From a virus, in the IMG/VR virus record IMGVR_UViG_3300027365_000010, positions 28,454 through 92,453 of that record: a stretch of DNA of 64,000 bases; one strand, written 5' to 3'. Shown here one piece after another: positions 1 through 64,000 of this stretch (the stretch's first letter is position 1; every line of letters starts with the position of its first letter). The notes below the pieces were generated by a model. It was not told the DNA's origin. It searched no databases and worked only from the letters and a program-made list of their open reading frames with translations. The position numbers were made by a program, and so were the translations under genes.

Positions 1-285
1 GTTGATGCTGGTTGTGATCAATTTCCCTATTGTGTTTTTGGTAAGCTGATTTCGTGGAAGGACTCGGACACCGAGTGGATTATCTTTATAGGTAAGCTTG
101 AATGTATACTTATACAGCTTTCTCAAAATATCCAAGTATGATTTCTCAAAATAATCAAATTCATCTAGACCAAGTAATTCTATATGGCCTTTGAATTCAA
201 TCATAAAATTATCAAATGCTTCACGGGCATTTGATAATTTCTTTTGATCAGAGTCTATATCTTCAAAAAGTTGTTGTAATCTCAT
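1..285 (-). CDS. Hypothetical protein, C-terminus outside window
   Basis: A minus-strand reading frame opens at an ATG ending at 285 and stays open for 95 codons to the window edge, so the C-terminus is missing. The visible N-terminus (MRLQQLFEDIDSDQKK...) is charged and mostly helical in character, with no signal peptide or membrane segment. A CAGG ribosome site and a GATAAATA late-promoter-like box lie just upstream. I do not recognise the family. Confidence 0.6.
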   Translation of the reverse strand, partial: MRLQQLFEDIDSDQKKLSNAREAFDNFMIEFKGHIELLGLDEFDYFEKSYLDILRKLYKYTFKLTYKDNPLGVRVLPRNQLTKNTIGKLITTSIN

Positions 286-307
286 AAGTTTATAACCTGT
301 ATAAACT

Positions 308-315
308 TATTTATC
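308..315 (-). promoter_or_regulatory. T4-like late promoter (GATAAATA)
   Basis: On the minus strand the box GATAAATA lies 23 bases before the ATG at 285. It is one mismatch from the T4 late consensus TATAAATA found elsewhere in this window. Confidence 0.45.
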
Positions 316-320
316 CATTT

Positions 321-794
321 CTAACATTTTGATTTACAGACTGCTTCCCAGATTTTACGACAATCGTCAAGTGCATCATGTGAACGCTTTTGATGCATCA
401 TGATTGTTATCATCGCTTCGAGTTGTGCATGTGTCTCACACAGAGTGTGTACACCATGAACATTCACATTGACATGAGGCTCAAGCTCAACGGTTTCGAA
501 TAAGCGAGATAACCAGAATCCATCAAATTCAGGCGCATCTGAATAGACAATTATATCATCACCAAGTTTATTCAAGATTCGTCTAACCGCTAAGTCAGCG
601 GGGATACCTTCTTGGTATAGGCGTTCTCGTGGGATTTTATGAATTTCTTCTGCATTTTCATCCCAATACGTCCATTCGTCTTCCGGCGTGATATAGAACG
701 AGTCTTCCTCACCTGTCTTAGGATTCAACCATGCAACCTGAATAGGATAAGAATCATCATGCAAACCACTTGCTTCGATATCTAGAATAACCAT
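321..794 (-). CDS. DEDD-family 3'-5' exonuclease (DnaQ/RNase T-like)
   Basis: The protein starts MVILDIEASG, giving the D-x-E of exonuclease motif I (D5, E7). A YSDAPEFD stretch supplies a motif II aspartate, and HDALDDC near the C-terminus fits the H...D of motif III (DEDDh type). About 157 residues, so a bare exonuclease domain without a polymerase. The start at 794 is preferred over an upstream ATG because CAGGAGA sits at proper spacing. It follows the AAA+ gene on the same strand. The role could be end trimming or RNA turnover; the substrate cannot be read from sequence. Confidence 0.75.
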   Translation of the reverse strand: MVILDIEASGLHDDSYPIQVAWLNPKTGEEDSFYITPEDEWTYWDENAEEIHKIPRERLYQEGIPADLAVRRILNKLGDDIIVYSDAPEFDGFWLSRLFETVELEPHVNVNVHGVHTLCETHAQLEAMITIMMHQKRSHDALDDCRKIWEAVCKSKC

Positions 795-835
795 GTATAT
801 CTCCTGTTGTAAGATGATGGTGTGTAAGCACACCA

Positions 836-2737
836 TCACTGCCCTGCCATAAAGTTATCAAATTGGACGGTTTGTTCAAGTACTGTGTAGACATCATCAT
901 ACATAACACTACCATCATCGCTCATGAAAGACGCGGTAGTGATGATATTTTTAATCTGTCTACCATTGATGTTATATTCAGATAGTGTCTCAATATCATC
1001 GTCAGTGATATTATGTGAAACATTATCCAATAGGTTCTTCCAAATTTTGAATTTCACTTTACTAACCGGCTTCGTATAATGAATGGCGAAAGTGATTCTA
1101 GATTTGAACGCTTCGTCAAACTCATTAGCACGATTGGAAGTCAAAAACATTGTGCCTGAATAGTACTCAATGAGACGTAGAAATACTGCCACAATAGCAT
1201 TACGCTCGATATTAGTGCTGTCTCGCTTTTCTAGTGCAACATCAGCTTCGTCTACTAATAGGGTCGCATTCCAACGCTCAGCGTATCTCAACGAAAGCTC
1301 CATTCCGTGTTCAAGTTCTTTCAAACTATCGAACTCACTTATATTGATTTTATATAGAGGGCGTTCAAGAAGTTCTGAAATAGCTTCTGCTGTCAATGTT
1401 TTACCAGTCCCCGGTTCACCATGGAGAAGGAACACATTACCACCACCCTTAGAATCAATGAAGTCTATACTATTTTGATTATGTGATACACTGGATGAAC
1501 AAATCTTACGAATAATATTCTTTTTAGTATTGTCCATCTGAAGCTTTTCAAAGGAGTCCTTTCGAAATTCAATTTTCTCGATATTATTTTTATCCCCAAC
1601 GAACCACTTTTTCCTATTCAGATCGTAACATAGGATAGTATTCACCAAGCACAGCAAGTCGTCGTCAGAATAGTCACCGTTGGCTTCTGTTACTGACCTG
1701 AAATTCTTTGATTGGTTATTGCTGTTGCATATAACGTCGATGCCGTGAATTGCGTATAGATTATTAAACAGCTCCACGTCATTATAATACAGAGCTTGTG
1801 AGTCAACGATGACTCGGCCATTGACGAAAATATCACGAGGGGCCATAAGTCCGGCTTCCTGCGCTTCACCAACGTATTTAACATATCGTTCAGACGAACT
1901 GATATAGCTACGATTAGTATTAATACGTTCTTGAATATCACTATCATTAACAGGCTTGAACGGTAGTGTAGAAACGTTATATCGCTCTTTTAGTGGAATA
2001 GCAGTATGGACCTTAGCCCTGTTCAATTTTCCATCCTTTTCTACGTTACATGGCACAGTCAGTAGCAGATATGGAGACTGCGCAAAGGGGAGTACAACAT
2101 CTACCTCAACAGTTGATGTCCCAAGCTTACCATTTGTGAAAATATCACAGTCAGTAAGATAGAGTACGTCATCATTTGTTCTCAAACTTTGAAAATACGT
2201 ATACAGATTTACTAAGGATACGGTATCCTTGTCAAAAATATCTTTCACAATATCTGTATTATTGTTCGTATAAGTTTTCACGAAATCCACAACGTCTTGA
2301 TCGTCACCATATTCAAATACGCTCATGGACATTACTTCGTCGAAATGCTCTTTAAGAAAGTCGCTATTTACCGCGACAATGGTATCATGTTCATCATGTC
2401 TATTAAAAATAAAATATGAGTCCTCGGACTGTTTCTTTTTAATAGTAGGAAGGCGCTTAGACATAGGTTTCGTAAATCCTTCATCAGTAAAACAATACCA
2501 TGTCGTACTAATGTCTCCATGAGTAAAGTTTACCTTATCTACGAAAGGTACATAACCTTCACATGAATATCTATCCATCATAGATTCATCAAATTCTTCA
2601 GGGAGATCGACATCCAAAATAAGATTATTGAATATGTTATTCATTACAGTTTTTTGTTCTGATGTACAAGTTTTTCTTTTTATTGATTTGGTCATAGATT
2701 TCGCTTCACATTTAACAGGTTCGATTTTGGGACTCAC
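836..2737 (-). CDS. AAA+ family ATPase
   Basis: A 633-residue protein whose C-terminal third is an AAA+ module. Walker A GEPGTGKT lies near residue 440, Walker B LLVDEAD near residue 496, then a sensor-1-like TSNRANEFD and an arginine-finger-like KSRITF. The N-terminal ~400 residues are acidic and match no family I know. The layout resembles AAA proteins of the BCS1/FtsH clade that remodel a protein partner. The start is a GTG with AAGGAG eight bases upstream. It lies in a minus-strand run with the nucleotidyltransferase and exonuclease genes. Confidence 0.8.
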   Translation of the reverse strand: MSPKIEPVKCEAKSMTKSIKRKTCTSEQKTVMNNIFNNLILDVDLPEEFDESMMDRYSCEGYVPFVDKVNFTHGDISTTWYCFTDEGFTKPMSKRLPTIKKKQSEDSYFIFNRHDEHDTIVAVNSDFLKEHFDEVMSMSVFEYGDDQDVVDFVKTYTNNNTDIVKDIFDKDTVSLVNLYTYFQSLRTNDDVLYLTDCDIFTNGKLGTSTVEVDVVLPFAQSPYLLLTVPCNVEKDGKLNRAKVHTAIPLKERYNVSTLPFKPVNDSDIQERINTNRSYISSSERYVKYVGEAQEAGLMAPRDIFVNGRVIVDSQALYYNDVELFNNLYAIHGIDVICNSNNQSKNFRSVTEANGDYSDDDLLCLVNTILCYDLNRKKWFVGDKNNIEKIEFRKDSFEKLQMDNTKKNIIRKICSSSVSHNQNSIDFIDSKGGGNVFLLHGEPGTGKTLTAEAISELLERPLYKINISEFDSLKELEHGMELSLRYAERWNATLLVDEADVALEKRDSTNIERNAIVAVFLRLIEYYSGTMFLTSNRANEFDEAFKSRITFAIHYTKPVSKVKFKIWKNLLDNVSHNITDDDIETLSEYNINGRQIKNIITTASFMSDDGSVMYDDVYTVLEQTVQFDNFMAGQ

Positions 2738-2748
2738 AATTATACTCC

Positions 2749-2976
2749 TTAATTAGATAGTTCTAGTTCAACAACATGGTAATCGCCTGATACATCATCA
2801 ATTAGTACATATTTGCCTTGACTAACAACACTACTGACTAGCTTCTCAAGCGACGTGTTCGAATAGATAGGGAAGTTCATAGAGTAAACTTCATCTATCG
2901 TCCCATGATTCCTATACTTCCACTCAGTGGAAGCATTTGGATACCATGAGTATACAACTGGAAGATGCTTATTCAT
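2749..2976 (-). CDS. Hypothetical protein (75 aa)
   Basis: Small soluble protein starting MNKHLPVVYSW. Its ATG overlaps the stop of the nucleotidyltransferase gene (ATGA-type, 2973-2976), which implies translational coupling. It ends 12 bases before the AAA+ gene. No recognisable motif. Confidence 0.6.
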   Translation of the reverse strand: MNKHLPVVYSWYPNASTEWKYRNHGTIDEVYSMNFPIYSNTSLEKLVSSVVSQGKYVLIDDVSGDYHVVELELSN

Positions 2977-3860
2977 TTTATCACCCTATTGGTAATTTGT
3001 TTAATTTCTTGCAATGCCTGTTCGAACTTATCCACACTACGAACATCATCAGCGCTTACAGTACCATAAAATTCTTCTAGACAATCCAATAGTAGTTGCT
3101 TGATTTTAGCCTCATCCGCTGTATGTTGTAAAGTCGATTTGGCATAAAGTTCGTCAAGAGTTTTTTCTTTTCGCTTGAAGAAATCCTCAATTTCTTCAAT
3201 ACTCCAATCACCGCGTCGTACAGACTTCAGCATTTCACGATGTGCCATAGGATCGAAATCACCATGGACCAGAATATCTTCAACTTGGTTGATTAATCGA
3301 ATGATATGATATCCAAATTTAACATCGTAGCCATATTTTTCAACCAGTTCTTTGCGCATACCTTTACTTTCTTTATGTCTTAGTTTTTTCATTTGCGCAT
3401 ATGCATAACCGCGATATCGATGCCATGCGCCTTTATGAAGGAACATGTGGCGGCTATCTTTAACCATATCACCAATTTTTGTACTATGTGTTACAGATTG
3501 TTGGCGAGTGAACAAAGAGTCTAACATGTTCGGGTTATTGTCCATAAGCAATGTAAAGTACGTCACAATACTGAAAATATTCAAGTCTATTTCTTTATCA
3601 TATGCATTGATATGATGCTTTTGGTACTGCTTGAATGTTTCTGGACCTTTTTTACCAAAATTATAGATGTATCCTGCGGTATGTGGGAATACAATTCTCT
3701 TTGGTGGGATAGTAAACGCATAAATGTCTAGATCGGAATCGTCATTAGAAACACCATACGCTTGGCTTCCCATAATAGTTTCATATTGAACGTTTTCTAA
3801 AATATAAGGTTCAATATTCGTCACAATTTTGTCTCGATACAATCTCTGACTGTAATTCAT
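2973..3860 (-). CDS. Predicted nucleotidyltransferase (Pol beta superfamily)
   Basis: 295 residues. Residues 31-47 read GSQAYGVSNDDSDLDIY, matching the GS...G...(S)DxD signature of the minimal nucleotidyltransferase fold, with the two catalytic aspartates in DLD. The rest is helical and charged. Phage proteins of this type (YbcL/COG3541-like) are common, but their substrate is unsettled; nucleotide transfer to RNA or protein is inferred from the fold only. Preceded two bases upstream by the 299-aa gene and coupled by ATGA overlap to the next gene. Confidence 0.75.
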   Translation of the reverse strand: MNYSQRLYRDKIVTNIEPYILENVQYETIMGSQAYGVSNDDSDLDIYAFTIPPKRIVFPHTAGYIYNFGKKGPETFKQYQKHHINAYDKEIDLNIFSIVTYFTLLMDNNPNMLDSLFTRQQSVTHSTKIGDMVKDSRHMFLHKGAWHRYRGYAYAQMKKLRHKESKGMRKELVEKYGYDVKFGYHIIRLINQVEDILVHGDFDPMAHREMLKSVRRGDWSIEEIEDFFKRKEKTLDELYAKSTLQHTADEAKIKQLLLDCLEEFYGTVSADDVRSVDKFEQALQEIKQITNRVIK

Positions 3861-3862
3861 TA

Positions 3863-4762
3863 TTAAACTCCGTGCTTTAATTTCATTTTGTTTATGAAAT
3901 CTGAAAATCTTCTGTCATTAAAAATTTCACTAGGTATATCCCAAGGTGTATAATACGCGCTATTACACTTACAAAACTTAACGTAATTATCCCCGGTTTC
4001 TAGGGACGCTTTAAAAACCCTAATTTGGCCATAGAATGTTTTTCCTCTAAGGTCTAATGCAATAGAATATGGAGATATGCCATTTTTCTTTACGAAAGTA
4101 ACCATAACATCCACATCCTCATCTGTCCAACCTTTGGATTCAATTCTGTTTTTACCAAATAGAATATTGTACTTGGAATACAGTGACTGTATATTGCCAT
4201 ACCACACAGATTGCTCTGTGCGACTGGGGAAGTGATGAAAATATTCTCTCGGATTCCTTACATACGAGCTATTCCAAAAATGACGCTTCAGTTCTTGTCG
4301 GTCCTCTTTACTTACATTTTGAAAAAAATTAAACTTTTCAGCAAACGTCTCAAGCGCTATATCGGAGGTATTGTTAGTAACGATCCATGATATCAAACAT
4401 TTGGTTGTCTCAATATCGTATGTTTCTAACATGGCTATTCTTACAGGATATTCTATTCGACCAGTAGATAGAATGTAATTAAGTAGTGTCAAATCTTTGT
4501 TCTTAAAATAAAGATGAAAACACGGTTCATAATTAAATAGCTGAATTTTCATATGAAATGGCAGTGCATCAAGCTCTAATGAAAAATCATAAAATGCCTG
4601 TTGATACAATTCATTCATTATGTAAACAGTGGAATTTTCATTCACACTCATTGGTATACTATACCTAAGAACCGATTCTGGTATAGACTGTAAATATTCG
4701 ACTATGGCCTCATCACTAACAGGATACCCAAAGAGTGTTGCGTTGCTTCTATAATTTTCCAC
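3863..4762 (-). CDS. Hypothetical protein (299 aa)
   Basis: Soluble, aromatic-rich protein (MENYRSNATLFGYPV...) with no motif I recognise. A good sigma70-type promoter lies directly upstream, and the ribosome site CACAGGAGG sits in a 16-base block that also precedes the gene starting at 27658. It heads a minus-strand operon running into the nucleotidyltransferase, AAA+ and exonuclease genes. Confidence 0.6.
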   Translation of the reverse strand: MENYRSNATLFGYPVSDEAIVEYLQSIPESVLRYSIPMSVNENSTVYIMNELYQQAFYDFSLELDALPFHMKIQLFNYEPCFHLYFKNKDLTLLNYILSTGRIEYPVRIAMLETYDIETTKCLISWIVTNNTSDIALETFAEKFNFFQNVSKEDRQELKRHFWNSSYVRNPREYFHHFPSRTEQSVWYGNIQSLYSKYNILFGKNRIESKGWTDEDVDVMVTFVKKNGISPYSIALDLRGKTFYGQIRVFKASLETGDNYVKFCKCNSAYYTPWDIPSEIFNDRRFSDFINKMKLKHGV

Positions 4763-4782
4763 TACTATACCTCCTGTGCTAT

Positions 4783-4811
4783 ATTCTAACGATGATGGAG
4801 GCTGTTGTCAA
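4783..4811 (-). promoter_or_regulatory. Sigma70-type (early) promoter
   Basis: Minus strand: TTGACA (4806-4811), 17-base spacer, TAGAAT (4783-4788). It reads into the 299-aa gene at 4762. Confidence 0.7.
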
Positions 4812-4821
4812 CTAAGATAAT

Positions 4822-4843
4822 TAACGGCGCATACGCGCCGTTA
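4822..4843 (-). terminator. Hairpin terminator downstream of nrdJ
   Basis: A 9-bp GC-rich stem, TAACGGCGC / GCGCCGTTA, with an ATAC loop. It lies 16 bases past the ribonucleotide reductase stop and just before the next promoter. No clear U-tract follows. Confidence 0.6.
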
Positions 4844-4858
4844 GTCTAAGGTTCATGA

Positions 4859-7069
4859 TTAAAGCTCGCACTGTCTTCCCGAACATGCTTGCGCAGCCAT
4901 TGTATCAACTTCGGTATATACCTGTGATTTTTTAGCGTTTATTAGATCTGGGATTTTATCATTTTGTATGATAGTCATCCATCTGGAATTATTATAGCTA
5001 TCTTTCAGATAATTACATATAGTTTTAAGACAACCATTGAAGTGACGGTCTGCTTGTTGTTTTATATTTTCAACACAGAGGTACTTTATGTATGAGATAT
5101 TTTCTATATCCTCACCCCATCCTAGTACAGTATCACACGCTTTCCATAAATCGTTGTCAAATACTCTAAGAGCAAAGTCAATCTGAGGCTTCATGAAATC
5201 AGGTTCATATCCGTAAAAGTCTAGAATATCCTGCGCTTCGAATACCTCAGTAAAAGGCGCTTGTGCGTATGCTTTGTCGCCCATCTCTGATAGTAATGAG
5301 ACGCCTGTAAACCATTGTCTATTTTGGAATATAAACTCTTCCACTTCATCCCAATCATCAACTGAGATAGTATTTGATACGTTATGACGTTGTGTGGGAT
5401 CTACACACAACTCAACATTAGTACCCTCTTCTACCCAATAGCGCTGTGCTTCTAATACGTATTCGAGCTGCTTAACACCCATGACATCTTTTTTATAGAT
5501 AGATCCTTCTGGGCTTATAATAGGGAAGCTTACAACCTTATCAGTCTTATTATTAGACCAAACGCTGTCTTGTACCATCTCTGGATTAGCATCAACAATT
5601 TCTTTCAAAATATCGCTTTGTTCATTCATTTGGACATTACGGAAATACATAGGTGCATGTTCAGCATGTATTCCTGACGCACTACCTAGTATGGTACTCG
5701 TATTACCAGAAGGTTTAGTGCATGTGGTTCTTGATGCGACATTTATACCAATAATTTCAGCAACAATTCTATTCCACTTTTTAACTTCATGCGCACCTTC
5801 AATCATATTGTCTTTATTGAAAAGTATATCAGGGTTATTCATCCACCCAGTTATTGAAACACCTAAAAGTGCTTCTCTTTCAACAATTCTCTTTGATTCT
5901 TCAGTCAAATATGTGAAGTCTGTATACCCAGCCTGTAGTGTTCCTAAAATACTTGCCGCTTTTGCCGCTTTCAATAAATCATCTTTTGAACGACATAACG
6001 CACCATTAATTTCAGTGAGATTACACATAGAAAAACCACTGTTCCCTGTAACTAAGTCATAAGAACGTAAGCCAATCTCACAACATGGGTTCATAAGCTG
6101 TTCATAGTCATCAACAAATACGAATCCGGGCTCACCAACCTGCTTCACATTTTGGATAATTTCTTTCCACTCATATCTGGTGATCTCATCTCGTTTAATA
6201 ACGACACTATTGTTTGATCGTCCACGTTGTGGGTTAGTCACAAACCAATCGCCAGTCTTAGCAGTTAACATTTCCTCATCGTCTTTTGAAAATAAACAAA
6301 TTGTAGCGCTTCTTCGTACACCACCTGAGAGTACTGCATCACTCATGTACATCACAAAATCATAAGCAACTATAGGTCTGATTTTAGTTATTAATTGCTT
6401 CGACAGTTCACCTTCCAAAAGGCTTTCACAATGCTCAATACTATTTTTAAGACCATCTGGTCCCGGTGCTTTAAATCCTCCTGATATAAATGCACCTTTA
6501 GGACGAATCTGACTATAATCAAATTCTACTTTATAACCAGAGTATTCAGGGAACGGTGCATCTTCCGTAACATATGACGATATCAGGACACCAAACGCAT
6601 CACTCCAACCTTCAATGGAATCTGGTATAGTAAACGTCTTTGTTTTGTTGTGACGCTTTTTAATAGCCGGTAATTTACCTACATGATGCTTCTGTACAGA
6701 AAATCCGACACCCGCTCCACATAAAAGCATAAACATTGTCTCTTGAAAAAAACGTGGTCTATCACAATATGAAGCCGAACAGTTATACAGTCGAGTTGGA
6801 TGTTTGATTAGTTGCTCCCCACCAAACTGCAACGCTCTCTGGGAACCAACTATCTTTTTATTTAAATAATAATCTTCAACAAAGTCTATCATTTTAGATA
6901 GCTTGTCTGTCATCTTATTTTTATAGTATTCACGATGCATGTCCATCACACGATATACCGCGTCTTCCCATGTTTCGCTTCGGTCTTTATCATTTTGCCA
7001 TCGTGAATAGTCCATATAGAATTTAGAGTCCGCCATTAATTTTTTGTAGTCTAAGTGCATGTTTTTCAT
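4859..7069 (-). CDS. nrdJ: Adenosylcobalamin-dependent ribonucleotide reductase (class II)
   Basis: 736 residues, the length of the monomeric class II enzyme typified by Lactobacillus leichmannii RTPR, which reduces ribonucleoside triphosphates using B12. N97-C-S-A-S holds the first redox cysteine. N327-P-C-C-E-I carries the thiyl-radical cysteine (C329) and glutamate (E331), with a second cysteine where the family usually has glycine. MCNLTE supplies the second redox cysteine. The tail C729-x4-C734 is the re-reduction pair. The gene is uninterrupted, although split inteins are known in phage NrdJ genes. It would supply deoxynucleotides together with the nearby tk and cd genes, and depends on host cobalamin. 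Confidence 0.9.
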   Translation of the reverse strand: MKNMHLDYKKLMADSKFYMDYSRWQNDKDRSETWEDAVYRVMDMHREYYKNKMTDKLSKMIDFVEDYYLNKKIVGSQRALQFGGEQLIKHPTRLYNCSASYCDRPRFFQETMFMLLCGAGVGFSVQKHHVGKLPAIKKRHNKTKTFTIPDSIEGWSDAFGVLISSYVTEDAPFPEYSGYKVEFDYSQIRPKGAFISGGFKAPGPDGLKNSIEHCESLLEGELSKQLITKIRPIVAYDFVMYMSDAVLSGGVRRSATICLFSKDDEEMLTAKTGDWFVTNPQRGRSNNSVVIKRDEITRYEWKEIIQNVKQVGEPGFVFVDDYEQLMNPCCEIGLRSYDLVTGNSGFSMCNLTEINGALCRSKDDLLKAAKAASILGTLQAGYTDFTYLTEESKRIVEREALLGVSITGWMNNPDILFNKDNMIEGAHEVKKWNRIVAEIIGINVASRTTCTKPSGNTSTILGSASGIHAEHAPMYFRNVQMNEQSDILKEIVDANPEMVQDSVWSNNKTDKVVSFPIISPEGSIYKKDVMGVKQLEYVLEAQRYWVEEGTNVELCVDPTQRHNVSNTISVDDWDEVEEFIFQNRQWFTGVSLLSEMGDKAYAQAPFTEVFEAQDILDFYGYEPDFMKPQIDFALRVFDNDLWKACDTVLGWGEDIENISYIKYLCVENIKQQADRHFNGCLKTICNYLKDSYNNSRWMTIIQNDKIPDLINAKKSQVYTEVDTMAAQACSGRQCEL

Positions 7070-7224
7070 AGATATAGCCCTGTATTATTCATATGTAAAT
7101 TGTGTATGTAGTTGTTTTTAAAAGAAAAATTATTCCCCATCTGTTTTGGTTATTCGAAAAAATACATTTATAAGGAATGTTCTGGATTAATATTTAGGAA
7201 GACTTGAGCTTGTTAATATGCACA

Positions 7225-7261
7225 TATAAATAACTAGTTGATTTATCTATAACTATAAATA
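7225..7261 (+). promoter_or_regulatory. Two T4-like late promoters
   Basis: Exact TATAAATA boxes at 7225-7232 and 7254-7261 precede the gp14-like gene. The second is positioned to start transcription just before the ribosome site AAGAAGGA. Confidence 0.75.
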
Positions 7262-7287
7262 AATACAAGAAAAGAAGGATGTTGGTA

Positions 7288-8304
7288 ATGCCGAAGATGA
7301 AATTATGGCGTAATAATAGAACAAATGATTTTAAATTTCAGGACAACATAATACGTGAGTTTTTTGAAATATCAGGTACCCAAGTTTACGTACATCGATA
7401 CGTTGGCGTAATAGATGATGATGGGAATGTGAATGAGGATATAAAGATCCAAGATCTGCTATTTATGGAATCACGTGACCGTAAATATGACAAAGACGTG
7501 ATCGAAATGTGGGGCATATACCAAGTCTCTGATAATGACTTTGAACTTTCCCAGTTTGGCTTTTTTATGTCTGATACTCTATATCTAGACTTTCATCTCA
7601 ATAGCATGGCATCTAAATTAGGACGCAAGCTTTCTGCTGGCGATGTGATCGAACTCACACATCTACGTGACGATCTCGTAGAGGGCGAAGAGGGTGCAGT
7701 AAATGCGTTCTACGTCATTGAAGAAGGTCGTCGTTCGGCTGAAGGATATGGTCCCACATGGTTACCTCATGTATGGCGGGTAAGAATAAAGAAAATATTT
7801 GATAGCCGTGAATACAGTGATGTTCTAGAAAATATACAGGAAGAATCGGATAACGATGGTCTTTTAGATATTATTTCAAACCACAATCAAGCGACTAATG
7901 CAAACATATCTGCCGTTACAGAAGCCGAAGAAGAAGTTCCGTATAACGACTATGTAGATGACTATATCTATCGTCCAGAATTAGACGGTGCTGAAGAAAT
8001 GGATGATACCATTGATTTAGAAAGTGTTCCTAAACGAACATCATTTCCTGTAGATGCTGAAGAAGGCGACTATGTGATACGTATAGATTATAAACCGGCA
8101 CAGATATTTGTGTTTCGTGAGGACCGCTGGGAACTAGTAGATCAGAAATATTACCGCAATTGGTCTCCGGGTCATGAACATCATAAATCCTTTATTGAGA
8201 ATGATAAAACATTTAATGATGGTGATCGTGGCGAGCGCCAAGAAGAAACATACATTAGCAATCCAATTAATCCAATCGTAGACAATGATGATAACAATGA
8301 ATAA
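7288..8304 (+). CDS. 14: Neck protein, T4 gp14-like
   Basis: The N-terminal ~180 residues show the pattern typical of gp14 neck proteins in marine T4-like phages: an early FFEISGTQVYVHRY, an LLFMESRDRKYD stretch, and a strand-rich region ending WRVRIKKIFDSREY. Gp14 forms the collar between head and tail. The C-terminal half is acidic and probably extended, longer than in T4. Start chosen at 7288 rather than 7279 because AAGGA then lies eight bases away. Driven by two late promoters, as expected for a virion gene. Confidence 0.7.
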   Translation: MPKMKLWRNNRTNDFKFQDNIIREFFEISGTQVYVHRYVGVIDDDGNVNEDIKIQDLLFMESRDRKYDKDVIEMWGIYQVSDNDFELSQFGFFMSDTLYLDFHLNSMASKLGRKLSAGDVIELTHLRDDLVEGEEGAVNAFYVIEEGRRSAEGYGPTWLPHVWRVRIKKIFDSREYSDVLENIQEESDNDGLLDIISNHNQATNANISAVTEAEEEVPYNDYVDDYIYRPELDGAEEMDDTIDLESVPKRTSFPVDAEEGDYVIRIDYKPAQIFVFREDRWELVDQKYYRNWSPGHEHHKSFIENDKTFNDGDRGERQEETYISNPINPIVDNDDNNE

Positions 8305-9112
8305 AACAATAAACGAGAAACTTATACAAACTCCACCAAAGACTCCTAATGAAGGTCAGGTAATTGTAATGGCTGGATCTGCGGGTTCTGGTAAAAACTT
8401 TTCAATTGATAATTTCACCGATATAGGTAATAAATTCAAAGTTTTGGATATTGACGATTTACAACATCTTGTGGTAAAGAGCAAGGTTATATTCAAACGC
8501 TTCAGAGAATTTTTAGAAAAGATAGACTCGCCTTTCGCTGACTACACTGACAGCGACTTACGTGATCCGAGTATTTTCCGCGATAGTGAATTTGTGGATA
8601 CTATCTATGATTTTCTCACGGTGAATAATATACCAAGAAGTCGTTTAGACGTTTTCTTACGTACAAATAAAAAAAGTGAGAGATTACCAAATGTCGTTAT
8701 CAATACAACTTTCGGTAACGTAGACAATGTAAAAAAGAAACTGCAAGTTTTGATGGATCATGGTTATAAGAAAGAAAATATAAACCTACTCTGGATATTA
8801 ACTACCAAAGAAGAATCTATGATGCGAAACCTATCTAGAGAAAGAACTGTTAAAGGGGATTATCTAGAAAAGAACTATGCCGAAACAGTACGTAATATGA
8901 AAGAGATTATTTCAAAACAGTCCGGTCTATTAAACACATATATCGATGGTAAGATATGGGCCGTCTTTAATACGTCATTGTTAACAAGGTTTCACGATAA
9001 TAGTAAGCTTGTTAAAGATTTCACTTATGTAACATTAAAAGACGAAAACGGATGGAACAAAAGTGAAATCGAAAAGCTTAATCGTTGGATTTCAGGAATC
9101 GGACGGAGCTGA
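8285..9112 (+). CDS. P-loop kinase-like protein (zeta-toxin/AAA_33-like)
   Basis: 275 residues. VIVMAGSAGSGKNFSIDN gives a Walker A P-loop near residues 28-45, followed by a DIDDLQ stretch and later RERTVKGDYLEKNYAETVRNM, a lid-like basic segment. The layout matches phage P-loop kinases of the zeta-toxin group; the phosphorylated substrate is unknown. Its start overlaps the end of the gp14-like gene by 20 bases and its 3' end overlaps the convergent tk gene by 35 bases. Confidence 0.65.
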   Translation: MMITMNKTINEKLIQTPPKTPNEGQVIVMAGSAGSGKNFSIDNFTDIGNKFKVLDIDDLQHLVVKSKVIFKRFREFLEKIDSPFADYTDSDLRDPSIFRDSEFVDTIYDFLTVNNIPRSRLDVFLRTNKKSERLPNVVINTTFGNVDNVKKKLQVLMDHGYKKENINLLWILTTKEESMMRNLSRERTVKGDYLEKNYAETVRNMKEIISKQSGLLNTYIDGKIWAVFNTSLLTRFHDNSKLVKDFTYVTLKDENGWNKSEIEKLNRWISGIGRS

Positions 9113-9680
9113 GTGTCTTCCAATGTCTCCGGCATACGGAGACATACTTATCCTCAGATCCAATTTCAACCTGATTGCCATCCCTAACTACATTGTACTC
9201 AGAATCGTATCTTAAAATATGTGTCGCCTTAGACATACAGAAGCATAGTTGCTTAATTTCCTCTAATTTATCAGCATGTTGGAATAATTCACAACTACCT
9301 TCAAATAAGTTCCCAAAGCAATCAGTGCGTAACCCATAACATACTACTGGGATATCCATAAAATCTACAATATCCGTAAGCTGTCTAATATTGTATTTGC
9401 TCAGAAACTGGGCTTCATCTACCACAATACATGAGGGTTCATACTCAATGCTATTTAAAATATCCTGAATGGACTGGTCTTTAGCGTATGGTATCGCTTC
9501 TTGTTTAATACCCAATCGTGATTCTATGAAATACGAACCGTCCTCATATGAACGCATATCTAAACTCGATGTAAGCAAAAGCGTCTTATTATCGAATACA
9601 CTGTAGTTATGCGCAAGTTGTAGTAGATGCGTACTCTTTCCTGCGTTCATTACTGAGTATACAAACTTTAGCTTTGCCAT
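9078..9680 (-). CDS. tk: Thymidine kinase
   Basis: 200 residues, the usual length for type II thymidine kinase (T4 tk). VYSVMNAGKST (about residues 7-17) is the P-loop, CIVVDEAQFLS is the Walker B/catalytic Asp-Glu segment, and a cysteine-rich stretch (LCFCMSKA ... CRRHW) corresponds to the zinc/lasso region. It phosphorylates thymidine for DNA synthesis. Its start overlaps the stop of the dCMP deaminase gene, so the two are co-transcribed. Confidence 0.92.
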   Translation of the reverse strand: MAKLKFVYSVMNAGKSTHLLQLAHNYSVFDNKTLLLTSSLDMRSYEDGSYFIESRLGIKQEAIPYAKDQSIQDILNSIEYEPSCIVVDEAQFLSKYNIRQLTDIVDFMDIPVVCYGLRTDCFGNLFEGSCELFQHADKLEEIKQLCFCMSKATHILRYDSEYNVVRDGNQVEIGSEDKYVSVCRRHWKTLSSVRFLKSND

Positions 9681-10153
9681 TGTTTTACTAAATCCATGAA
9701 AATTTCAATCTTATCATGATTGTTAAGAATATAGATTTCATAGTCCATATTCAAACGCTTGATCTCATCCATGCTATCATCTAAGTTCCAACGCTTTTGA
9801 AATTCTTCATCATCACCCACAATAAACCGTACTTCTTTGATACCGTTCTGGCTTAATCTGTTGATACATGGAACACAAGGTGGATGTGTAATATATGCTA
9901 CAGAACCTCGTACATTCTCAGTGCTGTTATAGATAGCATTTTCTTCAGCATGTATTGTCCTTGGATACTTTTTAGAACGGTCTTCTAGGAACTCTCTCGC
10001 ATCGTCAGACTCTCTTGAAAAACCATTATATCCAAGTCCAACTGGGACATTGAGATCATTAACCAGTACACAACCCACCTTTGTAGATGGGTCTTTTGAA
10101 AATGAGGAATAATATAATGCTAACCCTACAAACCTACGTTCCCATTGATTCAT
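9668..10153 (-). CDS. cd: Deoxycytidylate deaminase
   Basis: 161 residues. HAEENAIYN (His and catalytic Glu) and PPCVPC (two zinc cysteines) are the signature of the cytidine/dCMP deaminase family. T4 cd deaminates dCMP to dUMP, feeding dTMP synthesis, so pairing with tk is functional. The gene overlaps neighbours at both ends (10150-10153 and 9668-9680), forming a tight minus-strand operon. Confidence 0.92.
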   Translation of the reverse strand: MNQWERRFVGLALYYSSFSKDPSTKVGCVLVNDLNVPVGLGYNGFSRESDDAREFLEDRSKKYPRTIHAEENAIYNSTENVRGSVAYITHPPCVPCINRLSQNGIKEVRFIVGDDEEFQKRWNLDDSMDEIKRLNMDYEIYILNNHDKIEIFMDLVKQWQS

Positions 10154-11013
10154 GTTTTATCCTTTAATTTAACTCGTTTCAAAATAGTTTGTTTAACATT
10201 ATCATAGACCTGATGTTTGTCAATGGTTCCCGAAATAGTGACATCTTCGCCTTCGTCAAGGCTCCAAGTATTCCCTGAATAAAATGTCACAATGAGATTT
10301 CCGCCTTCATCAATAAACTTGTAGAGATATTTCAACCCAAACCGGCCATCGATTGGGGTTTTACCCATAACATGAACCTTCGTAACCAGTTTATCCCCTA
10401 CTATTCCTACATATTCAGAGTTATCATAAGGTGATTCTGGGTATCCATTTTCTTGAACATAGTAATACAACGAGTTAATGCACATTAGGGTGATGTTAGT
10501 TGGGTACTGATATGGGCAATCAGGGTTTTTACTCAAAATATATTTAATATACTGTGGATCAATTTCCATCACTTCTGAAAATTCTTTGGAATGATATTTT
10601 CCAAATGTGAATTTGTTACTTTGAAAATGATCTTCAAAAATAATTACATTTTCTTCGATGATCCGATTACGTTCTTCCTCTTGACGAATTTCAGCTTGTT
10701 TAGCTTCCTCTTCCCGCTTCGCTTTGTCTTGTGCAATTTCTTCAGCGTTACGACGCTCAATCTCATTAAGCAAAACATCTGCATTGGTAGTGGACACAAA
10801 CTCAATGCCATGTTTGGATGCATAATCAACAGCCTTTTCGATAGCAGCTTCCTTATTAGTTGAAAGGTTTTTTACATAAAATGTATCCATATTGGTTTTC
10901 TGCATTCCATTTTTTGCAGTAACAACTTCTTTATGGATAACCCACAGGGTGTACATGGATTTCTTCTCACCATAGGAGATAAAAGCAGAACGTTCATTCA
11001 TATCCATCAGCAT
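10150..11013 (-). CDS. Coiled-coil protein with FGKY (DUF3820-like) segment
   Basis: About 287 residues in three parts. The N-terminus contains VSTTNADVLLNEIERR. A central Glu/Lys/Arg/Gln-rich coiled coil spans roughly residues 90-125. A C-terminal part holds FTFGKYHSKEFSEVMEIDPQYIKYIL, like the F-GKY-...-DP-YI pattern of DUF3820-type putative nucleic-acid proteins, followed by a strand-rich OB-like tail (TWSLDEGEDVTISGTI). The start is set at 11013 because AAAGGTGGGG precedes this ATG at the right distance; a GTG at 11025 lies inside that ribosome site. Function not assigned. Confidence 0.6.
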   Translation of the reverse strand: MLMDMNERSAFISYGEKKSMYTLWVIHKEVVTAKNGMQKTNMDTFYVKNLSTNKEAAIEKAVDYASKHGIEFVSTTNADVLLNEIERRNAEEIAQDKAKREEEAKQAEIRQEEERNRIIEENVIIFEDHFQSNKFTFGKYHSKEFSEVMEIDPQYIKYILSKNPDCPYQYPTNITLMCINSLYYYVQENGYPESPYDNSEYVGIVGDKLVTKVHVMGKTPIDGRFGLKYLYKFIDEGGNLIVTFYSGNTWSLDEGEDVTISGTIDKHQVYDNVKQTILKRVKLKDKT

Positions 11014-11046
11014 AATATACCCCACCTTTCAATTTATGATGTTCAC

Positions 11047-11076
11047 ATTATAACAAATGATGGATTCAAATACAAA
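11047..11076 (-). promoter_or_regulatory. Sigma70-type promoter
   Basis: Minus strand: TTTGTA (11071-11076), 18-base spacer, perfect TATAAT (11047-11052). It reads into the gene starting at 11013. The -35 overlaps the A-run of the adjacent terminator. Confidence 0.55.
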
Positions 11077-11104
11077 AAAATCTCACCATATGGTGAGATT
11101 TTTT
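11074..11104. terminator. Bidirectional hairpin terminator
   Basis: A perfect 9-bp stem (AATCTCACC / GGTGAGATT) with an ATAT loop, flanked by an A-run on the left and a T-run on the right, so it can act on either strand. It separates the 11186-12247 minus-strand genes from the 10150-11013 operon. Confidence 0.8.
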
Positions 11105-11182
11105 CAAAGAGTAGTTTCAGTGTCGGTTTTGTTCAGCCAATTGAAGTATTAGAAGGATGACACTACATAGCTCTTTTAAACT

Positions 11183-11190
11183 TATTTATA
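11183..11190 (-). promoter_or_regulatory. Late-promoter box of doubtful use
   Basis: An exact TATAAATA on the minus strand at the 3' end of the 126-aa gene. A strong terminator stands between it and the next minus-strand gene, so its activity is doubtful. Confidence 0.3.
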
Positions 11191-11566
11191 CCCGTGAGAA
11201 TAGATACTTAAGCTTTAGACGTTTAATACGATGAAGGAACTCGTCAATATCGTTACTATCGTTATCTTTATAACCAATCAGGAATACTTGATCCTTCATT
11301 TCATCTTCACTTTCAGCATTATGTTTGATGATATCAGACACACGTCGATATCCACTAACATAGGTATCCCAGTCTTTTTCCATAGTCCCAAGTGTCTTTT
11401 TAGCGGCAATGGAAATTCTCTGTATGTGTTGTTTCGAATAGAACCGAACTTCAATTACACCATCCCATCTATCACGGAACATCTTCTCTCGACTAAGACG
11501 CATTTTTACAACGTTGCCATCTTCGTCATATTCGATTTCATGTTCTAGATTTTTATCATCAGCCAT
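11186..11566 (-). CDS. Hypothetical protein (126 aa)
   Basis: Soluble, highly charged protein (MADDKNLEHEIEYDEDGNVVKMRL...). The EYDEDGNVVKMR hairpin-like start and basic C-terminus match no family I know. Its start overlaps the stop of the secreted 113-aa protein gene by 8 bases. Confidence 0.55.
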   Translation of the reverse strand: MADDKNLEHEIEYDEDGNVVKMRLSREKMFRDRWDGVIEVRFYSKQHIQRISIAAKKTLGTMEKDWDTYVSGYRRVSDIIKHNAESEDEMKDQVFLIGYKDNDSNDIDEFLHRIKRLKLKYLFSRV

Positions 11567-11900
11567 TGTTCACCTCGTCATTAATCATAGTCATACATTC
11601 TTTAAAGAATATACCAGACTGTTTTTCAATACTCAAGTCTTTATTTGCGTATACACTACTTACCATTTTTTTATAAAAATCGTAAACTTCTTGAGTATTT
11701 GCATAGCTACCTACAAATGATAATACTTTACCTTTTGGATAGTAATGGCGCAATCTATGTATTTCTAGAAATATTTCATCTGAAATAAGAGTACAACTAA
11801 TAAACTTTTTGTTAAACTCTTCCTTCCCAGCTTCTGGTATTTGCGAGGGATATGCATTAAAACTAAAGAAGAATAGTGCAGCTATTAAGAAATATTTCAT
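11559..11900 (-). CDS. Small secreted protein with signal peptide
   Basis: The first ~20 residues (MKYFLIAALFFFSFNAYPS) form a typical Sec signal peptide: a basic start, a hydrophobic core, then small residues. The mature part (~94 aa) is mixed charged, with two cysteines (in ISCTL and KECMT) that could form a disulfide, suggesting a periplasmic product. Function unknown; phage periplasmic proteins often affect lysis or superinfection, but nothing here shows that. Confidence 0.6.
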   Translation of the reverse strand: MKYFLIAALFFFSFNAYPSQIPEAGKEEFNKKFISCTLISDEIFLEIHRLRHYYPKGKVLSFVGSYANTQEVYDFYKKMVSSVYANKDLSIEKQSGIFFKECMTMINDEVNNG

Positions 11901-11938
11901 AATATTGAAACGGGGCGTATCACCCCGTTCTCCCCTAT

Positions 11939-12247
11939 TTACTTACCTTGATTTTCAAGAGTTACGAGTTTGATTTGCATGAAATCTTCTGGGAAGAAAT
12001 TGGTTGTATAGAAGATAGCATGCTTCTTTGTAACACTGTTGTACACGCCAAACGTTTCCAGTGTTCCAGTTTTCTTGCTCTTATGGAAGCATTTATAGAC
12101 TCGACTGTTATCAGCATGGAGGTTGATAAAGTCCAGTGCTTCTAGGACCAGCGAATCCAGCGGCATACGATTTTCGTTTTGTTGACGAAAGCCGCGCTGA
12201 TTACGTGGGTTGCGTTGACGGTTACGATTTTGATTTTGTTGTGTCAT
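11939..12247 (-). CDS. Arg/Asn/Gln-rich small protein, possible nucleic-acid binder
   Basis: 102 residues. The first ~28 are a low-complexity basic tail of N, Q and R with RNPRNQRGF repeats, followed by a compact domain ending in KLVTLENQGK. Such RG/RN-rich tails commonly bind RNA or DNA; this is inference. A sigma70-type promoter lies upstream. No family recognised. Confidence 0.6.
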   Translation of the reverse strand: MTQQNQNRNRQRNPRNQRGFRQQNENRMPLDSLVLEALDFINLHADNSRVYKCFHKSKKTGTLETFGVYNSVTKKHAIFYTTNFFPEDFMQIKLVTLENQGK

Positions 12248-12311
12248 AAAAAATCCTCAATAGGAGTTAGTTAGTTTTAGTTTACTTAGATCGCTCATCG
12301 ATCTGTTACCT

Positions 12312-12339
12312 AGAATACCATTTTCAGAATCTTTGTCAA
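12312..12339 (-). promoter_or_regulatory. Sigma70-type promoter
   Basis: Minus strand: TTGACA (12334-12339), 16-base spacer, TATTCT (12312-12317). It reads into the 102-aa gene at 12247. Confidence 0.65.
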
Positions 12340-12355
12340 CACATCAAAATAAAAT

Positions 12356-13252
12356 TTATATTGGTTGAATATCAACAACTTTGAAGTACGTATTACCGAT
12401 CAAAATTTCGTCACCATGTGTGATGTTTTCAATGGTTGTCTTTATATCGTTCACTGTGAACATGTACGTCTCAGGAACATCAACATAATAATCGTCTTCA
12501 AAAATTACCCTAAGCATTGGCTGTTTTTTGAATTCTATAAACTCGTCGCCGTTAAGCTCGGTGTACAACGCTTCCAACGCAATGTCTTTTTCTTCTTTTG
12601 TTTCCTTGTCTCTAACACGGACCATAGTACCTGCATCTAAACAATACAGTAGTGATATTGAAAGTCCACGACCAGTATTTTCAGTTGTAGTCTGTGCAAC
12701 AATAGACGACTTATTGTCAAATACTATGCGTCCACTCGCATAGGTGGTAACACCACAACGAATGTGATCAGGGCATTCCTCATATGCATAGCGTATCCGA
12801 TCCATGATTTCGGCAGCACCAGTGCCTTTATGAGCCGCTACAAGGATGTTTGTATCTCTTACGAACATCGCATACCATAATAGATATAACGCTGCACAGG
12901 CGGTATTATGACTTACTATACCATTACTGTAGTACTGTTGTGAATGATCATTGACTTGAATATCATACATAGTTTCTGAGTACCCTAAACTTTCGACTCT
13001 TGTCACAGACTCTAATCCATTATCGGTAAGAATGTGATCACCTACACTTATGTTTTTCACGAACGTTTCAATGCAACCATCTTTGATCACTATGTGATCA
13101 TCTGCACATTTTAAACTAAAATTTTCAGTACAGATCTCCCATACCTCAAACTCAATGGTCGTATGTAAGCTCATTATATCTTTATATCCATTGGGAGTTA
13201 ACACTTCCCAATCATCAACGATGATTGAATCCGTTATTTTCTTCTCACTCAT
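12356..13252 (-). CDS. 17: Large terminase middle fragment flanked by two split-intein halves (IntC-extein-IntN)
   Basis: 298 residues in three parts. Residues 1-116 are an intein C-terminal part ending SNGIVSHN, followed by Thr+1. Residues 117-203 match the T4 gp17 ATPase core: TACAALYLLWYAMF (just after the Walker A GK), LVAAHKGTGAAEIMDR (T4: ILAHKGSMSAEVLDR), a FDNKSSIVA strand and GRGLSISLLY, stopping where Walker B continues. Residues 204-298 start CLDAGTMVRV, an intein N-terminal part, and end at a stop. The fragment cannot package DNA alone; it needs an upstream TerL-N-IntN and a downstream IntC-TerL-C, neither in this window. A late TATAAATA box precedes it. A degraded gene is the alternative, but the reading frame and intein termini are intact. 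Confidence 0.88.
   Translation of the reverse strand: MSEKKITDSIIVDDWEVLTPNGYKDIMSLHTTIEFEVWEICTENFSLKCADDHIVIKDGCIETFVKNISVGDHILTDNGLESVTRVESLGYSETMYDIQVNDHSQQYYSNGIVSHNTACAALYLLWYAMFVRDTNILVAAHKGTGAAEIMDRIRYAYEECPDHIRCGVTTYASGRIVFDNKSSIVAQTTTENTGRGLSISLLYCLDAGTMVRVRDKETKEEKDIALEALYTELNGDEFIEFKKQPMLRVIFEDDYYVDVPETYMFTVNDIKTTIENITHGDEILIGNTYFKVVDIQPI
12359..12643 (-). other. Split intein N-half (second splice site), 95 aa
   Basis: Encodes residues 204-298, beginning at Cys1 (CLDAGTMVRVRDK), then LRVIFEDDYYVDVPETYMF and HGDEILIG, ending at the stop. Length and content fit a canonical split after the block-B region. The block-B T-x-x-H appears as P-E-T-Y, lacking the usual histidine. It would splice the extein at ...SLLY to a C-extein supplied elsewhere. 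Confidence 0.8.
12644..12904 (-). other. Terminase ATPase extein segment between the inteins
   Basis: 87 residues matching T4 gp17 from the Thr of Walker A to the strand before the Walker B acids. Both boundaries fall in catalytic motifs, the usual sites for inteins. Confidence 0.85.
12905..13252 (-). other. Split intein C-part (first splice site), atypically long, 116 aa
   Basis: Encodes residues 1-116. WEVLTPNGYKDI near the start is the region that follows block A in inteins and matches the start of AceL-TerL IntC (ILSPNGFSNF). Then come a block-B-like KCADDH, VGDHIL, and the blocks F/G tail QYYSNGIVSHN. Only about the first 20-25 intein residues are missing, so its partner IntN should be very short. 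Confidence 0.85.
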
Positions 13253-13274
13253 AATTTTACCTTTACTGTGTGAA

Positions 13275-13282
13275 TATTTATA
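13275..13282 (-). promoter_or_regulatory. T4-like late promoter
   Basis: Exact TATAAATA on the minus strand, 23 bases upstream of the terminase fragment start, indicating late expression with other packaging and structural genes. Confidence 0.75.
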
Positions 13283-13301
13283 TCACAATACCTTACTACG
13301 T

Positions 13302-13310
13302 CAATAAATA
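13302..13310 (+). promoter_or_regulatory. Possible late promoter (CAATAAATA)
   Basis: AATAAATA, one mismatch from the late consensus, 26 bases before the gp13-like start. Confidence 0.4.
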
Positions 13311-13335
13311 CTATAAAACAACAAAGGATAATAAC

Positions 13336-14094
13336 ATGCCCGAATCAAAAACTATGAAACAAGCCGTACAAGAGGTTCGTTTAACACTTGGCGATGGATT
13401 GGTTGATCTAGAACTTAGTAAAGAGCATATCAATTATGCATTAGATTTTGCAATGAAGGTGTACCGCCAACGAGCTTCTAATGCTACTGCGGAAACAGGT
13501 ACGATCTTTAAATATAAAAAATTCACACAACAATATGACTTGAGTGATACTGATATCGTTGACATCAAAGAAATAAAAAGAAACACAATAGGGTCAAGTG
13601 CAGCAACTGATTACACTCAAGATCCATTCTTGATGATGTATATGAACCAGATGATGCATGCTTTAAATCAAAATATGACATATGGAAGTATTGCCACGGT
13701 ACATATACAACATAACTATATCAAAACACTGGAACAGATTGTGGCTGGTCGCATAGACTATGCTTGGAATCCAAGCACAAAAATATTACAGATATTCAAT
13801 AAAATAGGACGTGATGAGGTATTTTTACTTGTTACTGAATCATATCGTAGCAATGATGAACTACTTAATGATGTTTATATTCGTCCATGGATTATCTCGT
13901 ATGCCGCAGCAAAGTCGAAGATGATGTTAGGTGAAGGTCGTTCTAAATTTCAGAACTTGGCAGGTCCGCAAGGTGGTGTTACACTCAATGGAAGCGAATT
14001 GAAACAAGAAGCTCAGACTGAATTGGAAAAGCTGGAAGAGCAGTTGAAAAATTCAGATACTGACGATGAAGGCTATAACATTTATTTTGGCTAA
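13336..14094 (+). CDS. 13: Neck/head-closure protein, T4 gp13-like
   Basis: 252 residues from the ATG at 13336, which has AAAGGA upstream. The N-terminal helical segment (EVRLTLGDGLVDLELSKEHINYALDFAMKVYRQR, split by charged loops) is typical of connector/neck adaptors. LIxxYAAAKSKMMLGEGRSKF followed by GGVTLNGSELKQEAQTELEKLEEQL matches the C-terminal signature of gp13 in marine T4-like phages. Gp13 and gp14 seal the filled head. Here gp13 lies 6 kb from gp14, whereas they are adjacent in T4. Confidence 0.7.
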   Translation: MPESKTMKQAVQEVRLTLGDGLVDLELSKEHINYALDFAMKVYRQRASNATAETGTIFKYKKFTQQYDLSDTDIVDIKEIKRNTIGSSAATDYTQDPFLMMYMNQMMHALNQNMTYGSIATVHIQHNYIKTLEQIVAGRIDYAWNPSTKILQIFNKIGRDEVFLLVTESYRSNDELLNDVYIRPWIISYAAAKSKMMLGEGRSKFQNLAGPQGGVTLNGSELKQEAQTELEKLEEQLKNSDTDDEGYNIYFG

Positions 14095-14103
14095 GAAGGT
14101 ACT

Positions 14104-14529
14104 ATGATCAAGTGTGTAGGTTGTCTTATATATGATAAAGATAAAGATATGTTTCTTTTACAACAACGTTCCAAGAATTCATCCCATCCTTTAAAATGGG
14201 GATTTTGGGGCGGGAAACTTGAGAAAGGTGAGAACTTTGCTCAAGGGCTGAAACGTGAAATTAAGGAAGAGTTAGGAACCTACCCGGAGTTCGACAAACT
14301 ATTCCCACTTGATGTTTTTCTTAGCGATGATACAAAATTCATATATTACTCATTCGTCATGGTTGTAGACAAATTTGATGATTTCTGTATATCAAGTAAA
14401 GAAACAAACGACTTCATATGGTTGCCGTTAAACTGTATTGGTCGTATAGATATACATGAAGGGTTACGAAAAACTCTTAAAAATAAATACCATATTCTAG
14501 AAGATATAATTGGGAGATATAAACAATAA
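14104..14529 (+). CDS. Nudix hydrolase
   Basis: 141 residues. The Nudix box GX5EX7REUXEEXGU is complete: GKLEKGENFAQGLKREIKEELG. The N-terminus KCVGCLIYDKDKDMFLLQQR is the first strand pair. It hydrolyses a nucleoside diphosphate linked to another moiety; the substrate is not predictable. ATG has AAGAAGG upstream, and its stop overlaps the next start by one base (TAATG). Confidence 0.88.
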   Translation: MIKCVGCLIYDKDKDMFLLQQRSKNSSHPLKWGFWGGKLEKGENFAQGLKREIKEELGTYPEFDKLFPLDVFLSDDTKFIYYSFVMVVDKFDDFCISSKETNDFIWLPLNCIGRIDIHEGLRKTLKNKYHILEDIIGRYKQ

Positions 14530-15320
14530 TGAAAATAAAAGACGTTCTAAATGAAGCGGTGGAAGTACATGGTAATGAACTAGTAGCTTACTGTATTGTA
14601 GTTGCGGAAGAATTTAAGAAACTACCATACCTTGACGAAGATGCATTACCATTATGGCAAGCCGTGGCTGAACATAATAATAAAATGTTATCAAAAATTC
14701 TAAAAAAGGTTAGGATCGAATATACCAGTCGTGATCCATATAAAACACAGAAAGATATGATGTACGATATCATCGTGAATAATCGTATGAAGATCTTTAA
14801 AACACCGTCGGACGAATCACATCCCGGTCTATCTGCTGTTGAAAATGACATTCTCCGAACTGTGCATGATTTTATAGGTCATCATCTTCCTAACGAAAAA
14901 GAGTTTGCTAAATTCTTAGCAAAAAATAACTTTGAAAAGAATCCCAACTATAAAACTTATCGCTTTAGTAAAAATAGCTTTACAGTACGAGGCGAAATGA
15001 ATACCTATCTGACGCATACTAAATTACTTCCTAAAAAGCTAAAGCCCGTGTTATTCACTGAAATAGTAGGGCAAATATGTACATACTTCGTGACCAATGA
15101 TTTCACTGATAACAAAGTAGCTGTAATGAAAGGTATCGACTTTGATAAAGTAGGTATGTTTACTGACAAGAATCTTACCATAAGGAAAGAGCGTTATCGA
15201 ACTATGCTTGATGATGATTCTATAGAAAAGTTCAAGACTGAATTGGGCGATTATGATAAATCAACGATAAGATGGAATCTTTTAAGTCGTGGAGAAGGAC
15301 AGGTAAGGAAGAGAGATTGA
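14529..15320 (+). CDS. Conserved phage protein with VHDxxGHH / GExxxYxxH / TExxGQ motifs
   Basis: 263 residues. The spaced motifs HPGLSAVENDILRTVHDF-IGHH, VRGEMNTYLTHT and LFTEIVGQICTYF resemble an unnamed domain I recall from large phage and plasmid proteins (NDxFRxVHDxxGH ... GExxAxxxH ... TExxGQ). The conserved His and Glu residues suggest a metal site; that is inference, and no enzyme activity is known to me. It is coupled to the Nudix gene and ends in a terminator. Confidence 0.6.
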   Translation: MKIKDVLNEAVEVHGNELVAYCIVVAEEFKKLPYLDEDALPLWQAVAEHNNKMLSKILKKVRIEYTSRDPYKTQKDMMYDIIVNNRMKIFKTPSDESHPGLSAVENDILRTVHDFIGHHLPNEKEFAKFLAKNNFEKNPNYKTYRFSKNSFTVRGEMNTYLTHTKLLPKKLKPVLFTEIVGQICTYFVTNDFTDNKVAVMKGIDFDKVGMFTDKNLTIRKERYRTMLDDDSIEKFKTELGDYDKSTIRWNLLSRGEGQVRKRD

Positions 15321-15338
15321 CCCTCTTCCTTATTTTTT
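15304..15338 (+). terminator. Rho-independent terminator
   Basis: 10-bp stem TAAGGAAGAG / CTCTTCCTTA (15304-15313 with 15323-15332) followed by a T-run. The hairpin overlaps the stop codon of the preceding gene. Confidence 0.85.
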
Positions 15339-15584
15339 ATTAATATCCTTGTTGTAGATCTCTTCTGCAAGATCGTCTTTGATTTTGAATAGGCTAAGTA
15401 CCGCGCTGATACTTTCCACCAAAACAACAAAAAGAACAAAGAATATACAAAATGCAAAATATCCAAGACCCATATCTTTAGGCTCACCCAGTGCTGTGTT
15501 AAATCCTTGAGAATCAAGCTTACTTAACACCACAAACACTAGCAGACCAGAAAGCATTAAAAATGTGAGTATTGGATATTCCAT
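15330..15584 (-). CDS. Small membrane protein (84 aa)
   Basis: Two predicted membrane helices: residues ~4-22 (ILTFLMLSGLLVFVVL) and ~43-66 (YFAFCIFFVLFVVLVESISAVLSLF), with a charged C-terminus. Likely inner-membrane; function unknown. Convergent with the preceding plus-strand gene. Confidence 0.6.
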   Translation of the reverse strand: MEYPILTFLMLSGLLVFVVLSKLDSQGFNTALGEPKDMGLGYFAFCIFFVLFVVLVESISAVLSLFKIKDDLAEEIYNKDINKK

Positions 15585-15599
15585 GTTACACCTGTATCG

Positions 15600-15956
15600 T
15601 TATTGTACTTGTACAACCAGTGAATTAAAGATACTTTCGAGATAAGCACGATGTGCTTTCGGGGCATCTTCACGATTCTTAACCATGTCAGTGATAATAG
15701 CAAAGTTGATATCACTAAAGGTAGAGCCTTCTTTGATGTCAACTACGTAGCTAACTTCACTTTCTCGTGCCACACGAATGCCTTCTTTTTTAATAAAGGT
15801 ATCACGTGGTGAACAATACGATACTTTATATTCAACTTGTGTCTCATTAAGTTTCTGAGAAACAATTGTGAAATTAACGTTTTTCCAGTGTTCCAGTGAA
15901 TTTCCAACTACGACACCACGGACATGGCGAATTTTCTCTTGATACGGCTTACTCAT
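15600..15956 (-). CDS. Hypothetical protein (118 aa)
   Basis: Soluble protein with alternating strand-like segments (VRGVVVGNSLEHWKNVNFTIVSQ..., YKVSYCSPRDTF). No motif recognised. It has its own strong promoter on the minus strand. Confidence 0.6.
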   Translation of the reverse strand: MSKPYQEKIRHVRGVVVGNSLEHWKNVNFTIVSQKLNETQVEYKVSYCSPRDTFIKKEGIRVARESEVSYVVDIKEGSTFSDINFAIITDMVKNREDAPKAHRAYLESIFNSLVVQVQ

Positions 15957-15986
15957 AAAACAATCTCCTAAGTGAATTCACTACAA

Positions 15987-16015
15987 ATTCTAAGTGATTC
16001 ACGACCGTATGTCAA
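15987..16015 (-). promoter_or_regulatory. Sigma70-type promoter
   Basis: Minus strand: TTGACA (16010-16015), 17-base spacer, TAGAAT (15987-15992). It drives the 118-aa gene and lies just after the 468-aa gene stop. Confidence 0.7.
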
Positions 16016-16018
16016 GAC

Positions 16019-17425
16019 TTATTTCATTTTGAATAGATGCCAGCCGTCGATATTGGGACGCCTTGCCTTGAGGTTCGCATAAATCATAGCGATATTTTTT
16101 AGAACATCGACAGTGATCTTTCGGGGCATTGGCACATAGAACAATTGATTAAAATCATAATCCTTTTCGATCAGCTCATCGATCAATTGTACTGCTGGTG
16201 TAGGATTCGAGGCTAAGAACTCAACGAATTGATGAATGTAGATTTTATCAAAGTTTCCAAAATAACTAAGCAATGGTATATTGAGATTATATTGTCTACC
16301 AAAGCGCTGAATGATTGGGTAGAACTCATCAACTACACTAACAACATCATCATAGTGTTGGTCGAACAGTTTATACTCTCTTCGTTCACTATCCAGAAAT
16401 ATATCCCTATTGGTTGGTTTCCAGTCGTCATTGGGTACAACATGTGCCTTATACACATCGGCAATTTCATCTGATATCACATCAATATCCTGATCAACGT
16501 GAATGCGGTGAACTACAACGCCATATGGTGTATCAGCCTCTACAATATAATAAACGTTATCGTGTGTTTCACTTTCTTCTTCTTTTCCGAACGCAACCGT
16601 TATTACTATTTCAATACCATCAACTGTCCAAAAATAATAATCAAGGAAAATACTATAACTTGGATCAGAATTCAAATGGGTACCCAGACCTTGAGCGATT
16701 TCGCTTGCAATTCCTCTCATATATTTCGCGTCTCTAAAATATAAATGAGAGTTATCACTAGGAGCATCTATTTTATCCTTTGGGGTTTGTTCCATTAGCT
16801 CATAACGATCATTGACTCTGAACGTGTCATTTATTATAGCAACGGTACTGAAGTGTTTTGATATAAGGTTATTACCAGAATTCTCATTCTGTACTATTAC
16901 CGATATACCCATTTTCTTCATTCTCTTCTGTATAGTAGATGTACTTACTCGCGACAATTTCATCTCATTGTCCTTAATCTCTACGTCATTAAATAGTAGC
17001 TTGGAAAACATGTAACTTTCTATACTTGGATTGGAAGTTTTATAATTGTCGCTAAACTTACCTATCATGAAATCAAAGTCTTCCTTACCCAATCCTATTA
17101 CTTTACTCAACTCTTTAACATGCGAAAGCTTTGTCTTCGAAAGATAAAATATAGACCCATTGATCTGAATAACATTAAGAAATTTATACTCAGCGTAGTC
17201 AGTATATGATGCTTGATCATTTAACACTGATTTAATTGGGAATGCTACTGGAAGGTTGTTATTGGGATCAGTCTCTAAGTCACCGACCGATGAAATCTCT
17301 TCATTGGAAAATACCACAAAAAGGTTTCTTGAATAAATAAGATTATAGTCAGAAATAAAAGATTCAAATGTATCTGGGAATATATCAGACACCTTTGTTT
17401 CCACTAATAATTTTGATAGACGCAT
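16019..17425 (-). CDS. Hypothetical protein (468 aa), late-expressed
   Basis: Large soluble acidic protein with no motif I recognise. Residues ~250-310 are strand-rich (YSIFLDYYFWTVDGIEIVITVAF...), and the C-terminus is basic (KARRPNIDGWHLFKMK). An exact late promoter lies upstream, which favours a virion-associated or assembly role; that is inference only. Confidence 0.6.
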   Translation of the reverse strand: MRLSKLLVETKVSDIFPDTFESFISDYNLIYSRNLFVVFSNEEISSVGDLETDPNNNLPVAFPIKSVLNDQASYTDYAEYKFLNVIQINGSIFYLSKTKLSHVKELSKVIGLGKEDFDFMIGKFSDNYKTSNPSIESYMFSKLLFNDVEIKDNEMKLSRVSTSTIQKRMKKMGISVIVQNENSGNNLISKHFSTVAIINDTFRVNDRYELMEQTPKDKIDAPSDNSHLYFRDAKYMRGIASEIAQGLGTHLNSDPSYSIFLDYYFWTVDGIEIVITVAFGKEEESETHDNVYYIVEADTPYGVVVHRIHVDQDIDVISDEIADVYKAHVVPNDDWKPTNRDIFLDSERREYKLFDQHYDDVVSVVDEFYPIIQRFGRQYNLNIPLLSYFGNFDKIYIHQFVEFLASNPTPAVQLIDELIEKDYDFNQLFYVPMPRKITVDVLKNIAMIYANLKARRPNIDGWHLFKMK

Positions 17426-17445
17426 AGATTAATCTCCTTAACAAT

Positions 17446-17453
17446 TATTTATA
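17446..17453 (-). promoter_or_regulatory. T4-like late promoter
   Basis: Exact TATAAATA on the minus strand, 20 bases before the 468-aa gene start, with AAGGAGA in between. Confidence 0.75.
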
Positions 17454-17456
17454 GGT

Positions 17457-18143
17457 ATGTATATGTTTGAAGACGATGAACCATTGATGGAAGAAAAAAT
17501 ACTGACAAATTGCGGTCCATATTTGAACTTACTCAAAGAATTATCAAGAAATGGTATTAAGAAGCCGTTGTTACGTGGCTCGGCAACACCATATGACAGT
17601 CTTACTAAATTAGCAGTCAAAGAACGTCCCAGTCCAATAAATACAGAACTCATTGATCACGAGATTTCAAATCAATGGTTCAAAGACAATTTCGGTATAG
17701 AGGCACGTAGCAAAACTGTATTCGTAACTACTAATCGTGGTCTAGCCAGTAGATACGGAGAGATACACTACATATTCCCTATTGGAAAGTTCAGCATTAT
17801 CAATAGTGAAAAGTATGCTGATTTATTTTTAAAATTTGGCTGGATGTCTAAAGTGAAAATCTTCAGAAGTATTTACGGTACACCAGAAGAATATCCTAAC
17901 ATTGAGACCTATGAAGAAGCCAAAAAGTTTCTTGATTCTCTTAAAGAAAAAGACCCTGAGAAATACGAAAAAATTATACATACAATACTTTCTAATGGGG
18001 AGTATAAGAAAAACAATTTTAAAGAAGCGTTTCGTAACGGAAACGAAATCATGCTCAAATGTAAATCATTCTATATTATAAAAGAAGATGAGCGCATTAA
18101 AGACTTTATAAATGACTTTATTTGGGATGATATATTTATTTAA
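17457..18143 (+). CDS. ADP-ribosyltransferase-like phage protein (paralogue A)
   Basis: 228 residues. LLRGSATPYDSL (~residues 38-49), then NTELIDHEISNQWFKDNFGIEARSKTVF, a VTTNRGLASRYGEIHYIFPIG block, and a C-terminal NEIMLKCKSFYIIK strand. The order Arg - Ser/Thr-strand - Glu resembles the R-S-E layout of ADP-ribosyltransferase folds. Two other genes here (40701-41435 and 47199-47993) share the same block order. The fold call is inference from pattern; target and activity are unknown. Start could be 17457 or 17463. Confidence 0.5.
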   Translation: MYMFEDDEPLMEEKILTNCGPYLNLLKELSRNGIKKPLLRGSATPYDSLTKLAVKERPSPINTELIDHEISNQWFKDNFGIEARSKTVFVTTNRGLASRYGEIHYIFPIGKFSIINSEKYADLFLKFGWMSKVKIFRSIYGTPEEYPNIETYEEAKKFLDSLKEKDPEKYEKIIHTILSNGEYKKNNFKEAFRNGNEIMLKCKSFYIIKEDERIKDFINDFIWDDIFI

Positions 18144-18154
18144 GGCACTAAGAC

Positions 18155-18694
18155 ATGTCATACGACAAAGATAAAGATTTACTTGATGAAATAAAAGACG
18201 AGCGCAACACCGAAAGCACTAAAGCAAGTCTTATTAGTTTGTTTGAAGGTGATAAAAATGCTGTATTTACACCAAGTACGGCAACTAGTGCTATTGGTGC
18301 GATAATTACAATTATCGTAGTTGGTACATTATGGTGGTCTAGTGTGAATGGTCGTTTGGACAATCTGGAAAACACACAGCGGGAGCATACTGCCTTCTAT
18401 GAAAATATAAGAGAGGAAGTCGATCTGAATAATAAAGCGATATACAAACATATTCGTGAATTGGAAAAAGCTATACAGGATTTGGAAAATACATATGATA
18501 CTGACAAAAGAATTGGCGATGCAGAACTACAGCAAAAGTTGTTGAATATAAACGTCCAGTTGAACGAGTTATCAAAAGACCTAAGTGAAGTATATCAAAA
18601 TAGACAAGACTATGAACTATATAAGAAAGATATAAATTATAGTTTAAAGCGCATGGAAGATCGTCTCAAACGCTTAGAATCTGATATAAAATAA
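18155..18694 (+). CDS. Membrane-anchored coiled-coil protein (179 aa)
   Basis: A soluble charged N-terminus (~40 aa) leads into one membrane helix (ATSAIGAIITIIVVGTLWWSS, ~residues 45-65). A long coiled coil of Leu/Ile heptads then runs to the end (LDNLENTQREHTAFYENIREEV...). The same TM-plus-coil design occurs at 42251-42586. It may be a spanin-like or envelope protein, but there is no direct evidence. AAGG precedes the ATG. Confidence 0.65.
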   Translation: MSYDKDKDLLDEIKDERNTESTKASLISLFEGDKNAVFTPSTATSAIGAIITIIVVGTLWWSSVNGRLDNLENTQREHTAFYENIREEVDLNNKAIYKHIRELEKAIQDLENTYDTDKRIGDAELQQKLLNINVQLNELSKDLSEVYQNRQDYELYKKDINYSLKRMEDRLKRLESDIK

Positions 18695-18710
18695 AAATAA
18701 GCATTTGAAG

Positions 18711-18718
18711 CATAAATA
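18711..18718 (+). promoter_or_regulatory. Probable late promoter (CATAAATA)
   Basis: One mismatch from TATAAATA, 34 bases before the first tail-tube gene, with a GGAGAG ribosome site between. Confidence 0.5.
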
Positions 18719-18751
18719 AGAATATAGATTACAAAATGGAGAGATTAATAT

Positions 18752-19423
18752 ATGCCTAGTGTATTTGATAAATATGGCGTTCCTAATGATGACAGTCAGG
18801 TAGAAGCGCAAATTCAACCAAAACTACAATACCGTTTCAAAATCGAATTTGATGGTATGGGCGGTGTAACCGATACATTTGCTGCTACTAAAAACGTAGT
18901 AGATGTCACAATTCCAACATTCGAACAAGAACCAGTACAGATTGATAGTTATGTATCTCGTTACTATGTAGCAGGGAAGCATACCCTTGGTACATTTAAC
19001 GTAAACCTACGTAACGACGCAAATAACACTGTTGCTGGGTTGGTTCAAGCACAGCTTGATCGTCAACATAACCCATATCACCAAAGTCACGCACCCTCTG
19101 CTGGTGCTATAAAGTTCAACACAAAGATAATGATGTTGAACGGCTCTAATGGTGATGCAGAATGGCCGCAAGGCGGTGGTTCAGGTGCTGAAATAACCGA
19201 AGCTTGGTTCATCACCGGATGCTGGATAACCAACGTTGAATGGGGTTCGCTAAACTACAGTACTGGTGATCCTGTACAGATTTCACTAACTCTACGTCCT
19301 GATAACGTATTCCATATTACTAATGCAATGGGATCTAGTCAAGATGTGAACTTTAGTAACTCTACTGCATTAGAAAGCTTCGAATTCCAAGACACAGTTG
19401 ATGGTAACAACTCTGCTGTTTAA
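18752..19423 (+). CDS. 19: Tail tube protein, T4 gp19-like (paralogue 1)
   Basis: 223 residues starting FDKYGVPNDDSQVEAQIQPK, then YRFKIEFDGMG, VTIPTFEQEPVQIDSY, HTLGTFNVNLRND and a strand-rich C-terminus (ITNVEWGSLNYSTGDPVQISLTLRPD). This matches the tube fold of gp19, which stacks as hexamer rings inside the sheath. It is the shortest of three consecutive paralogues, the first after a late promoter, and the one most like the canonical major tube protein. Confidence 0.8.
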   Translation: MPSVFDKYGVPNDDSQVEAQIQPKLQYRFKIEFDGMGGVTDTFAATKNVVDVTIPTFEQEPVQIDSYVSRYYVAGKHTLGTFNVNLRNDANNTVAGLVQAQLDRQHNPYHQSHAPSAGAIKFNTKIMMLNGSNGDAEWPQGGGSGAEITEAWFITGCWITNVEWGSLNYSTGDPVQISLTLRPDNVFHITNAMGSSQDVNFSNSTALESFEFQDTVDGNNSAV

Positions 19424-19436
19424 CTAAGGGGTTAAT

Positions 19437-20198
19437 ATGGCTTTATATGCTAAATATGGCATCCCAATAGATGGTCTGAGCCCACGGGATGTCGCGATTC
19501 AGCCTAAGCTTAAATTTAAATTTAGAGTTAGATTTGTAAACTTTGGGGGGCTGGAATCAGCCTCCTATTCGTTTGACTCTACTCAACAAGCAATCAGTGT
19601 TGGTAGACCAAAGGTGACCTTTGAGGCTACTGAACTAGGAACGTATGCTGGTTCAATAAAAGTTTTCAATAAACCTAAGTTTGAAAATATCACCGTAACA
19701 TTTCGTGACGATATTGCCAACTCTTTAAGTGAGGCTGTTGCTTCTCAATTGCAAAAGCAATACGACTTTAACGAAGGTAGGTATGCCTTAAGCGGCGGTG
19801 CATGTAAGTTCACAATGATAATAGAAACACTGGATGGTATTAATGAAATGAGAGCAGTTGATGCTTTTAGACTGGAAGGTTGTTTTATCGAAAGTGTGGA
19901 CTTTGGATCATTGAGCTACATGGAGGGTGGACTTAATGAAATTCCATTGGTTATTTCATACGACTACTTAGGTGGTTATTATTCTGAAGTGAATGGTGTT
20001 GAATCTGCTAAACAATTATTCTGGTACGTAACTAGTAATGCGTCAGTAATGGCTACCCCTCCCGAGTCAAAGCTATCAAGCACTGGGGAAGGACAAGGAA
20101 TGTTGGGCGAAGTTACTGATACAGTGACTAATAGCATCTCGTCAGGTGTAAATAGTGTTACTGATAGCGTAAGCGGATTTTTCAATAACGAGGAATAA
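19437..20198 (+). CDS. Tail tube protein paralogue 2
   Basis: 253 residues with the same start pattern (AKYGIPIDGLSPRDVAIQPK, KFRVRFVNFG) and the same internal strands (FENITVTFRDDI, IESVDFGSLSYMEGG) as the first tube gene. It adds a Ser/Val-rich tail with VTDTVTNSISSGVNSVTDSV repeats. The extra tail could decorate or terminate the tube; inference. AAGGGG precedes the ATG. Confidence 0.75.
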   Translation: MALYAKYGIPIDGLSPRDVAIQPKLKFKFRVRFVNFGGLESASYSFDSTQQAISVGRPKVTFEATELGTYAGSIKVFNKPKFENITVTFRDDIANSLSEAVASQLQKQYDFNEGRYALSGGACKFTMIIETLDGINEMRAVDAFRLEGCFIESVDFGSLSYMEGGLNEIPLVISYDYLGGYYSEVNGVESAKQLFWYVTSNASVMATPPESKLSSTGEGQGMLGEVTDTVTNSISSGVNSVTDSVSGFFNNEE

Positions 20199-20200
20199 TA

Positions 20201-21106
20201 ATGAGTTTTGGTAAAATGGACAAGTATGGTGTCCCTATAGACACTGTTGAAGATAAACGTGCTGGACTTATACAGCCCAAATTCAACAGTAGATTTCGTG
20301 TGTTTCTATTAGATTTTGGAACACTTTCTACTACTGCCGCCGTCAAAGACGATGCAAACGTAGGAAGTGAACGATACGCAATCCAACCTAACTCTATTAT
20401 AACTGCTATGGCCGAGTCATTCACGCGTCCTGCGCTAAATTTCAATACTCAAGAAACAAATAGCTTTATTGGTAGAGCAAAATACTCAGGACGATTGAAG
20501 CATGAAAATTTCACTATGATACTACGTGACGATATTACAAACGCGGTAATATCTCAGATATATGCTCAAGCAAAAAAACAAACATATAAGTTTCATCCTA
20601 TTACACAGGATAAGAAGAAATCACCGTACATGGGCATAGATACTAAATTCAAATGTGTGCTACAAGTAATGGATGGTAGAACTAACCATAAGTCTTTGGA
20701 AACATGGACATTTTATGGATGTACAATTGACAGTATCGAAAATACACCAAATTCATACGATGATGGGGTTGGTATATCAAAAATAACACTTAACTGTTCC
20801 TTTGACTATTTTGATATATCACAAGAACGTCGCATAATCCTTCACCCTAGTTTCGCATATGAAGATTCATCGAGAGGACAAGGCGCTCCGAATGGCGGGG
20901 ACCGGGCTCAAGCTGAAGAAGAAGGAGGGTTTTTTGATAATATTTCCGATACTGCGAGTGGCGTATTGGACTCAGGACAGAACCTATTATCTAACGTCAA
21001 AGACCGTGTTTCGGGAGTCTTTACCACAGAAGATGACGTTCGATACATAGACCCTAATGATCCAAGTGTAGGTAATTACGACGGTGATTTGTGGCCACCG
21101 GCCTAA
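20201..21106 (+). CDS. Tail tube protein paralogue 3
   Basis: 301 residues, again starting DKYGVPIDTVEDKRAGLIQPK, with FRVFLLDFG and HENFTMILRDDI matching the other two. A longer C-terminal extension (~80 aa) is acidic and Gly/Ser-rich, ending LWPPA. The ATG follows GAGGAATAATA three bases after the previous stop. Likely a specialised tube or tube-cap subunit; inference. Confidence 0.72.
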   Translation: MSFGKMDKYGVPIDTVEDKRAGLIQPKFNSRFRVFLLDFGTLSTTAAVKDDANVGSERYAIQPNSIITAMAESFTRPALNFNTQETNSFIGRAKYSGRLKHENFTMILRDDITNAVISQIYAQAKKQTYKFHPITQDKKKSPYMGIDTKFKCVLQVMDGRTNHKSLETWTFYGCTIDSIENTPNSYDDGVGISKITLNCSFDYFDISQERRIILHPSFAYEDSSRGQGAPNGGDRAQAEEEGGFFDNISDTASGVLDSGQNLLSNVKDRVSGVFTTEDDVRYIDPNDPSVGNYDGDLWPPA

Positions 21107-21120
21107 TTAAGGAGTAGAAG

Positions 21121-22332
21121 ATGTCATTTTTACAAGATGATGGCAATCGTGATTTTTTATCACGTGTGAGTGAACGCAGTGGAAATATTTTCGGCGATAT
21201 CCAAAAAGGAGCAACCGAAACTGCGACTCGTCGTGCAGAAGGTGCGCGTGAAGAAGCACTAGCTGCGGTAGGTATGGCTGGTGTAGGTGGCATTGTCGAT
21301 TCTTTCCTTGGTACCGGCGAGCAAATAATTCCACCACAATACAATAGTGCTGCAAGTGAAGTGCGTGAAGAGAAGCTATTTCTTGATTCTTACGCATATG
21401 GTAACAATGAATTCTTCAATTCAGTAGTACAAGATGCTGAATTCAAGTACAACACTAGTCATCCTATGATGAAGAGTCTTTTCTTGGTTGACTTTGAATT
21501 CAACACCGCTATTGTTCCTAACAGCAAGCGTTTAAAATCAAAATACCCAAGAAGTACTTCGTTCTTACTTAAGAACATGACATTTCCAAGTGCCGAAATC
21601 GAGATGGAGGCTGTAAATCAGTACAACCATCATCGTAATGTACCTAAGAGACTTGTGTACACTCCAATAACTTGTCGTTTTGGTGATATTTACCAAACCT
21701 ACAAAGACGACGACAGTAAAATAAGTATTTTAGATCTATATAAAGAATATATGTCATATTACTTTAACGATTTTGAAGTAGATCAAACAGGTTATCACTT
21801 TGGTCATAACAGTGATCGTGACGATAAACAATTTATCAATGCAATTTCTATTTACTTTTTCTGGGCTGATGGTGCAAAAAAGATACGCGTAGTCAACCCC
21901 ATGATCAAGTCATTCGTTTATGATGAACTTAGTTACGAGAGTGAAGAACAGCTTGCCGCTACATGTAACATAGAATATGAATACATTGATATGTCAAATA
22001 TCAATATGACCTATGATCAATTCCTGACTGAAGCAGACAATGTATTGACGCATTTAACCAACGGTCTGCAAGATACTGAAGTATCTGATGTATATGCCAA
22101 TTCCAATGAATTGCGTCCAAGTGTAGAGGTTGTTGATAACCAAAGAGACCTCGCATTAGACAATCCAGTCGCACAAAGCATGATACGTTTGGCTGAAATT
22201 GAGGCTGTAGACGCCGCAGATGGTTTTCTGAATTCAGATAACCCACTTGAACGTGCTATAGGACAGCAAGGTGTGAATATCGCCACAGGAGCTACAGGCG
22301 GTGTTGGCGGATTCTTAGGAGGACTATTCTAA
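21121..22332 (+). CDS. Tail tube-associated structural protein (403 aa)
   Basis: The N-terminal ~60 residues are Ala/Glu/Arg-rich (KGATETATRRAEG...). The core has strands and loops like the tube family (KSLFLVDFEFNTAIVP, FLLKNMTFPSAEIEMEA, PKRLVYTPITCRFGDIY, ATCNIEYEYIDM). The C-terminus is Gly-rich. Its position directly after three tube genes suggests a tube cap/initiator (role like gp48/gp54) or a further tube variant; the sequence alone does not decide. Confidence 0.6.
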   Translation: MSFLQDDGNRDFLSRVSERSGNIFGDIQKGATETATRRAEGAREEALAAVGMAGVGGIVDSFLGTGEQIIPPQYNSAASEVREEKLFLDSYAYGNNEFFNSVVQDAEFKYNTSHPMMKSLFLVDFEFNTAIVPNSKRLKSKYPRSTSFLLKNMTFPSAEIEMEAVNQYNHHRNVPKRLVYTPITCRFGDIYQTYKDDDSKISILDLYKEYMSYYFNDFEVDQTGYHFGHNSDRDDKQFINAISIYFFWADGAKKIRVVNPMIKSFVYDELSYESEEQLAATCNIEYEYIDMSNINMTYDQFLTEADNVLTHLTNGLQDTEVSDVYANSNELRPSVEVVDNQRDLALDNPVAQSMIRLAEIEAVDAADGFLNSDNPLERAIGQQGVNIATGATGGVGGFLGGLF

Positions 22333-22610
22333 TGGAAAACAAACAATATTTTGATCAAATAAAAGGTATCCTTTTGAAAGAGGGATACAACTCTTATGAT
22401 ATTGATAGCCGTGTTTCTGCTGTAATAAATTACTGTAATCGTAATAACATAAATGCGATAGCATTTTTAGAAAATGGTATTGATGGTAAAGAAATAACTA
22501 AAGAGATGGTTGATATACTAAATACATATCGCCCAAACACTTCTTTTGTTACTAAACGTAGACACCAAGTTATACCAAATAAGTTTATTAGGAGATCGAT
22601 AATTGGATAA
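22332..22610 (+). CDS. Hypothetical protein in tail/head cluster (92 aa)
   Basis: Small helical protein (MENKQYFDQIKGILLKEGYNSYDIDSRVSAVI...) with a basic end. Its start overlaps the previous stop by one base and its end overlaps the gp4-like start, so it belongs to the structural operon. No family recognised. Confidence 0.6.
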   Translation: MENKQYFDQIKGILLKEGYNSYDIDSRVSAVINYCNRNNINAIAFLENGIDGKEITKEMVDILNTYRPNTSFVTKRRHQVIPNKFIRRSIIG

Positions 22611-23085
22611 GCGCTGGCATCAGGGTCGATTTTACCCAAAAAACCGCGAAAAATACATTGGTGATAATATTAACAAAATCACATATCGTTCAAGTTGGGA
22701 GCTGAAGATGTGTGAAATGTGCGATGAGCATCCCAATATTGTTTTCTGGGCATCTGAGTCATTATCTATTAAATATAGACATCCTTTTACCAAAAAAATC
22801 TCAAACTATGTTCCCGATTTCTTTGTAATATATACTGATGTACGTGGACGAAAGTACTCAGAACTAGTTGAAATTAAACCTATGGAGCAAGCAAATCCTA
22901 AGTACGCCAAAAGTAAAAAAGACAAGGAAGCGTTTGTTATAAATCAAGCCAAATGGGAAGCTGCTAAAATATTTTGTAAAAAAAGAGGAATACGGTTCAG
23001 AATTGTAACTGAAGCTGAGATATATCGTAATACTAAATATAGTAAAGGTATTAAGAAGAATCGACCTAAAACAAGACGAAGATAG
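22603..23085 (+). CDS. 4: Head completion protein, T4 gp4-like
   Basis: 160 residues from a TTG start with AGGAGA upstream. GRFYPKNREKYIGDNINKI, TYRSSWELKMCEMCD, VFWASESLSIKYRHP, YVPDFFVIYTD and YSELVEIKP match T4 gp4, whose fold is PD-(D/E)XK-like; PDF and EIK supply the acidic/lysine catalytic pattern. Gp4 prepares the packaged DNA end before tail joining. Followed directly by the small terminase. Confidence 0.85.
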   Translation: MDKRWHQGRFYPKNREKYIGDNINKITYRSSWELKMCEMCDEHPNIVFWASESLSIKYRHPFTKKISNYVPDFFVIYTDVRGRKYSELVEIKPMEQANPKYAKSKKDKEAFVINQAKWEAAKIFCKKRGIRFRIVTEAEIYRNTKYSKGIKKNRPKTRRR

Positions 23086-23092
23086 GTGTACA

Positions 23093-23716
23093 ATGTCAAA
23101 TAAAACTCCGTTGGAAGAAACCTTTAATCTTCCTTCTATCGAAGATATTAATAAAGAATTCAGTAATGAAAATATTGAAAACTCAAAAGACGATGATACT
23201 GATGAATTAGACGATATGAAGGATTATCTGGCTGAGCTTGAAGATTCTGATTGGGATGAAAATGAAATGGAAAATCCCGAAGATCTAAAAAAGCAAATAG
23301 CTGAAACACAAAAAAAGTTAAACGAACTTGAAGAACAGAAGCGTCAGCTAAAAAGTTTGAGAAAATACCATAGTGACGTTGATAATATTCACACCACTGC
23401 TATGAATAAGTTTGATGAAATTATGACAGTGGCGATGACTATGGAAGCCAATGCTGGTTCAAAATATTTAGCAAGTGCTACTAAGCTACTAGACATTGCC
23501 CTCAATGCTAAGAACTCTGCAATGGATCGTGAAATTGAAATGGCCAAGTTGCAGCTTAGAAAAGAAAAGCAAGACCATGATATGAATAAACCTAAAACAA
23601 AGGATGTTTATTATGAAGACGGCGATACGCCACCACAGGAAGGTTCCGAGGGGGCAGGTGAAGAATTTGATCGGAATCAACTATTAGGGGATTTCGAAAA
23701 GCCTACGAAAAAATAG
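23093..23716 (+). CDS. 16: Small terminase subunit, T4 gp16-like
   Basis: 207 residues: an acidic N-terminus, a coiled coil (LKKQIAETQKKLNELEEQKRQL is split over ~residues 65-85), then IHTTAMNKFDEIMTVAMTME and KLLDIALNAKNSAMDREIEMAKLQLRKE. This is the coil pattern of T4-type small terminases. Gp16 regulates the packaging motor and recognises DNA for headful packaging. In T4 it is followed by gp17; here the next gene is unrelated and the only terminase large-subunit piece is 10 kb away. Ends in a strong terminator. Confidence 0.72.
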   Translation: MSNKTPLEETFNLPSIEDINKEFSNENIENSKDDDTDELDDMKDYLAELEDSDWDENEMENPEDLKKQIAETQKKLNELEEQKRQLKSLRKYHSDVDNIHTTAMNKFDEIMTVAMTMEANAGSKYLASATKLLDIALNAKNSAMDREIEMAKLQLRKEKQDHDMNKPKTKDVYYEDGDTPPQEGSEGAGEEFDRNQLLGDFEKPTKK

Positions 23717-23737
23717 GACTCAGTGAGTCCTATTTTT
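23709..23737. terminator. Bidirectional terminator between gp16-like and HslV-like genes
   Basis: 13-bp perfect stem (AAAAATAGGACTC / GAGTCCTATTTTT) with an AGT loop. It serves the plus-strand gene ending 23716 and the minus-strand gene ending 23740. Confidence 0.9.
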
Positions 23738-23739
23738 GT

Positions 23740-24282
23740 TTAAATAACAATAGTAGTACATGCACTTCCGACAGTAGGACAGAATGTTGAAACGGTTTCC
23801 ATCGCTTTATGAATCAATGGTATTACCTCGTCGGTTGTCATATTTCGTATATCTCGATCTTTTAAGTAAGTGTGCATGGCACCTAGTGCATACTCATAAC
23901 CACTACCAACCGCGTTAATCCCATTAACAGAACGAAGAATGGAAAAGTCTGATTGCAACTCCCATAGCTGACCTTGTACGCCAATCAGGCAATTACCGCC
24001 ACCATTCAACTTACCTTTTTCCAGCTCATTTTGGCAGTGTGGTACAAACTCTTTGACCAACCATGGATAAATTTGAGATTGTGTTGTTGGGACAAAATCT
24101 TTGGTCATAGAATGCTCAATAATTTGCCCAAAGCGATAACTTGAGGTATATCCAAATCCCATGTCTCCATTTTTAAATACTTTTGGTTGTGTATGAACAA
24201 TCTTATTATTTCGTCCAGAACCTTGGATGTCACCACCAATAACAACTTTATCTCCCACTTCAACACCAATAATACACGTCAT
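23740..24282 (-). CDS. Proteasome/HslV-like Ntn-hydrolase
   Basis: 180 residues. Met-Thr start leaves Thr as the N-terminal nucleophile (MTCIIGVEVGDKVVIGGD), with D18 and a lysine in PKVFKNGD matching the catalytic Asp/Lys positions of HslV and proteasome beta subunits. AVGSGYEYALGAMHTYL is the conserved GSG-x-ALGA helix. No HslU-type ATPase is adjacent. It could be a stand-alone peptidase or co-opt host HslU; inference. Seen alongside a phage ClpP at 54370. Confidence 0.85.
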   Translation of the reverse strand: MTCIIGVEVGDKVVIGGDIQGSGRNNKIVHTQPKVFKNGDMGFGYTSSYRFGQIIEHSMTKDFVPTTQSQIYPWLVKEFVPHCQNELEKGKLNGGGNCLIGVQGQLWELQSDFSILRSVNGINAVGSGYEYALGAMHTYLKDRDIRNMTTDEVIPLIHKAMETVSTFCPTVGSACTTIVI

Positions 24283-24287
24283 ATTTT

Positions 24288-24611
24288 TTACTCCTGTTTA
24301 AAATTTTCTATATTTGTTTTACCCCGTATCAATCTATCTTCTGTTACAAAGTCAACGATGGTGTTTTTCACCTCATAAACAATAACAGTTTGACCAACTG
24401 GGATAGTATAGAGCTTGTCGTTGTCTTCATTTAATACGACAAACTCTTTTGTTACAATTAATTCTTCACGCAACTTCAAACTATCTTCGACCATACCTAA
24501 GCGGGTATCTATAGCTGACATGAAACGTCGAATTCGTCTCACTACCAATATCACTGTGGATGTTATGGTTATCAAAGCTGCAATTATTCCCACAATAGCT
24601 ATCAAATCCAT
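24288..24611 (-). CDS. Single-pass membrane protein (107 aa)
   Basis: One N-terminal membrane helix (MDLIAIVGIIAALITITSTVILVV) followed by basic RRIRR, then a soluble domain with strands (YTIPVGQTVIVYEVKNTIVDFV). Positive-inside charge places the C-terminus in the cytoplasm. It lies between the HslV-like and ligase genes. Function unknown. Confidence 0.6.
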   Translation of the reverse strand: MDLIAIVGIIAALITITSTVILVVRRIRRFMSAIDTRLGMVEDSLKLREELIVTKEFVVLNEDNDKLYTIPVGQTVIVYEVKNTIVDFVTEDRLIRGKTNIENFKQE

Positions 24612-24620
24612 GATGGTTCC

Positions 24621-25979
24621 TTATAGAATGATTTCCAAGCTTCGAACAGAAGCTTCTTTTTGCTCTTTAACCCTTTCAAAACTATCAGCTTCATTCTTGT
24701 CTTTACGAATTTCTATAAAACGTGGGTTACTTAATGTGAAATATTCGTTCTCATCACTCTTGGATATATCACATGCCTTCACAGTTACAATTTTACCAAC
24801 TATCTTAGATGGGTCTTTGTAAAATGCTTCGCGTTCAGAATCCTTAAAGCCGCCGCCAACATCTGTAACTAATAGTCCATCAGATGTTTTTGCAGTTATA
24901 CGTCCTAGCATGTTTTCATATTTCTTACCTTTATCGCCTTCTAGAACATCGGTGACTACTAGATCTACTTCAAAGACAAGCTTTATTTTCACTTGATCAG
25001 TGCTAGTACCATCCTTCCAAACGCTGTCCTTGTTTTTAACCACACTTCCTTCGAGACCTTTACTAACATTCGATTTGAAATGCTCAACGATCTCGTCCAC
25101 GGTTTCTACTTCGCGGGTATCAACGATACGGAACGAATAATTAAGGTTCGGAACTACTTTACACAACTTCTTATAGGTCTCAGAGTACGGCTGTGATGAC
25201 TTACCTGCGGTCCATTCATCGATGGGTATCATATCCCATAAACTAAATACGATGCGCGTAGGATCGACCTCATCACCGTTGAGATACCCGTTACCAGATT
25301 GCCTATCCATGATTTCACCATTTTCATCCTTAACTAGGGCTTCACCCATAAGAACATGGCCATCGGCATTATGTTTTAATAAATTCTCATTTTCGTGATT
25401 ATGCCAAGCAAAATATCCACCACTACGAGATCTGTATTCTACGACACCATCATTCACAACAATATCAACATACATTCCATCTTCTTTAAGTTGAGAAATA
25501 GCAGGTAACTTAATCTTCTTCAGGTTTTTCTCAGTAAATGATGAACAACGCCTATATGGATGTACGTATATAAGATCGTCCCAGATTTTATTAATAGTTT
25601 TATCGCTTACTCCACAACGCAGTGTACGATCAATCACACACTGCAACACATTTTGGTCTTCAGGGAGAAGTTTTCCAGAAATATCAAATAAAAGGTCTTT
25701 TGCTGCATTACCACGAATACCTTCATTCAAAAGCTTTTCTTCTAAAATATCCAGAGCTTCGTTTAAACCAATGATCGTTCTATCATCTTCCTGTTCCATA
25801 AGCTCTTTCTTGTCATATTCAACAATATTAAAAACATGTCTTGGATCTAATGCTAAAAACGCAACCCGTTTGAAAATATCATTTAGATCTGACGCTTTTA
25901 TTTCTTCCAATATTGCTTCTTTTTCTTTACGTTTTGTCGTTGAGCCTAGAGCCTGTAATGCTTCATTTACATTTTTCAT
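24621..25979 (-). CDS. 30: ATP-dependent DNA ligase, T4 gp30-like
   Basis: 452 residues. Motif I is QLKEDGMY with the adenylated lysine near residue 163 (T4 K159). YRSRSG fits motif III, GSVVKNKDSVWKDG motif IV, and VKIKLVFEVDLVV motif V, with an OB-fold C-terminus. It seals nicks in replication and repair. Length slightly below T4 ligase (487). First gene after a block of small minus-strand genes. Confidence 0.92.
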   Translation of the reverse strand: MKNVNEALQALGSTTKRKEKEAILEEIKASDLNDIFKRVAFLALDPRHVFNIVEYDKKELMEQEDDRTIIGLNEALDILEEKLLNEGIRGNAAKDLLFDISGKLLPEDQNVLQCVIDRTLRCGVSDKTINKIWDDLIYVHPYRRCSSFTEKNLKKIKLPAISQLKEDGMYVDIVVNDGVVEYRSRSGGYFAWHNHENENLLKHNADGHVLMGEALVKDENGEIMDRQSGNGYLNGDEVDPTRIVFSLWDMIPIDEWTAGKSSQPYSETYKKLCKVVPNLNYSFRIVDTREVETVDEIVEHFKSNVSKGLEGSVVKNKDSVWKDGTSTDQVKIKLVFEVDLVVTDVLEGDKGKKYENMLGRITAKTSDGLLVTDVGGGFKDSEREAFYKDPSKIVGKIVTVKACDISKSDENEYFTLSNPRFIEIRKDKNEADSFERVKEQKEASVRSLEIIL

Positions 25980-25983
25980 TTAT

Positions 25984-26241
25984 TCACCAATTCATTTTAT
26001 CTTCAGTAATATTAAATATTTCCACAATTCCAGCATTAGTCACATAGCTGACAATGAATCTTTTCATCTCCACTGTCCCATCTGGTTTTTTATCGCTTAT
26101 GATATGAGCCTTTTTAAGCGCTCTTGTAGGGGAATAATGTTTTTCGAAATCATATACAATGTTCTCACCTTTGAATATTAACTCGGATATAGCATCCTTA
26201 AGAAAGTCAGGTACATTCTCTTCACATTCGGGTTTAATCAT
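25984..26241 (-). CDS. Hypothetical protein (85 aa)
   Basis: Soluble protein (MIKPECEENVPDF...) with strands VEMKRFIVSYVTNAGIVEIFNI. The start at 26241 is chosen because AAAGGA lies six bases upstream; it overlaps the preceding gene by 8 bases. Precedes the ligase gene by 4 bases, so co-expressed. No family recognised. Confidence 0.6.
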   Translation of the reverse strand: MIKPECEENVPDFLKDAISELIFKGENIVYDFEKHYSPTRALKKAHIISDKKPDGTVEMKRFIVSYVTNAGIVEIFNITEDKMNW

Positions 26242-26731
26242 GATCATTCCTTTTGTCATCCTGTTCATTAAATATATCAAGGGGTGGAATTGAGCCAATT
26301 TCATTATTCGCGCTATCAGATAGTGATTCTTTCAAAGCATTAAAAACCACACCGTCACCACGTTGTAACAACTCTTTATGTTCCTTGCGTATTTCAGCGA
26401 ATGAAATATTTCCATCTTGATTCTTTGTGATTGGATAATCTTGGAGCAACTGCTTCTGTATATCAGTAACTTCAGTCAATGATTCATCAGGGTTTTCACT
26501 TTCAATAAGCGTTTTATGCATATCACTGTTAAGTCCGGTATCATACCAAGCCTCACAATACTCACCACGTTTACACGTGCCATTTTTACCCACACCATAT
26601 ATTGGTGTGTCCTTACATGGCGATACTACTACATCAGAATCGGTCTCGTATTCTGATTCATCGATAGGTCGGATAACCTTACCTTCAGAAATGATATACT
26701 TACCATCACTGTCTTCTCGTACTTTAGCCAT
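26234..26731 (-). CDS. Hypothetical protein (165 aa)
   Basis: Acidic protein with a possible small metal-binding loop: CKDTPIYGVGKNGTCKRGEYCEAWYD has three cysteines in ~20 residues. Start at the third codon of the longest frame because GAGG is then correctly spaced. A sigma70-type promoter lies upstream, heading the ligase operon. Function unknown. Confidence 0.6.
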   Translation of the reverse strand: MAKVREDSDGKYIISEGKVIRPIDESEYETDSDVVVSPCKDTPIYGVGKNGTCKRGEYCEAWYDTGLNSDMHKTLIESENPDESLTEVTDIQKQLLQDYPITKNQDGNISFAEIRKEHKELLQRGDGVVFNALKESLSDSANNEIGSIPPLDIFNEQDDKRNDHD

Positions 26732-26756
26732 AACCATAACCTCATTTCTTAAGTCG

Positions 26757-26784
26757 ATATTACAACCAAACAGTTATCTGTCAA
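26757..26784 (-). promoter_or_regulatory. Sigma70-type promoter
   Basis: Minus strand: TTGACA (26779-26784), 16-base spacer, TAATAT (26757-26762). It reads into the 165-aa gene and on to DNA ligase. Confidence 0.65.
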
Positions 26785-26795
26785 GTATCTATTCA

Positions 26796-26951
26796 CTATT
26801 TCTTAGAAAGGGTTTTTCTATACTTCCCAGTAACAACACTATGGTGGAACTTGCCCTTACGATTATCTCTATTCAACGACTTAATATTGTTTGTGTGATA
26901 GATAAACTTGACAATCATCATTAAAATAATTATCATAAAAATAAATACCAT
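26796..26951 (-). CDS. Small single-pass membrane protein (51 aa)
   Basis: MVFIFMIIILMMIVKFIYH is a membrane helix, followed by a basic tail (NRDNRKGKFHHSVVTGKYRK). The internal ATG at 26951 is chosen because GGAG lies six bases upstream. It overlaps the plus-strand promoter of the ferredoxin gene on the opposite strand. Confidence 0.5.
   Translation of the reverse strand: MVFIFMIIILMMIVKFIYHTNNIKSLNRDNRKGKFHHSVVTGKYRKTLSKK
26908..26936 (+). promoter_or_regulatory. Sigma70-type promoter for ferredoxin gene
   Basis: TTGACA (26908-26913), 17-base spacer, TATCAT (26931-26936), 41 bases before the Bfd-like start. Confidence 0.65.
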
Positions 26952-26976
26952 ATTAAACTCCATAAAGGTAATTAGC

Positions 26977-27132
26977 ATGATTGTATGCATTTGTCAAAAT
27001 GTAAATGATAAGACAGTAGAACAATACAAACAGGAAGGAAAAACATTAAAAGATTTAGCGTCTGACTACAACATCTGTAGCGGTTGTAGAAAGTGTCTTA
27101 GTCATTTTAAAGAAACTTTTTCCAAAGACTGA
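26977..27132 (+). CDS. Bfd-type [2Fe-2S] ferredoxin
   Basis: 51 residues. MIVCICQNV ... ICSGCRKC reproduces the four-cysteine arrangement of bacterioferritin-associated ferredoxin (C4, C6, then C37-x2-C40; an extra Cys34 is present). Bfd delivers electrons to bacterioferritin to release stored iron. The start at 26977 is set by AAAGG and by homology of the N-terminus; a longer frame upstream is not supported. It is the only plus-strand gene in a 9-kb minus-strand block and has its own promoter. Confidence 0.85.
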   Translation: MIVCICQNVNDKTVEQYKQEGKTLKDLASDYNICSGCRKCLSHFKETFSKD

Positions 27133-27135
27133 CCA

Positions 27136-27345
27136 TCACGTTCTTTTCAAGAACATATACGTTTCCATATTTTTTTCATGGAAATAAAACACCACTGTAT
27201 TAGCCATAGGCTCTACTAATGCAATACCACCTGCCAATGCTAATGATCCCGTAAATAAGTACGCGATACTAAAACCAACCATAAAATGTATTACACAAAA
27301 TGTTAACGTTTTTAACACACTTTCATACTTAATAACCATAACCAT
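27136..27345 (-). CDS. DUF2061-like membrane protein
   Basis: About 69 residues. ESVLKTLTFCVIHFMVGFSIAYLFTGSLALAGGIALVEPMANTVVFYFHEKNME (in pieces) follows the DUF2061 pattern: S-x-K-T, a first helix, TGS, a second helix with a glutamate, and Y/F-x-HE near the end. Two membrane helices. Function of the family unknown. Start chosen by GGGAG spacing. A late-promoter-like box lies upstream. Confidence 0.7.
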   Translation of the reverse strand: MVMVIKYESVLKTLTFCVIHFMVGFSIAYLFTGSLALAGGIALVEPMANTVVFYFHEKNMETYMFLKRT

Positions 27346-27363
27346 AATCATCTCCCACTTTAG

Positions 27364-27371
27364 TATTTATT
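27364..27371 (-). promoter_or_regulatory. Possible late promoter (AATAAATA)
   Basis: One mismatch from the late consensus on the minus strand, upstream of the DUF2061-like gene. Confidence 0.4.
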
Positions 27372-27412
27372 ATAGTGAAACATAATTATAAGCAATAATC
27401 TAATAGTTATTA

Positions 27413-27658
27413 TCAATCAGCTTTATGTGTTTTGTTAACTAAGTGATAACCGTTGATCCCAAAAAGAATGATATTAACTACTAGAATAGAAATAAATCCC
27501 ATGACACTACCGGCATTCAACGTAAGCAATATACCGTATAAAACGAATACAAAAGAGCCTATCATGTTTATCATTCGCACAGTCCGTATATTCCTAAAAC
27601 AAAAACTAAGAACCACAAAAAAGGTAGCGATTATTCCAACTAATTCAATAAAAAGCAT
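27413..27658 (-). CDS. Three-helix membrane protein (81 aa)
   Basis: Helices at ~residues 3-22 (FIELVGIIATFFVVLSFCF), 29-48 (INMIGSFVFVLYGILLTL) and 52-73 (SVMGFISILVVNIILFGINGY). The pattern G-x-A...SF...R...R-x-IN-x-IG-x-x-x-x-x-YG resembles small SemiSWEET/YgjV-like membrane proteins; that is a tentative match. Its start codon is buried in a perfect hairpin whose loop carries the ribosome site. Confidence 0.6.
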   Translation of the reverse strand: MLFIELVGIIATFFVVLSFCFRNIRTVRMINMIGSFVFVLYGILLTLNAGSVMGFISILVVNIILFGINGYHLVNKTHKAD

Positions 27659-27683
27659 ACTATACCTCCTGTGTATAGTATGC
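27655..27683 (-). promoter_or_regulatory. Translation-initiation hairpin with ribosome site in loop
   Basis: On the mRNA, GCATACTATAC pairs perfectly (11 bp) with GTATAGTATGC, enclosing a 7-base loop ACAGGAG that carries the Shine-Dalgarno. The AUG start of the 81-aa membrane protein lies in the 3' arm. This would limit initiation unless melted or bound by a regulator. Confidence 0.7.
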
Positions 27684-27701
27684 CATATTTTCTAACCATG
27701 T

Positions 27702-29459
27702 CTACCAGCTTTTTAATACTCTATGAAGGCTTTGGATAACATCTATGTATTTTTTCTTGAAATACCGCTCAAACAACTCCATAGAATCTTGATTAGGATT
27801 GCCTTCATCAAACTCTTCAAAGAATTCGCTCAAATCAATTCTTTTAGAAATTGCCTTAAGTGAACTATATAGATATGACATAGTAAAACCATACTTTTCT
27901 TTCACTACGCTATTGGCCATCTTGGACAACTTCTTGTAGTACTCTTTGTTGTACTCATCAGTATATGCAAAGTTTAGTAAATATAATGCCCTGAATAGAT
28001 GCGTACCTATTTCACCATATCGCTCATGGTAATTCTCACCACCAAAGAATCGCAGTTCAATACGCCCACCAAGTATATCATAATCTTTGAAGTTAATAGT
28101 TTGAAATTTTTCTTTATTATTCGTATTCGAGATATACTGTTCTAAGTTCTTAACGACATCCACTAAGCTATCATTTTCTAAAACACTAGTTAGAATGTAC
28201 TTATCGATTACCTTTTCTATTTCATATATTACAATTTCTTGCAAATCCAGTACATGACTTCTCTCAGGAAAAAATTCACTTATATAATCTATGTCCATAA
28301 TAGTAATAAACTTCGCTATGTTAAAGTCATCATGATCATGAATACGTGACGATATAGATATATGCATACCAGCATAGCTTTCAACTCGGTGATTCTGCAA
28401 ATACTTAAACATGGTCTCGATATTAAGCAATGCCTCATCAACATCCATTTTCTCTGTAATCACTTCTATCATTTCGTCGTGTTCATCAACAATCTTATCG
28501 ATATGAGGAATCTGATCTCTAATTTCATCTTCGTTCACTTCATAGTTCTGTATAATATCTTCTAAATTTTCTCTCGCAGTGTCCACGAGATGCCTAGTTA
28601 TACCCAAAACATCATGATAATTCTCCACATACGATATATAATCAGGAAGCGTAAAATCACCATAACTGAAACCATCTGGCTCTACGGTATAAGAAAGATG
28701 TTCTATATCAAGTTCAGTTGTGATCAATGAAGAATTAGACAACATCTCAATTGCATCTGATACATCCACAATTTCATCTTTATCAATGGAATCTAAATAT
28801 TCATCATTAGTTATTTCCGTAATGTTGAAAAATCGTTCATCAAATAAGGTATTGGACTGATAAAAGTTATAGAAATCTTTCATCATCTCACTATTGGCTC
28901 CGAAAAGATCACCATCAAAATATACATCTAATACAGTACATATATCATACATCTCTCTAAGATTAATTTCATGGTTGTATACAATATCTTTTATGCTGTA
29001 AAGCTCTACTTCCCCTTCATCATTTACTGAGTCTTTCAAAACATCCCTATAAAGAATAACATAAGATGCTTTCTTATCATCGGGGAATAAATCTTGCGTC
29101 TCAGTATCAGAAGATTGAAACTCTCTTATTTTTTTAACTAATCGTGTTGTTAATGTAAGAAAGTCCATTACCTTTGACGGTACTGAACTATCCATGTCAT
29201 GGACACTTTCAACATAATCAGCAATATATTCGGAATATTCAGGTTCTAGAAACATATCGTGGTTATCATAGAGTTTGTCTAAATCATGAAGTATTTCATC
29301 ATCAGCCTGTGATATATCAATGACATCATCGAAGTTAACCTCTTCGCCTTCATAATTAAACTCATATTCGATACCAACAAAATATTCATCAGCATGATCT
29401 AAAATAAACTGTTTTTCTTTATTACCAAACTTAATCCCCTCAAATAACTCTTTACTCAT
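27702..29459 (-). CDS. Amidoligase-like (COOH-NH2 ligase fold) protein, copy 1
   Basis: 585 residues. FVGIEYEFNYEG (~28-39), GMHISISS (~366) and GGRIELRFFGGENYHERYG (~466) match the G-x-E-x-E / H-x-x-x / E-x-R order of the glutamine-synthetase/GCS2-like amidoligase superfamily. Such enzymes join amines to carboxylates using ATP and often act on proteins, peptidoglycan or small metabolites. It is preceded by, and overlaps (29456-29459), a full-length paralogue. Substrate unknown. Confidence 0.65.
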   Translation of the reverse strand: MSKELFEGIKFGNKEKQFILDHADEYFVGIEYEFNYEGEEVNFDDVIDISQADDEILHDLDKLYDNHDMFLEPEYSEYIADYVESVHDMDSSVPSKVMDFLTLTTRLVKKIREFQSSDTETQDLFPDDKKASYVILYRDVLKDSVNDEGEVELYSIKDIVYNHEINLREMYDICTVLDVYFDGDLFGANSEMMKDFYNFYQSNTLFDERFFNITEITNDEYLDSIDKDEIVDVSDAIEMLSNSSLITTELDIEHLSYTVEPDGFSYGDFTLPDYISYVENYHDVLGITRHLVDTARENLEDIIQNYEVNEDEIRDQIPHIDKIVDEHDEMIEVITEKMDVDEALLNIETMFKYLQNHRVESYAGMHISISSRIHDHDDFNIAKFITIMDIDYISEFFPERSHVLDLQEIVIYEIEKVIDKYILTSVLENDSLVDVVKNLEQYISNTNNKEKFQTINFKDYDILGGRIELRFFGGENYHERYGEIGTHLFRALYLLNFAYTDEYNKEYYKKLSKMANSVVKEKYGFTMSYLYSSLKAISKRIDLSEFFEEFDEGNPNQDSMELFERYFKKKYIDVIQSLHRVLKSW

Positions 29460-31180
29460 TCCAAACCCCTTAAAAAATCCAAATCTAGCATCCAGTCTTC
29501 ACCAAACGCTTTTGACATATATCTATCGAACTGTTTAATGTCATCTATCTGTTCTTGACCTATGGTCTTTTTAAACCAGTCATACATTTTTGCTATATCT
29601 TTAGGAAATATCTTGTTGGCTCGATTTATTACCGATACAATGTTACTTAATGAAGTATTATATTTTTCCTTAGCATTTTTATTAATTATCTTAACCATCT
29701 TCTTATAAAAAACATTATTATATGTGTCTGTATAAGCGAAGTTCAAAAGATATAGCGCCCTTAATAAGTGATGTTTGATCTCATCCTCGTATAAATGGTA
29801 ATCTTCCCCACCAAAGAACCGTAGTTCTATACGCCCATCTAATACTTTATAATCACCAAATTTTATAGATTGTTCCTTGTGGTAAGAAATCATCACTTCA
29901 ATTCTGTGTGTAAGTGTTTTAACAATTTCTGATGCTGACAATACTTTATTATTACTATTGTATATATCCTCGATAACATCAGGCAACATATCCTTTGCTT
30001 CATAATCAATTATTTGTTCTAGATTTTCAACATATTGTCTCTCAGGGAACATATCTAATACATGATCTAGATCTAAAAGAGCCACGAATTTCATCAGGTT
30101 GAAGTCGTCAAGATTGTATTTATTAGTTGATATTGATATATGCATTCCTGAATAATTACTTGTTTCCGAATTACTGATCATAAAATTGAACATCTGGTCT
30201 ATGTTCTTAAATGCCTCAATTACGTTCATCTTGGTGGTTATAACTTCAGCCTGTTCAGCATTGTCCCTTTTAATACCCGTGATTTTAGATATATCAACAC
30301 CGTGTTCTTTTAAATCATCTTCATCAGGTAAGGAACCTTCTGAATGCATCGGGATTTCAGACGAAATAGATTCAAATTGCTCTGAAAATTCTCTGAAAAT
30401 TTCATTATCAATAGTAGGTATAGTAGCATGATCCTCACGATAAGTTGTATACTGATCAAAACTTATGCTTTGTTCATCAAACTCTGCAAACTCATAAGGT
30501 ATATCTTCTTTACTCGGTATATCTAGTAATTCCGTATTAGCCATCGAATCTATCAATCCATTTAAGTGCTTCTCATCACCATCGATTATCTTACTAATAA
30601 TTACTAAATAATCACTGTATTGTGCGAAATTCTCGTCATTAAACATTTCACCCTCATAATACAGGTCGATAAAACGCATTATATCTTCTATATAACTTCG
30701 ATTCCAAGAAGAGATACGCTTAACATTTGTCTTATCAATGTCACCGTTGTTTAAGATCTTCATGAAGGCATCATAAAACTGTCGTATGGTTTTCTCATCA
30801 TCAACCATATTCATTTGAGTACCAAACTCGTGTTCATCATCTTCCTGTTCGTCAGACTTTACATTTTTCTTCACAAGTCGGTCAAAGTCATTAATATGAT
30901 CAAACAGCTTGATTAGGATCATTCCATCTTTAACCATCTGTTGTATTTTACTACCTACTAGAACATCTTCAAATATTCGTTCAACCTCTACCGTCAGGTC
31001 ATATGCATTTATCATGGATAAAAAATCATCCATGTCATTATCTAAGAAATCTCCGATCTTAAGATTTTCTTTATAATGCATTTCATATTCTATACCAACA
31101 TTAAAATCTTTGGCATTCTTAAGTATTAGAGCTTTTTCTTTCTCTCCAAATTTAACGCCTTCAAAAATCTTTTTAGTCAT
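29456..31180 (-). CDS. Amidoligase-like protein, copy 2
   Basis: 574 residues, paralogous over its full length to the next gene. The N-terminus KKIFEGVKFGEKEKALILKN parallels KELFEGIKFGNKEKQFILDH. It has VGIEYEMHY (~30), GMHISIST (~347) and GRIELRFFGGEDYH (~452), and shares the tail FAYTD-YN. The start at 31180 has AAGGA upstream and an exact late promoter 26 bases further; a longer frame begins without support. Tandem duplication followed by divergence. Confidence 0.65.
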   Translation of the reverse strand: MTKKIFEGVKFGEKEKALILKNAKDFNVGIEYEMHYKENLKIGDFLDNDMDDFLSMINAYDLTVEVERIFEDVLVGSKIQQMVKDGMILIKLFDHINDFDRLVKKNVKSDEQEDDEHEFGTQMNMVDDEKTIRQFYDAFMKILNNGDIDKTNVKRISSWNRSYIEDIMRFIDLYYEGEMFNDENFAQYSDYLVIISKIIDGDEKHLNGLIDSMANTELLDIPSKEDIPYEFAEFDEQSISFDQYTTYREDHATIPTIDNEIFREFSEQFESISSEIPMHSEGSLPDEDDLKEHGVDISKITGIKRDNAEQAEVITTKMNVIEAFKNIDQMFNFMISNSETSNYSGMHISISTNKYNLDDFNLMKFVALLDLDHVLDMFPERQYVENLEQIIDYEAKDMLPDVIEDIYNSNNKVLSASEIVKTLTHRIEVMISYHKEQSIKFGDYKVLDGRIELRFFGGEDYHLYEDEIKHHLLRALYLLNFAYTDTYNNVFYKKMVKIINKNAKEKYNTSLSNIVSVINRANKIFPKDIAKMYDWFKKTIGQEQIDDIKQFDRYMSKAFGEDWMLDLDFLRGLE

Positions 31181-31206
31181 TATAATATCCTTTTTATCTT
31201 TAATAA

Positions 31207-31214
31207 TATTTATA
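31207..31214 (-). promoter_or_regulatory. T4-like late promoter
   Basis: Exact TATAAATA on the minus strand upstream of the tandem amidoligase-like genes. Confidence 0.75.
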
Positions 31215-31222
31215 GATAAGAA

Positions 31223-31250
31223 AAAAGGGGGATACACTCATCCCCCTTTT
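31223..31250. terminator. Hairpin terminator
   Basis: 11-bp stem AAAAGGGGGAT / ATCCCCCTTTT with a 6-base loop and T-runs on either strand. It separates the KTSC-domain gene from the amidoligase-like operon. A possible 14-codon frame (31314-31270, minus, with GAGGGGG upstream) lies just before it. Confidence 0.85.
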
Positions 31251-31328
31251 ATATACTAAGTCCACTATATTATTTAAATTTTACATTACTACCTTTTAGA
31301 TTTTTAACAATCATAGTTCATACCCCCT

Positions 31329-31715
31329 CTATTTCTTTCTTTTCTTCTTCCATCGGACTATCTTACCAGTATTAGGATCAGTTTTAACTCTAGGCTTAAT
31401 TAATGGATAACCTTTTACATCAACTCTGCGATAACTATAGTATCCACGGATATTTTTCCACACGAACCGCCCAAATGATGGTGCTACCGTGAAGTATTTT
31501 ACTACAGTATAAGGTACTTGATAATATTCATATTCAGCACCATTGTTAAATTCTATAGTTAATGTACCAATACCGTTCCCACTATCCTTAAACCAGAAGC
31601 TATGAACATTAGAACTACTCACGAATAAGCGCTCCAAATCTTCTTCGTTTAACTGTTGGATACTCTCATTAAGAGGAATATCACACATATCATAATCGTA
31701 TTCAAATAAAATCAT
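31329..31715 (-). CDS. KTSC-domain protein
   Basis: 128 residues. SSNVHSFWFKDSG, TLTIEFNNGAEYEYYQVPYTVVKYF, APSFGRFVWKNIRGYYSYRRV follows the KTSC domain pattern (S-S-x-I ... L-x-V-x-F-x-x-G-x-x-Y-x-Y-x-x-V-P ... S-x-G-x-x-x-x-x-x-I-R). The family occurs in phages and bacteria, sometimes fused to lysyl-tRNA synthetase; its role is unclear. The C-terminus is strongly basic (RWKKKRKK). Start set at ATG 31715 with AAGGTGG upstream. Confidence 0.8.
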   Translation of the reverse strand: MILFEYDYDMCDIPLNESIQQLNEEDLERLFVSSSNVHSFWFKDSGNGIGTLTIEFNNGAEYEYYQVPYTVVKYFTVAPSFGRFVWKNIRGYYSYRRVDVKGYPLIKPRVKTDPNTGKIVRWKKKRKK

Positions 31716-31738
31716 CAATAGCCACCTTCGTTTACGTA

Positions 31739-31746
31739 TATTTATA
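31739..31746 (-). promoter_or_regulatory. T4-like late promoter
   Basis: Exact TATAAATA on the minus strand. It overlaps the stop of the upstream pyrophosphohydrolase gene and lies 23 bases before the KTSC gene start. Confidence 0.7.
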
Positions 31747-32467
31747 CAAGGTCATCAAGCACTGGCTCTTCAAAATATATACATTTCAGAAACTTATGAG
31801 CGCGATACATTTTACCGTTCACTACCTGTTCTTTTGAGGAATATACAACATGAATCCAGTTACCTTGCACTTTAAAGTATTTAGAATAAACTTCTACACC
31901 ATTATCGGTATATTTATCTATGGTTGCCTGACATTCTTCGAACGTAGAGCAGATTTTAGTCAAATTGCTTACAGTAATACGTGTCATCAAACGATCTTCA
32001 TCAACACCATTTAATGAACACAATGTCTTTACAAGGCCCATAAGCTTCTCATATTCTTTCAGATAATCTTTACTATCTTTTAGATTCAAGGCATCGATAA
32101 GCTCATCAGTTTGATATTCAACAAGTTTGATCATTCGTTCATTAGTAATGTCTGGACGATTCTCATAATAGTCATAGTTATAAACTACCTTACTATCTAA
32201 TCCAAGTAGGTAGCCAATACCATATCCAAACGTCAGAAGATCACCAATCGCGTCAATTATTTCTTTTCGATCATTCTTTTCTAAACCATCTTTTACGAAC
32301 TCTTCTGCCTCATCGTACATATTTTCAGTTTGGGTAATCACCTTATTAGTTCTGTTATCCCCAAATGTATTACCAAAAATCTCATTAATGAAATAAACCT
32401 GTGATGCAGCATTCATATCATATACGCGTTCGATAAGTGGTTGTAAATCTTTACGTTCTACTGTCAT
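31742..32467 (-). CDS. MazG-like NTP pyrophosphohydrolase
   Basis: About 241 residues. YDEAEEFVKDGLEKNDRKEIIDAIGDLL carries the E-x-x-E ... E-x-x-D metal-binding pattern of the all-alpha NTP pyrophosphatase (MazG/dUTPase) superfamily, followed by helices repeated in the second half (ATIDKYTDNGVEVYSKYF, HKFLKCIYFEEP). Phage MazG-like enzymes cleave (d)NTPs or alarmones. The start at 32467 is preferred because GGAGAA lies just upstream. Ends under a late promoter for the next gene. Confidence 0.75.
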   Translation of the reverse strand: MTVERKDLQPLIERVYDMNAASQVYFINEIFGNTFGDNRTNKVITQTENMYDEAEEFVKDGLEKNDRKEIIDAIGDLLTFGYGIGYLLGLDSKVVYNYDYYENRPDITNERMIKLVEYQTDELIDALNLKDSKDYLKEYEKLMGLVKTLCSLNGVDEDRLMTRITVSNLTKICSTFEECQATIDKYTDNGVEVYSKYFKVQGNWIHVVYSSKEQVVNGKMYRAHKFLKCIYFEEPVLDDLV

Positions 32468-32859
32468 ATTCTTTTTCTCCATTTTGTTATATCAATAACA
32501 TAACACGAATAACAGATTTGTCTATATGTCCAGATATGAGAATTATTATCAATAAAACTCTGACCTAAAAAGTCTAACCTATTTCTTATTATTTCTATAT
32601 AAAGAAAAAGTAAGAGTTTTAGTTATAGATAGAGATATATTTAAGTAATAGAAATATCATGATAATGATATTTCATATCTGTATGGAATGGAATGACATA
32701 CAGATAATAACTATATAGTTAACTACTATAAATATAATTTCTCTATGGGTATTTGTGAGGCGTCAAGCACCTCACAATGAATTCTTACGAATTCGATTTG
32801 ACATGGAGATGTACTACTTGCTATAATTTATTTTTAAATCAATTACGGAGGGAATTATT
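32468..32859. other. Intergenic divergence region with several stem-loops
   Basis: 392 bases without a convincing gene, between divergent transcription units. It holds perfect inverted repeats: GAAATATCAT/ATGATATTTC (32651-32674), TATCTGTATG/CATACAGATA (32676-32706), TTGTGAGG/CCTCACAA (32753-32777) and a GAATTC-tta-cGAATTC pair, in very AT-rich sequence. A consensus promoter for the winged-helix gene closes it. It could be an operator region or a replication start; undecided. Confidence 0.5.
32798..32827 (+). promoter_or_regulatory. Consensus sigma70 promoter
   Basis: TTGACA (32798-32803), 18-base spacer, TATAAT (32822-32827): both boxes match consensus exactly. It drives the winged-helix gene. 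Confidence 0.85.
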
Positions 32860-33183
32860 ATGCAACACGTACAATCATTTGCAGGTACTGTACTGAGCAA
32901 GAAAAATTTCAAAGAACTACGCGATCAAGTAACCGAACAAGTTCTGGTCGAAATTCTCTCCCCATCAAAAGGGAAATATTTCGTTACACCAGAACAATAT
33001 GTGAAGCGCTTCAATGCACCTCATAAACAAGTGACACGTGTCCTTCAATATTTGGTAAGAGATGGTATTCTCATGCCTGAATATCGAACACAACTGGAAT
33101 CTGGTCGTGAACAGAGCTATTTCTATTTCAAAGCTTCTAAAATTGAGGCTGAGAGCTACGCACGAAAGTTTTTCAACATTTAA
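32860..33183 (+). CDS. Winged-helix DNA-binding protein (107 aa)
   Basis: VTPEQYVKRFNAPHKQVTRVLQYLVRDGILMPEY is a helix-turn-helix followed by a wing (~residues 42-78): turn at FNAPHKQ, recognition helix VTRVLQYL. Gene flanked by a consensus promoter and a terminator, so it is a stand-alone, probably early regulator. Two 10-bp palindromes just upstream could be its own operator; inference. CGGAGGG precedes the ATG. Confidence 0.7.
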   Translation: MQHVQSFAGTVLSKKNFKELRDQVTEQVLVEILSPSKGKYFVTPEQYVKRFNAPHKQVTRVLQYLVRDGILMPEYRTQLESGREQSYFYFKASKIEAESYARKFFNI

Positions 33184-33184
33184 A

Positions 33185-33204
33185 AAGAGGGCTTAAGCCC
33201 TCTT
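33185..33204. terminator. Bidirectional terminator
   Basis: Perfect palindrome AAGAGGGC-TTAA-GCCCTCTT flanked by A- and T-rich sequence, between convergent genes. Confidence 0.75.
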
Positions 33205-34348
33205 AAATAGATTTTGTTAATTTCAGATAGTTACGGTAGTTACCTAAAGACCTCATCACATCTTTGTCATAACCAAATTTTTTATCTAAATAAGCAATAC
33301 AGTTATGAACTATGATAAAATTGTGACTAGATTCTTTATTGCTATTCCCATTCGTTTTAAATATGAATTTAATATAATCTTCAGTAAGCATTTCGGAGAC
33401 ATCTATTCCCATAACTTCATAATAATACACGATGGAAAGTCCAACATGATATTGGCATGAAAATGTTTGGGCTTCCGTTGGTTTAGTAGTGGAACTTGAA
33501 TCCATATGTTTTTGAATCATGAACATTGAATGGATATCAATAGCCGCGTACTCTTTTGTAATGAATTCATTGATTTCTTCAATCATATCGTTATATGATG
33601 TGGTTTTATGCGTCATTGCCTCGACGCAGTTTGGATTTACTATTGAATAGTTGTCACATACATTCCTGTAATTGAATTTTTTCTGATACTTGCTTACATC
33701 TTCACCATTATCTTTTTGCTCGAACATGGAATGATGCACAGGTGCGTCCCCCCATGCTATAGGAATATTATCTAAAATATTCAAGAGATATGGAACGTTG
33801 TTATCAACCATATATTTCAAAGCATTATTCGTAAACACTTTAGCTTTGTTGATCAGTGTAAATCTTTCGGTTCTATCGATAGTTGTTATCGAAAATGCAT
33901 TTTTTATATCAATAGTAAATCCTAGAATGGCATATGTCAGGTAGTTAATGTTAACATGGTATTTTTGTAAGAAAATATATTGAACTTTAGAGGATATAAT
34001 CTGACTATACCGCTTCGATATAGATATAAAAGCTTCAGTAGCTGCGTCTTGAATGTGCTGTTCAGTTATGTTTTTGGAAATGTCATCATCGCGAAGAGAA
34101 AGAACCAGAAGCAGAACGTAATACATTTCTGGTATACGATTACGAAAATATGTCATATGATCTTGGATAAAATTTCTAACACTTGGATCTGCATCGGTAC
34201 CAGATAACATTGCATCACTAATAGACGATAAGATTGCACGGTATTCACGCGCAATAACCGAATGTCGGTTCATAGGATCGAGACATTGCACTAAGTTATC
34301 AATTCTCTGCGACAGTTTTGAATTAAATGTAGGTGTGATCTTACTCAT
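33203..34348 (-). CDS. Hypothetical protein (381 aa)
   Basis: Largely helical soluble protein (MSKITPTFNSKLSQRI...). The start at 34348 overlaps the preceding gene stop by 8 bases, indicating coupling; a longer upstream frame is not supported. No catalytic motif recognised. It lies opposite the nucleotide kinase/sheath block. Confidence 0.6.
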   Translation of the reverse strand: MSKITPTFNSKLSQRIDNLVQCLDPMNRHSVIAREYRAILSSISDAMLSGTDADPSVRNFIQDHMTYFRNRIPEMYYVLLLVLSLRDDDISKNITEQHIQDAATEAFISISKRYSQIISSKVQYIFLQKYHVNINYLTYAILGFTIDIKNAFSITTIDRTERFTLINKAKVFTNNALKYMVDNNVPYLLNILDNIPIAWGDAPVHHSMFEQKDNGEDVSKYQKKFNYRNVCDNYSIVNPNCVEAMTHKTTSYNDMIEEINEFITKEYAAIDIHSMFMIQKHMDSSSTTKPTEAQTFSCQYHVGLSIVYYYEVMGIDVSEMLTEDYIKFIFKTNGNSNKESSHNFIIVHNCIAYLDKKFGYDKDVMRSLGNYRNYLKLTKSI

Positions 34349-34901
34349 CGTCGTCCTCAACAACTTTAATTTCGGATACGAACCCTGCAAATTCAATACC
34401 GTCAGAAGACTTTGCTATAATGTATGGGCGCTCAAGACCTTGGAAATCTCTACACACTTCGACTGTATAAACATACGGAACACGTTTAACATCAACTTCT
34501 GATACAATCCTCACAGCATCACCATTAAGTACATTATCGTATTCACTAAACAATTTATGGACAATGTTAGACGCAAGTGAGTTAACGTTGTCGAAGGAAT
34601 TGCGCACGGTGATGAAGTCTTCATCGTTTTCGTTACGATAATATTCAATATAACGTTCTGACTCTGGAATAGTGAAATTCATATAATCTTCCATTGTTCT
34701 CGGTCGTTCTTCTGGGATGAGAGTTTCTTTATACCGATCACTGCAAAGATTATAAAAGAGGTTTCGTGGCATTTTTACGGACTGCCCAAAATGTTCACAG
34801 AAGAATTCACAAATGTTGCTTACTATTGCACTGTCTTTCAGGTAGATATTAACTACTGAATTACCCGATTGGTTCTTTACAATAATATATCCCGGTGTCA
34901 T
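34341..34901 (-). CDS. Hypothetical protein (186 aa)
   Basis: Begins MTPGYIIVKNQSGNSVVNIYL, with several strand segments and an acidic end (VVEDDDE). AAGGGAG precedes the ATG. Coupled to the 381-aa gene. No family recognised. Confidence 0.6.
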   Translation of the reverse strand: MTPGYIIVKNQSGNSVVNIYLKDSAIVSNICEFFCEHFGQSVKMPRNLFYNLCSDRYKETLIPEERPRTMEDYMNFTIPESERYIEYYRNENDEDFITVRNSFDNVNSLASNIVHKLFSEYDNVLNGDAVRIVSEVDVKRVPYVYTVEVCRDFQGLERPYIIAKSSDGIEFAGFVSEIKVVEDDDE

Positions 34902-34964
34902 GTGTTGTCTCCCTTGACGGATAATAGTTTTATGATAAAGTTTTAATTTTGGAGAATAACAACA

Positions 34965-35594
34965 ATGAATAACAAAAAAATTGTCGGCCTTATGGGCTTT
35001 AAAGGCAGCGGTAAAGACACTGTTGCTAATATCCTATCTGAATACGATTACTCAATTCTATCATACGCTGAAACACTAAAGCAATGCCTATGTGTAATTT
35101 TTGGATGGGAAATGGAAATGATCAATGGTCATACGCCCGAGTCACGTAAATGGCGTGATGATGTAGATCACTGGTGGGCAGAGAAGTTAGGCATTCCTAA
35201 TTTTACTCCCAGAATGGCTATGACTATGATTGGTACTGATTTATTCAGAAAACATTTTGATGAAAATATCTGGGTTTATTCCCTTGTAAACAAAATTAAT
35301 AGTATCAAGGGTAATGTGGTCGTTACTGATATTCGATTCCCTAATGAATATCACTACATAAATTCTATGCCCAACTCATCCATATTTCGCGTAAGACGAT
35401 TCAGACCAGAATGGGAAAATACTGGTATTAAAGCGGCATACGGTGACCAAGATGCAATTCAAACCCTGAACGCAATGAACATCCACGAATCCGAATGGGC
35501 ATGGCTCTCGTGCGATTATAAATGTGAGATTAAGAATGTAGGTAGCTTTTCTGATTTAGCGGTAAATGTTGAACAAACGATTATTAAATGCTGA
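34965..35594 (+). CDS. 1: Deoxynucleoside monophosphate kinase, T4 gp1-like
   Basis: 209 residues. GLMGFKGSGKDTVANIL is the P-loop (~residues 8-24). FGWEMEMINGHTPESRKWRDDVDHWWAEKLGIP, then MTMIGTDLFRKHFDENIWV and VVTDIRFPNEYHYI follow the gp1 family in order. It phosphorylates dNMPs, including modified ones in T4, to feed the dNTP pool. AATTTTGGAG precedes the ATG. Next gene is the sheath, under its own late promoter. Confidence 0.85.
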   Translation: MNNKKIVGLMGFKGSGKDTVANILSEYDYSILSYAETLKQCLCVIFGWEMEMINGHTPESRKWRDDVDHWWAEKLGIPNFTPRMAMTMIGTDLFRKHFDENIWVYSLVNKINSIKGNVVVTDIRFPNEYHYINSMPNSSIFRVRRFRPEWENTGIKAAYGDQDAIQTLNAMNIHESEWAWLSCDYKCEIKNVGSFSDLAVNVEQTIIKC

Positions 35595-35619
35595 AGAATA
35601 TATTCATAATTTCATTACC

Positions 35620-35627
35620 TATAAATA
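35620..35627 (+). promoter_or_regulatory. T4-like late promoter
   Basis: Exact TATAAATA, 53 bases before the sheath start; AAGGAG follows at proper distance from the ATG. Confidence 0.75.
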
Positions 35628-35680
35628 ACTATATAAAGATTTTTAACTGAATATATTCAAAAACAAGGAGAATTATTTCA

Positions 35681-38548
35681 ATGGCTACTTTACAATCTCC
35701 GGGTGTTAGCGTAACCGTAGTAGATGACTCTATTTACGCTCCTTCTGGAAGCGGTACGGTTCCTCTTATCGTAACAGCAACCCGACAAAATAAACTTAAT
35801 GAACAAGGTGAGATTGCTTCTGGTACTCTTCCTGAAATGGGTGATACCCTAACACTAGTTACTAGCCGTAATGACTTAGTAACACGTTTCGGTAAGCCAC
35901 AGTTCAAGGTTAATAACGGCACTGTAATTCATGGTGATGAAACTAATGAATATGGTCTACATGCCGCATGGCGTGTTCTAAACCAGACCAATCAAGCGTA
36001 CATTCTTAATGCTAATATCGATTTGGAACAACTAGAACCTAGTATCACTGAGCCAACAAAACCAGTCGCTGGTGGTACTCATTGGTTTGATATTTCCCGT
36101 TCCAACTTCGGTCTGTTTATGTGGAATACCACAACTACTGCATGGGAAGAAGTGAACGTTGACATTATCAACTCTATGGAAAGTGTACAACAAGTTAACG
36201 GTGTAGCACAACCTAAAGATACCATCGGTGTTAATGGTGATTTTGCTGCCGTAACTGTACAAACACCAATTGTTGTATATGAAAAGGTTGGTGGTACTTG
36301 GATTATGCTAGGTGCTGAGTCTGGTACCACTCGCGACTTCCAATTTGCGCCACATACACGTGTTCCTGCTCGTCGAGCTGATGGTACTAGTTCACTTGAA
36401 GAAGGCGACCTGTTCATTAAAACTACTGTACCACGTAACGGTGCGTATTTCGACGTTAGTTCTTATAATGCTGATTCTGGTCAGTTCGTGACTAAAGAAG
36501 TTCCGTTCTACATGACTAACGATGATGCAACTCGTTATTATGATGGTATCGGTGAATTGAACGAAGGTCAGGTTTATGCACAGATTGATAATGACAGTAC
36601 TCTAAACCCGGATTATAACTATAATCCTGCAACTCCTAAAGCGTCTGACGGCGTAGGTGTGTTCACCTTGAAACGCTTCAACGGTCAAGGTAATACAGTA
36701 GCATTAAGCAATAAAGACGTTGCTGATTTCGATATATCTACACAGTCTTATAATTTCATTATTAATGATGTTACTATTACAATTGACGCATCTATGCAAA
36801 ATGCAGCTTCTACTGATCCAGATAAGGTAACTGTTGAAGAAATTGTAATTGCACTACAATCCGATCCTGATCTACAAGCGGCAAACATCCGCACTGAACT
36901 GGCTGGTAAGAAAATTCGCCTTATCAACACAAAAGGCTATGATATTGTAGTCAAAAACGGTGGCGATTATGCAGCAACCGACCCTAATAACATCTTACCT
37001 CAACTAGGTTTTGCTAAAAACGCTGGTGCTGGTCAGTCTGCTTATCACCGCACTTCTAACTGGGAAGTTCTAGAGTATGTTGCTTCTGGTACCGAACCGA
37101 CTGCTGAACCAGATGTTAATACCCTTTGGTATAACACTGACCTTCGTGCAGAACTTCTAGAAGCTTACTTCGATGAAGCTAACGGTGAAATGGTATGGCG
37201 TCCATATGCGTGGTCTGAAGATGTTAATGAAATGCTAAACCATAAGCTTTCTATACGCTCTTCTATGCCGGAATCACCAAGCGAAGGCGATGTATGGCTA
37301 GATAGCAACGATCAAGACAACTATCCAGCACTGTATAAGCGCATCAATAACCAATGGATGCTTCTTGATAATACCGATCAGGTGACCAACATGGGTGTTG
37401 TATTTGGTAATTATCATTATGATGCACCTTACGATGACGAAGGTAATGCACGTCCTGAAGGACCAAGTGATACTGTAAGTAACATCGTTCCAAATCCACA
37501 AGAGTATCCTGAAGGTATTCTGTTCTTTAACATGGACTACTCTACAAATAATGTTAAAGAATATCAAGGAAATGGTGAATGGGTATCCGTATCTGGTAAT
37601 CGCCCAGACGGCTCTCCATACATGGGACGTAAAGCACAGCGTCAGATGGTTGTTAAAGCATTGAAGCGTGCTGTGATAAATTCTAACGAAGCTCGTGCCC
37701 GTGATAAGTACTTCAACCTTATCTCTGCACCGGGTTATGTGGAACTGCTACCAGAACTAAACAGCCTAAATGTTGCTAAGAAACAGACTGCCTTTGTTGT
37801 AGGTTCTTCCCCAATGCGCCTGAAAGCGTTTGCTAATGATGTCGAAACTTGGGCAAGTAATCAAAATGGTGCATTCCAAGACGGTGAAGAAGGTCTGGTA
37901 ACATATAACAATATGTCTGCATGTTGGGCATTTGCTGGTCTACAGTCAGATGCTGATGGTAACCTAGTATCTGTTCCGTCTGATGTCATGGCACTTGATG
38001 TACTGATTCAAAATGACCGTATAGCATATCCTTGGTATGCACCTGCTGGTGATACCCGTGGCTTAGTTCCGGCAACCTCAGCAATCGGTTATGTTGAAAA
38101 CTCCGAGTTCAAAGTGGCTCAAATCGAAGACGGTGTACTTGATGTTCTTTACAACAATAACATCAACCCAATCGTTAACATGGATGGTGGAATTAAAACG
38201 TGGGGTCAAAAAACCCTTACTAATGTAAGCTCTGCAATGGATCGTATCAACGTATCTCGTCTGACTGCATACTTACGTTATATGCTTGACCGTATCACTC
38301 GTCCGTTCATATTTGAACAGAACGATTCTCAAACACGTCAAGCAGTTGTCAATGTGGTTGAAAAGTTCCTAGCCGATATTGTACAGAAGCGTGGTATATC
38401 CGACTTTTTGGTAAGATGTGATGAGAGTAATAACACGCCTGCACGTATAGACCGCAACGAGCTATGGGTTGATATCGCTATTGTGCCGACTCGCAGCGTG
38501 GAATTTTTGTACATCCCTGTACGTCTATTGAACACTGGTGAACTATAA
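35681..38548 (+). CDS. 18: Contractile tail sheath protein, T4 gp18-like (955 aa)
   Basis: The N-terminus MATLQSPGVSVTVVDDS and the C-terminal third (RYMLDRITRPFIFEQNDSQTRQAV, FLADIVQKRGISDFLVRCDESNN, IAIVPTRSVEFLYIPVRLL) are diagnostic of T4-type sheath. WYAPAGDTRG and GVLDVLYNNNINPI belong to the conserved core. At 955 residues it exceeds T4 gp18 (659). The extra ~300 residues sit in the middle and contain repeated LWYNT/WLDS-type modules (DVNTLWYNTDL, GDVWLDSNDQ, THWFDISRS), probably surface domains. Late promoter upstream and a strong terminator downstream. Confidence 0.92.
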   Translation: MATLQSPGVSVTVVDDSIYAPSGSGTVPLIVTATRQNKLNEQGEIASGTLPEMGDTLTLVTSRNDLVTRFGKPQFKVNNGTVIHGDETNEYGLHAAWRVLNQTNQAYILNANIDLEQLEPSITEPTKPVAGGTHWFDISRSNFGLFMWNTTTTAWEEVNVDIINSMESVQQVNGVAQPKDTIGVNGDFAAVTVQTPIVVYEKVGGTWIMLGAESGTTRDFQFAPHTRVPARRADGTSSLEEGDLFIKTTVPRNGAYFDVSSYNADSGQFVTKEVPFYMTNDDATRYYDGIGELNEGQVYAQIDNDSTLNPDYNYNPATPKASDGVGVFTLKRFNGQGNTVALSNKDVADFDISTQSYNFIINDVTITIDASMQNAASTDPDKVTVEEIVIALQSDPDLQAANIRTELAGKKIRLINTKGYDIVVKNGGDYAATDPNNILPQLGFAKNAGAGQSAYHRTSNWEVLEYVASGTEPTAEPDVNTLWYNTDLRAELLEAYFDEANGEMVWRPYAWSEDVNEMLNHKLSIRSSMPESPSEGDVWLDSNDQDNYPALYKRINNQWMLLDNTDQVTNMGVVFGNYHYDAPYDDEGNARPEGPSDTVSNIVPNPQEYPEGILFFNMDYSTNNVKEYQGNGEWVSVSGNRPDGSPYMGRKAQRQMVVKALKRAVINSNEARARDKYFNLISAPGYVELLPELNSLNVAKKQTAFVVGSSPMRLKAFANDVETWASNQNGAFQDGEEGLVTYNNMSACWAFAGLQSDADGNLVSVPSDVMALDVLIQNDRIAYPWYAPAGDTRGLVPATSAIGYVENSEFKVAQIEDGVLDVLYNNNINPIVNMDGGIKTWGQKTLTNVSSAMDRINVSRLTAYLRYMLDRITRPFIFEQNDSQTRQAVVNVVEKFLADIVQKRGISDFLVRCDESNNTPARIDRNELWVDIAIVPTRSVEFLYIPVRLLNTGEL

Positions 38549-38572
38549 CACTTAGTTAAAAGTAGAAAAACA

Positions 38573-38596
38573 AAAGAAGCCTTCGGGCTTCTTTTT
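38573..38596 (+). terminator. Rho-independent terminator (UUCG loop)
   Basis: 8-bp stem AAGAAGCC / GGCTTCTT with a TTCG tetraloop and a T-run; ends the sheath transcript. Confidence 0.92.
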
Positions 38597-39198
38597 TATT
38601 TTTTAAGACGATTAAACTCAAATTCAGATATGTTCTTAAGCATACCATTACAGTCATATCCAGATTCTACATAACCACTTATATGCGTAACCAAATTCTT
38701 CATAGGCTTCATCGCATGAAGATATTCAAAATCCTCTACTAGTGAATCAAACACTTCGTATTGTTGTGGCCTGAATTCTCTAGCCATCTGTTTCATAAAC
38801 AAATCCAATCCTACTATATTGAAATCACTAGGCATTAACGCTTTAGGATCGTGAAACCCATGAGGATATGTAACTAGTGTAGAACGGTCAATACCAAGAT
38901 CATATCCCTCATTTATAAACAATTGCTCATAAACCTTTTCTGTAAGCTGTATAAAGTATGGAATTCTAATCAACGTGTATCCCATATCTTTATAAAGAGA
39001 ATGTTTTTCTTTATCCCTTATCTGTGTTTTAGTGTTATCGTAATGATGATATCCGTCAAACTCTATGATGAGCATCAGATCATCGCATTTAAAATCAGGT
39101 CTGTATTGAATTCCTTTACAAAGCTGTTTATTATGAATAAAAGTGTATTCAGAGGTATCAAGAATTTCGTTAAGCTTTGATTCTGTTAAGTAAGACAT
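38596..39198 (-). CDS. DUF559/Vsr-like endonuclease
   Basis: 200 residues. YRPDFKCDDLMLIIEFDGYHHY, DKEKHSLYKDMGYTLIRIPYF is the PD-(D/E)XK-like pattern (D ... E-x-D ... basic) of DUF559/Vsr-type nucleases, often free-standing homing or repair enzymes in phages. The C-terminal ~90 residues may bind DNA. A Vsr-like homing endonuclease family has been linked to fractured split-intein genes, but this one is 25 kb from the terminase fragment. Own minus-strand promoter. Confidence 0.72.
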   Translation of the reverse strand: MSYLTESKLNEILDTSEYTFIHNKQLCKGIQYRPDFKCDDLMLIIEFDGYHHYDNTKTQIRDKEKHSLYKDMGYTLIRIPYFIQLTEKVYEQLFINEGYDLGIDRSTLVTYPHGFHDPKALMPSDFNIVGLDLFMKQMAREFRPQQYEVFDSLVEDFEYLHAMKPMKNLVTHISGYVESGYDCNGMLKNISEFEFNRLKK

Positions 39199-39221
39199 TT
39201 TTATCTCCTATATTTTATGCA

Positions 39222-39250
39222 AACATAAACTATTGAAGAGTGTATGTCAA
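39222..39250 (-). promoter_or_regulatory. Sigma70-type promoter
   Basis: Minus strand: TTGACA (39245-39250), 17-base spacer, TATGTT (39222-39227); reads into the endonuclease gene. Confidence 0.6.
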
Positions 39251-39268
39251 CAATTATTTGGTTAATTA

Positions 39269-39296
39269 TTGACAAGATGATAATGTATGATATATG
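39269..39296 (+). promoter_or_regulatory. Probable sigma70-type promoter, divergent
   Basis: TTGACA (39269-39274) with a TATATG-type -10 about 16 bases on; reads into the 118-aa gene. The -10 is weak. Confidence 0.45.
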
Positions 39297-39338
39297 TATT
39301 TTCTGGATATTAAATAGAGCAAAAATAAGGAAATTAAA

Positions 39339-39695
39339 ATGTTTGAATATGATAAGTTAATTAAAGAAGAAATAGAAGTTCCTAGAAGTGATGATATACC
39401 TAATATTTGCTTAGAGAAAATAAACAACCTTTACCCAAAAAAATCTAGAGAATGGTATTTGGATGATGATGGTAATAACGTTTATAGAGTTAATGGTGTA
39501 TTTATATACTCGTCGGCAACTGGTAGGTCAGAATCTATTGATAAAAAATGCTATGAACATAATAAAAGTATTTCAGATGAGTTAGGAAAGGTTTACGTAA
39601 CTCTTGCTGGTGAAATGATGGAAGCAAACTGTGGGAATGACAATCCTAGTGATATTACAAGGATAAATCCTTTCTATGGCTATTCGTGGTATTAA
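39339..39695 (+). CDS. Hypothetical protein (118 aa)
   Basis: Soluble protein (MFEYDKLIKEEIEVPRSDDIPNICLEKINNLYPKK is its start in pieces) with REWYLDDDGNNVYRVNGVFIYSS. AAGGAAA upstream. It is followed by a decayed copy of the zinc-finger-like gene seen intact after 40042-40425, suggesting the segment was duplicated. Function unknown. Confidence 0.55.
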   Translation: MFEYDKLIKEEIEVPRSDDIPNICLEKINNLYPKKSREWYLDDDGNNVYRVNGVFIYSSATGRSESIDKKCYEHNKSISDELGKVYVTLAGEMMEANCGNDNPSDITRINPFYGYSWY

Positions 39696-39701
39696 TGATA
39701 C

Positions 39702-39780
39702 CTATGTTTTGTCACATTTTTCATCAACGTATTCCACTAAGCCAGATAAGATAACATATGAAACACAGGACTCAAATATC
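39702..39780 (+). pseudogene. Decayed duplicate of the zinc-finger-like gene at 40425
   Basis: The frame starting MFCHIFHQRIPLS stops after about 19 codons, but its DNA tracks the start of the gene at 40425 (VFCHICFTQIPLSKTREH): shared GTTTTG-CA-ATTT, then ATTCCACTAAG--AGA-AAG--AACAT. The second zinc cysteine and the reading frame are lost here. Interpreted as a remnant of a local duplication. Confidence 0.5.
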
Positions 39781-39797
39781 CTGAGCAAGGTATATTG

Positions 39798-39805
39798 TAT
39801 AAATA
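39798..39805 (+). promoter_or_regulatory. T4-like late promoter
   Basis: Exact TATAAATA, 38 bases before the 70-aa gene. Confidence 0.55.
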
Positions 39806-39842
39806 TACGTAGTATGATATAGTTGTATTATAGGAGAATATT

Positions 39843-40055
39843 ATGGCAATGTTAGAGTATTACACAAAAGAAGAATATAAGTTTGAAGATGGTCTTCGAT
39901 ATGTGAAAAATCCGAAAGATGGCATTTGGTACTTAGACCTCATGCATGAACCCACCCTAAAGGAATATGAAAAATCAAATAATACTTCTGGTAGTGATGA
40001 AGTTGTAGCTAGTGGTATTGACGAGGTTTTAAAGGTTTTTGATGAAAATAGATGA
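39843..40055 (+). CDS. Hypothetical protein (70 aa)
   Basis: Acidic soluble protein (MAMLEYYTKEEYKFEDGLRY...), with GGAGAA upstream. It overlaps the next gene by 14 bases. No family recognised. Confidence 0.55.
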   Translation: MAMLEYYTKEEYKFEDGLRYVKNPKDGIWYLDLMHEPTLKEYEKSNNTSGSDEVVASGIDEVLKVFDENR

Positions 40056-40425
40056 TATCCTTGGAGAAGAACGAAAGGTAACCAAAGGAAAGTTAGTTGA
40101 AATTAAAATGCTTAAAAGTTTTGAAGATAAGCTGAAAAATGACAAAAGGACTTCATTAAAAGACAAACTTCGAAATTCTGTTCTGAGTCTTCATAATTAC
40201 TACAACAAAAATAAACCATTAGAAGGCAAATTGAAATTAAATGATGGTAGTTCAGATAGGTATCATTATCACATTGGACATCCATTTTATGTGCGCTCTC
40301 CCAATGGATTATACAGTACTAGTAGTTGGTTTATTTTATATAAACTGGTTTACGACGAATCTAAAGACATTTTCATTGCGTTTCTTTATGATTATGATAG
40401 TCATCTTAGAGAAGGGACTTGGTAG
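40042..40425 (+). CDS. Hypothetical protein (127 aa)
   Basis: Basic N-terminal half (KRTSLKDKLRNSVLSLHNYYNKNK), then HYHIGHPFYVRSPNGLYSTSSWFILYKL, a His/aromatic-rich strand region. The start at 40042 has AAAGG upstream. Its stop overlaps the GTG start of the zinc-finger-like gene. No family recognised. Confidence 0.55.
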   Translation: MKIDDILGEERKVTKGKLVEIKMLKSFEDKLKNDKRTSLKDKLRNSVLSLHNYYNKNKPLEGKLKLNDGSSDRYHYHIGHPFYVRSPNGLYSTSSWFILYKLVYDESKDIFIAFLYDYDSHLREGTW

Positions 40426-40673
40426 TGTTTTGCCATATTTGTTTTACACAAATTCCACTAAGTAAGACAAGGGAACATGTAAGTTCTCATTGTCTAGACT
40501 CTTCCAATAAAGAAGACTTTCTAAGAGTCTATCGAAAAGTTACGGGCGTTGTTACGTTTGAGGCTAGTTTTAGACCGTCTAAAGAAAGGTTAAAAGAGAT
40601 AGCAGAAAAGGGTAGCGACCTTTTAGCCAATGCTACCCCTGAAGATTTAGATGAATGGTCTAGTTGGACTTAA
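40425..40673 (+). CDS. Small zinc-finger-like protein (82 aa)
   Basis: FCHICFTQIPLSKTREHVSSHC near the N-terminus has C-x2-C-x12-H-x3-H-C spacing, consistent with a C2H2/C2HC zinc knuckle. The rest is helical. GTG start overlaps the preceding stop, with AGAAGGGA eight bases upstream. A truncated relative lies at 39702-39780. DNA or protein binding is inferred only. Confidence 0.55.
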   Translation: MFCHICFTQIPLSKTREHVSSHCLDSSNKEDFLRVYRKVTGVVTFEASFRPSKERLKEIAEKGSDLLANATPEDLDEWSSWT

Positions 40674-40700
40674 TAGTCTTCGTTTAGAATTAGTTTTTGT

Positions 40701-41435
40701 CTATAATGTATTTAAAAATTTAATATTCTCACTATTGAATGGTATAGCAATAAAAGGAGAATCAAACCATACTTCATAGTTTCCTTTGATTGAGAATTGT
40801 GATGTTGAAGTTAAGGTAAAGTTTTCAGGGGTGAAGTAACGCTCGAATAGCCCTGCCATACCATGTTTAAATATAATAGTCTTATACTTTTTAGGAATAT
40901 AGATATCTTCTAAATAATCTTCTTTATTTTCGAGGCTGTCAAACTTTTTAAACAGTGAAAGCATATGTTTGTAAGATTTTGGGTTTTCGGTGTACATTAG
41001 TGAATCTTTAAACAAGTTGGATAGTTCATTGATTAGGATTTCGGGAGAGGTTTTTTTATTAAATGACTGCCAAAAGTCAAAATCTGGGCATACTGCTATA
41101 TCAATACCATTTTTAGGAAACACCAGATAAGTATGTCCAAAAACACTAGCATAATTTTTATTAGTAGTTGCTATTACACTTCGGTTAGGGAACTCTGACC
41201 ATGATGGGTGGTTATTAAGCCATAAAGTATAGTAATTCGCTGTATTTTTTGACCTGCGGTTTTTTATTGGATTAAGATAAAGAAATTGCCCCTTTGGAGT
41301 TGATATAGACATACCTTTATAGATGGTATAACCTTTTTTATAGTTTTTAAAAGCTTCAGAATGCGTCGTTTTTAATAATAATTCTACTTCTTTAGCTGAT
41401 ATCCCAGTAGTATTTTTTAAATCTTCGATAAGCAT
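40701..41435 (-). CDS. ADP-ribosyltransferase-like phage protein (paralogue B)
   Basis: 244 residues. YTIYKGMSI, RSKNTANYYTLWLNNHPSW, NRSVIATTNKNYASVFGHTYLVFPKNG and a C-terminal GNYEVWFDSPFIAIP strand follow the same block order as 17457-18143 and 47199-47993. The ASxxG and E-containing strand could be the S and E of an R-S-E transferase fold, but the first block has Lys-Gly where Arg is expected, so activity is doubtful. Ends near the convergent zinc-finger-like gene. Confidence 0.45.
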   Translation of the reverse strand: MLIEDLKNTTGISAKEVELLLKTTHSEAFKNYKKGYTIYKGMSISTPKGQFLYLNPIKNRRSKNTANYYTLWLNNHPSWSEFPNRSVIATTNKNYASVFGHTYLVFPKNGIDIAVCPDFDFWQSFNKKTSPEILINELSNLFKDSLMYTENPKSYKHMLSLFKKFDSLENKEDYLEDIYIPKKYKTIIFKHGMAGLFERYFTPENFTLTSTSQFSIKGNYEVWFDSPFIAIPFNSENIKFLNTL

Positions 41436-41450
41436 TTAGTCACCTTAATA

Positions 41451-41882
41451 TTAAAACTTTTTACGATGATAGTTATCACTACCGTCAGTATCAATAAGAA
41501 TTTTCACAAGGTAGGACTTTGTTGACACATCGTCTGATCCTTCAAAGTCCAGATATTTAGGCTGGTACTTGACTGATACCACATCATTATCAGAAACAAT
41601 AACATAAACAGTGCCTATGGTTTCTTCAACGTCATCAATTACAGGTTGAAATCCATATGCATTGTCTTTGAAATTTTTGAAGCCCATTTCAATAAGTTGG
41701 TCTTTGATACTATCAATATAGAGAAGCCCATCTTTTGATGTTTGTTCCTTGACCATGCTATAAAGGTTTGAAAGTAAAAGAAAAGAACTTTTATTAAAAA
41801 GCTTTTTTGCGGCACTTCGATATTTTATTGAAGATAGAATGCCTTCAATTAGCTCTTGATCTTTTTTAATATAACGATTCAT
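41451..41882 (-). CDS. Hypothetical protein (143 aa)
   Basis: Helical basic N-terminal half, strand-rich acidic C-terminal half (IGTVYVIVSDNDVVSVKYQPKYLDF). Late promoter immediately upstream; 15 bases before paralogue B of the ADP-ribosyltransferase-like family, so probably co-transcribed with it. Family unknown. Confidence 0.6.
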   Translation of the reverse strand: MNRYIKKDQELIEGILSSIKYRSAAKKLFNKSSFLLLSNLYSMVKEQTSKDGLLYIDSIKDQLIEMGFKNFKDNAYGFQPVIDDVEETIGTVYVIVSDNDVVSVKYQPKYLDFEGSDDVSTKSYLVKILIDTDGSDNYHRKKF

Positions 41883-41901
41883 ATAACATATCCTTTTGTT
41901 A

Positions 41902-41909
41902 TATTTATA
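41902..41909 (-). promoter_or_regulatory. T4-like late promoter
   Basis: Exact TATAAATA on the minus strand, 20 bases before the 143-aa gene. Confidence 0.7.
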
Positions 41910-41927
41910 GTTATGATAGTTTATTTC

Positions 41928-42182
41928 CTATTCGTCTAGAATCAGTTTGAGAAGATTCTTATCATGAAACTTCCAGTACAAAGCCGTTGAGTAAGCATAG
42001 TAAAATACGTCTCCTGTAAGGATCAACGCGTATACAATAGAATATGTCTTGAGAGCTACCAGAAGACTAAGTGTTGGATCAATCATCGAACAAAACAATA
42101 GTAGTCCAAGGAAAGGACTTGATATCTTAAAGCACTTCCCCAACGAATATCCCAACATGATCAAAACATTTTCAATGCTCAT
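41928..42182 (-). CDS. Small membrane protein (84 aa)
   Basis: Two to three hydrophobic segments (ISSPFLGLLLFCSMIDPTLSLLVALKTYSIVYALILTGDVFYYAYSTALYW read in pieces) with charged ends. Likely inner membrane. No family recognised. Confidence 0.55.
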   Translation of the reverse strand: MSIENVLIMLGYSLGKCFKISSPFLGLLLFCSMIDPTLSLLVALKTYSIVYALILTGDVFYYAYSTALYWKFHDKNLLKLILDE

Positions 42183-42250
42183 TTTTAACCCTTGTGTAAT
42201 TTATGATCTATGGTACACTAGTTTACAGTTAAGCTCAATGCGAGGATAAT

Positions 42251-42586
42251 ATGAACTTTTATACAAAGGTAATAGATAAATTGATTAAAACAGTTGGTGA
42301 ACACAACTTACCGTATGTGTATATGGTTATTTTCTTGTTGTTTCTAGCAGCGGTGGCATTAACGGTTAATCATGGTATTGAAAAGATGGATGATCGTTAC
42401 GAGAAACAGTTTCAAGTGTTTGAAGATAATTTAAAATCTTTGGAAGACATCAATAAAGAGCTTGATTCTATTGGTAAAGATATGGATAAGGCTCTTGGTA
42501 ACACTAAGGAAATTCATCGCAATATGGATGAATTAGAAAGGCAGATTAAAGAATTAAGCGAGGATTTAAAAAATGATAAGTCTTGA
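42251..42586 (+). CDS. Membrane-anchored coiled-coil protein (111 aa)
   Basis: Short cytoplasmic start, one membrane helix (VYMVIFLLFLAAVALTV, ~23-40), then a coiled coil with heptads (LKSLEDINKELDSIGKDMDKAL..., LERQIKELSEDLKN). Same design as 18155-18694. Could be a spanin-like or membrane-organising protein; untested. GAGGATA precedes the ATG. Confidence 0.65.
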   Translation: MNFYTKVIDKLIKTVGEHNLPYVYMVIFLLFLAAVALTVNHGIEKMDDRYEKQFQVFEDNLKSLEDINKELDSIGKDMDKALGNTKEIHRNMDELERQIKELSEDLKNDKS

Positions 42587-42603
42587 TAAGCTTGATTGAG
42601 TAA

Positions 42604-42730
42604 TCGGTGAGCGTGATAAAATATGAGTTGTGACTACTGAACTCAAGAATAAATATTATGACAGAAAAGGATAGAAGTATGAAAATTAAACATCTATCCA
42701 ATGAGTCGTCAGTAGTTGACTCTCACGCTA
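42604..42730 (+). other. Nested inverted repeats and possible 22-codon ORF
   Basis: AGCGTG pairs with CACGCT and ACTACTGA with TCAGTAGT across about 120 bases, in nested order, so an RNA fold is possible. An AATAAATA late-like box (42648-42655) precedes a short frame at 42679 (MKIKHLSNESSVVDS..., 22 codons, AAAAGGA upstream). Neither reading is certain. Confidence 0.3.
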
Positions 42731-43339
42731 TCATAAATTTTTCGTAAAACGAATCCCATCACCAGTCTGGGATAAATCATTAACAAGTTCCCACTTCAAA
42801 CTTAGGTTACTATTATCTCTGGAATCTAACATTTCTGTTTTATTATATTGTATCCCATTTTTTGGTGTAAATAGGCGCATGATATGGATATCTCGGTTAT
42901 TATTCGATGAGGTCCAGATATACACTTTTGACAACTCCACCGGTTGCTCGAATACTACAAGAAATCTAGCCCAGCCTGTACCATTGGAATTGCTTTCGAC
43001 ATTGTTATACAAAAATGCGGTACAGTTCTGATCAGAATAATAAATATTGCCATCGTTTAAGTTGTTTCTACCCCAATAACTATAGCCCCAATAGTAAGGT
43101 ATGTTGTTTATGGTATCAGTGGACACTACATCATATGCGTCTACCTCCGTTGTGGAGTAATTAATTTTATTAGATAACACGTCGTAGAATGCGAGTTCAT
43201 TAATGACCACCACGTTCGATGGATACGAGGCACTTCTTGATGATGTTTTTTCTACTTCGATAATTGCGTATTCAATTTGGTTTACGTGTGGTCTCGATTC
43301 CATTCTAATAGACTTGAATGTGGTGTTATATGATTTCAT
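42731..43339 (-). CDS. Hypothetical protein, possible carbohydrate-binding-type fold
   Basis: 202 residues, strand-rich, rich in Tyr, Asn and Ser (YYWGYSYWGRNNLNDGNIYYSD, WARFLVVFEQPVELSKVYIWTSS). LSKVYIWTSS-x-N-x-RDI is reminiscent of discoidin-like domains found in tail adhesins. This is a low-confidence resemblance. A late-promoter-like box upstream fits a virion role. Confidence 0.5.
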   Translation of the reverse strand: MKSYNTTFKSIRMESRPHVNQIEYAIIEVEKTSSRSASYPSNVVVINELAFYDVLSNKINYSTTEVDAYDVVSTDTINNIPYYWGYSYWGRNNLNDGNIYYSDQNCTAFLYNNVESNSNGTGWARFLVVFEQPVELSKVYIWTSSNNNRDIHIMRLFTPKNGIQYNKTEMLDSRDNSNLSLKWELVNDLSQTGDGIRFTKNL

Positions 43340-43361
43340 GTTTATGTTCCTCTGTTTTAAG

Positions 43362-43369
43362 TATTTATT
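43362..43369 (-). promoter_or_regulatory. Possible late promoter (AATAAATA)
   Basis: One mismatch from the late consensus on the minus strand, 23 bases before the 202-aa gene. The rest of the 43340-43593 gap shows only a TTGTTTTAAAACAA palindrome. Confidence 0.4.
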
Positions 43370-43593
43370 AACTACAAGCAGTTTTGATATTAAAAGAATC
43401 CACGGGTTGTTTAATCCTTTCTAAAGTCTGGATTGTGAAGAGACGGCGTACTGACGAAACAGCATTAATGAATAAAAGTTCATAGAGCCCTATATGGAAT
43501 TTACATGTATGTAATGAATCTAGTTAATAACAATATACCCGACCTTTTGTAGTTATTTAGTGATTAGTAATTTGTTTTGTTTTAAAACAAGCG

Positions 43594-43622
43594 TTGACAT
43601 GTATAACCCATAGTGGTATAGT
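43594..43622 (+). promoter_or_regulatory. Near-consensus sigma70 promoter overlapping a gene 5' end
   Basis: TTGACA (43594-43599), 17-base spacer, TATAGT (43617-43622). The -35 box coincides with the only TTG start of the downstream frame. Confidence 0.7.
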
Positions 43623-43914
43623 CATCAAAAATGTTCGTATCTCTGATATTAAGCGAGGTTGGGGTAAGTACTACAACAAGTCATGCAAAGCGAAGGCACA
43701 AGCTAAGAAATATGGTGGGAAACCGAAGATTTCCAAGGAACGTCGTTTTCAATACTTGTGTAATGCATTCGACGATGGTAGTATTTCTGAAGAGTACTTC
43801 TACGATACTATGCGCAATGAGTACCCAGAATTCATGACTATTGATGATGAACTCGCAGCGTATAACGCTCTAGACGTTCATCCATTTTCGAGCGAAGCCT
43901 TGGGGCAAGACTGA
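43594..43914 (+). CDS. Zinc-ribbon-like phage protein, 5' end unclear
   Basis: The conserved part, VRISDIKRGWGKYYNKSCKAKAQAKKYGG, matches a common phage family with RGWG-K-(F/Y)-x-x-K-S-C. The C-terminus is acidic. The only start in frame is a TTG lying in the -35 box of a strong promoter with no ribosome site. So either the gene has lost its true start, or it starts at a non-standard codon, or the promoter is coincidental. Boundaries are provisional. Confidence 0.5.
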   Translation: MTCITHSGIVIKNVRISDIKRGWGKYYNKSCKAKAQAKKYGGKPKISKERRFQYLCNAFDDGSISEEYFYDTMRNEYPEFMTIDDELAAYNALDVHPFSSEALGQD

Positions 43915-43921
43915 GGAAGAT

Positions 43922-44161
43922 ATGCGAGTTGATTGGACTAAAGACATTGAGATGATTGGTATTTCAGGCGATGATGTTTTGTTTGAGATAGACGAGGTAT
44001 CAGAAGAAGACGGTTTTGTGTCTGTAAATTTATCCTATGCTGGTAATACGAAGCATACTGTCCATGCAGATTTTTATGACACAATTTGCGTTGATTATCA
44101 TACAGGAAAACCACTCAATTATTTCTTAAACCCAGATGTATTCACTGTGGTAAATGTTTGA
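43922..44161 (+). CDS. Hypothetical protein (79 aa)
   Basis: Acidic strand-rich small protein (MRVDWTKDIEMIGISGDDVLFEIDEV...). GAGGAAG upstream. Family unknown. Confidence 0.55.
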   Translation: MRVDWTKDIEMIGISGDDVLFEIDEVSEEDGFVSVNLSYAGNTKHTVHADFYDTICVDYHTGKPLNYFLNPDVFTVVNV

Positions 44162-44233
44162 AACAGTTCTTCTTAACCCATTATAACCCATTAAGATTAT
44201 GAAAGAACATCATAAACGATTCGGAGATAGTAA

Positions 44234-45301
44234 ATGAAAAAAATAGTTGTAATTGGAGGAACCTTTGATCATGAAGGTGGACGTAAATCTAGTATTGTAG
44301 AGAAAGTATCCACCTATATTGGGAAAATGTGGGCAAAGTCTTATCATACCTCGTATATTAATGGTGGATATTATTCGGAATTGTCTAAAAACGTAGATTT
44401 TTCTGATACGGATGTGCTTATTTGGATGCCTAATATCTCAAATGACGAAGACAAGATTCTTCCAGATATAAAGAAAAAGAATCCTAAACTATTTTTGATT
44501 AGCTCAAAGCGTGTTGTTGAAAAAGAATATAAAGAATCTGATATTATTGGGAGACTTCTGGCTGCGAAGAGTAATCTTGGTATCATGATCACAAAGCCAT
44601 CTGATATTTATAATTTCAAAGTACTCGACCCTCTAGGCAATTGTTATGTCGATTCTTCCTCTATCGAAAAATTGTGTGATTCTATTATGTATCGTGTAGA
44701 AGAAGTGACAGCAATGACACGTGTCCGTAGTGTGAGTATTGGCGAAGAAAGAGATTTTACAATTGATCCTGCTTTTATTGAATTTGTAAAACATTCCGCC
44801 AATGAGTTCACAAAGCATGTTAATGCTGTAAATCCCAATAGACTTCTCGGAAATGCTAGTACACGTTGTATGTATGGGTTCCCGGCTGAACGTCAATCTA
44901 ACCGTATCTTTGTGTCTCAGAGAAATATTGATAAAAAGCTTATTGAAACCAAAGGCTTTGTTGAGATTAACCCAGATGTTGAAGATCGCGTAGAGTATTA
45001 TGGGGATCGTAAACCGTCCGTCGATACACCAATACAGTTACGGCTTTTTAACTTCTATCCAAACATTAATTACATGGTACATGGTCACGTTTACATCAAC
45101 GGTGCGCCCATGACTGATCTAAAGGTTCCCTGTGGCTTTCTGGAAGAGTTTGAAGAGGTTGTAGCACTTTACCCTTCGCCAGACGAAGAAGTTGTTGTAG
45201 TTAATCTAAGAGGCCATGGATGCTTGATTATGACCAACACTGTTGAACAATTATGGAATTATAGTGAAAAGTATGTATCACGTGATTTTCCAGAATACTA
45301 A
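44234..45301 (+). CDS. Class II aldolase/adducin-like protein with Rossmann-like N-terminal domain
   Basis: 355 residues. Residues 1-~150 resemble a nucleotide-binding Rossmann-type domain (KKIVVIGGTFDHEGGRKS). The C-terminal ~200 follow class II aldolase order: LLGNAST, KPSVDTPIQLRLFNFYP, MVHGHVYI (metal histidines), and VVNLRGHGCLIMTNTVEQLW. Family members act as aldolases or epimerases on phosphorylated sugars using a divalent metal. The fusion is unusual to me, and the substrate is unknown. CGGAGA upstream. Confidence 0.65.
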   Translation: MKKIVVIGGTFDHEGGRKSSIVEKVSTYIGKMWAKSYHTSYINGGYYSELSKNVDFSDTDVLIWMPNISNDEDKILPDIKKKNPKLFLISSKRVVEKEYKESDIIGRLLAAKSNLGIMITKPSDIYNFKVLDPLGNCYVDSSSIEKLCDSIMYRVEEVTAMTRVRSVSIGEERDFTIDPAFIEFVKHSANEFTKHVNAVNPNRLLGNASTRCMYGFPAERQSNRIFVSQRNIDKKLIETKGFVEINPDVEDRVEYYGDRKPSVDTPIQLRLFNFYPNINYMVHGHVYINGAPMTDLKVPCGFLEEFEEVVALYPSPDEEVVVVNLRGHGCLIMTNTVEQLWNYSEKYVSRDFPEY

Positions 45302-45315
45302 AAGAGGATTAAAAC

Positions 45316-45771
45316 ATGACATTTAGACCAGTAAATCCTAAAGCAGAAGTTGATCGTATTCTTCAAGAAATTCGATATAATGACCCAGACCTCGTTCGAC
45401 AAAGATCATTGTTTAAAAAAATTGAAAAAATACTACACAAGCGGCAATGTAACCAACTTTGTGACGTATTCAATTACAACTTTATATATAACAAAAGTGG
45501 TAAAAGAGTCGTTGCAGATAATGCAACATCATATAAATTTAATTGCAGACATTTTGAATTATTATTCTATGTAGTCGAAGAGTATGATTTGATTATATTT
45601 AATATTTCGAATTGTTCTCATGGGACATCACTATTTAAGACAATGATATTTGATGATAACGAGGTTTATAATTCTATGAAACGTCTACTTGAAGAGTCTC
45701 TATCATATGCTGATCATAATGTACTTGATGATGTACTTGATGAATTATTGAACGAGGCTACTGATGTCTGA
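45316..45771 (+). CDS. Hypothetical protein (151 aa)
   Basis: Charged N-terminal half, a strand pair (FELLFYVVEEYDLIIFNIS), and an acidic helical C-terminus (LDDVLDELLNEATDV). AGAGGA upstream. Overlaps the next gene by 8 bases. Family unknown. Confidence 0.55.
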   Translation: MTFRPVNPKAEVDRILQEIRYNDPDLVRQRSLFKKIEKILHKRQCNQLCDVFNYNFIYNKSGKRVVADNATSYKFNCRHFELLFYVVEEYDLIIFNISNCSHGTSLFKTMIFDDNEVYNSMKRLLEESLSYADHNVLDDVLDELLNEATDV

Positions 45772-46198
45772 AATTGTTAAAGTTCCAGAAAGGAAAGGAT
45801 ATAGCCGATTCCAGATATGTTTTTTATCAATTAATATAAATGAAATTGAAGAACGCGGTACTGAAATGATGAAAGCGTTATATCTAGAACGCAGGGCTTT
45901 GTTGAAAATACAGAGTTTCTTCAATGGCATATTGGAAAGAAATGCGTTTAAGGTACAATGTGGGAGTAATGAGTTGAGGCAGAATGTACACTGTCCTGTT
46001 ACTCAACGTACTTATTCCGGTGATTATCTTGTACACAGGATGGTATTGACAATAAATCAAGATTCAGTCAATTTTATTAAAATATCAAATCGTGAATTAT
46101 ACAATCTTTTATGTGATTGCAATAAAGGTATGTTGGTATGTGGATACGATTTTGATTGTAATAGCCTAAATACCTCTAAAGAGGAAACTAAACTATGA
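45764..46198 (+). CDS. Hypothetical protein (144 aa)
   Basis: Soluble, with cysteines in pairs (FKVQCGSNELRQNVHCP, LLCDCNKGMLVCGYDFDCN) that might bind metal. Strand/helix pattern loosely like 57572-57913. Coupled to both neighbours by overlaps. Family unknown. Confidence 0.5.
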   Translation: MSEIVKVPERKGYSRFQICFLSININEIEERGTEMMKALYLERRALLKIQSFFNGILERNAFKVQCGSNELRQNVHCPVTQRTYSGDYLVHRMVLTINQDSVNFIKISNRELYNLLCDCNKGMLVCGYDFDCNSLNTSKEETKL

Positions 46199-46695
46199 AG
46201 AATATGAAAGAAATGATCCAGCTTGTTGAAGGCGCTACACGTGAGAATCCTATGGATGTTACTGCGGTAATAGATGATGAAAACGATTATACAGTGACGA
46301 TTCACGGTGGTACTCGTATTGGTAAACTCGAAAAGAAAGACGATGATCAATATGAGTTCTGTGATGCTGAGCCTAGCTTTGAAGAATATGAAGGTATGGA
46401 CTTCGATACTGTTGAGGATGCTGAAGAATTCTTCAAGGAAATGACCAAGAACGACGATCCTGTTTACGAAAACCATATTTACGTTGTGAATGAAAATAAT
46501 GTGGATGAAGGTTGTGTTGTTTATAATTTGCCAGAAGTAGATAACATGGTGAATTATCTCAACGAAACTGTATTTGGTAACAAACATAATACTTTGAAAG
46601 TATATAAAGAAATTCCGAGTGATTTGGATCTTAACGAGGCAACATACCCCCATGCATCGTGGAATGAGTTTAAGAGAAATTTTGGCATTGATTGA
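46195..46695 (+). CDS. Hypothetical acidic protein (166 aa)
   Basis: Very acidic (DDENDY, EKKDDDQYEFCDAEPSFEEYEGMDFDTVEDAEEFF). Starts MKNMKEMIQLVEGATREN. ATGA overlap with the previous gene. Acidic phage proteins sometimes mimic DNA; speculative here. Confidence 0.5.
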   Translation: MKNMKEMIQLVEGATRENPMDVTAVIDDENDYTVTIHGGTRIGKLEKKDDDQYEFCDAEPSFEEYEGMDFDTVEDAEEFFKEMTKNDDPVYENHIYVVNENNVDEGCVVYNLPEVDNMVNYLNETVFGNKHNTLKVYKEIPSDLDLNEATYPHASWNEFKRNFGID

Positions 46696-46707
46696 ACAGG
46701 ATAGTAT

Positions 46708-46920
46708 ATGAGTAATAGTAAAACTAAAAAAATTATGATAACTGAAGAGGCTCTGGTTGATATAGAGCGTATTATCAATAATTCAAAAAACGATGGACTC
46801 GTGGGTGTCACAGCCTTCAACAATGAAAATGAATCTAGGTTCGAACTTAGTCTGAAATATAAAGATAAAGAAGGTGAAGAATTTACACGATACATATCAA
46901 TCAATCTACAAAATCCTTGA
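46708..46920 (+). CDS. Hypothetical protein (70 aa)
   Basis: Small, helix then strands (FELSLKYKDKEGEEFTRYISINL). Last gene of a plus-strand run; a promoter overlaps its stop. Family unknown. Confidence 0.5.
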   Translation: MSNSKTKKIMITEEALVDIERIINNSKNDGLVGVTAFNNENESRFELSLKYKDKEGEEFTRYISINLQNP

Positions 46921-46946
46921 CCCTCTCGATATTTTAGTGTTATACT
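46917..46946 (+). promoter_or_regulatory. Sigma70-type promoter
   Basis: TTGACC (46917-46922), 18-base spacer, TATACT (46941-46946). Overlaps the previous stop codon and drives the 47-aa gene. Confidence 0.75.
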
Positions 46947-46975
46947 GTCTATAACAAATCAGAGAGGTAATTGAG

Positions 46976-47119
46976 ATGAACATTGCTACTACTCAACATC
47001 GTGACGAAAATAAGCTTGTTCGTATGTGTGAGCGCATTGGAAAGAATACAACCCCAATCGCTATGACACGTAAGCAATGGATCAAGGTCAATGTCATGTA
47101 TGCAAACATGATTAAATAA
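46976..47119 (+). CDS. Small basic protein (47 aa)
   Basis: MNIATTQHRDENKLVRMCER... with AGAGGT upstream, its own promoter and a UUCG terminator downstream: a complete single-gene unit. Basic and helical, a likely early host-interaction or regulatory peptide by size and context; inference. Confidence 0.6.
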   Translation: MNIATTQHRDENKLVRMCERIGKNTTPIAMTRKQWIKVNVMYANMIK

Positions 47120-47136
47120 TTCAACACTGCCAGTGA

Positions 47137-47165
47137 GAGGTTACTTCGGTAACCTCGCCCCTCTT
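47137..47165 (+). terminator. Rho-independent terminator (UUCG loop)
   Basis: 8-bp stem GAGGTTAC / GTAACCTC with a TTCG loop, then pyrimidine-rich CCCCTCTTTTC. Confidence 0.8.
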
Positions 47166-47198
47166 TTCAAAACCACTATAGACTAACGGTGATTCTTA

Positions 47199-47993
47199 AT
47201 GAAAGTGAATGATGTCGTAAGATCATTTGATGAGCTAAAGAATATTGTACAAAACTCGTCCGTTGCACAGGAATACCTACGCAACGTCATTCGTTCTGAA
47301 AAAATCGCAGTTCACCTGAGTAAATCTATGTCAGTGGAAAATTTTACTGTCCTTAGTAATAAACGAAACCGCAAGCCGACAAACACCCCTGAGTATATTC
47401 ATGAATACATTGATACAATGTATGAATATCAGTATGGTGTCGCATATCGATCTGAGTCTTTATTTACTTTTGTAAGAGATATTGAAGACGTTGCTAAAGG
47501 CACACTCTTTGTTATTCCAGTTGGCAATGAGCTGAACATGATGTATGTTGAAGGTGTTATTGACTTCTATCTTCAACTTCTCGAAGGATTGGATACTGTC
47601 GCTGAGAGAGTAGTAGATAAGATCTATACTGAAGACGATGATGTTATTCGTAATCGTCTTATTGATAGCATTTCAGCAAATATCGAGTTTATTGATGATG
47701 AAGCATCACGCAGGAGAATCATTATTGATAACCGAAATGCACTCCCAAGCGAGGTACAAGAGAAAATTCTTAGTGAAAAGTTTGTGGGCATGGTTAAAAA
47801 TGAAATCTTGAACTACTGTGATTATATGATCAAAGGAAATGTAATCACAGATGTGGAACTATCTGATGTTGGCAGAGCAGAACTGCATATCAATTCCGAA
47901 AAGTTTATTCTTGTCGATCCAAAATGGATTTCTAGCTACGCACAAACAGCGGGCAAATCCCTGACTGAAGTTTTTAAGGAATTTGTTGTATGA
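47199..47993 (+). CDS. ADP-ribosyltransferase-like phage protein (paralogue C)
   Basis: 264 residues. NTPEYIHEYIDTMYEYQYGVAYRSESLF, then FVRDIEDVAKGTLFVIPVG and the C-terminal RAELHINSEKFILVDP strand follow the block order of 17457-18143 and 40701-41435. The middle block lacks the S-x-x-x-G of the other two, so it is the most divergent. Overlaps the next gene (ATGA). Function unknown; fold assignment is inference. Confidence 0.45.
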   Translation: MKVNDVVRSFDELKNIVQNSSVAQEYLRNVIRSEKIAVHLSKSMSVENFTVLSNKRNRKPTNTPEYIHEYIDTMYEYQYGVAYRSESLFTFVRDIEDVAKGTLFVIPVGNELNMMYVEGVIDFYLQLLEGLDTVAERVVDKIYTEDDDVIRNRLIDSISANIEFIDDEASRRRIIIDNRNALPSEVQEKILSEKFVGMVKNEILNYCDYMIKGNVITDVELSDVGRAELHINSEKFILVDPKWISSYAQTAGKSLTEVFKEFVV

Positions 47994-49102
47994 AGCCTAA
48001 GTTTTACGCGACTGATTTTATTAAGCTTATTGAAAATAATAATGCCCAAGTAGAAACTCGGATGTTTCTAGAAGATAATCGCTGTGTGGAATATCACTTG
48101 AATGGAAAAAGGCATCGTGTTGTACATTCAAAGAATATGAATTCCTTGAAAGATCTGTATAAAGGTAAATTTGTAACAATCTTACACTATGACTTGTTTC
48201 AGAGGCTTTATCGCCTTGGTGTTCATATTAACTATGGAAAGAATGAATTCAGAAAAGCTACTCTAACTAAAAGAAATCTTCTAAGTTTCGATGACAAAGA
48301 CGGAGCCTATACATGCACATATGAAAACTTTTTGTTCATATGTGCATGTATTGCTAAAGAATACAGTGAACTACCAGAAAGAATGCAAAAGAAGTTGCAA
48401 TCATATTATGATGGGGTACTACACACGGACATTTCCCAAGACGACTATTCCGATAATTATGCATATTATACAAGCATTATGGATAATCCAATCACAAGCT
48501 CTATTATTGAACAATATCCATTTATTGATGTATATGAAAAGAAAAATGGAACTACTGTACCGTCTAACATGAATAATAGTGATATAGATCATGTATCTGG
48601 TGTGGTTTCTACAATTCACTACAATCGTTTTAATACGCGCATTCCAAATTCTTCACGTACTTTCAATAATACTGCCACAGATACTAACAGGTGTTTTATA
48701 CTAGCCAAAAAAACACCTGTTATTCATGATCATAGAATTCATAATCACTTAAAGCTGTATTCATTAGACCTTAAGTATGAGAATTGTCTATTGTGCCCGA
48801 CATACTATTCAAGGGCTTATAAGCTCGATGGTATTGGATGGGAAATTAACAATTACATTAAAGGTAAGAGTGTTTGTACAAGGCTAAAAACACTTGTTGA
48901 CTTATTTGGTAATGATTTAAGCATGGACGACATACATCTTATGTCGGGCGTATTTAGAGGTGAATACAAAGGGTATAAAAAAATTAAAAGACTCATTAAT
49001 AACCGAACTATTTGTGATCATATCGATTCGGTATACTCTCAATTGGAGTATTCTATTTCTAAAAATAAAGAGTCTGAAGATAATATTAATAGGTATTTGT
49101 AG
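47990..49102 (+). CDS. Hypothetical protein (370 aa) with strong internal hairpins
   Basis: Soluble, Tyr/Asn/His-rich. Cysteine clusters YTCTYENFLFICACIA and YENCLLCPTYYS might bind metal. The coding DNA contains two long perfect inverted repeats (48309-48351, 48685-48722), unusual for an ordinary ORF. Coupled to the ART-like paralogue C. Family unknown. Confidence 0.55.
   Translation: MKPKFYATDFIKLIENNNAQVETRMFLEDNRCVEYHLNGKRHRVVHSKNMNSLKDLYKGKFVTILHYDLFQRLYRLGVHINYGKNEFRKATLTKRNLLSFDDKDGAYTCTYENFLFICACIAKEYSELPERMQKKLQSYYDGVLHTDISQDDYSDNYAYYTSIMDNPITSSIIEQYPFIDVYEKKNGTTVPSNMNNSDIDHVSGVVSTIHYNRFNTRIPNSSRTFNNTATDTNRCFILAKKTPVIHDHRIHNHLKLYSLDLKYENCLLCPTYYSRAYKLDGIGWEINNYIKGKSVCTRLKTLVDLFGNDLSMDDIHLMSGVFRGEYKGYKKIKRLINNRTICDHIDSVYSQLEYSISKNKESEDNINRYL
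48309..48351. repeat. 17-bp perfect inverted repeat inside a gene
   Basis: Arms ATACATGCACATATGAA and TTCATATGTGCATGTAT are exact complements with a 9-base T-rich loop. Lies in frame in the 370-aa gene. Confidence 0.9.
48685..48722. repeat. 13-bp perfect inverted repeat inside the same gene
   Basis: Arms TAACAGGTGTTTT and AAAACACCTGTTA with a 12-base loop. Confidence 0.9.
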
Positions 49103-49110
49103 GCATTTGT

Positions 49111-49668
49111 ATGAGTAGATTATTCAAAGAACCATTGTTGTCAAATCTCAACCGAGATGAATTATTTGATGAACTGTCTCGGCGGGATGATCCTCTTTAT
49201 AATGGGATTGGTACGGAACTTAAAGAAATGTCTGAAGTCTTGAGTGATAGCCAAGAAGAGAATAAACACCTTCATCTAAAATTTGAATCATTGGAAAATA
49301 CAATTGCATATTATGAAAGTGCTATAGGTGAGATCACCACTATGACACCTGCAATTATGTCCCAATCTTATTGGGACGTTGAAGATCTTGGATTGCCCAC
49401 AGATGATACACATTATTTGTTTGTGGATAGTTATAAACTTGTCATACCCGAAAATATAATTGATAAAGTGTTTAGCATCAATTTAGGCACTTTAGGTGCT
49501 AAGGCTTATGTAAAAAACAGTGGTGAAGACACTAGTATACATGTTTCATGTTCTCTTTTAATCATTCCAACCATTGTGCGATATGATAGACAAGTTACTA
49601 CTGAAAAAGCGTTGGCCGATGCCACTGGTATTGTTATTAATAGGTTGTTTGAATACATTAATAGGTAA
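49111..49668 (+). CDS. Hypothetical protein with coiled coil (185 aa)
   Basis: N-terminal coiled coil (ELKEMSEVLSDSQEENKHLHLKFESLENTI in pieces), then a strand-rich domain (HYLFVDSYKLVIPENIID, SIHVSCSLLIIPTIV). Stop overlaps the next start by one base. Family unknown. Confidence 0.55.
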   Translation: MSRLFKEPLLSNLNRDELFDELSRRDDPLYNGIGTELKEMSEVLSDSQEENKHLHLKFESLENTIAYYESAIGEITTMTPAIMSQSYWDVEDLGLPTDDTHYLFVDSYKLVIPENIIDKVFSINLGTLGAKAYVKNSGEDTSIHVSCSLLIIPTIVRYDRQVTTEKALADATGIVINRLFEYINR

Positions 49669-50090
49669 TGTCTATAATGGAGATTTATTCGAAGGACTTT
49701 GATAGGATATTTAAAAATCTATATCTTTATTATAAGTCTAAGTTTAGTTCAGGCGTAGAATATACCTCTTTAATTTCATTTTTTAAACATGTCATTGATC
49801 AAGATACAAATACAGTAGAGCGTTATTTAAGACCTCCCTTTAGAACAGATGATTGCATTATTGTACATTTTATTAACAGATATAGTCAATTATATCATTA
49901 TATTATAGATAATGAGTTTTGTTTGATTAAACGATTCCTACTTTTTTATGAAAACGCTAGAAAATCAAACAAGTTATACGTTGACTTGTCTGAACTTCAG
50001 TCTATAATAGAATGTATAGATATTGATGTATTTAACTTAAAAAAGAACATTGAATATAGAATAAAAAATATGAGATTCAACTATGAGTGA
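49668..50090 (+). CDS. Hypothetical protein (140 aa)
   Basis: Helical, aromatic- and Lys-rich (MSIMEIYSKDFDRIFKNLYLYYKSK). Start could also be 49677. Overlaps neighbours at both ends. Family unknown. Confidence 0.5.
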   Translation: MSIMEIYSKDFDRIFKNLYLYYKSKFSSGVEYTSLISFFKHVIDQDTNTVERYLRPPFRTDDCIIVHFINRYSQLYHYIIDNEFCLIKRFLLFYENARKSNKLYVDLSELQSIIECIDIDVFNLKKNIEYRIKNMRFNYE

Positions 50091-50574
50091 TGATTTACAT
50101 AGACAGGCATTAGAAGACACTGGTTTTTGGGGTAGAAAAGGAGCAGGTTGTCTTATCATGTGTGAAACAACGGGAAGGTTTCTAATTCCTAAAAGATCAC
50201 CCCTTGTCCTTGACCCTGAAACTTGGGGCGTTTTTGGTGGTGCAGTAGATCCCGATGAAAATGAGAGGCAAGCGGTAGTGCGCGAAGTTCAAGAAGAAGC
50301 GGGAGTACAGTTAAAACCTTCTACCTTGGAAGTACTATATACTTATACTGATAAACCTAGTGGTTTCAAGTACACCACTTATTTTGCGTTAGTTAAAGAA
50401 GAATTCACCCCACTTTTGAATTGGGAATCTATGGACGCAAAATGGTTTCCATTTGGTGAATGGCCACAGCCCTTGCACTTTGGATTAAGTAAAATTTTGA
50501 ATAATGCCGATATCAACTCTATACTCAAAAAAGTATCAGGCATTGCCACGGAGGATAAAAATGAGCTGGATTGA
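50083..50574 (+). CDS. Nudix hydrolase (second copy type)
   Basis: 163 residues with a full Nudix box GGAVDPDENERQAVVREVQEEAGV (read as G-x5-E-x7-R-E-x-x-E-E-x-G). FLIPKRSPLVLDPETWGVFGG precedes it, like ADP-ribose/nucleoside-linked Nudix enzymes. Unrelated in detail to the Nudix gene at 14104. Not fused to an adenylyltransferase, unlike KVP40 NatV. Confidence 0.87.
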   Translation: MSDDLHRQALEDTGFWGRKGAGCLIMCETTGRFLIPKRSPLVLDPETWGVFGGAVDPDENERQAVVREVQEEAGVQLKPSTLEVLYTYTDKPSGFKYTTYFALVKEEFTPLLNWESMDAKWFPFGEWPQPLHFGLSKILNNADINSILKKVSGIATEDKNELD

Positions 50575-51253
50575 TGACGTTAAAGATGTTAGTGAAGAGG
50601 CGAATTCCGGGCAACTGGATACTAAGATTCTTACTTCAATCCCTAGTGAGCGTCTTGAAAAGAGTAGTTACAAGTTTCAGATGAGTTTGAAAATCACTGA
50701 TATGCCGCTAGTTGATGCCATTATGACTGCGTTATACATATTTTTTCTATATCTCTCATGGTTAAGTACTGGAATCACAGGGGCATCCGTTTTCCTACTC
50801 TCAACGACCGCTGTTAGTTTGTATGCATGTTATCTATGTAAAAAGAAAATTGATATGTATAAAAGAGAGGACGCGCCTTTTAGTAATGCAATTAATAATG
50901 GTGAGTATGAAATTTCTAGCCCGTATATCAAAGCCACAACTGAACGTGCACATAAGTTGTTAAAGCCTGTCATACTTTATACGCATATGATTTATAAGGA
51001 TTCGTTATATAAGTCATTGAGTAAATCATCACGTTCATTCTGTATTACGTCAATTTTGATTGTACTATTTGGAATGGTGATCGTTATAGACTCAGGAAGC
51101 TTAGTACTCTTTACGTGTTTGTGTACATATATATTGTCTAGAATTATCTATGAGTATCTTCGTTTAAGATTCCTTAATATGATGTTGTACACTCTGTCCT
51201 TTATTCGCGACTTTGAGAATGACGATGATGAAGGTGTTGAAATCGATACATAA
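50561..51253 (+). CDS. Multi-pass membrane protein (230 aa)
   Basis: Four hydrophobic helices in two hairpins: ~residues 50-68 and 72-92, then ~163-182 and 185-203, with soluble ends and an acidic C-terminus (FENDDDEG). Start at 50561 set by GGAGG overlapping the Nudix gene end. First of three four-helix membrane proteins here. No family recognised. Confidence 0.65.
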   Translation: MSWIDDVKDVSEEANSGQLDTKILTSIPSERLEKSSYKFQMSLKITDMPLVDAIMTALYIFFLYLSWLSTGITGASVFLLSTTAVSLYACYLCKKKIDMYKREDAPFSNAINNGEYEISSPYIKATTERAHKLLKPVILYTHMIYKDSLYKSLSKSSRSFCITSILIVLFGMVIVIDSGSLVLFTCLCTYILSRIIYEYLRLRFLNMMLYTLSFIRDFENDDDEGVEIDT

Positions 51254-51296
51254 CTTCTATATAATGTAATGTAAAACCTATTGTAAAGGATATTGT

Positions 51297-52109
51297 ATGA
51301 AATTTACGAAAAGCTTTATCAAGAAAACACTGAAAGAAACATTGTCAGAAAACACTGATAACACTTCTGTCTATCGAAGCATGTATGGTGTAGTGCCTGA
51401 CTTCGATGGTTTTGGTGACACGAAAGTGAAATCAACACTAAGCTTTAGTAACGAGGGGGCAATTCGTAAGTTTTGTTTCAAAAATGCTCAACGTGATAAC
51501 GCATTGCCATATTTTCTGAAACTCTCAAAGTCTCTTGAAACTCATTTTAAAACGTTTGATGATAATCCTATTGGTGAGCATTGTCTTGTTCTCAGTCTCG
51601 GTCTGAACGAGGAAGATGAGGTTGAAGAACGTGTATTCCTCAACCAAAATGACGTTAGTGAGTATTTCGAGGCTTTGGAGAATCGTATTGTTCTGGTTGT
51701 ACATTTTCTTCCATTCGAGGCACGTGAAATCTATCACCAAGTTCATACTGATGGTCATGATATTGCATACAGCAATACCTTTAGTTTCAAAAACTATAAT
51801 TTCGTCGCAAGGCTTCACCTGAATACTGGGAGATTATTCAACGGTGTTGTGACCAAGACAAAAGATGAATATCTGATCACTATTAGAGATCAGCTTCGTC
51901 GCAAATATGGGACTGACGGCGTTGAAGCAGTAGTGAAAGACCATCCGTTGTCTGGTGGCACTATGATTGAAGGATTTAATATCTACTTCAATAAAATCAG
52001 TGAGGTGAATTATCTCAAACTTATTAAGTTGGATATGGATAAACCCGTTCAGATCAAAGCATCCCTTAAGAGCATTGGGATGACTAAGGATGATAGTTGT
52101 GAAAAATAA
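51297..52109 (+). CDS. Hypothetical protein (270 aa)
   Basis: Soluble (MKFTKSFIKKTLKETLSENTDNTSVYRSM...). Strands LVLSLGLNEEDEVEERVFL and RIVLVVHFLPFEAREIYHQVH. AAAGGA upstream. Lies between membrane-protein genes. Family unknown. Confidence 0.55.
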   Translation: MKFTKSFIKKTLKETLSENTDNTSVYRSMYGVVPDFDGFGDTKVKSTLSFSNEGAIRKFCFKNAQRDNALPYFLKLSKSLETHFKTFDDNPIGEHCLVLSLGLNEEDEVEERVFLNQNDVSEYFEALENRIVLVVHFLPFEAREIYHQVHTDGHDIAYSNTFSFKNYNFVARLHLNTGRLFNGVVTKTKDEYLITIRDQLRRKYGTDGVEAVVKDHPLSGGTMIEGFNIYFNKISEVNYLKLIKLDMDKPVQIKASLKSIGMTKDDSCEK

Positions 52110-52743
52110 TTCATCAATGACAAAGCAGTTGGAAAGATTGCGTGTAGTCGAAAAAGAAAGAAAACTACATATAGTTGATACACTTCGTCTGAATAACGGT
52201 TTACTTAGAACCGAGTTGTACGGTTTTATTAAAAACTTTGATCTGACGAAAGGCACCATGTTATCATGGGTGCTATCAATGGTTTTTTTGGCAATCGGTA
52301 TTCCAAATCTACTTTTCTTTGGGACGAATGCTCTGTTGGTATGGTTTCTACTGGTACAAGCATTGGTTATATGGATTACATTCAAATCTCTTAATGAGTA
52401 TAAAAAGTGGAAGCATTCAATACGGAATGTCAATAGAGCAATTGATGACGGCTTGATTGATTTCAGTACCGAAGCTACATATATCAACGACGTTGCTGTG
52501 CAAACATCTACAATGTCTTCTAAGGATGAAACGGTGGCCGATTCATTGGGGACTATAGCAAAATACATCACGCTGTTTAACTCCAATTATCTACTTGGTG
52601 CAGTTTTACTGAAGCATAAAAACCATACGCCATTTATAATGATTTTTTCTGTGGCATGTCTCTTATTATTCTTGGCGGCGAAAAATGTATTTGTTCTATG
52701 TGCGAGTATTACATTGTTGATTTCGCTTGTATCGTGCTTTTAA
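52090..52743 (+). CDS. Multi-pass membrane protein (217 aa)
   Basis: Basic N-terminus, helix hairpin ~57-100 (MLSWVLSMVFLAIGIPNLLFF, LLVWFLLVQALVIWITF) and a C-terminal hairpin ~177-215 (FIMIFSVACLLLFLAA, VFVLCASITLLISLVSCF). Start overlaps the preceding stop; 52117 is an alternative. Same topology as 50561-51253. Confidence 0.6.
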   Translation: MIVVKNNSSMTKQLERLRVVEKERKLHIVDTLRLNNGLLRTELYGFIKNFDLTKGTMLSWVLSMVFLAIGIPNLLFFGTNALLVWFLLVQALVIWITFKSLNEYKKWKHSIRNVNRAIDDGLIDFSTEATYINDVAVQTSTMSSKDETVADSLGTIAKYITLFNSNYLLGAVLLKHKNHTPFIMIFSVACLLLFLAAKNVFVLCASITLLISLVSCF

Positions 52744-52752
52744 ATACAAGGA

Positions 52753-52869
52753 ATGCTATTTAAAAGTGTTGCTGTATACTTGAGAAGCTTAAAAGAGAGT
52801 TTGCTATCTTCACTATCCGATAATGATGAACATACTGAAACAATGAGTGTATATGATGAATCTGATTGA
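52753..52869 (+). CDS. Possible small protein (38 aa)
   Basis: MLFKSVAVYLRSLKESLLSSLSDNDEHTE... with AAGGA abutting the ATG. Overlaps the next gene start in another frame. Amphipathic; spacing of the ribosome site is poor. Confidence 0.35.
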   Translation: MLFKSVAVYLRSLKESLLSSLSDNDEHTETMSVYDESD

Positions 52870-53353
52870 GCGGTTGTTATCTAAGCGTGTTTCTAAGTTT
52901 ATGCCATGGTATCTTTTCGGAATTGTTATAGGTACGTCCACATATATGGGCGTATCAGGTATAAGTGCTGTATTTTCCATATTTTTAATTTCCACGCTGT
53001 TATCATGCGTTTTGAAGTCGTACTTTGATTACGTGGTCGATCCATCATGCAACTTCGTCATTGATAATGTTCATGACTATATGGATTCTCAATATGGTAG
53101 TAATGCGAGCAATGATGAGTTCAGTCATACTCGGCGGACACGTATTATATACACTATATCCGCCATTTTTAATATAGTGGCGCTTTGTGCGCTGATATTA
53201 ATAATATCTTTTGCGGTAAATAGCATTATTTTTTTGAATATTGACTCGATGGCAGTATCAATGGCTTATGTTGTGATTGCAGTCTTTACATATTATATAA
53301 TCACATTTTTACAGAACGTTAATACTTTAGTAAGTTATAGGAAATTTAGATGA
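52853..53353 (+). CDS. Multi-pass membrane protein (166 aa)
   Basis: Four hydrophobic segments in two hairpins (FGIVIGTSTYMGVSGISAVFSIFLISTLLSC; IFNIVALCALILIISFAVNSIIFL and MAYVVIAVFTYYIITFL). Stop overlaps the next start (ATGA). Start could be the GTG at 52847 or ATG 52856. Third of the local four-helix proteins. Confidence 0.6.
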   Translation: MMNLIERLLSKRVSKFMPWYLFGIVIGTSTYMGVSGISAVFSIFLISTLLSCVLKSYFDYVVDPSCNFVIDNVHDYMDSQYGSNASNDEFSHTRRTRIIYTISAIFNIVALCALILIISFAVNSIIFLNIDSMAVSMAYVVIAVFTYYIITFLQNVNTLVSYRKFR

Positions 53354-54300
53354 ATCCATTCGTGTGTTATAGATTTCTACGTTCCACAAAACGGTTTAAA
53401 AAAACATCTCTTAAAACGTTTAAGTCCTTAAGTTATGAACACATGGTTCCTAGCTCAACCATCTATAGACTGAGTTACGCCCTTAAATCCAATTCTGAAT
53501 CTATCGAAGGACTACTGTTTGAACGCGAAAAAGTTGATAATATGACTTATGATGTATTGTATGAATGGGTTCCAGAAGGTTGTGGATCTATGTATTATAA
53601 TAATTATAAGTTAGATTTCGATATGATTCAAATAGCTACAGTAGATGAACTGAATTATTTACTAAAGGCTTATAGGAAGGTGTTTGAATCCTTATATAGT
53701 AAATATGGTATGAATTTACTTAGACAACATTTAGAGATTGATGAGTATAATCGTAAAATGATTGATCCACTGGATAAAGATTGGAATCTCGCAAAAGACG
53801 CATTAAATGTATATGGTTTTGAATCTGATACCTATTTGGACATTGTGCACTCTATTATTGAGACAAAAATTAAGGAAACTGTTAATCATTTTAATAATAA
53901 CTACATATCACATACACAGTTTATAGATCGTATCCTAACTACATATAAGATGTCGTCGTACTTACATGGCTATTCACACCGCATTATTGAACATTTGAAG
54001 AATACAATGTATAGAGATGTTATTGATCGTCACATTGACGATATCGCCTCAGAAATCCGTGACTATGCAATGGTTACTAACAGATACCTGTGTTATGATA
54101 ACGGCAAATTTGTGTCTGTGAAATATATTAGTAATGAAGAGAAAACCAAGATTATCAGGAAAATGGCCATTGAAAAGAACGCTTCTAATAATTTCATCGA
54201 AACACTTAACGTTGTAAAAATGTATAAAGATGCAAATGTGCGCTATAATCCGTCAAACGTTTTGAATTATCTGAAGATTAAGAAAGTTATTGAGAAATAG
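53350..54300 (+). CDS. Hypothetical protein (316 aa)
   Basis: Soluble, Tyr- and Lys-rich, mostly helical (STKRFKKTSLKTFKSL, VDELNYLLKAYRKVFESLYSKYG). Coupled to the membrane protein gene upstream. Family unknown. Confidence 0.6.
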   Translation: MNPFVCYRFLRSTKRFKKTSLKTFKSLSYEHMVPSSTIYRLSYALKSNSESIEGLLFEREKVDNMTYDVLYEWVPEGCGSMYYNNYKLDFDMIQIATVDELNYLLKAYRKVFESLYSKYGMNLLRQHLEIDEYNRKMIDPLDKDWNLAKDALNVYGFESDTYLDIVHSIIETKIKETVNHFNNNYISHTQFIDRILTTYKMSSYLHGYSHRIIEHLKNTMYRDVIDRHIDDIASEIRDYAMVTNRYLCYDNGKFVSVKYISNEEKTKIIRKMAIEKNASNNFIETLNVVKMYKDANVRYNPSNVLNYLKIKKVIEK

Positions 54301-54304
54301 AGTG

Positions 54305-54333
54305 TTTACAAAGCTCTACGAATGCGTTATCAT
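54305..54333 (+). promoter_or_regulatory. Sigma70-type promoter
   Basis: TTTACA (54305-54310), 17-base spacer, TATCAT (54328-54333), reading into clpP. Confidence 0.65.
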
Positions 54334-54369
54334 ACTCACACAATAAAACACTAATTAGGAGAATATAAT

Positions 54370-54963
54370 ATGCTAGTACCTATGGTTATTCAACGCACCT
54401 CTGATGGTGAGCGTTCAATGGACATCTTTTCCCGCCTGCTTGAAGAACGTGTTATCATGTTGACAGGACAGGTAAGTGATGAAATGTCGTCACTGATTTG
54501 TGCACAACTTCTGTATCTGGAAAACCAAGACGCAAATAAAGACATCCATGTTTATATCAACAGTCCGGGTGGTTCGGTCACCGCAGGACTAGCCATGTAC
54601 GATACTATGAAGCATGTGAAGCCTGATATTACCACTGTTGTTACCGGCATGGCAGCATCGATGGGAAGCTTCCTTGCTGCGTGTGGTGGTACTAAAGGCA
54701 AACGTTTCATGCTACCAATGGCAGAGAATATGATTCACCAGCCCTTGGGCGGTTTCCAAGGCCAGTCAAGTGATATCGACATTCATGCGAAACATATTCT
54801 TCGTACACGTGAACGTCTTGAGCGTATTTACGCCGAGTGTACAGGTCGTACTTATGAAGAAGTGAATAAAGCTTGTGAGCGTGACAACTACATGACAGCA
54901 GAAGAAGCAGTAGAATTCGGCCTTGCTGATCAGATTATGTATCCAAGTGATATGAAATCATAA
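54370..54963 (+). CDS. clpP: ClpP serine protease
   Basis: 197 residues, the length of mature ClpP. Catalytic triad S97 (GMAASMG), H123 (MIHQP) and D172 (ERDNYM) are in place, with oxyanion PGGSV and the ALGA-region equivalents. ClpP forms a tetradecameric barrel fed by ClpA/ClpX; the phage copy may mix with host subunits or use host ATPases. No phage Clp ATPase is adjacent. TAGGAG precedes the ATG. Own promoter. Confidence 0.95.
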
Positions 54964-54989
54964 GCTTACGGGATATTAATGTATAAGGT

Positions 54990-55010
54990 AGGTAGGCTTG
55001 ATGCCTACCT
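54990..55010 (+). terminator. Hairpin after clpP
   Basis: 8-bp stem AGGTAGGC / GCCTACCT with a TTGAT loop, followed by TCTATCT rather than a clean T-run; weak terminator or processing site. Confidence 0.5.
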
Positions 55011-55036
55011 TCTATCTATAATGAAAGGAAATAGGT

Positions 55037-55462
55037 ATGTCAGAATTACTTAATACAATCAAAAAAGAACAACTTTTGGCACGTAAAAACGGTGATCAAG
55101 TACGGGCTAAACTTCTTACTACGGTTATTGGAGAAGCGTCACCTGCCGGTAATGGTACTGTGAGTGACAAAGATGTTGAGAAAACTATTGCGGATTTTTA
55201 CAAAAACCTGCGTAAAAATCGTAAGATTTATATTGAACGAAACCAAAGTGTCGATGAAGTTGATGCTGAAATCGCTGTTCTACTAGATTTTATGCCCCCA
55301 CAGCTCACTGTTGACGAAATCAAAGATATTGCCACCGAGTTCATTAGTAAAAATGACATCAAAGCAGTGGGGCCTGTAATGGGCTATTTTTCCAAAGAAT
55401 ATAAAGGAAAGTACTTTGGTGAAGAAGTCTTGGAAGTGGTTGAAGATATTCTTTCACAATAG
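55037..55462 (+). CDS. GatB/YqeY domain protein
   Basis: 141 residues. The pattern of MSELLNTIKKEQLLARKNGDQVRAKLLTTVIGE, YIERNQSVDEVDAEIAVLLDFMPPQLT, and AVGPVMGYFSKEYKGK follows YqeY proteins throughout. YqeY is related to the tail of amidotransferase GatB and may contact tRNA; its cellular role is not settled. ATG has AAGGAAA upstream; a terminator follows. Confidence 0.88.
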   Translation: MSELLNTIKKEQLLARKNGDQVRAKLLTTVIGEASPAGNGTVSDKDVEKTIADFYKNLRKNRKIYIERNQSVDEVDAEIAVLLDFMPPQLTVDEIKDIATEFISKNDIKAVGPVMGYFSKEYKGKYFGEEVLEVVEDILSQ

Positions 55463-55473
55463 TATAATTGATA

Positions 55474-55500
55474 AAAGAGAAGGTCAAAAGCCTTCTCTTT
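55474..55500 (+). terminator. Rho-independent terminator
   Basis: 10-bp stem AAAGAGAAGG / CCTTCTCTTT with a TCAAAAG loop; T-rich tail. Confidence 0.8.
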
Positions 55501-55526
55501 AAATGTTTTAAATAAAAGGAATACTT

Positions 55527-56588
55527 ATGATTGGATTTATCTGGTTTATTGTAGCAGTTACTATCTTTGCTATTTTTGCACCTTTTGTCATGAGATTCTT
55601 GTTCCCACACCGTGTATTGTGGCGAGAAGTGGCAGCAAGTATCGCATTGTCGATTGTATTCAGTGTTGTATGTTCGTTGGTTGTGATCTATGGCGGTAGT
55701 CTCAACACTGAAATTCTTAACGGAAAGGTTACTAATAAGGCCCAAGAACAGGTTAGCTGTGAACATAGTTACCAAGTATGTTCGGGTAGTGGTGAAAATC
55801 GTGTCTGTACGACGTACTATGAACACTCATACGATTATGATTGGGTAGTACATACAACAGTGGGTGAAATTGTCATTGACCGCGTTGACCGTCAGGGTAC
55901 TAAAGAGCCACCCAGATTCAGTAAAGTTAAAATCGGTGAACACGCCGCAGTGAGTAATACATACGTAGACTATCTCAAAGGCATTGAGAGTTCACTACTT
56001 TATCGAAAGAATCACAAGATTGTGAAAGAATACGAACGACTCATTCCTAGTTATCCAAGGGTATTTGACTATTATCGTACACGTCCTGTTATTTTTTCAG
56101 GCATTTCAGTAGATAATGCAGAACGTAAAATGTACAATGACGCAATGCATGACGTTTTGAAAGAGATTGGTAACAGTAAACAAGTAAATATCATTGTGGT
56201 TATTGTAGATAGTGAAAATCCTGAATTTGCAGAATATCTGCGTAACGACTGGCATAATGGTCGTAAAAATGATCAAATTGTCGTAATCGGTGCGCCGGAA
56301 TATCCTAAAGTAGAATGGTCTTATTCATTTGGTTGGTCTAAAAAACAGGATGTTAACCCATCGATTGACTACGACGTTACGCGTTTGGAACATCTTTCGC
56401 CTGAAGCTCTTGCTGAAACTGTGAAAACAAACGTCGTTAAGCATTTTAAACGCCGCCCTATGGAAGAGTTTAAAAGCTATCTTTGGGAAACCGAGATCGA
56501 GCTTTGGAAATTTGTTTTAGTCTTTTTCCTACAGATTGCGTTTAATGCGGGACTGTCATATTGGTGGTATCGGAATGACATCTATTAA
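55527..56588 (+). CDS. TPM-domain-like membrane protein
   Basis: 353 residues. Two N-terminal helices (~3-22, ~36-58), a Cys-containing extracytoplasmic segment (SCEHSYQVCSGSGENRVCTTYY), then VNIIVVIVDSENPEFAEYLRNDWHNGRKNDQIVVIGAPE-x-WSYSFGW, which matches the TPM (YgcG-like) domain pattern, and a C-terminal helix (~326-348). TPM proteins pair with LemA in bacteria, and LemA is two genes downstream, which strengthens the call. AAGGAA precedes the ATG. Confidence 0.6.
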   Translation: MIGFIWFIVAVTIFAIFAPFVMRFLFPHRVLWREVAASIALSIVFSVVCSLVVIYGGSLNTEILNGKVTNKAQEQVSCEHSYQVCSGSGENRVCTTYYEHSYDYDWVVHTTVGEIVIDRVDRQGTKEPPRFSKVKIGEHAAVSNTYVDYLKGIESSLLYRKNHKIVKEYERLIPSYPRVFDYYRTRPVIFSGISVDNAERKMYNDAMHDVLKEIGNSKQVNIIVVIVDSENPEFAEYLRNDWHNGRKNDQIVVIGAPEYPKVEWSYSFGWSKKQDVNPSIDYDVTRLEHLSPEALAETVKTNVVKHFKRRPMEEFKSYLWETEIELWKFVLVFFLQIAFNAGLSYWWYRNDIY

Positions 56589-56949
56589 GCACATAGATAA
56601 TGCTCTCAATACATGGGAGTATTATCGAGATTTCGATATAGAGCTGTGTGGCGAATGTACCCGATTGTCACAAACTATTCTCAATCGAATTTCCCCAGAG
56701 TTAGTTCGTGAGCGCTTAAATTTATGTGGTTGTAAAGATAAACATGCGGAGAAACATATAAAAGAAATAAAAAAAGAGATAGGTAGGTGTGGTGTAATTG
56801 ATGATGTATCGATTGAAGTTTCATCATTTGCCTTGCCATTTGTACGAGTATATGTTTTAATATTCAAAGATAACCCTGAATCGCTGGGATTATTTAAACT
56901 TAAAAACTTAGATAAAAAATATAGGAAGGTTTATAATGAGTGCACTTAA
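56575..56949 (+). CDS. Hypothetical protein (124 aa)
   Basis: Cysteine-containing small protein (IELCGECTRLSQTIL, LNLCGCKDKHAEKH, IGRCG) between the TPM-like and LemA genes, overlapping both. Two CxxC/CxC pairs could bind zinc. The start at 56575 overlaps the TPM-like gene end. Function unknown, likely tied to the same membrane system. Confidence 0.55.
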   Translation: MTSIKHIDNALNTWEYYRDFDIELCGECTRLSQTILNRISPELVRERLNLCGCKDKHAEKHIKEIKKEIGRCGVIDDVSIEVSSFALPFVRVYVLIFKDNPESLGLFKLKNLDKKYRKVYNECT

Positions 56950-57505
56950 AATAACAGGTATTGTATTTGCTTCAGTCTTTGCCCTACTACTGGTAATTGG
57001 TGTTTCATTTGGAGGCATGTATGTCTCATACAATGATCGAGCGGTCGATCTAGAATCACAGATTGTTGCACAGCATAAGGATTTGCAGAACATCAAATCC
57101 AACTACACATTGAAGATTCAAGAGATCGTGCAAGTTACCGACAAGTATAAGGACGATCTACGAGAGATTGTAGATGCAACGTTTGAAGGCCGTTACGGAA
57201 GCAATGGTTCCCAAGCCATGTTCCAATGGATTCAAGAACAAAATATTAATCTTGACCCGAGTGTGTACAAAGAAATTCAAGTCGCCATTAAAGCGGGTCG
57301 TGCAGAGTTTCAAAACGCGCAAACTCGATTTATCGATACAAAACGTATTTACAATCGAGAACTTAATAGTTTTGTGAGCGGCTTTTTCATGTCGAGTGTC
57401 AATGACTTTCCAAGTATTAACCTTGATGAATACAACACTATTGTTGCCGAATCAACACGCCGAGAATTTGAATCTGGCACAGATAGTGCGATCAAAATCA
57501 ACTAA
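56936..57505 (+). CDS. LemA family membrane protein
   Basis: 189 residues. Membrane helix ~7-30 (IVFASVFALLLVIGVSFGGMYV), then YNDRAVDLESQIVAQHKDLQNIKSNYT, a long helical domain, and NRELNSFVSGFFMSSVNDFP, matching LemA (N-x-L...Y-N...V-x-x-YN-x-x-x-x-x-FP). Anchored in the inner membrane with a periplasmic helical bundle. Overlaps the upstream gene by 14 bases; ends in a terminator. Confidence 0.82.
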   Translation: MSALKITGIVFASVFALLLVIGVSFGGMYVSYNDRAVDLESQIVAQHKDLQNIKSNYTLKIQEIVQVTDKYKDDLREIVDATFEGRYGSNGSQAMFQWIQEQNINLDPSVYKEIQVAIKAGRAEFQNAQTRFIDTKRIYNRELNSFVSGFFMSSVNDFPSINLDEYNTIVAESTRREFESGTDSAIKIN

Positions 57506-57520
57506 TTGCTACTGAGTATA

Positions 57521-57545
57521 CAAGGGGCTTTTGAGCCCCTTTGTC
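57521..57545 (+). terminator. Rho-independent terminator
   Basis: 9-bp stem CAAGGGGCT / AGCCCCTTTG with a TTTG loop; ends the TPM/LemA operon. Confidence 0.8.
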
Positions 57546-57571
57546 TTATGTGAAAACAAAGGAAGATTACG

Positions 57572-57913
57572 TTGCCAGATTATTCACTCTTGATCGATGA
57601 ATTAGAAAGCTCTTGTAAATATCAATTATACGATTATGGTCTTTGCACTAATAAGGAAATGTGCAATTCAGGGGTGTTCCTACAATTTCAAATAGATGTG
57701 GTATCAATCAATACTCATAATGCAAAAAAGATAGTTAAATTTTATAACGCAGTTAAACATCTTTCAAATGATGGTATTGCTTTGAAACACTCATATGAAG
57801 AACATGGATTGGTTACTGGAAAACAATATAGGATCAGTAAGTTAGAGATTTTCATCTATCATTTGGATGTTTGTAAAGAAAATTTATCAAAAATGATGAA
57901 CTATTATGCTTAG
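57572..57913 (+). CDS. Hypothetical protein (113 aa)
   Basis: TTG start with AAAGGAAGA upstream. Alpha/beta look (FLQFQIDVVSINTHNAKKIVKFYNAV...). Pattern of strand-helix-KHS-strand also seen at 58544-58966 (ITVKHSCSEF), so the two may be distant paralogues. Confidence 0.55.
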   Translation: MPDYSLLIDELESSCKYQLYDYGLCTNKEMCNSGVFLQFQIDVVSINTHNAKKIVKFYNAVKHLSNDGIALKHSYEEHGLVTGKQYRISKLEIFIYHLDVCKENLSKMMNYYA

Positions 57914-58093
57914 GGCTGAAAGCAACGATTGACGTAGATATAAACATAAGCCTGATCAATGAGACAAACTTCGCATCAGCATTAGATGTTGTCAGAATTA
58001 TGAAATGAGTCGCATAGTAGTGATAATGTATTTTATAAACAAAACAACATTTTTTATATAGGGCGTAAGGTAAAAGCCTGCGTATATGTTTTT
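57914..58093 (+). other. Short gap with possible gene remnant
   Basis: No complete gene. One frame (ATIDVDINISLINETNF..., 57919-58008) looks protein-like but has no start codon or ribosome site, so it may be a leftover 3' end of a deleted paralogue. Confidence 0.3.
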
Positions 58094-58537
58094 ATGGACA
58101 AGCTAGATGTGCTAAGCAAAATATTTTCGTGTAAAACAATACTATTCACCAATTATCATGTTAGTGAATATTCAGATGATACATTCATGATTATTTCCAT
58201 ATCATCAAAAGCAAGCTCGCTTAATATAAAGAAAAAAATCTCGGACTTTATCATGTATGTGCATAATAATATGAATAATTTCCTTGGCGCTCTTCAAATG
58301 GATTGTTATAAAGAAGGCGGTAACGGTTTCGAGCCAGAAATGACAGTATATAAAATGCATATAATTCTAAGAAAGGATATTTCTCATTATATCAATGAGT
58401 ATAAAAATATGTTTAATTACCTTAAACTGATAAATGGTAAAAATTTATTTATCGGCGATATTAGTATCAACAGTAGATTTTTAAATAACCCTGATAATAT
58501 TCAGGTCATTGATCGTATTATAAAAATAATGGAATGA
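58094..58537 (+). CDS. Hypothetical protein (147 aa)
   Basis: Alpha/beta, Ile/Lys-rich (TFMIISISSKASSLNIKKKISDFIMYV). Weak ribosome site. Neighbours 57572 and 58544 have a similar layout. Family unknown. Confidence 0.5.
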   Translation: MDKLDVLSKIFSCKTILFTNYHVSEYSDDTFMIISISSKASSLNIKKKISDFIMYVHNNMNNFLGALQMDCYKEGGNGFEPEMTVYKMHIILRKDISHYINEYKNMFNYLKLINGKNLFIGDISINSRFLNNPDNIQVIDRIIKIME

Positions 58538-58543
58538 AATATT

Positions 58544-58966
58544 ATGGGCGCAACCGTTATATCGATAACAGATTATAAGGAAAAAGGTAGCAGTGGACTA
58601 TTGCATTCGTTAGAAATGGTTATAATCTTGGAACCGGATACGTATTATTTACGATATCACGGATTTATTGAAGGAAATATTAAGCAAGTTTTTGATAAGT
58701 TACAAAAGTGTTATCCATCGGGTATTACTGTAAAACATTCATGTAGTGAGTTTGTAAAAGAATCCAGTAATACGAATATAATACTTAATAATTGTATCAG
58801 GGTACATGTTTATTTTTTATATAAAGATGCTCCAACACTTTATAAGCTAAGAAGTCACGATTTTCTTCCCAAAGTCCCTGCATGTGATTACAGGGAATTT
58901 GAATATATACTTAAACATTCTATGGAGCCTACCTTTTTACATACGGCTATAAAATACAAAATATGA
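58544..58966 (+). CDS. Hypothetical protein (140 aa)
   Basis: Strand LEMVIILEPDTYYLRYHGFI, then helix FDKLQKCYP, GITVKHSCSEF and IRVHVYFLYKDAP. Ends shortly before the nadV promoter. Family unknown. Confidence 0.5.
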   Translation: MGATVISITDYKEKGSSGLLHSLEMVIILEPDTYYLRYHGFIEGNIKQVFDKLQKCYPSGITVKHSCSEFVKESSNTNIILNNCIRVHVYFLYKDAPTLYKLRSHDFLPKVPACDYREFEYILKHSMEPTFLHTAIKYKI

Positions 58967-58976
58967 AAATCATGTA

Positions 58977-59006
58977 TTGACATATTAGAAAACCGTAGTA
59001 TAAATA
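58977..59006 (+). promoter_or_regulatory. nadV promoter, early and late boxes overlapping
   Basis: TTGACA (58977-58982), 16-base spacer, TATAAA (58999-59004). The -10 is also an exact late box TATAAATA (58999-59006), so both host and late phage transcription could start here. Confidence 0.7.
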
Positions 59007-59012
59007 GTATTA

Positions 59013-59098
59013 GAGGTCAAAGAGACCCAACTATAGAAAAAGACCATAAGGTCTATTTAAATGGCGAAAGAGCCAAACTACAATTAGGAGATAATATC
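59013..59098 (+). promoter_or_regulatory. Structured 5' leader of nadV, three small hairpins
   Basis: Three hairpins in a row: GGTC-AAAGA-GACC (59015-59027), AGACC-ATAA-GGTCT (59041-59054), TGGC-GAAAGA-GCCA (59062-59075), then TTAGGAG before the ATG. Hairpins 1 and 3 share an imperfect repeat (AAAGAG-CC-A-CTA). May regulate NadV translation or be an NAD-related sensor; untested. Confidence 0.5.
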
Positions 59099-60466
59099 AT
59101 GAACTATAATAACTTTTTTCTACTGAGTGATTCTTATAAGCTTTCCCACTTTGAACAATATCCTGAAGGTACCACTAAAGTCTATTCATATATAGAAAGT
59201 CGTGGTGGTAAATTTGACGAGCTACTATTTTTCGGTCTTCAGAAGTTTCTTGAAGATATCAATAATAATTTCCCAACAATGCAAGACGTTGAAGAAGCGC
59301 GTATCTTCTCAGAGGCACATGGTGTGAAATTCAACTACGAAGGTGCAAAAGCCTTGGTCGAACTGGGGTACTTCCCTATCAAAATACGCGCTGTCAAGGA
59401 AGGCATGATGGTACCTGTTAAAAATGTTCTAGCGGTTATTGAAAACACCTTACCTGAATTTTATTGGCTTCCTTCCTTCTTAGAGCCTAGAATTCTTAAG
59501 TCAGTATGGTATCCAACTACGGTAGCTACGTATAGTCGTGAATGTAAGTCTATAATTAAAAAATATATGGAACTTACTTCTGATACTACGGATGGTCTCG
59601 AATTCAAACTTCACGATTTCGGCTTCCGTAGCGCGTCTAGTGATGAAAGTGCTGGTATTGCTGGTGCAGCACATCTAGTTAACTTTTGGGGCACTGACAC
59701 TATGTTAGGCATTCTAACAGCCATGCGTTACTATGACAGTGGTGTATGTGGATATAGTGTTGTTGCGGCAGAACACAGTACTATCACTTCACACGGTAAA
59801 GAAAACGAAGCGGCTGTATACGAACAGCTTATTGACGATAACCCAACTGGTATACTATCCGTCGTTTCAGACAGCTATGATATCTACAATGCGGTGTCTA
59901 ACATTTTTGGTAAGCAGCTCAAGCAAAAGATTCTTGACCGTGATGGCGTATTCGTTGTTCGACCAGATAGTGGGAACCCTATTGAAATGGTATATGATGT
60001 TATCTCTTTATTGGCAGAGAACTTCGGATCATACAGAAATTCAAAAGGATATATGGTCCTGAATGACAAAGTTCGAGTCCTTCAAGGTGATGGAATTGAT
60101 ATAGAAATGGTACGCCGAATCTGTGAAAATCTGAAAATAAACGGATGGTCCACCGACAATGTAGTCTTTGGTATGGGTGGTAAGCTACTACAAGATCATA
60201 ACCGTGATACACAGAAATTCGCGTTCAAGTGTTCATACATCGAGGTTAATGGTAAAGGACGCGATGTATTCAAAGATCCTGTGACTGATCGTGTCAAGGT
60301 TTCTAAGAAAGGAAGGCTATCACTTGTTAGAACTGAGGATGGGTTTAGAACGATTCCAGAATCTGAAGCCGGTGAGTATGATTTGCTCGAAACCGTATAT
60401 CAAGATGGTATTATTAAGCGCAAGCAAATCTTTGATGAAATACGACAACTAGCTGCAATTAAGTAA
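59099..60466 (+). CDS. nadV: Nicotinamide phosphoribosyltransferase (NAMPT)
   Basis: 455 residues. FFLLSDSYKLSHFEQYPEGTTKVYSYIESRGG is the NAMPT N-terminus in order. VVAAEHSTITSHG carries the phosphorylated histidine (human H247), VVRPDSGNP the substrate Arg/Asp, and FGMGGKLLQ the phosphate loop. It makes NMN from nicotinamide and PRPP, the first step of NAD salvage that phages such as KVP40 encode with NatV. No NatV is in the window. A structured leader and double promoter precede it. Confidence 0.95.
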   Translation: MNYNNFFLLSDSYKLSHFEQYPEGTTKVYSYIESRGGKFDELLFFGLQKFLEDINNNFPTMQDVEEARIFSEAHGVKFNYEGAKALVELGYFPIKIRAVKEGMMVPVKNVLAVIENTLPEFYWLPSFLEPRILKSVWYPTTVATYSRECKSIIKKYMELTSDTTDGLEFKLHDFGFRSASSDESAGIAGAAHLVNFWGTDTMLGILTAMRYYDSGVCGYSVVAAEHSTITSHGKENEAAVYEQLIDDNPTGILSVVSDSYDIYNAVSNIFGKQLKQKILDRDGVFVVRPDSGNPIEMVYDVISLLAENFGSYRNSKGYMVLNDKVRVLQGDGIDIEMVRRICENLKINGWSTDNVVFGMGGKLLQDHNRDTQKFAFKCSYIEVNGKGRDVFKDPVTDRVKVSKKGRLSLVRTEDGFRTIPESEAGEYDLLETVYQDGIIKRKQIFDEIRQLAAIK

Positions 60467-60476
60467 AGATGGGATA

Positions 60477-60498
60477 AAAGGAGGCTTAAGCCTCCTTT
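60477..60498. terminator. Rho-independent terminator after nadV
   Basis: Near-palindrome AAAGGAGGC-TTAA-GCCTCCTTT (9-bp stem). Confidence 0.8.
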
Positions 60499-60514
60499 AT
60501 CATTATCTCCAAGG

Positions 60515-60522
60515 AATAAATA
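60515..60522 (+). promoter_or_regulatory. Probable late promoter (AATAAATA)
   Basis: One mismatch from the late consensus, 37 bases before the putative virion gene at 60559. Confidence 0.5.
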
Positions 60523-60558
60523 TAATAAACGTTTAAGCTTAATCCTTTGGAGCTATTA

Positions 60559-61719
60559 ATGACATACATTCCTGAGAAAGTAGACATCTCTAAGTTCGAT
60601 GCATTTGGAAGAATGCGTGTTTCTGACCCCCATACGTTGTTTGAATCACAAATGCAGTTTGATGAACAACCTCTTTTATGGGAAACAATTACTACTGGTG
60701 CCCCTACGTCTATCCATATTCCATATCAATCGTCTCTTTCATTAGATGTCACAACAACAGGTGACAAAATTTTCAGGGAAACGTATGAAAAGTTCCGATA
60801 TCAACCGGGCAAATCACAGCTTATATTCATGACAGGTGTACTAGGTACCAATTCGGGTGGTATTAAGCGTGTTGGATATTTCAATGATGACAATGGGATA
60901 TTTTACGAACAACATCCAACCGAAGGTCTTCGCTTTGGTATCCGAAGCAATGTCTCAGATGGTTCAACCGTCACGCATGACTATGTGAACCAATCCTCTT
61001 GGAATATAGATACTTTTAATGATATTGATCCTTCTAAATCGTTCATTATCGTCATCGATATGGAATGGTTGGGCATGGGTACTGTGCGCGTTGGTTTTGT
61101 ACATAATGGAGCAATACGTTATGTGCATTCATTTCATCATGCAAACCTCATAGATACTGTATATATGGCAACTGCCAACCTTCCCTGTCGCTACGAAATT
61201 GAATATAGTACCGGAGCTGATTCACTATTACAGACATGTACGACAGTTATTTCCGAAGGTGGCTTTGTCAATAAAGGTATCGTTCGGTATGTGGACACAG
61301 GAACAACATCAAGGGATGTTTCAACCGAAACACCTGTTGTAAGTATAAAGCTTAAAGATGCCTATGCCGGTGCACAAATAATACCAGAAACTTGTGACGT
61401 ACTCCAAACATCGAACAGTACTACCGTGCGATATAGGATTGTGGTTAGAAACACGCTAACGGGTGCCTCATGGACATCTGTAGATTCAGAATCAAGTGTT
61501 GAGTATGATATATCAGCAACCTCATCTTCGGGTGGTATTGTAATCGCTGGTGGGTTTTTACCACCTAAATCGCCCATTCCGATAGACTTAGATTTCAGTA
61601 ACATGCCACCACTATGCACTGACTATAACAATAATAATATGATTTTAAGTGTACTTGTAGAAGGCATTGGTGGTAGTGCACCTATTTATTCGGGTATACG
61701 TTTTAGGGAGTTGAAGTAA
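60559..61719 (+). CDS. Putative virion structural protein (386 aa)
   Basis: Starts MTYIPEKVDISKFDAFGRMRVSDPHTLFESQ. The GRMRVS-PxTLFES motif is typical of a phage structural family found in tail/head-decoration clusters. The remainder is strand-rich with no catalytic motif. ATG 60559 is preferred over a TTG 12 bases upstream because TTTGGAG is the ribosome site. The late promoter box supports virion expression. Coupled to the next gene by one-base overlap. Confidence 0.65.
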   Translation: MTYIPEKVDISKFDAFGRMRVSDPHTLFESQMQFDEQPLLWETITTGAPTSIHIPYQSSLSLDVTTTGDKIFRETYEKFRYQPGKSQLIFMTGVLGTNSGGIKRVGYFNDDNGIFYEQHPTEGLRFGIRSNVSDGSTVTHDYVNQSSWNIDTFNDIDPSKSFIIVIDMEWLGMGTVRVGFVHNGAIRYVHSFHHANLIDTVYMATANLPCRYEIEYSTGADSLLQTCTTVISEGGFVNKGIVRYVDTGTTSRDVSTETPVVSIKLKDAYAGAQIIPETCDVLQTSNSTTVRYRIVVRNTLTGASWTSVDSESSVEYDISATSSSGGIVIAGGFLPPKSPIPIDLDFSNMPPLCTDYNNNNMILSVLVEGIGGSAPIYSGIRFRELK

Positions 61720-62534
61720 TGCCAGTAACAACAAAATTAACATTCAGTGAAGTACCAAAAGTTGACACTTCGGTAGACTATTTTGATAGTTCTGATAAAG
61801 AGATTATTGTAGATAAGCCAAATGGTGTTGGTTGGAAACATGAAAATAGCTTTCTTGGTAACAACTCAGTCATCCATGTTTGGAAAAAAGGTGTGCCAGA
61901 TTTTGACGAAGGATATGAATTATATTGGACAGGATACGGTGATGATGTAACCAATGGTATTATTGGTGAAGGTCAAGAAATTTTCATTAACATCTCAGAT
62001 ACCGATACAACAGACCAATCAGTAGAGTTTGAGTTCATAGCACAGGATACATTTTTATATGGAGGTCATGCAGTATGGTCTGGTACTCAGATTAAAGATT
62101 CTTTTTCTCTCCTTGTGATTGCCAAAGAAAATGTTTTTGTGACTACAGGCGACCAAGATTTGACCATCGGCAACGATGGTCGTGCAATATATGTAGGTAC
62201 TGGAAATGGTACACATTCATTCTCTGATACACCTGTGATAACTGAAAATAAAACTGGAACAGGTTATTGGAATTGTGATTTTGAGACAGGATTGCAACCG
62301 GCGACTAATGGTGATGGTTTTTATGATATATTAAATTATGAAAAAACGGTTGCAAGAATAATCAACAAGGTACATACTATCGGTGCTGACGGAACATTTG
62401 ATATAACCGCTGAGAATTCTTGGAACATCCTACATGGTTATAAATTTCGATTGGTGGCACACGTAGACTCAAATAACCCTCACGCATGGCAATGTGGTTT
62501 ATCACTGAGTATGTTCAGACGTAGCACTATATAG
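61719..62534 (+). CDS. Putative virion structural protein (271 aa)
   Basis: Strand-rich, Gly/Asp/Thr-rich protein (MPVTTKLTFSEVPKVDTSVDYF). It continues the structural pair; its stop lies in a perfect 31-bp palindrome. Likely tail-surface or fibre-related; no specific family recognised. Confidence 0.55.
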   Translation: MPVTTKLTFSEVPKVDTSVDYFDSSDKEIIVDKPNGVGWKHENSFLGNNSVIHVWKKGVPDFDEGYELYWTGYGDDVTNGIIGEGQEIFINISDTDTTDQSVEFEFIAQDTFLYGGHAVWSGTQIKDSFSLLVIAKENVFVTTGDQDLTIGNDGRAIYVGTGNGTHSFSDTPVITENKTGTGYWNCDFETGLQPATNGDGFYDILNYEKTVARIINKVHTIGADGTFDITAENSWNILHGYKFRLVAHVDSNNPHAWQCGLSLSMFRRSTI

Positions 62535-62556
62535 CACATGTCATGTGCTATATAGT
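62526..62556. repeat. Perfect 31-bp palindrome over a stop codon
   Basis: Arms ACTATATAGCACATG and CATGTGCTATATAGT are exact complements around a single central T. No T-run follows. Contains the TAG stop of the previous gene. Confidence 0.92.
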
Positions 62557-62582
62557 AAATAGATAAAACGTTGGAGGTTTCT

Positions 62583-62726
62583 ATGGAAATTCTAATTATT
62601 ACGTTACTTTGTATAGTGTCTCTTTTGTCTATCGTAAAACTTCTATTTTCATATCGCTTTATTGTTATTGACCCTTCGACATATAGGAAATACTCACAAC
62701 GTTGGTGGTTTTGGTTTATTAAATAA
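62583..62726 (+). CDS. Small membrane protein (47 aa)
   Basis: One membrane helix (MEILIITLLCIVSLLSIVKLLF), then RFIVIDPSTYRKYSQRWWFWFIK with a Trp-rich amphipathic end. TGGAGG precedes the ATG. Size and shape recall phage lysis or holin-like peptides; speculative. Confidence 0.6.
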   Translation: MEILIITLLCIVSLLSIVKLLFSYRFIVIDPSTYRKYSQRWWFWFIK

Positions 62727-62746
62727 TTATACAAAGGAATCTTCTA

Positions 62747-63310
62747 ATGGAACATTTATCATTATATAAAAAGGGTGTTATATCATTTACATATGATGAG
62801 CCACATATAATTGACACACCAATATTTAATGACTCTAATATAATGCAGTACCTTCAAGAGAATATTAAGCTTGAACGTTCATATTCAATCAGAGATGTCA
62901 TCGAGACACTTAGTGCTTTTCCAGAGTTACAATGTATACATTCTTTTGCAAGTGATCTAGCTAATTTACCGATTAGTTCCAACCTTCTGTTGAGAAATCA
63001 TGACCTGAACTATATCTCATTCGAATATATACATGAGATGTACTATGTTAATGCAAATGTTAACCGTACTGAAACTTACACGTATATTGGTGTGTATTCT
63101 GGTCATAATAATGAGGTTGATAATGATATTCTGGATTATTGTCTTGAGGATATCATAGATTTGCCTATCGTTTTAAGGACTGGTATAGAGCGGAAAGATA
63201 ATATAGAAAGGATTTATATTGGTAATGTAACTTTTTTGACCTTTTTATATGAGATCATTGATTATATTTCTCTCCTTATAGATACAACTACTAATACCAA
63301 ATCGGCTTGA
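62747..63310 (+). CDS. Hypothetical protein (187 aa)
   Basis: Soluble, Ile/Asn/Tyr-rich (MEHLSLYKKGVISFTYDEPH...). AAAGGA upstream. Family unknown. Confidence 0.55.
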   Translation: MEHLSLYKKGVISFTYDEPHIIDTPIFNDSNIMQYLQENIKLERSYSIRDVIETLSAFPELQCIHSFASDLANLPISSNLLLRNHDLNYISFEYIHEMYYVNANVNRTETYTYIGVYSGHNNEVDNDILDYCLEDIIDLPIVLRTGIERKDNIERIYIGNVTFLTFLYEIIDYISLLIDTTTNTKSA

Positions 63311-63359
63311 TTTCCTGTACTTTTATACTAAATAAAGGTGTAAACTAAGGAGGTCATTC

Positions 63360-63512
63360 ATGGTAGTTGCAGCACTGATATACTTAGGTATTGTGGGAGG
63401 TATTGTCGCACTAATGTACGCATGCATGGGTGTGACATTTTTCATGGTTCAGGATGATGTTCATGATCGACAACAACCCCACTACCTATATCATCCATCC
63501 AGAAGAGGGTAA
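63360..63512 (+). CDS. Small membrane protein (50 aa)
   Basis: One membrane helix (ALIYLGIVGGIVALMYACMGVTFFMV), then a His/Arg tail (DRQQPHYLYHPSRRG). Very strong ribosome site AAGGAGG, and a hairpin overlapping the stop. Function unknown. Confidence 0.65.
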   Translation: MVVAALIYLGIVGGIVALMYACMGVTFFMVQDDVHDRQQPHYLYHPSRRG

Positions 63513-63526
63513 TAACATACCCTCTT
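63503..63526 (+). terminator. Hairpin overlapping stop codon
   Basis: 9-bp stem AAGAGGGTA / TACCCTCTT with an ATAACA loop; contains the TAA of the 50-aa gene. No clean T-run. Confidence 0.65.
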
Positions 63527-63559
63527 GATCCTACCCTCAATAAATGCTATCATTGCATC

Positions 63560-64000
63560 ATGTCCCAAAAATTAGAGAACATTGATTATTATTTGATAGT
63601 CTACAACTTACTAAATCGACTGTCATACTATCTTTCCCAAGATGATTGCGACTCAGCCTTGATTGAATTCAATAATTTTATTGCTTCAAAAGAGAATGTT
63701 GGTGCTTTATTTATCTATTTTATCACGGATAAACGGTTTGTTCCTAGTAATGTACTAGAGTGTATGAACATTTTCATTAATGATAGTGTATTATCAAAAT
63801 TTATAAAACTTGTTCCAACGACTATTATAATGTATACTAGTAGTATATATCTCGATGGTCCTTGTAATCTGAGATTCATATATAATAATATGATGAAAGC
63901 AACGAACCATAACTGGGATACAATCGATTGGAATTCAGAAGAACTAAAGAAAGTAATACGATATGTGAAGCTAAAACTACCTAGAGAAGTCTTAGATATA
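63560..64000 (+). CDS. Hypothetical protein, C-terminus outside window
   Basis: The frame opens at ATG 63560 (MSQKLENIDYYLIVYNLLNRL...) and remains open for 147 codons to the window edge. Helical, aromatic-rich soluble protein. No recognisable family; no strong ribosome site seen. Confidence 0.55.
   Translation, partial: MSQKLENIDYYLIVYNLLNRLSYYLSQDDCDSALIEFNNFIASKENVGALFIYFITDKRFVPSNVLECMNIFINDSVLSKFIKLVPTTIIMYTSSIYLDGPCNLRFIYNNMMKATNHNWDTIDWNSEELKKVIRYVKLKLPREVLDI

Follow-up and report, generated by a model that had tools for sequence, protein, structure and literature searches.

Organization of the locus

The window, by which the whole stretch of DNA analysed is meant, is the final 64 kb of a 92,453-base IMG/VR virus record. 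At positions 55527-57505 it carries three genes on the plus strand, arranged head to tail and referred to here as T, the middle cysteine gene and L (Table 1). Each of the two junctions, T/middle gene and middle gene/L, is an overlap of 14 nt, and both the coordinates and the overlaps given in the initial annotation were verified. The small protein with CxxC and CxC pairs that had been described between T and L is also present; the best start of its gene is the ATG at 56575, whereas a TTG at 56536 would extend the product to 137 aa. T matches its PHROG family over the full profile length (E=6.9e-91, residues 8-351) and so does L (E=5.9e-64, residues 8-188), which is far beyond chance, and the two proteins belong to these families.

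Table 1. Position of the T, middle and L genes and of the segments of T in the window.
Feature	Position	Strand	Description	Basis
Gene T	55527-56588	+	353-aa membrane protein, predicted TPM fold	phrog_2087
T N-terminal helices, 2-25 and 32-56 (residues 2-56)	55530-55694	+	Predicted helices	AlphaFold model
T beta domain, residues 59-147	55701-55967	+	Cysteine-bearing loop with C78, C85 and C94	Model, alignment
T TPM-fold domain (predicted), residues 166-310	56022-56456	+	N248 invariant in the family alignments	Foldseek, VIA, sub-threshold Pfam
T C-terminal helix, residues 326-350	56502-56576	+	Predicted helix	AlphaFold model
Middle gene	56575-56949	+	124 aa (ATG start), CGEC and CGC	
Gene L	56936-57505	+	189 aa, LemA-related, N-terminal helix and helical bundle	phrog_1383

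The neighbours of T in the window include genes for a ClpP-type protease (54370-54963; Pfam E=3.1e-77) and a YqeY-like protein (55037-55462; E=1.1e-13). Further upstream, at 52090-53353, two adjoining proteins of 217 and 168 aa contain hydrophobic stretches, and neither has a significant family in Pfam or PHROGs (best E 0.0096 and 0.023).

Domain composition and predicted fold of T

Two larger alignments were used, A5 with 84 members for T and A6 with 85 members for L. Near-duplicates above 85% identity were removed from both beforehand, and loci lacking an ATG close to the predicted start position were dropped; doubtful starts led to the exclusion of L163 and L173 from A5 and of L178 from A6. 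The smaller alignments A1 and A2 contain 21 and 22 sequences picked for diversity.

The AlphaFold model of T, built from 84 sequences, is confident (pLDDT 94.5, pTM 0.87). The two N-terminal helices may be read as membrane helices with a basic loop on the inner side, as the loop at residues 23-38 carries on average 2.57 K/R and 1.33 D/E in the 84 sequences. This topology is not certain, because residues 57-72, directly after the second helix, still contain 1.7 K/R on average. The helix near the C-terminus is likewise a predicted membrane helix. In the beta domain the alignment contains seven common cysteine columns, three of which are occupied in T of the window, and these cysteines may form disulfides. 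The structural matches of this domain are weak and resemble folds that are presumably of the OB type.

The presence of a TPM-like segment in the 353-aa protein, suggested by the initial annotation, is borne out mainly by the structural comparison. The top Foldseek match of the T model was 2kpt (E=1.8e-3, prob 1.00), and rows 1-7 of the VIA comparison were chains of the TPM type (Z 9.2-7.9, rmsd 3.2-3.8, 123-132 aligned residues); among them the title of 7tbr carries the TPM label, and the remaining chains are assumed to be of the same type. They were followed by a mycobacterial supercomplex subunit (Z 7.7-7.5) and, from 6.5 down, by mostly unrelated structures. In VIA, Z values of 7 to 8 are often attained by models lacking a clear match. 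The values of 8 to 9 obtained for T are only moderately above that level, and the agreement of the top rows therefore outweighs the Z value itself. At the sequence level, the Pfam TPM model gave 14.8 bits for residues 206-258 of the window T, which is a real but sub-threshold match (curated cut-off 22.1). Across the T alignment TPM was the most frequent Pfam family, with 14 of the 84 members matching at E<=1 (best 1.9e-4), and hhalign of T against bacterial TPM proteins returned a weak match on the same local stretch (probability 13.6, E=0.0021). Only three of 20 bacterial TPM proteins scored clearly above 400 shuffles with the T profile, and this profile found no TPM chain among the PDB sequences at E<=1. 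Since the sequence support alone is weak, the TPM assignment is based on the fold together with the same local stretch, and T is predicted to have a TPM fold. The GxGLE strand motif, taken from the bacterial TPM alignment, occurs in none of the 84 phage T proteins versus 16 of the 20 bacterial TPM proteins. Phosphatase or metal-binding activity has been reported for some TPM members; because the GxGLE motif is missing, no enzymatic activity is claimed for T.

Relationship of L to LemA

The initial annotation regarded the LemA identity of L as clear. With the L profile, built from A6, the best match among PDB sequences was 2ETD, a Thermotoga LemA structure (E=3.1e-5; the next match had E=0.93), which a smaller L set found with E=0.0097. 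Aligned by hhalign to 19 bacterial LemA proteins, L reached a probability of 96.9 (E=1.8e-10), and all 19 scored 12.5-28.9 bits with the L profile, as compared with at most 7.4 bits for 380 shuffles. The Pfam LemA model did not match the window L at E<=1; it matched 22 of the 85 A6 members at this level (best 8e-5), and for an earlier L set LemA was absent among the 25 Pfam families listed, which reach down to families found in single members. The pattern L[IV]P[NK], which represents the RRxDLIPNL signature read off the bacterial LemA alignment, was present in none of the 85 phage L proteins and in all 19 bacterial LemA proteins, and the same was true of the LIPN and QxxRR motifs.

The L model is all-helical (pLDDT 88.2), with a long N-terminal helix that has a hydrophobic start. 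In VIA, 2etd was at rank 3 (Z 7.9, rmsd 4.5, 122 aligned residues), with unrelated bundles having a similar Z. In Foldseek, where helical bundles match widely, it was at rank 21 (prob 0.60, E=1.6) and had the highest probability among the 50 matches listed. Judged from the profile comparisons, L is a divergent LemA relative, with homology extending over the body of the protein. It is described as LemA-related and not as a LemA family member because it lacks both the Pfam match and the motifs LIPN and QxxRR; the relatedness noted earlier is thus retained, and only the firmness with which it had been stated was excessive. In one GenBank record, that of Salmonella phage Guerrero, L already bears the name "LemA". 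A partial NCBIfam match of the window L to a SecDF variant (E=1.3e-4, 19.8 bits, cut-off 400) was dismissed as a chance similarity of helices.

Conservation of the T-L pair in phages

In a protein-versus-DNA search of 50,697 phage records, T was found in 452 and L in 463, with nearly equal counts for the commonest organism names. The opened records with the pair include Ackermannviridae, Straboviridae, Demerecviridae, ICP1 and several jumbo lineages, and the matches listed (60 per search) exceed 103 kb in length with two exceptions, which have 6,049 and 85,722 bases. In IMG/VR, T lay upstream of L on the same strand in 73 of the 74 loci found with L, the remaining locus beginning 450 bases from the contig end, and L lay downstream of T in all 80 loci found with T; the two lists share some contigs. 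The same order, T then L, was seen in 18 of 20 phage records picked for diversity. The median gap between the genes was 16 bases in the L loci and 19 bases in the T loci (medians of 3 to 19 with the phage records included), and it exceeded 60 bases in 15 of 73 and 17 of 80 IMG/VR loci and in two of 18 phage records. Of the other two, a gut phage fragment (L020, 2102-3766) has the reversed order. In the second, the circular genome of Lak-B7 (MK250026), the two genes lie at 89.5 kb and 494 kb, about 404 kb or, the other way round, about 146 kb apart, which means that adjacency is not obligatory. Moreover, T and L co-vary: the distance matrices of 103 pairs, seven of them bacterial, were correlated with r=0.638, to which common descent contributes, and the best of 999 permutations reached 0.184. 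T and L are a conserved pair in large phages, and their linkage is close to strict.

Conservation of the three-gene order, which the initial annotation had put forward as a check, holds for T and L and does not extend to the gene between them. None of the 50,697 phage records matched the middle protein at better than E=3, Pfam, PHROGs, PADLOC and NCBIfam gave nothing below E=0.07, and an IMG/VR scan, which detects close relatives only, returned an identical contig alone. Among 265 loci a single non-identical relative was found, an 84-aa ORF without the CxxC pair (E=7.4e-11) in the nearest relative of the window (L027; T 65% and L 83% identical). Because this ORF is at the same place, the middle gene is probably real. 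No paralogues of it were found within the window, and at the other loci T and L nearly touch or have unrelated small ORFs between them. The middle gene is a lineage-specific local insertion and does not belong to the conserved T-L pair. A three-part membrane system in which the cysteine protein serves as a linker, as first envisaged, would agree with the overlaps in the window and with the related ORF in L027; it is highly improbable given how rarely the middle gene accompanies T and L, and that the one relative lacks the CxxC pair.

LemA-TPM genes and phage-type pairs in bacteria

The bacterial sample comprised 60 genomes from the phylum to which a MAG with the title Proteobacteria belongs. 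Of these, 48 contain LemA and 15 contain TPM, and in all 15 TPM genomes the TPM match is preceded on the same strand by a LemA match at a distance of no more than about 340 bp. The parallel drawn earlier with the bacterial LemA-TPM association is therefore confirmed as to adjacency, with the gene order being opposite.

Phage-type pairs also occur in bacterial MAG and genome contigs (L180/L261, L181/L262, L182, L183, L259 and L260). When GTDB genome contigs were scanned with an L pattern, five MAG loci were returned, all five with T beside L, and profile searches with T found four of 385 genomes of one class and three of 379 of one phylum, one of them only at E=5e-4. The surroundings of some copies are chromosome-like, with dnaX in L182, the flagellar gene for FliG in L260 and a histidine kinase in L259; the pair in L260 is distant and has the order L then T. 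Some of the MAG copies may be misbinned phage contigs. Cation-transporter neighbours were present at three of the seven bacterial loci viewed. Two alphaproteobacterial loci share similar-looking neighbours, of which those tested were a Cation_efflux protein preceding T in L181 and a Na_H_Exchanger protein nearby in L261. In L183, L is followed by a Na/Ca exchanger and, two genes after L, by a DUF475/TerC protein. The tree, from which L173 and L034 were left out, unites three alphaproteobacterial copies (support 0.984) and joins another bacterial copy to IMG/VR contigs (0.999); two further placements have poor support. These groupings suggest an exchange of T-L between phages and bacteria.

Presence and absence of the pair in ICP1

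In ICP1 2017_DRC_32, an insertion (L004, 2911-5520) contains, besides T and L, a small ORF and a gene for a serine recombinase (Resolvase, E=7.3e-10), whereas in the ICP1 reference (NC_015157, 16123-16231) the flanking genes are 107 bp apart. At least eight of 82 ICP1-type records hold at least 80% of the T-L region, and 52 others among the matches listed have the flanks only, about 20% of the region. The phage-record search likewise showed T in eight ICP1 records among the matches listed. Within ICP1, T and L together with the recombinase gene are polymorphic by insertion or deletion. Asian and Congolese ICP1 isolates are set apart by a hypervariable early region (PMC9040626, section 3.1), and the cassette probably lies in it.

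Gene neighbourhoods

In two Ackermannviridae, Kevin and Det7, rIIA is located four to seven genes after L. The neighbours in S13 include rnlA, alc, pseT and an annotated Rz-like spanin pair, and tRNA genes are found near T-L in some phages; head or tail genes were not found in the phage T-L neighbourhoods viewed. In the jumbo phages fENko-Kae01 and BF, TelA-type genes with toxic-ion or tellurite-resistance annotations precede T by two or three genes. TelA-type ORFs are located at L017 1-590 and L023 1-275, with a related ORF at L015 1-637, and this upstream family was present in only three of 97 clustered loci. The clustering covered ORFs of at least 70 aa in flanks of a few kb at these 97 loci plus the window. 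No common third partner of T-L emerged from it, as the families occurred in at most seven of the 97 loci plus the window. A cluster of 18 loci was set aside, since its representative is a minus-strand ORF overlapping L, from which the cluster was taken to be an artefact. A protein at 59099-60466 of the window, which reads as a putative nicotinamide phosphoribosyltransferase, belongs to a cluster present in five loci including the window.

Discussion

Although widespread among bacteria, LemA and TPM proteins are poorly understood. The putative function tentatively preferred here, which is quite possible but falls short of being probable, is that T and L form a host-envelope protection module, a phage branch of the LemA-TPM partnership. 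T and L would be two inner-membrane proteins with their folded parts facing the periplasm, probably in one complex. T would consist of a pair of membrane helices at the N-terminus, a beta domain stabilised by cysteines, the TPM domain and a further membrane helix at the C-terminus, and L would be a membrane-anchored helical bundle. Both would be made during the takeover of the host, a timing suggested by the neighbouring rIIA, rnlA, alc, pseT and tRNA genes and the lack of head or tail genes among the neighbours. They would keep the inner membrane and the ion gradients of the infected cell intact while a large phage completes its cycle, and they may also hinder the DNA entry of competing phages. 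The close pairing of T and L, their co-variation and the resemblance to the bacterial operon speak for this proposal, and the separated genes of Lak-B7 speak against it. The cation transporters, TerC and tellurite-type neighbours provide an ion- and envelope-related context that was counted in favour of an envelope role; against it stand the presence of transporters at only some of the bacterial loci and the absence of a common third partner in phages. In Flavobacterium columnare lacking sppA, both lemA and a gene for a TPM-domain protein are reported to be up-regulated (PMC13236525). The literature search turned up no experiments that address the function of T or L from a phage. A wider form of this proposal, possible but doubtful, would make T-L a portable envelope-protection system, a sister branch of bacterial LemA-TPM that exists as a two-gene unit common to large phages and some bacteria. 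It would guard the inner membrane against depolarisation or phage-triggered envelope damage and would be gained and lost within ICP1 through an arms race.

The effect of dedicated superinfection exclusion, in which T-L in the inner membrane would block the genome entry of other phages and play no role in the phage's own cycle, would resemble that of T4 Imm and Sp. Two proteins of membrane type in takeover-type neighbourhoods would suit such a role, as would the presence/absence polymorphism in ICP1. The TelA-type genes near T-L in some loci point the same way, since Iyer et al. (2021) propose superinfection exclusion for the TelA/Ter genes of jumbo phages (PMC7824862). However, copies with chromosomal neighbours in bacterial contigs argue against it, and PADLOC gave no match at E<=0.1 for T, the middle protein or the window L. 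The L of Det7 matched part of LeoBC (E=1.1e-4, 19.5 bits) and PDC-S53 (0.015), which is read as coiled-coil similarity. This explanation is considered unlikely. Lysis control, with the pair acting as a spanin, a holin regulator or a lysis-inhibition device, is improbable. The rIIA genes downstream, the Rz-like spanins near the pair in S13 and the apparent membrane-spanning nature of T with a putative periplasmic domain speak for it. Against this, the matches of the window L to holin and spanin families are insignificant (E 0.031-0.15), S13 already has its annotated spanin pair alongside, and lysis proteins are not known to adopt a TPM or LemA fold.

The proposal that L, and perhaps T, is a virion protein derives from phrog_1383, whose PHROG category is "head and packaging", and from several record labels; moreover, a database note gives the L of fENko-Kae01 as identified by LC-MS/MS. 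According to the corresponding paper, however, that sample was a washed, ultrafiltered lysate with 220 phage proteins including polymerases and kinases, and its authors consider that proteins of the latter types may be injected (PMC11218385). Furthermore, the gene neighbourhoods seen are not structural, and the N-terminal helix of L with its hydrophobic start also disagrees with a place in the virion, which is regarded as improbable. L is annotated as "virion structural protein" in many phage records, and in Serratia phage Yaphecito (L019, 2459-3040) it is a "putative major capsid protein"; both labels are probably propagated mislabels.

Summarizing, the presented results describe a partnership of the LemA-TPM type that hundreds of large phages carry as two closely spaced genes, and they cast doubt on two labels given in many phage records, "virion structural protein" and "major capsid protein". 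The natural presence and absence of the pair in the well-studied ICP1 lineage offers a compact and genetically tractable way into its role.

Among the matches listed, in titles and abstracts of open-licence PMC papers, no phage LemA-TPM pair was found. LemA in temperate phages is not new, as two papers report it. One lists a LemA family protein in Lactococcus garvieae prophage PLg-TB25, with a 269-aa "membrane protein" after it (PMC5431838), and the other mentions LemA for the Enterococcus phage VEsP-1 group (PMC9865981). The PLg-TB25 protein appears to be of the bacterial type because it shares 75% identity with an ordinary LemA family protein of L. lactis (PMC5431838). Both cases share with L that they are phage-borne; they are set apart by the descriptions available, which concern temperate phages and mention no conserved TPM pair. 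In PHROGs, family 2087 (T) is listed without function and family 1383 (L) as "virion structural protein", the latter being unsupported here. The TelA/Ter genes of jumbo phages (PMC7824862, whose text contains neither "LemA" nor "TPM") are near T in fENko-Kae01 and BF, and a DUF475/TerC gene follows L in L183. A close known counterpart is the bacterial lemA-TPM operon (PF04011 and PF04536), which resembles T-L in consisting of two adjoining genes on one strand, one for a helical protein anchored in the membrane and the other for a protein of the TPM fold, predicted in the case of T. The order of the genes differs: T precedes L in nearly all of the phage loci viewed, and LemA precedes TPM in the sampled bacteria. 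Moreover, phage T has additional N-terminal helices and the cysteine-bearing beta domain as compared with bacterial TPM, and phage L lacks the LIPN and QxxRR motifs of bacterial LemA, as phage T lacks the GxGLE motif of most bacterial TPM proteins.
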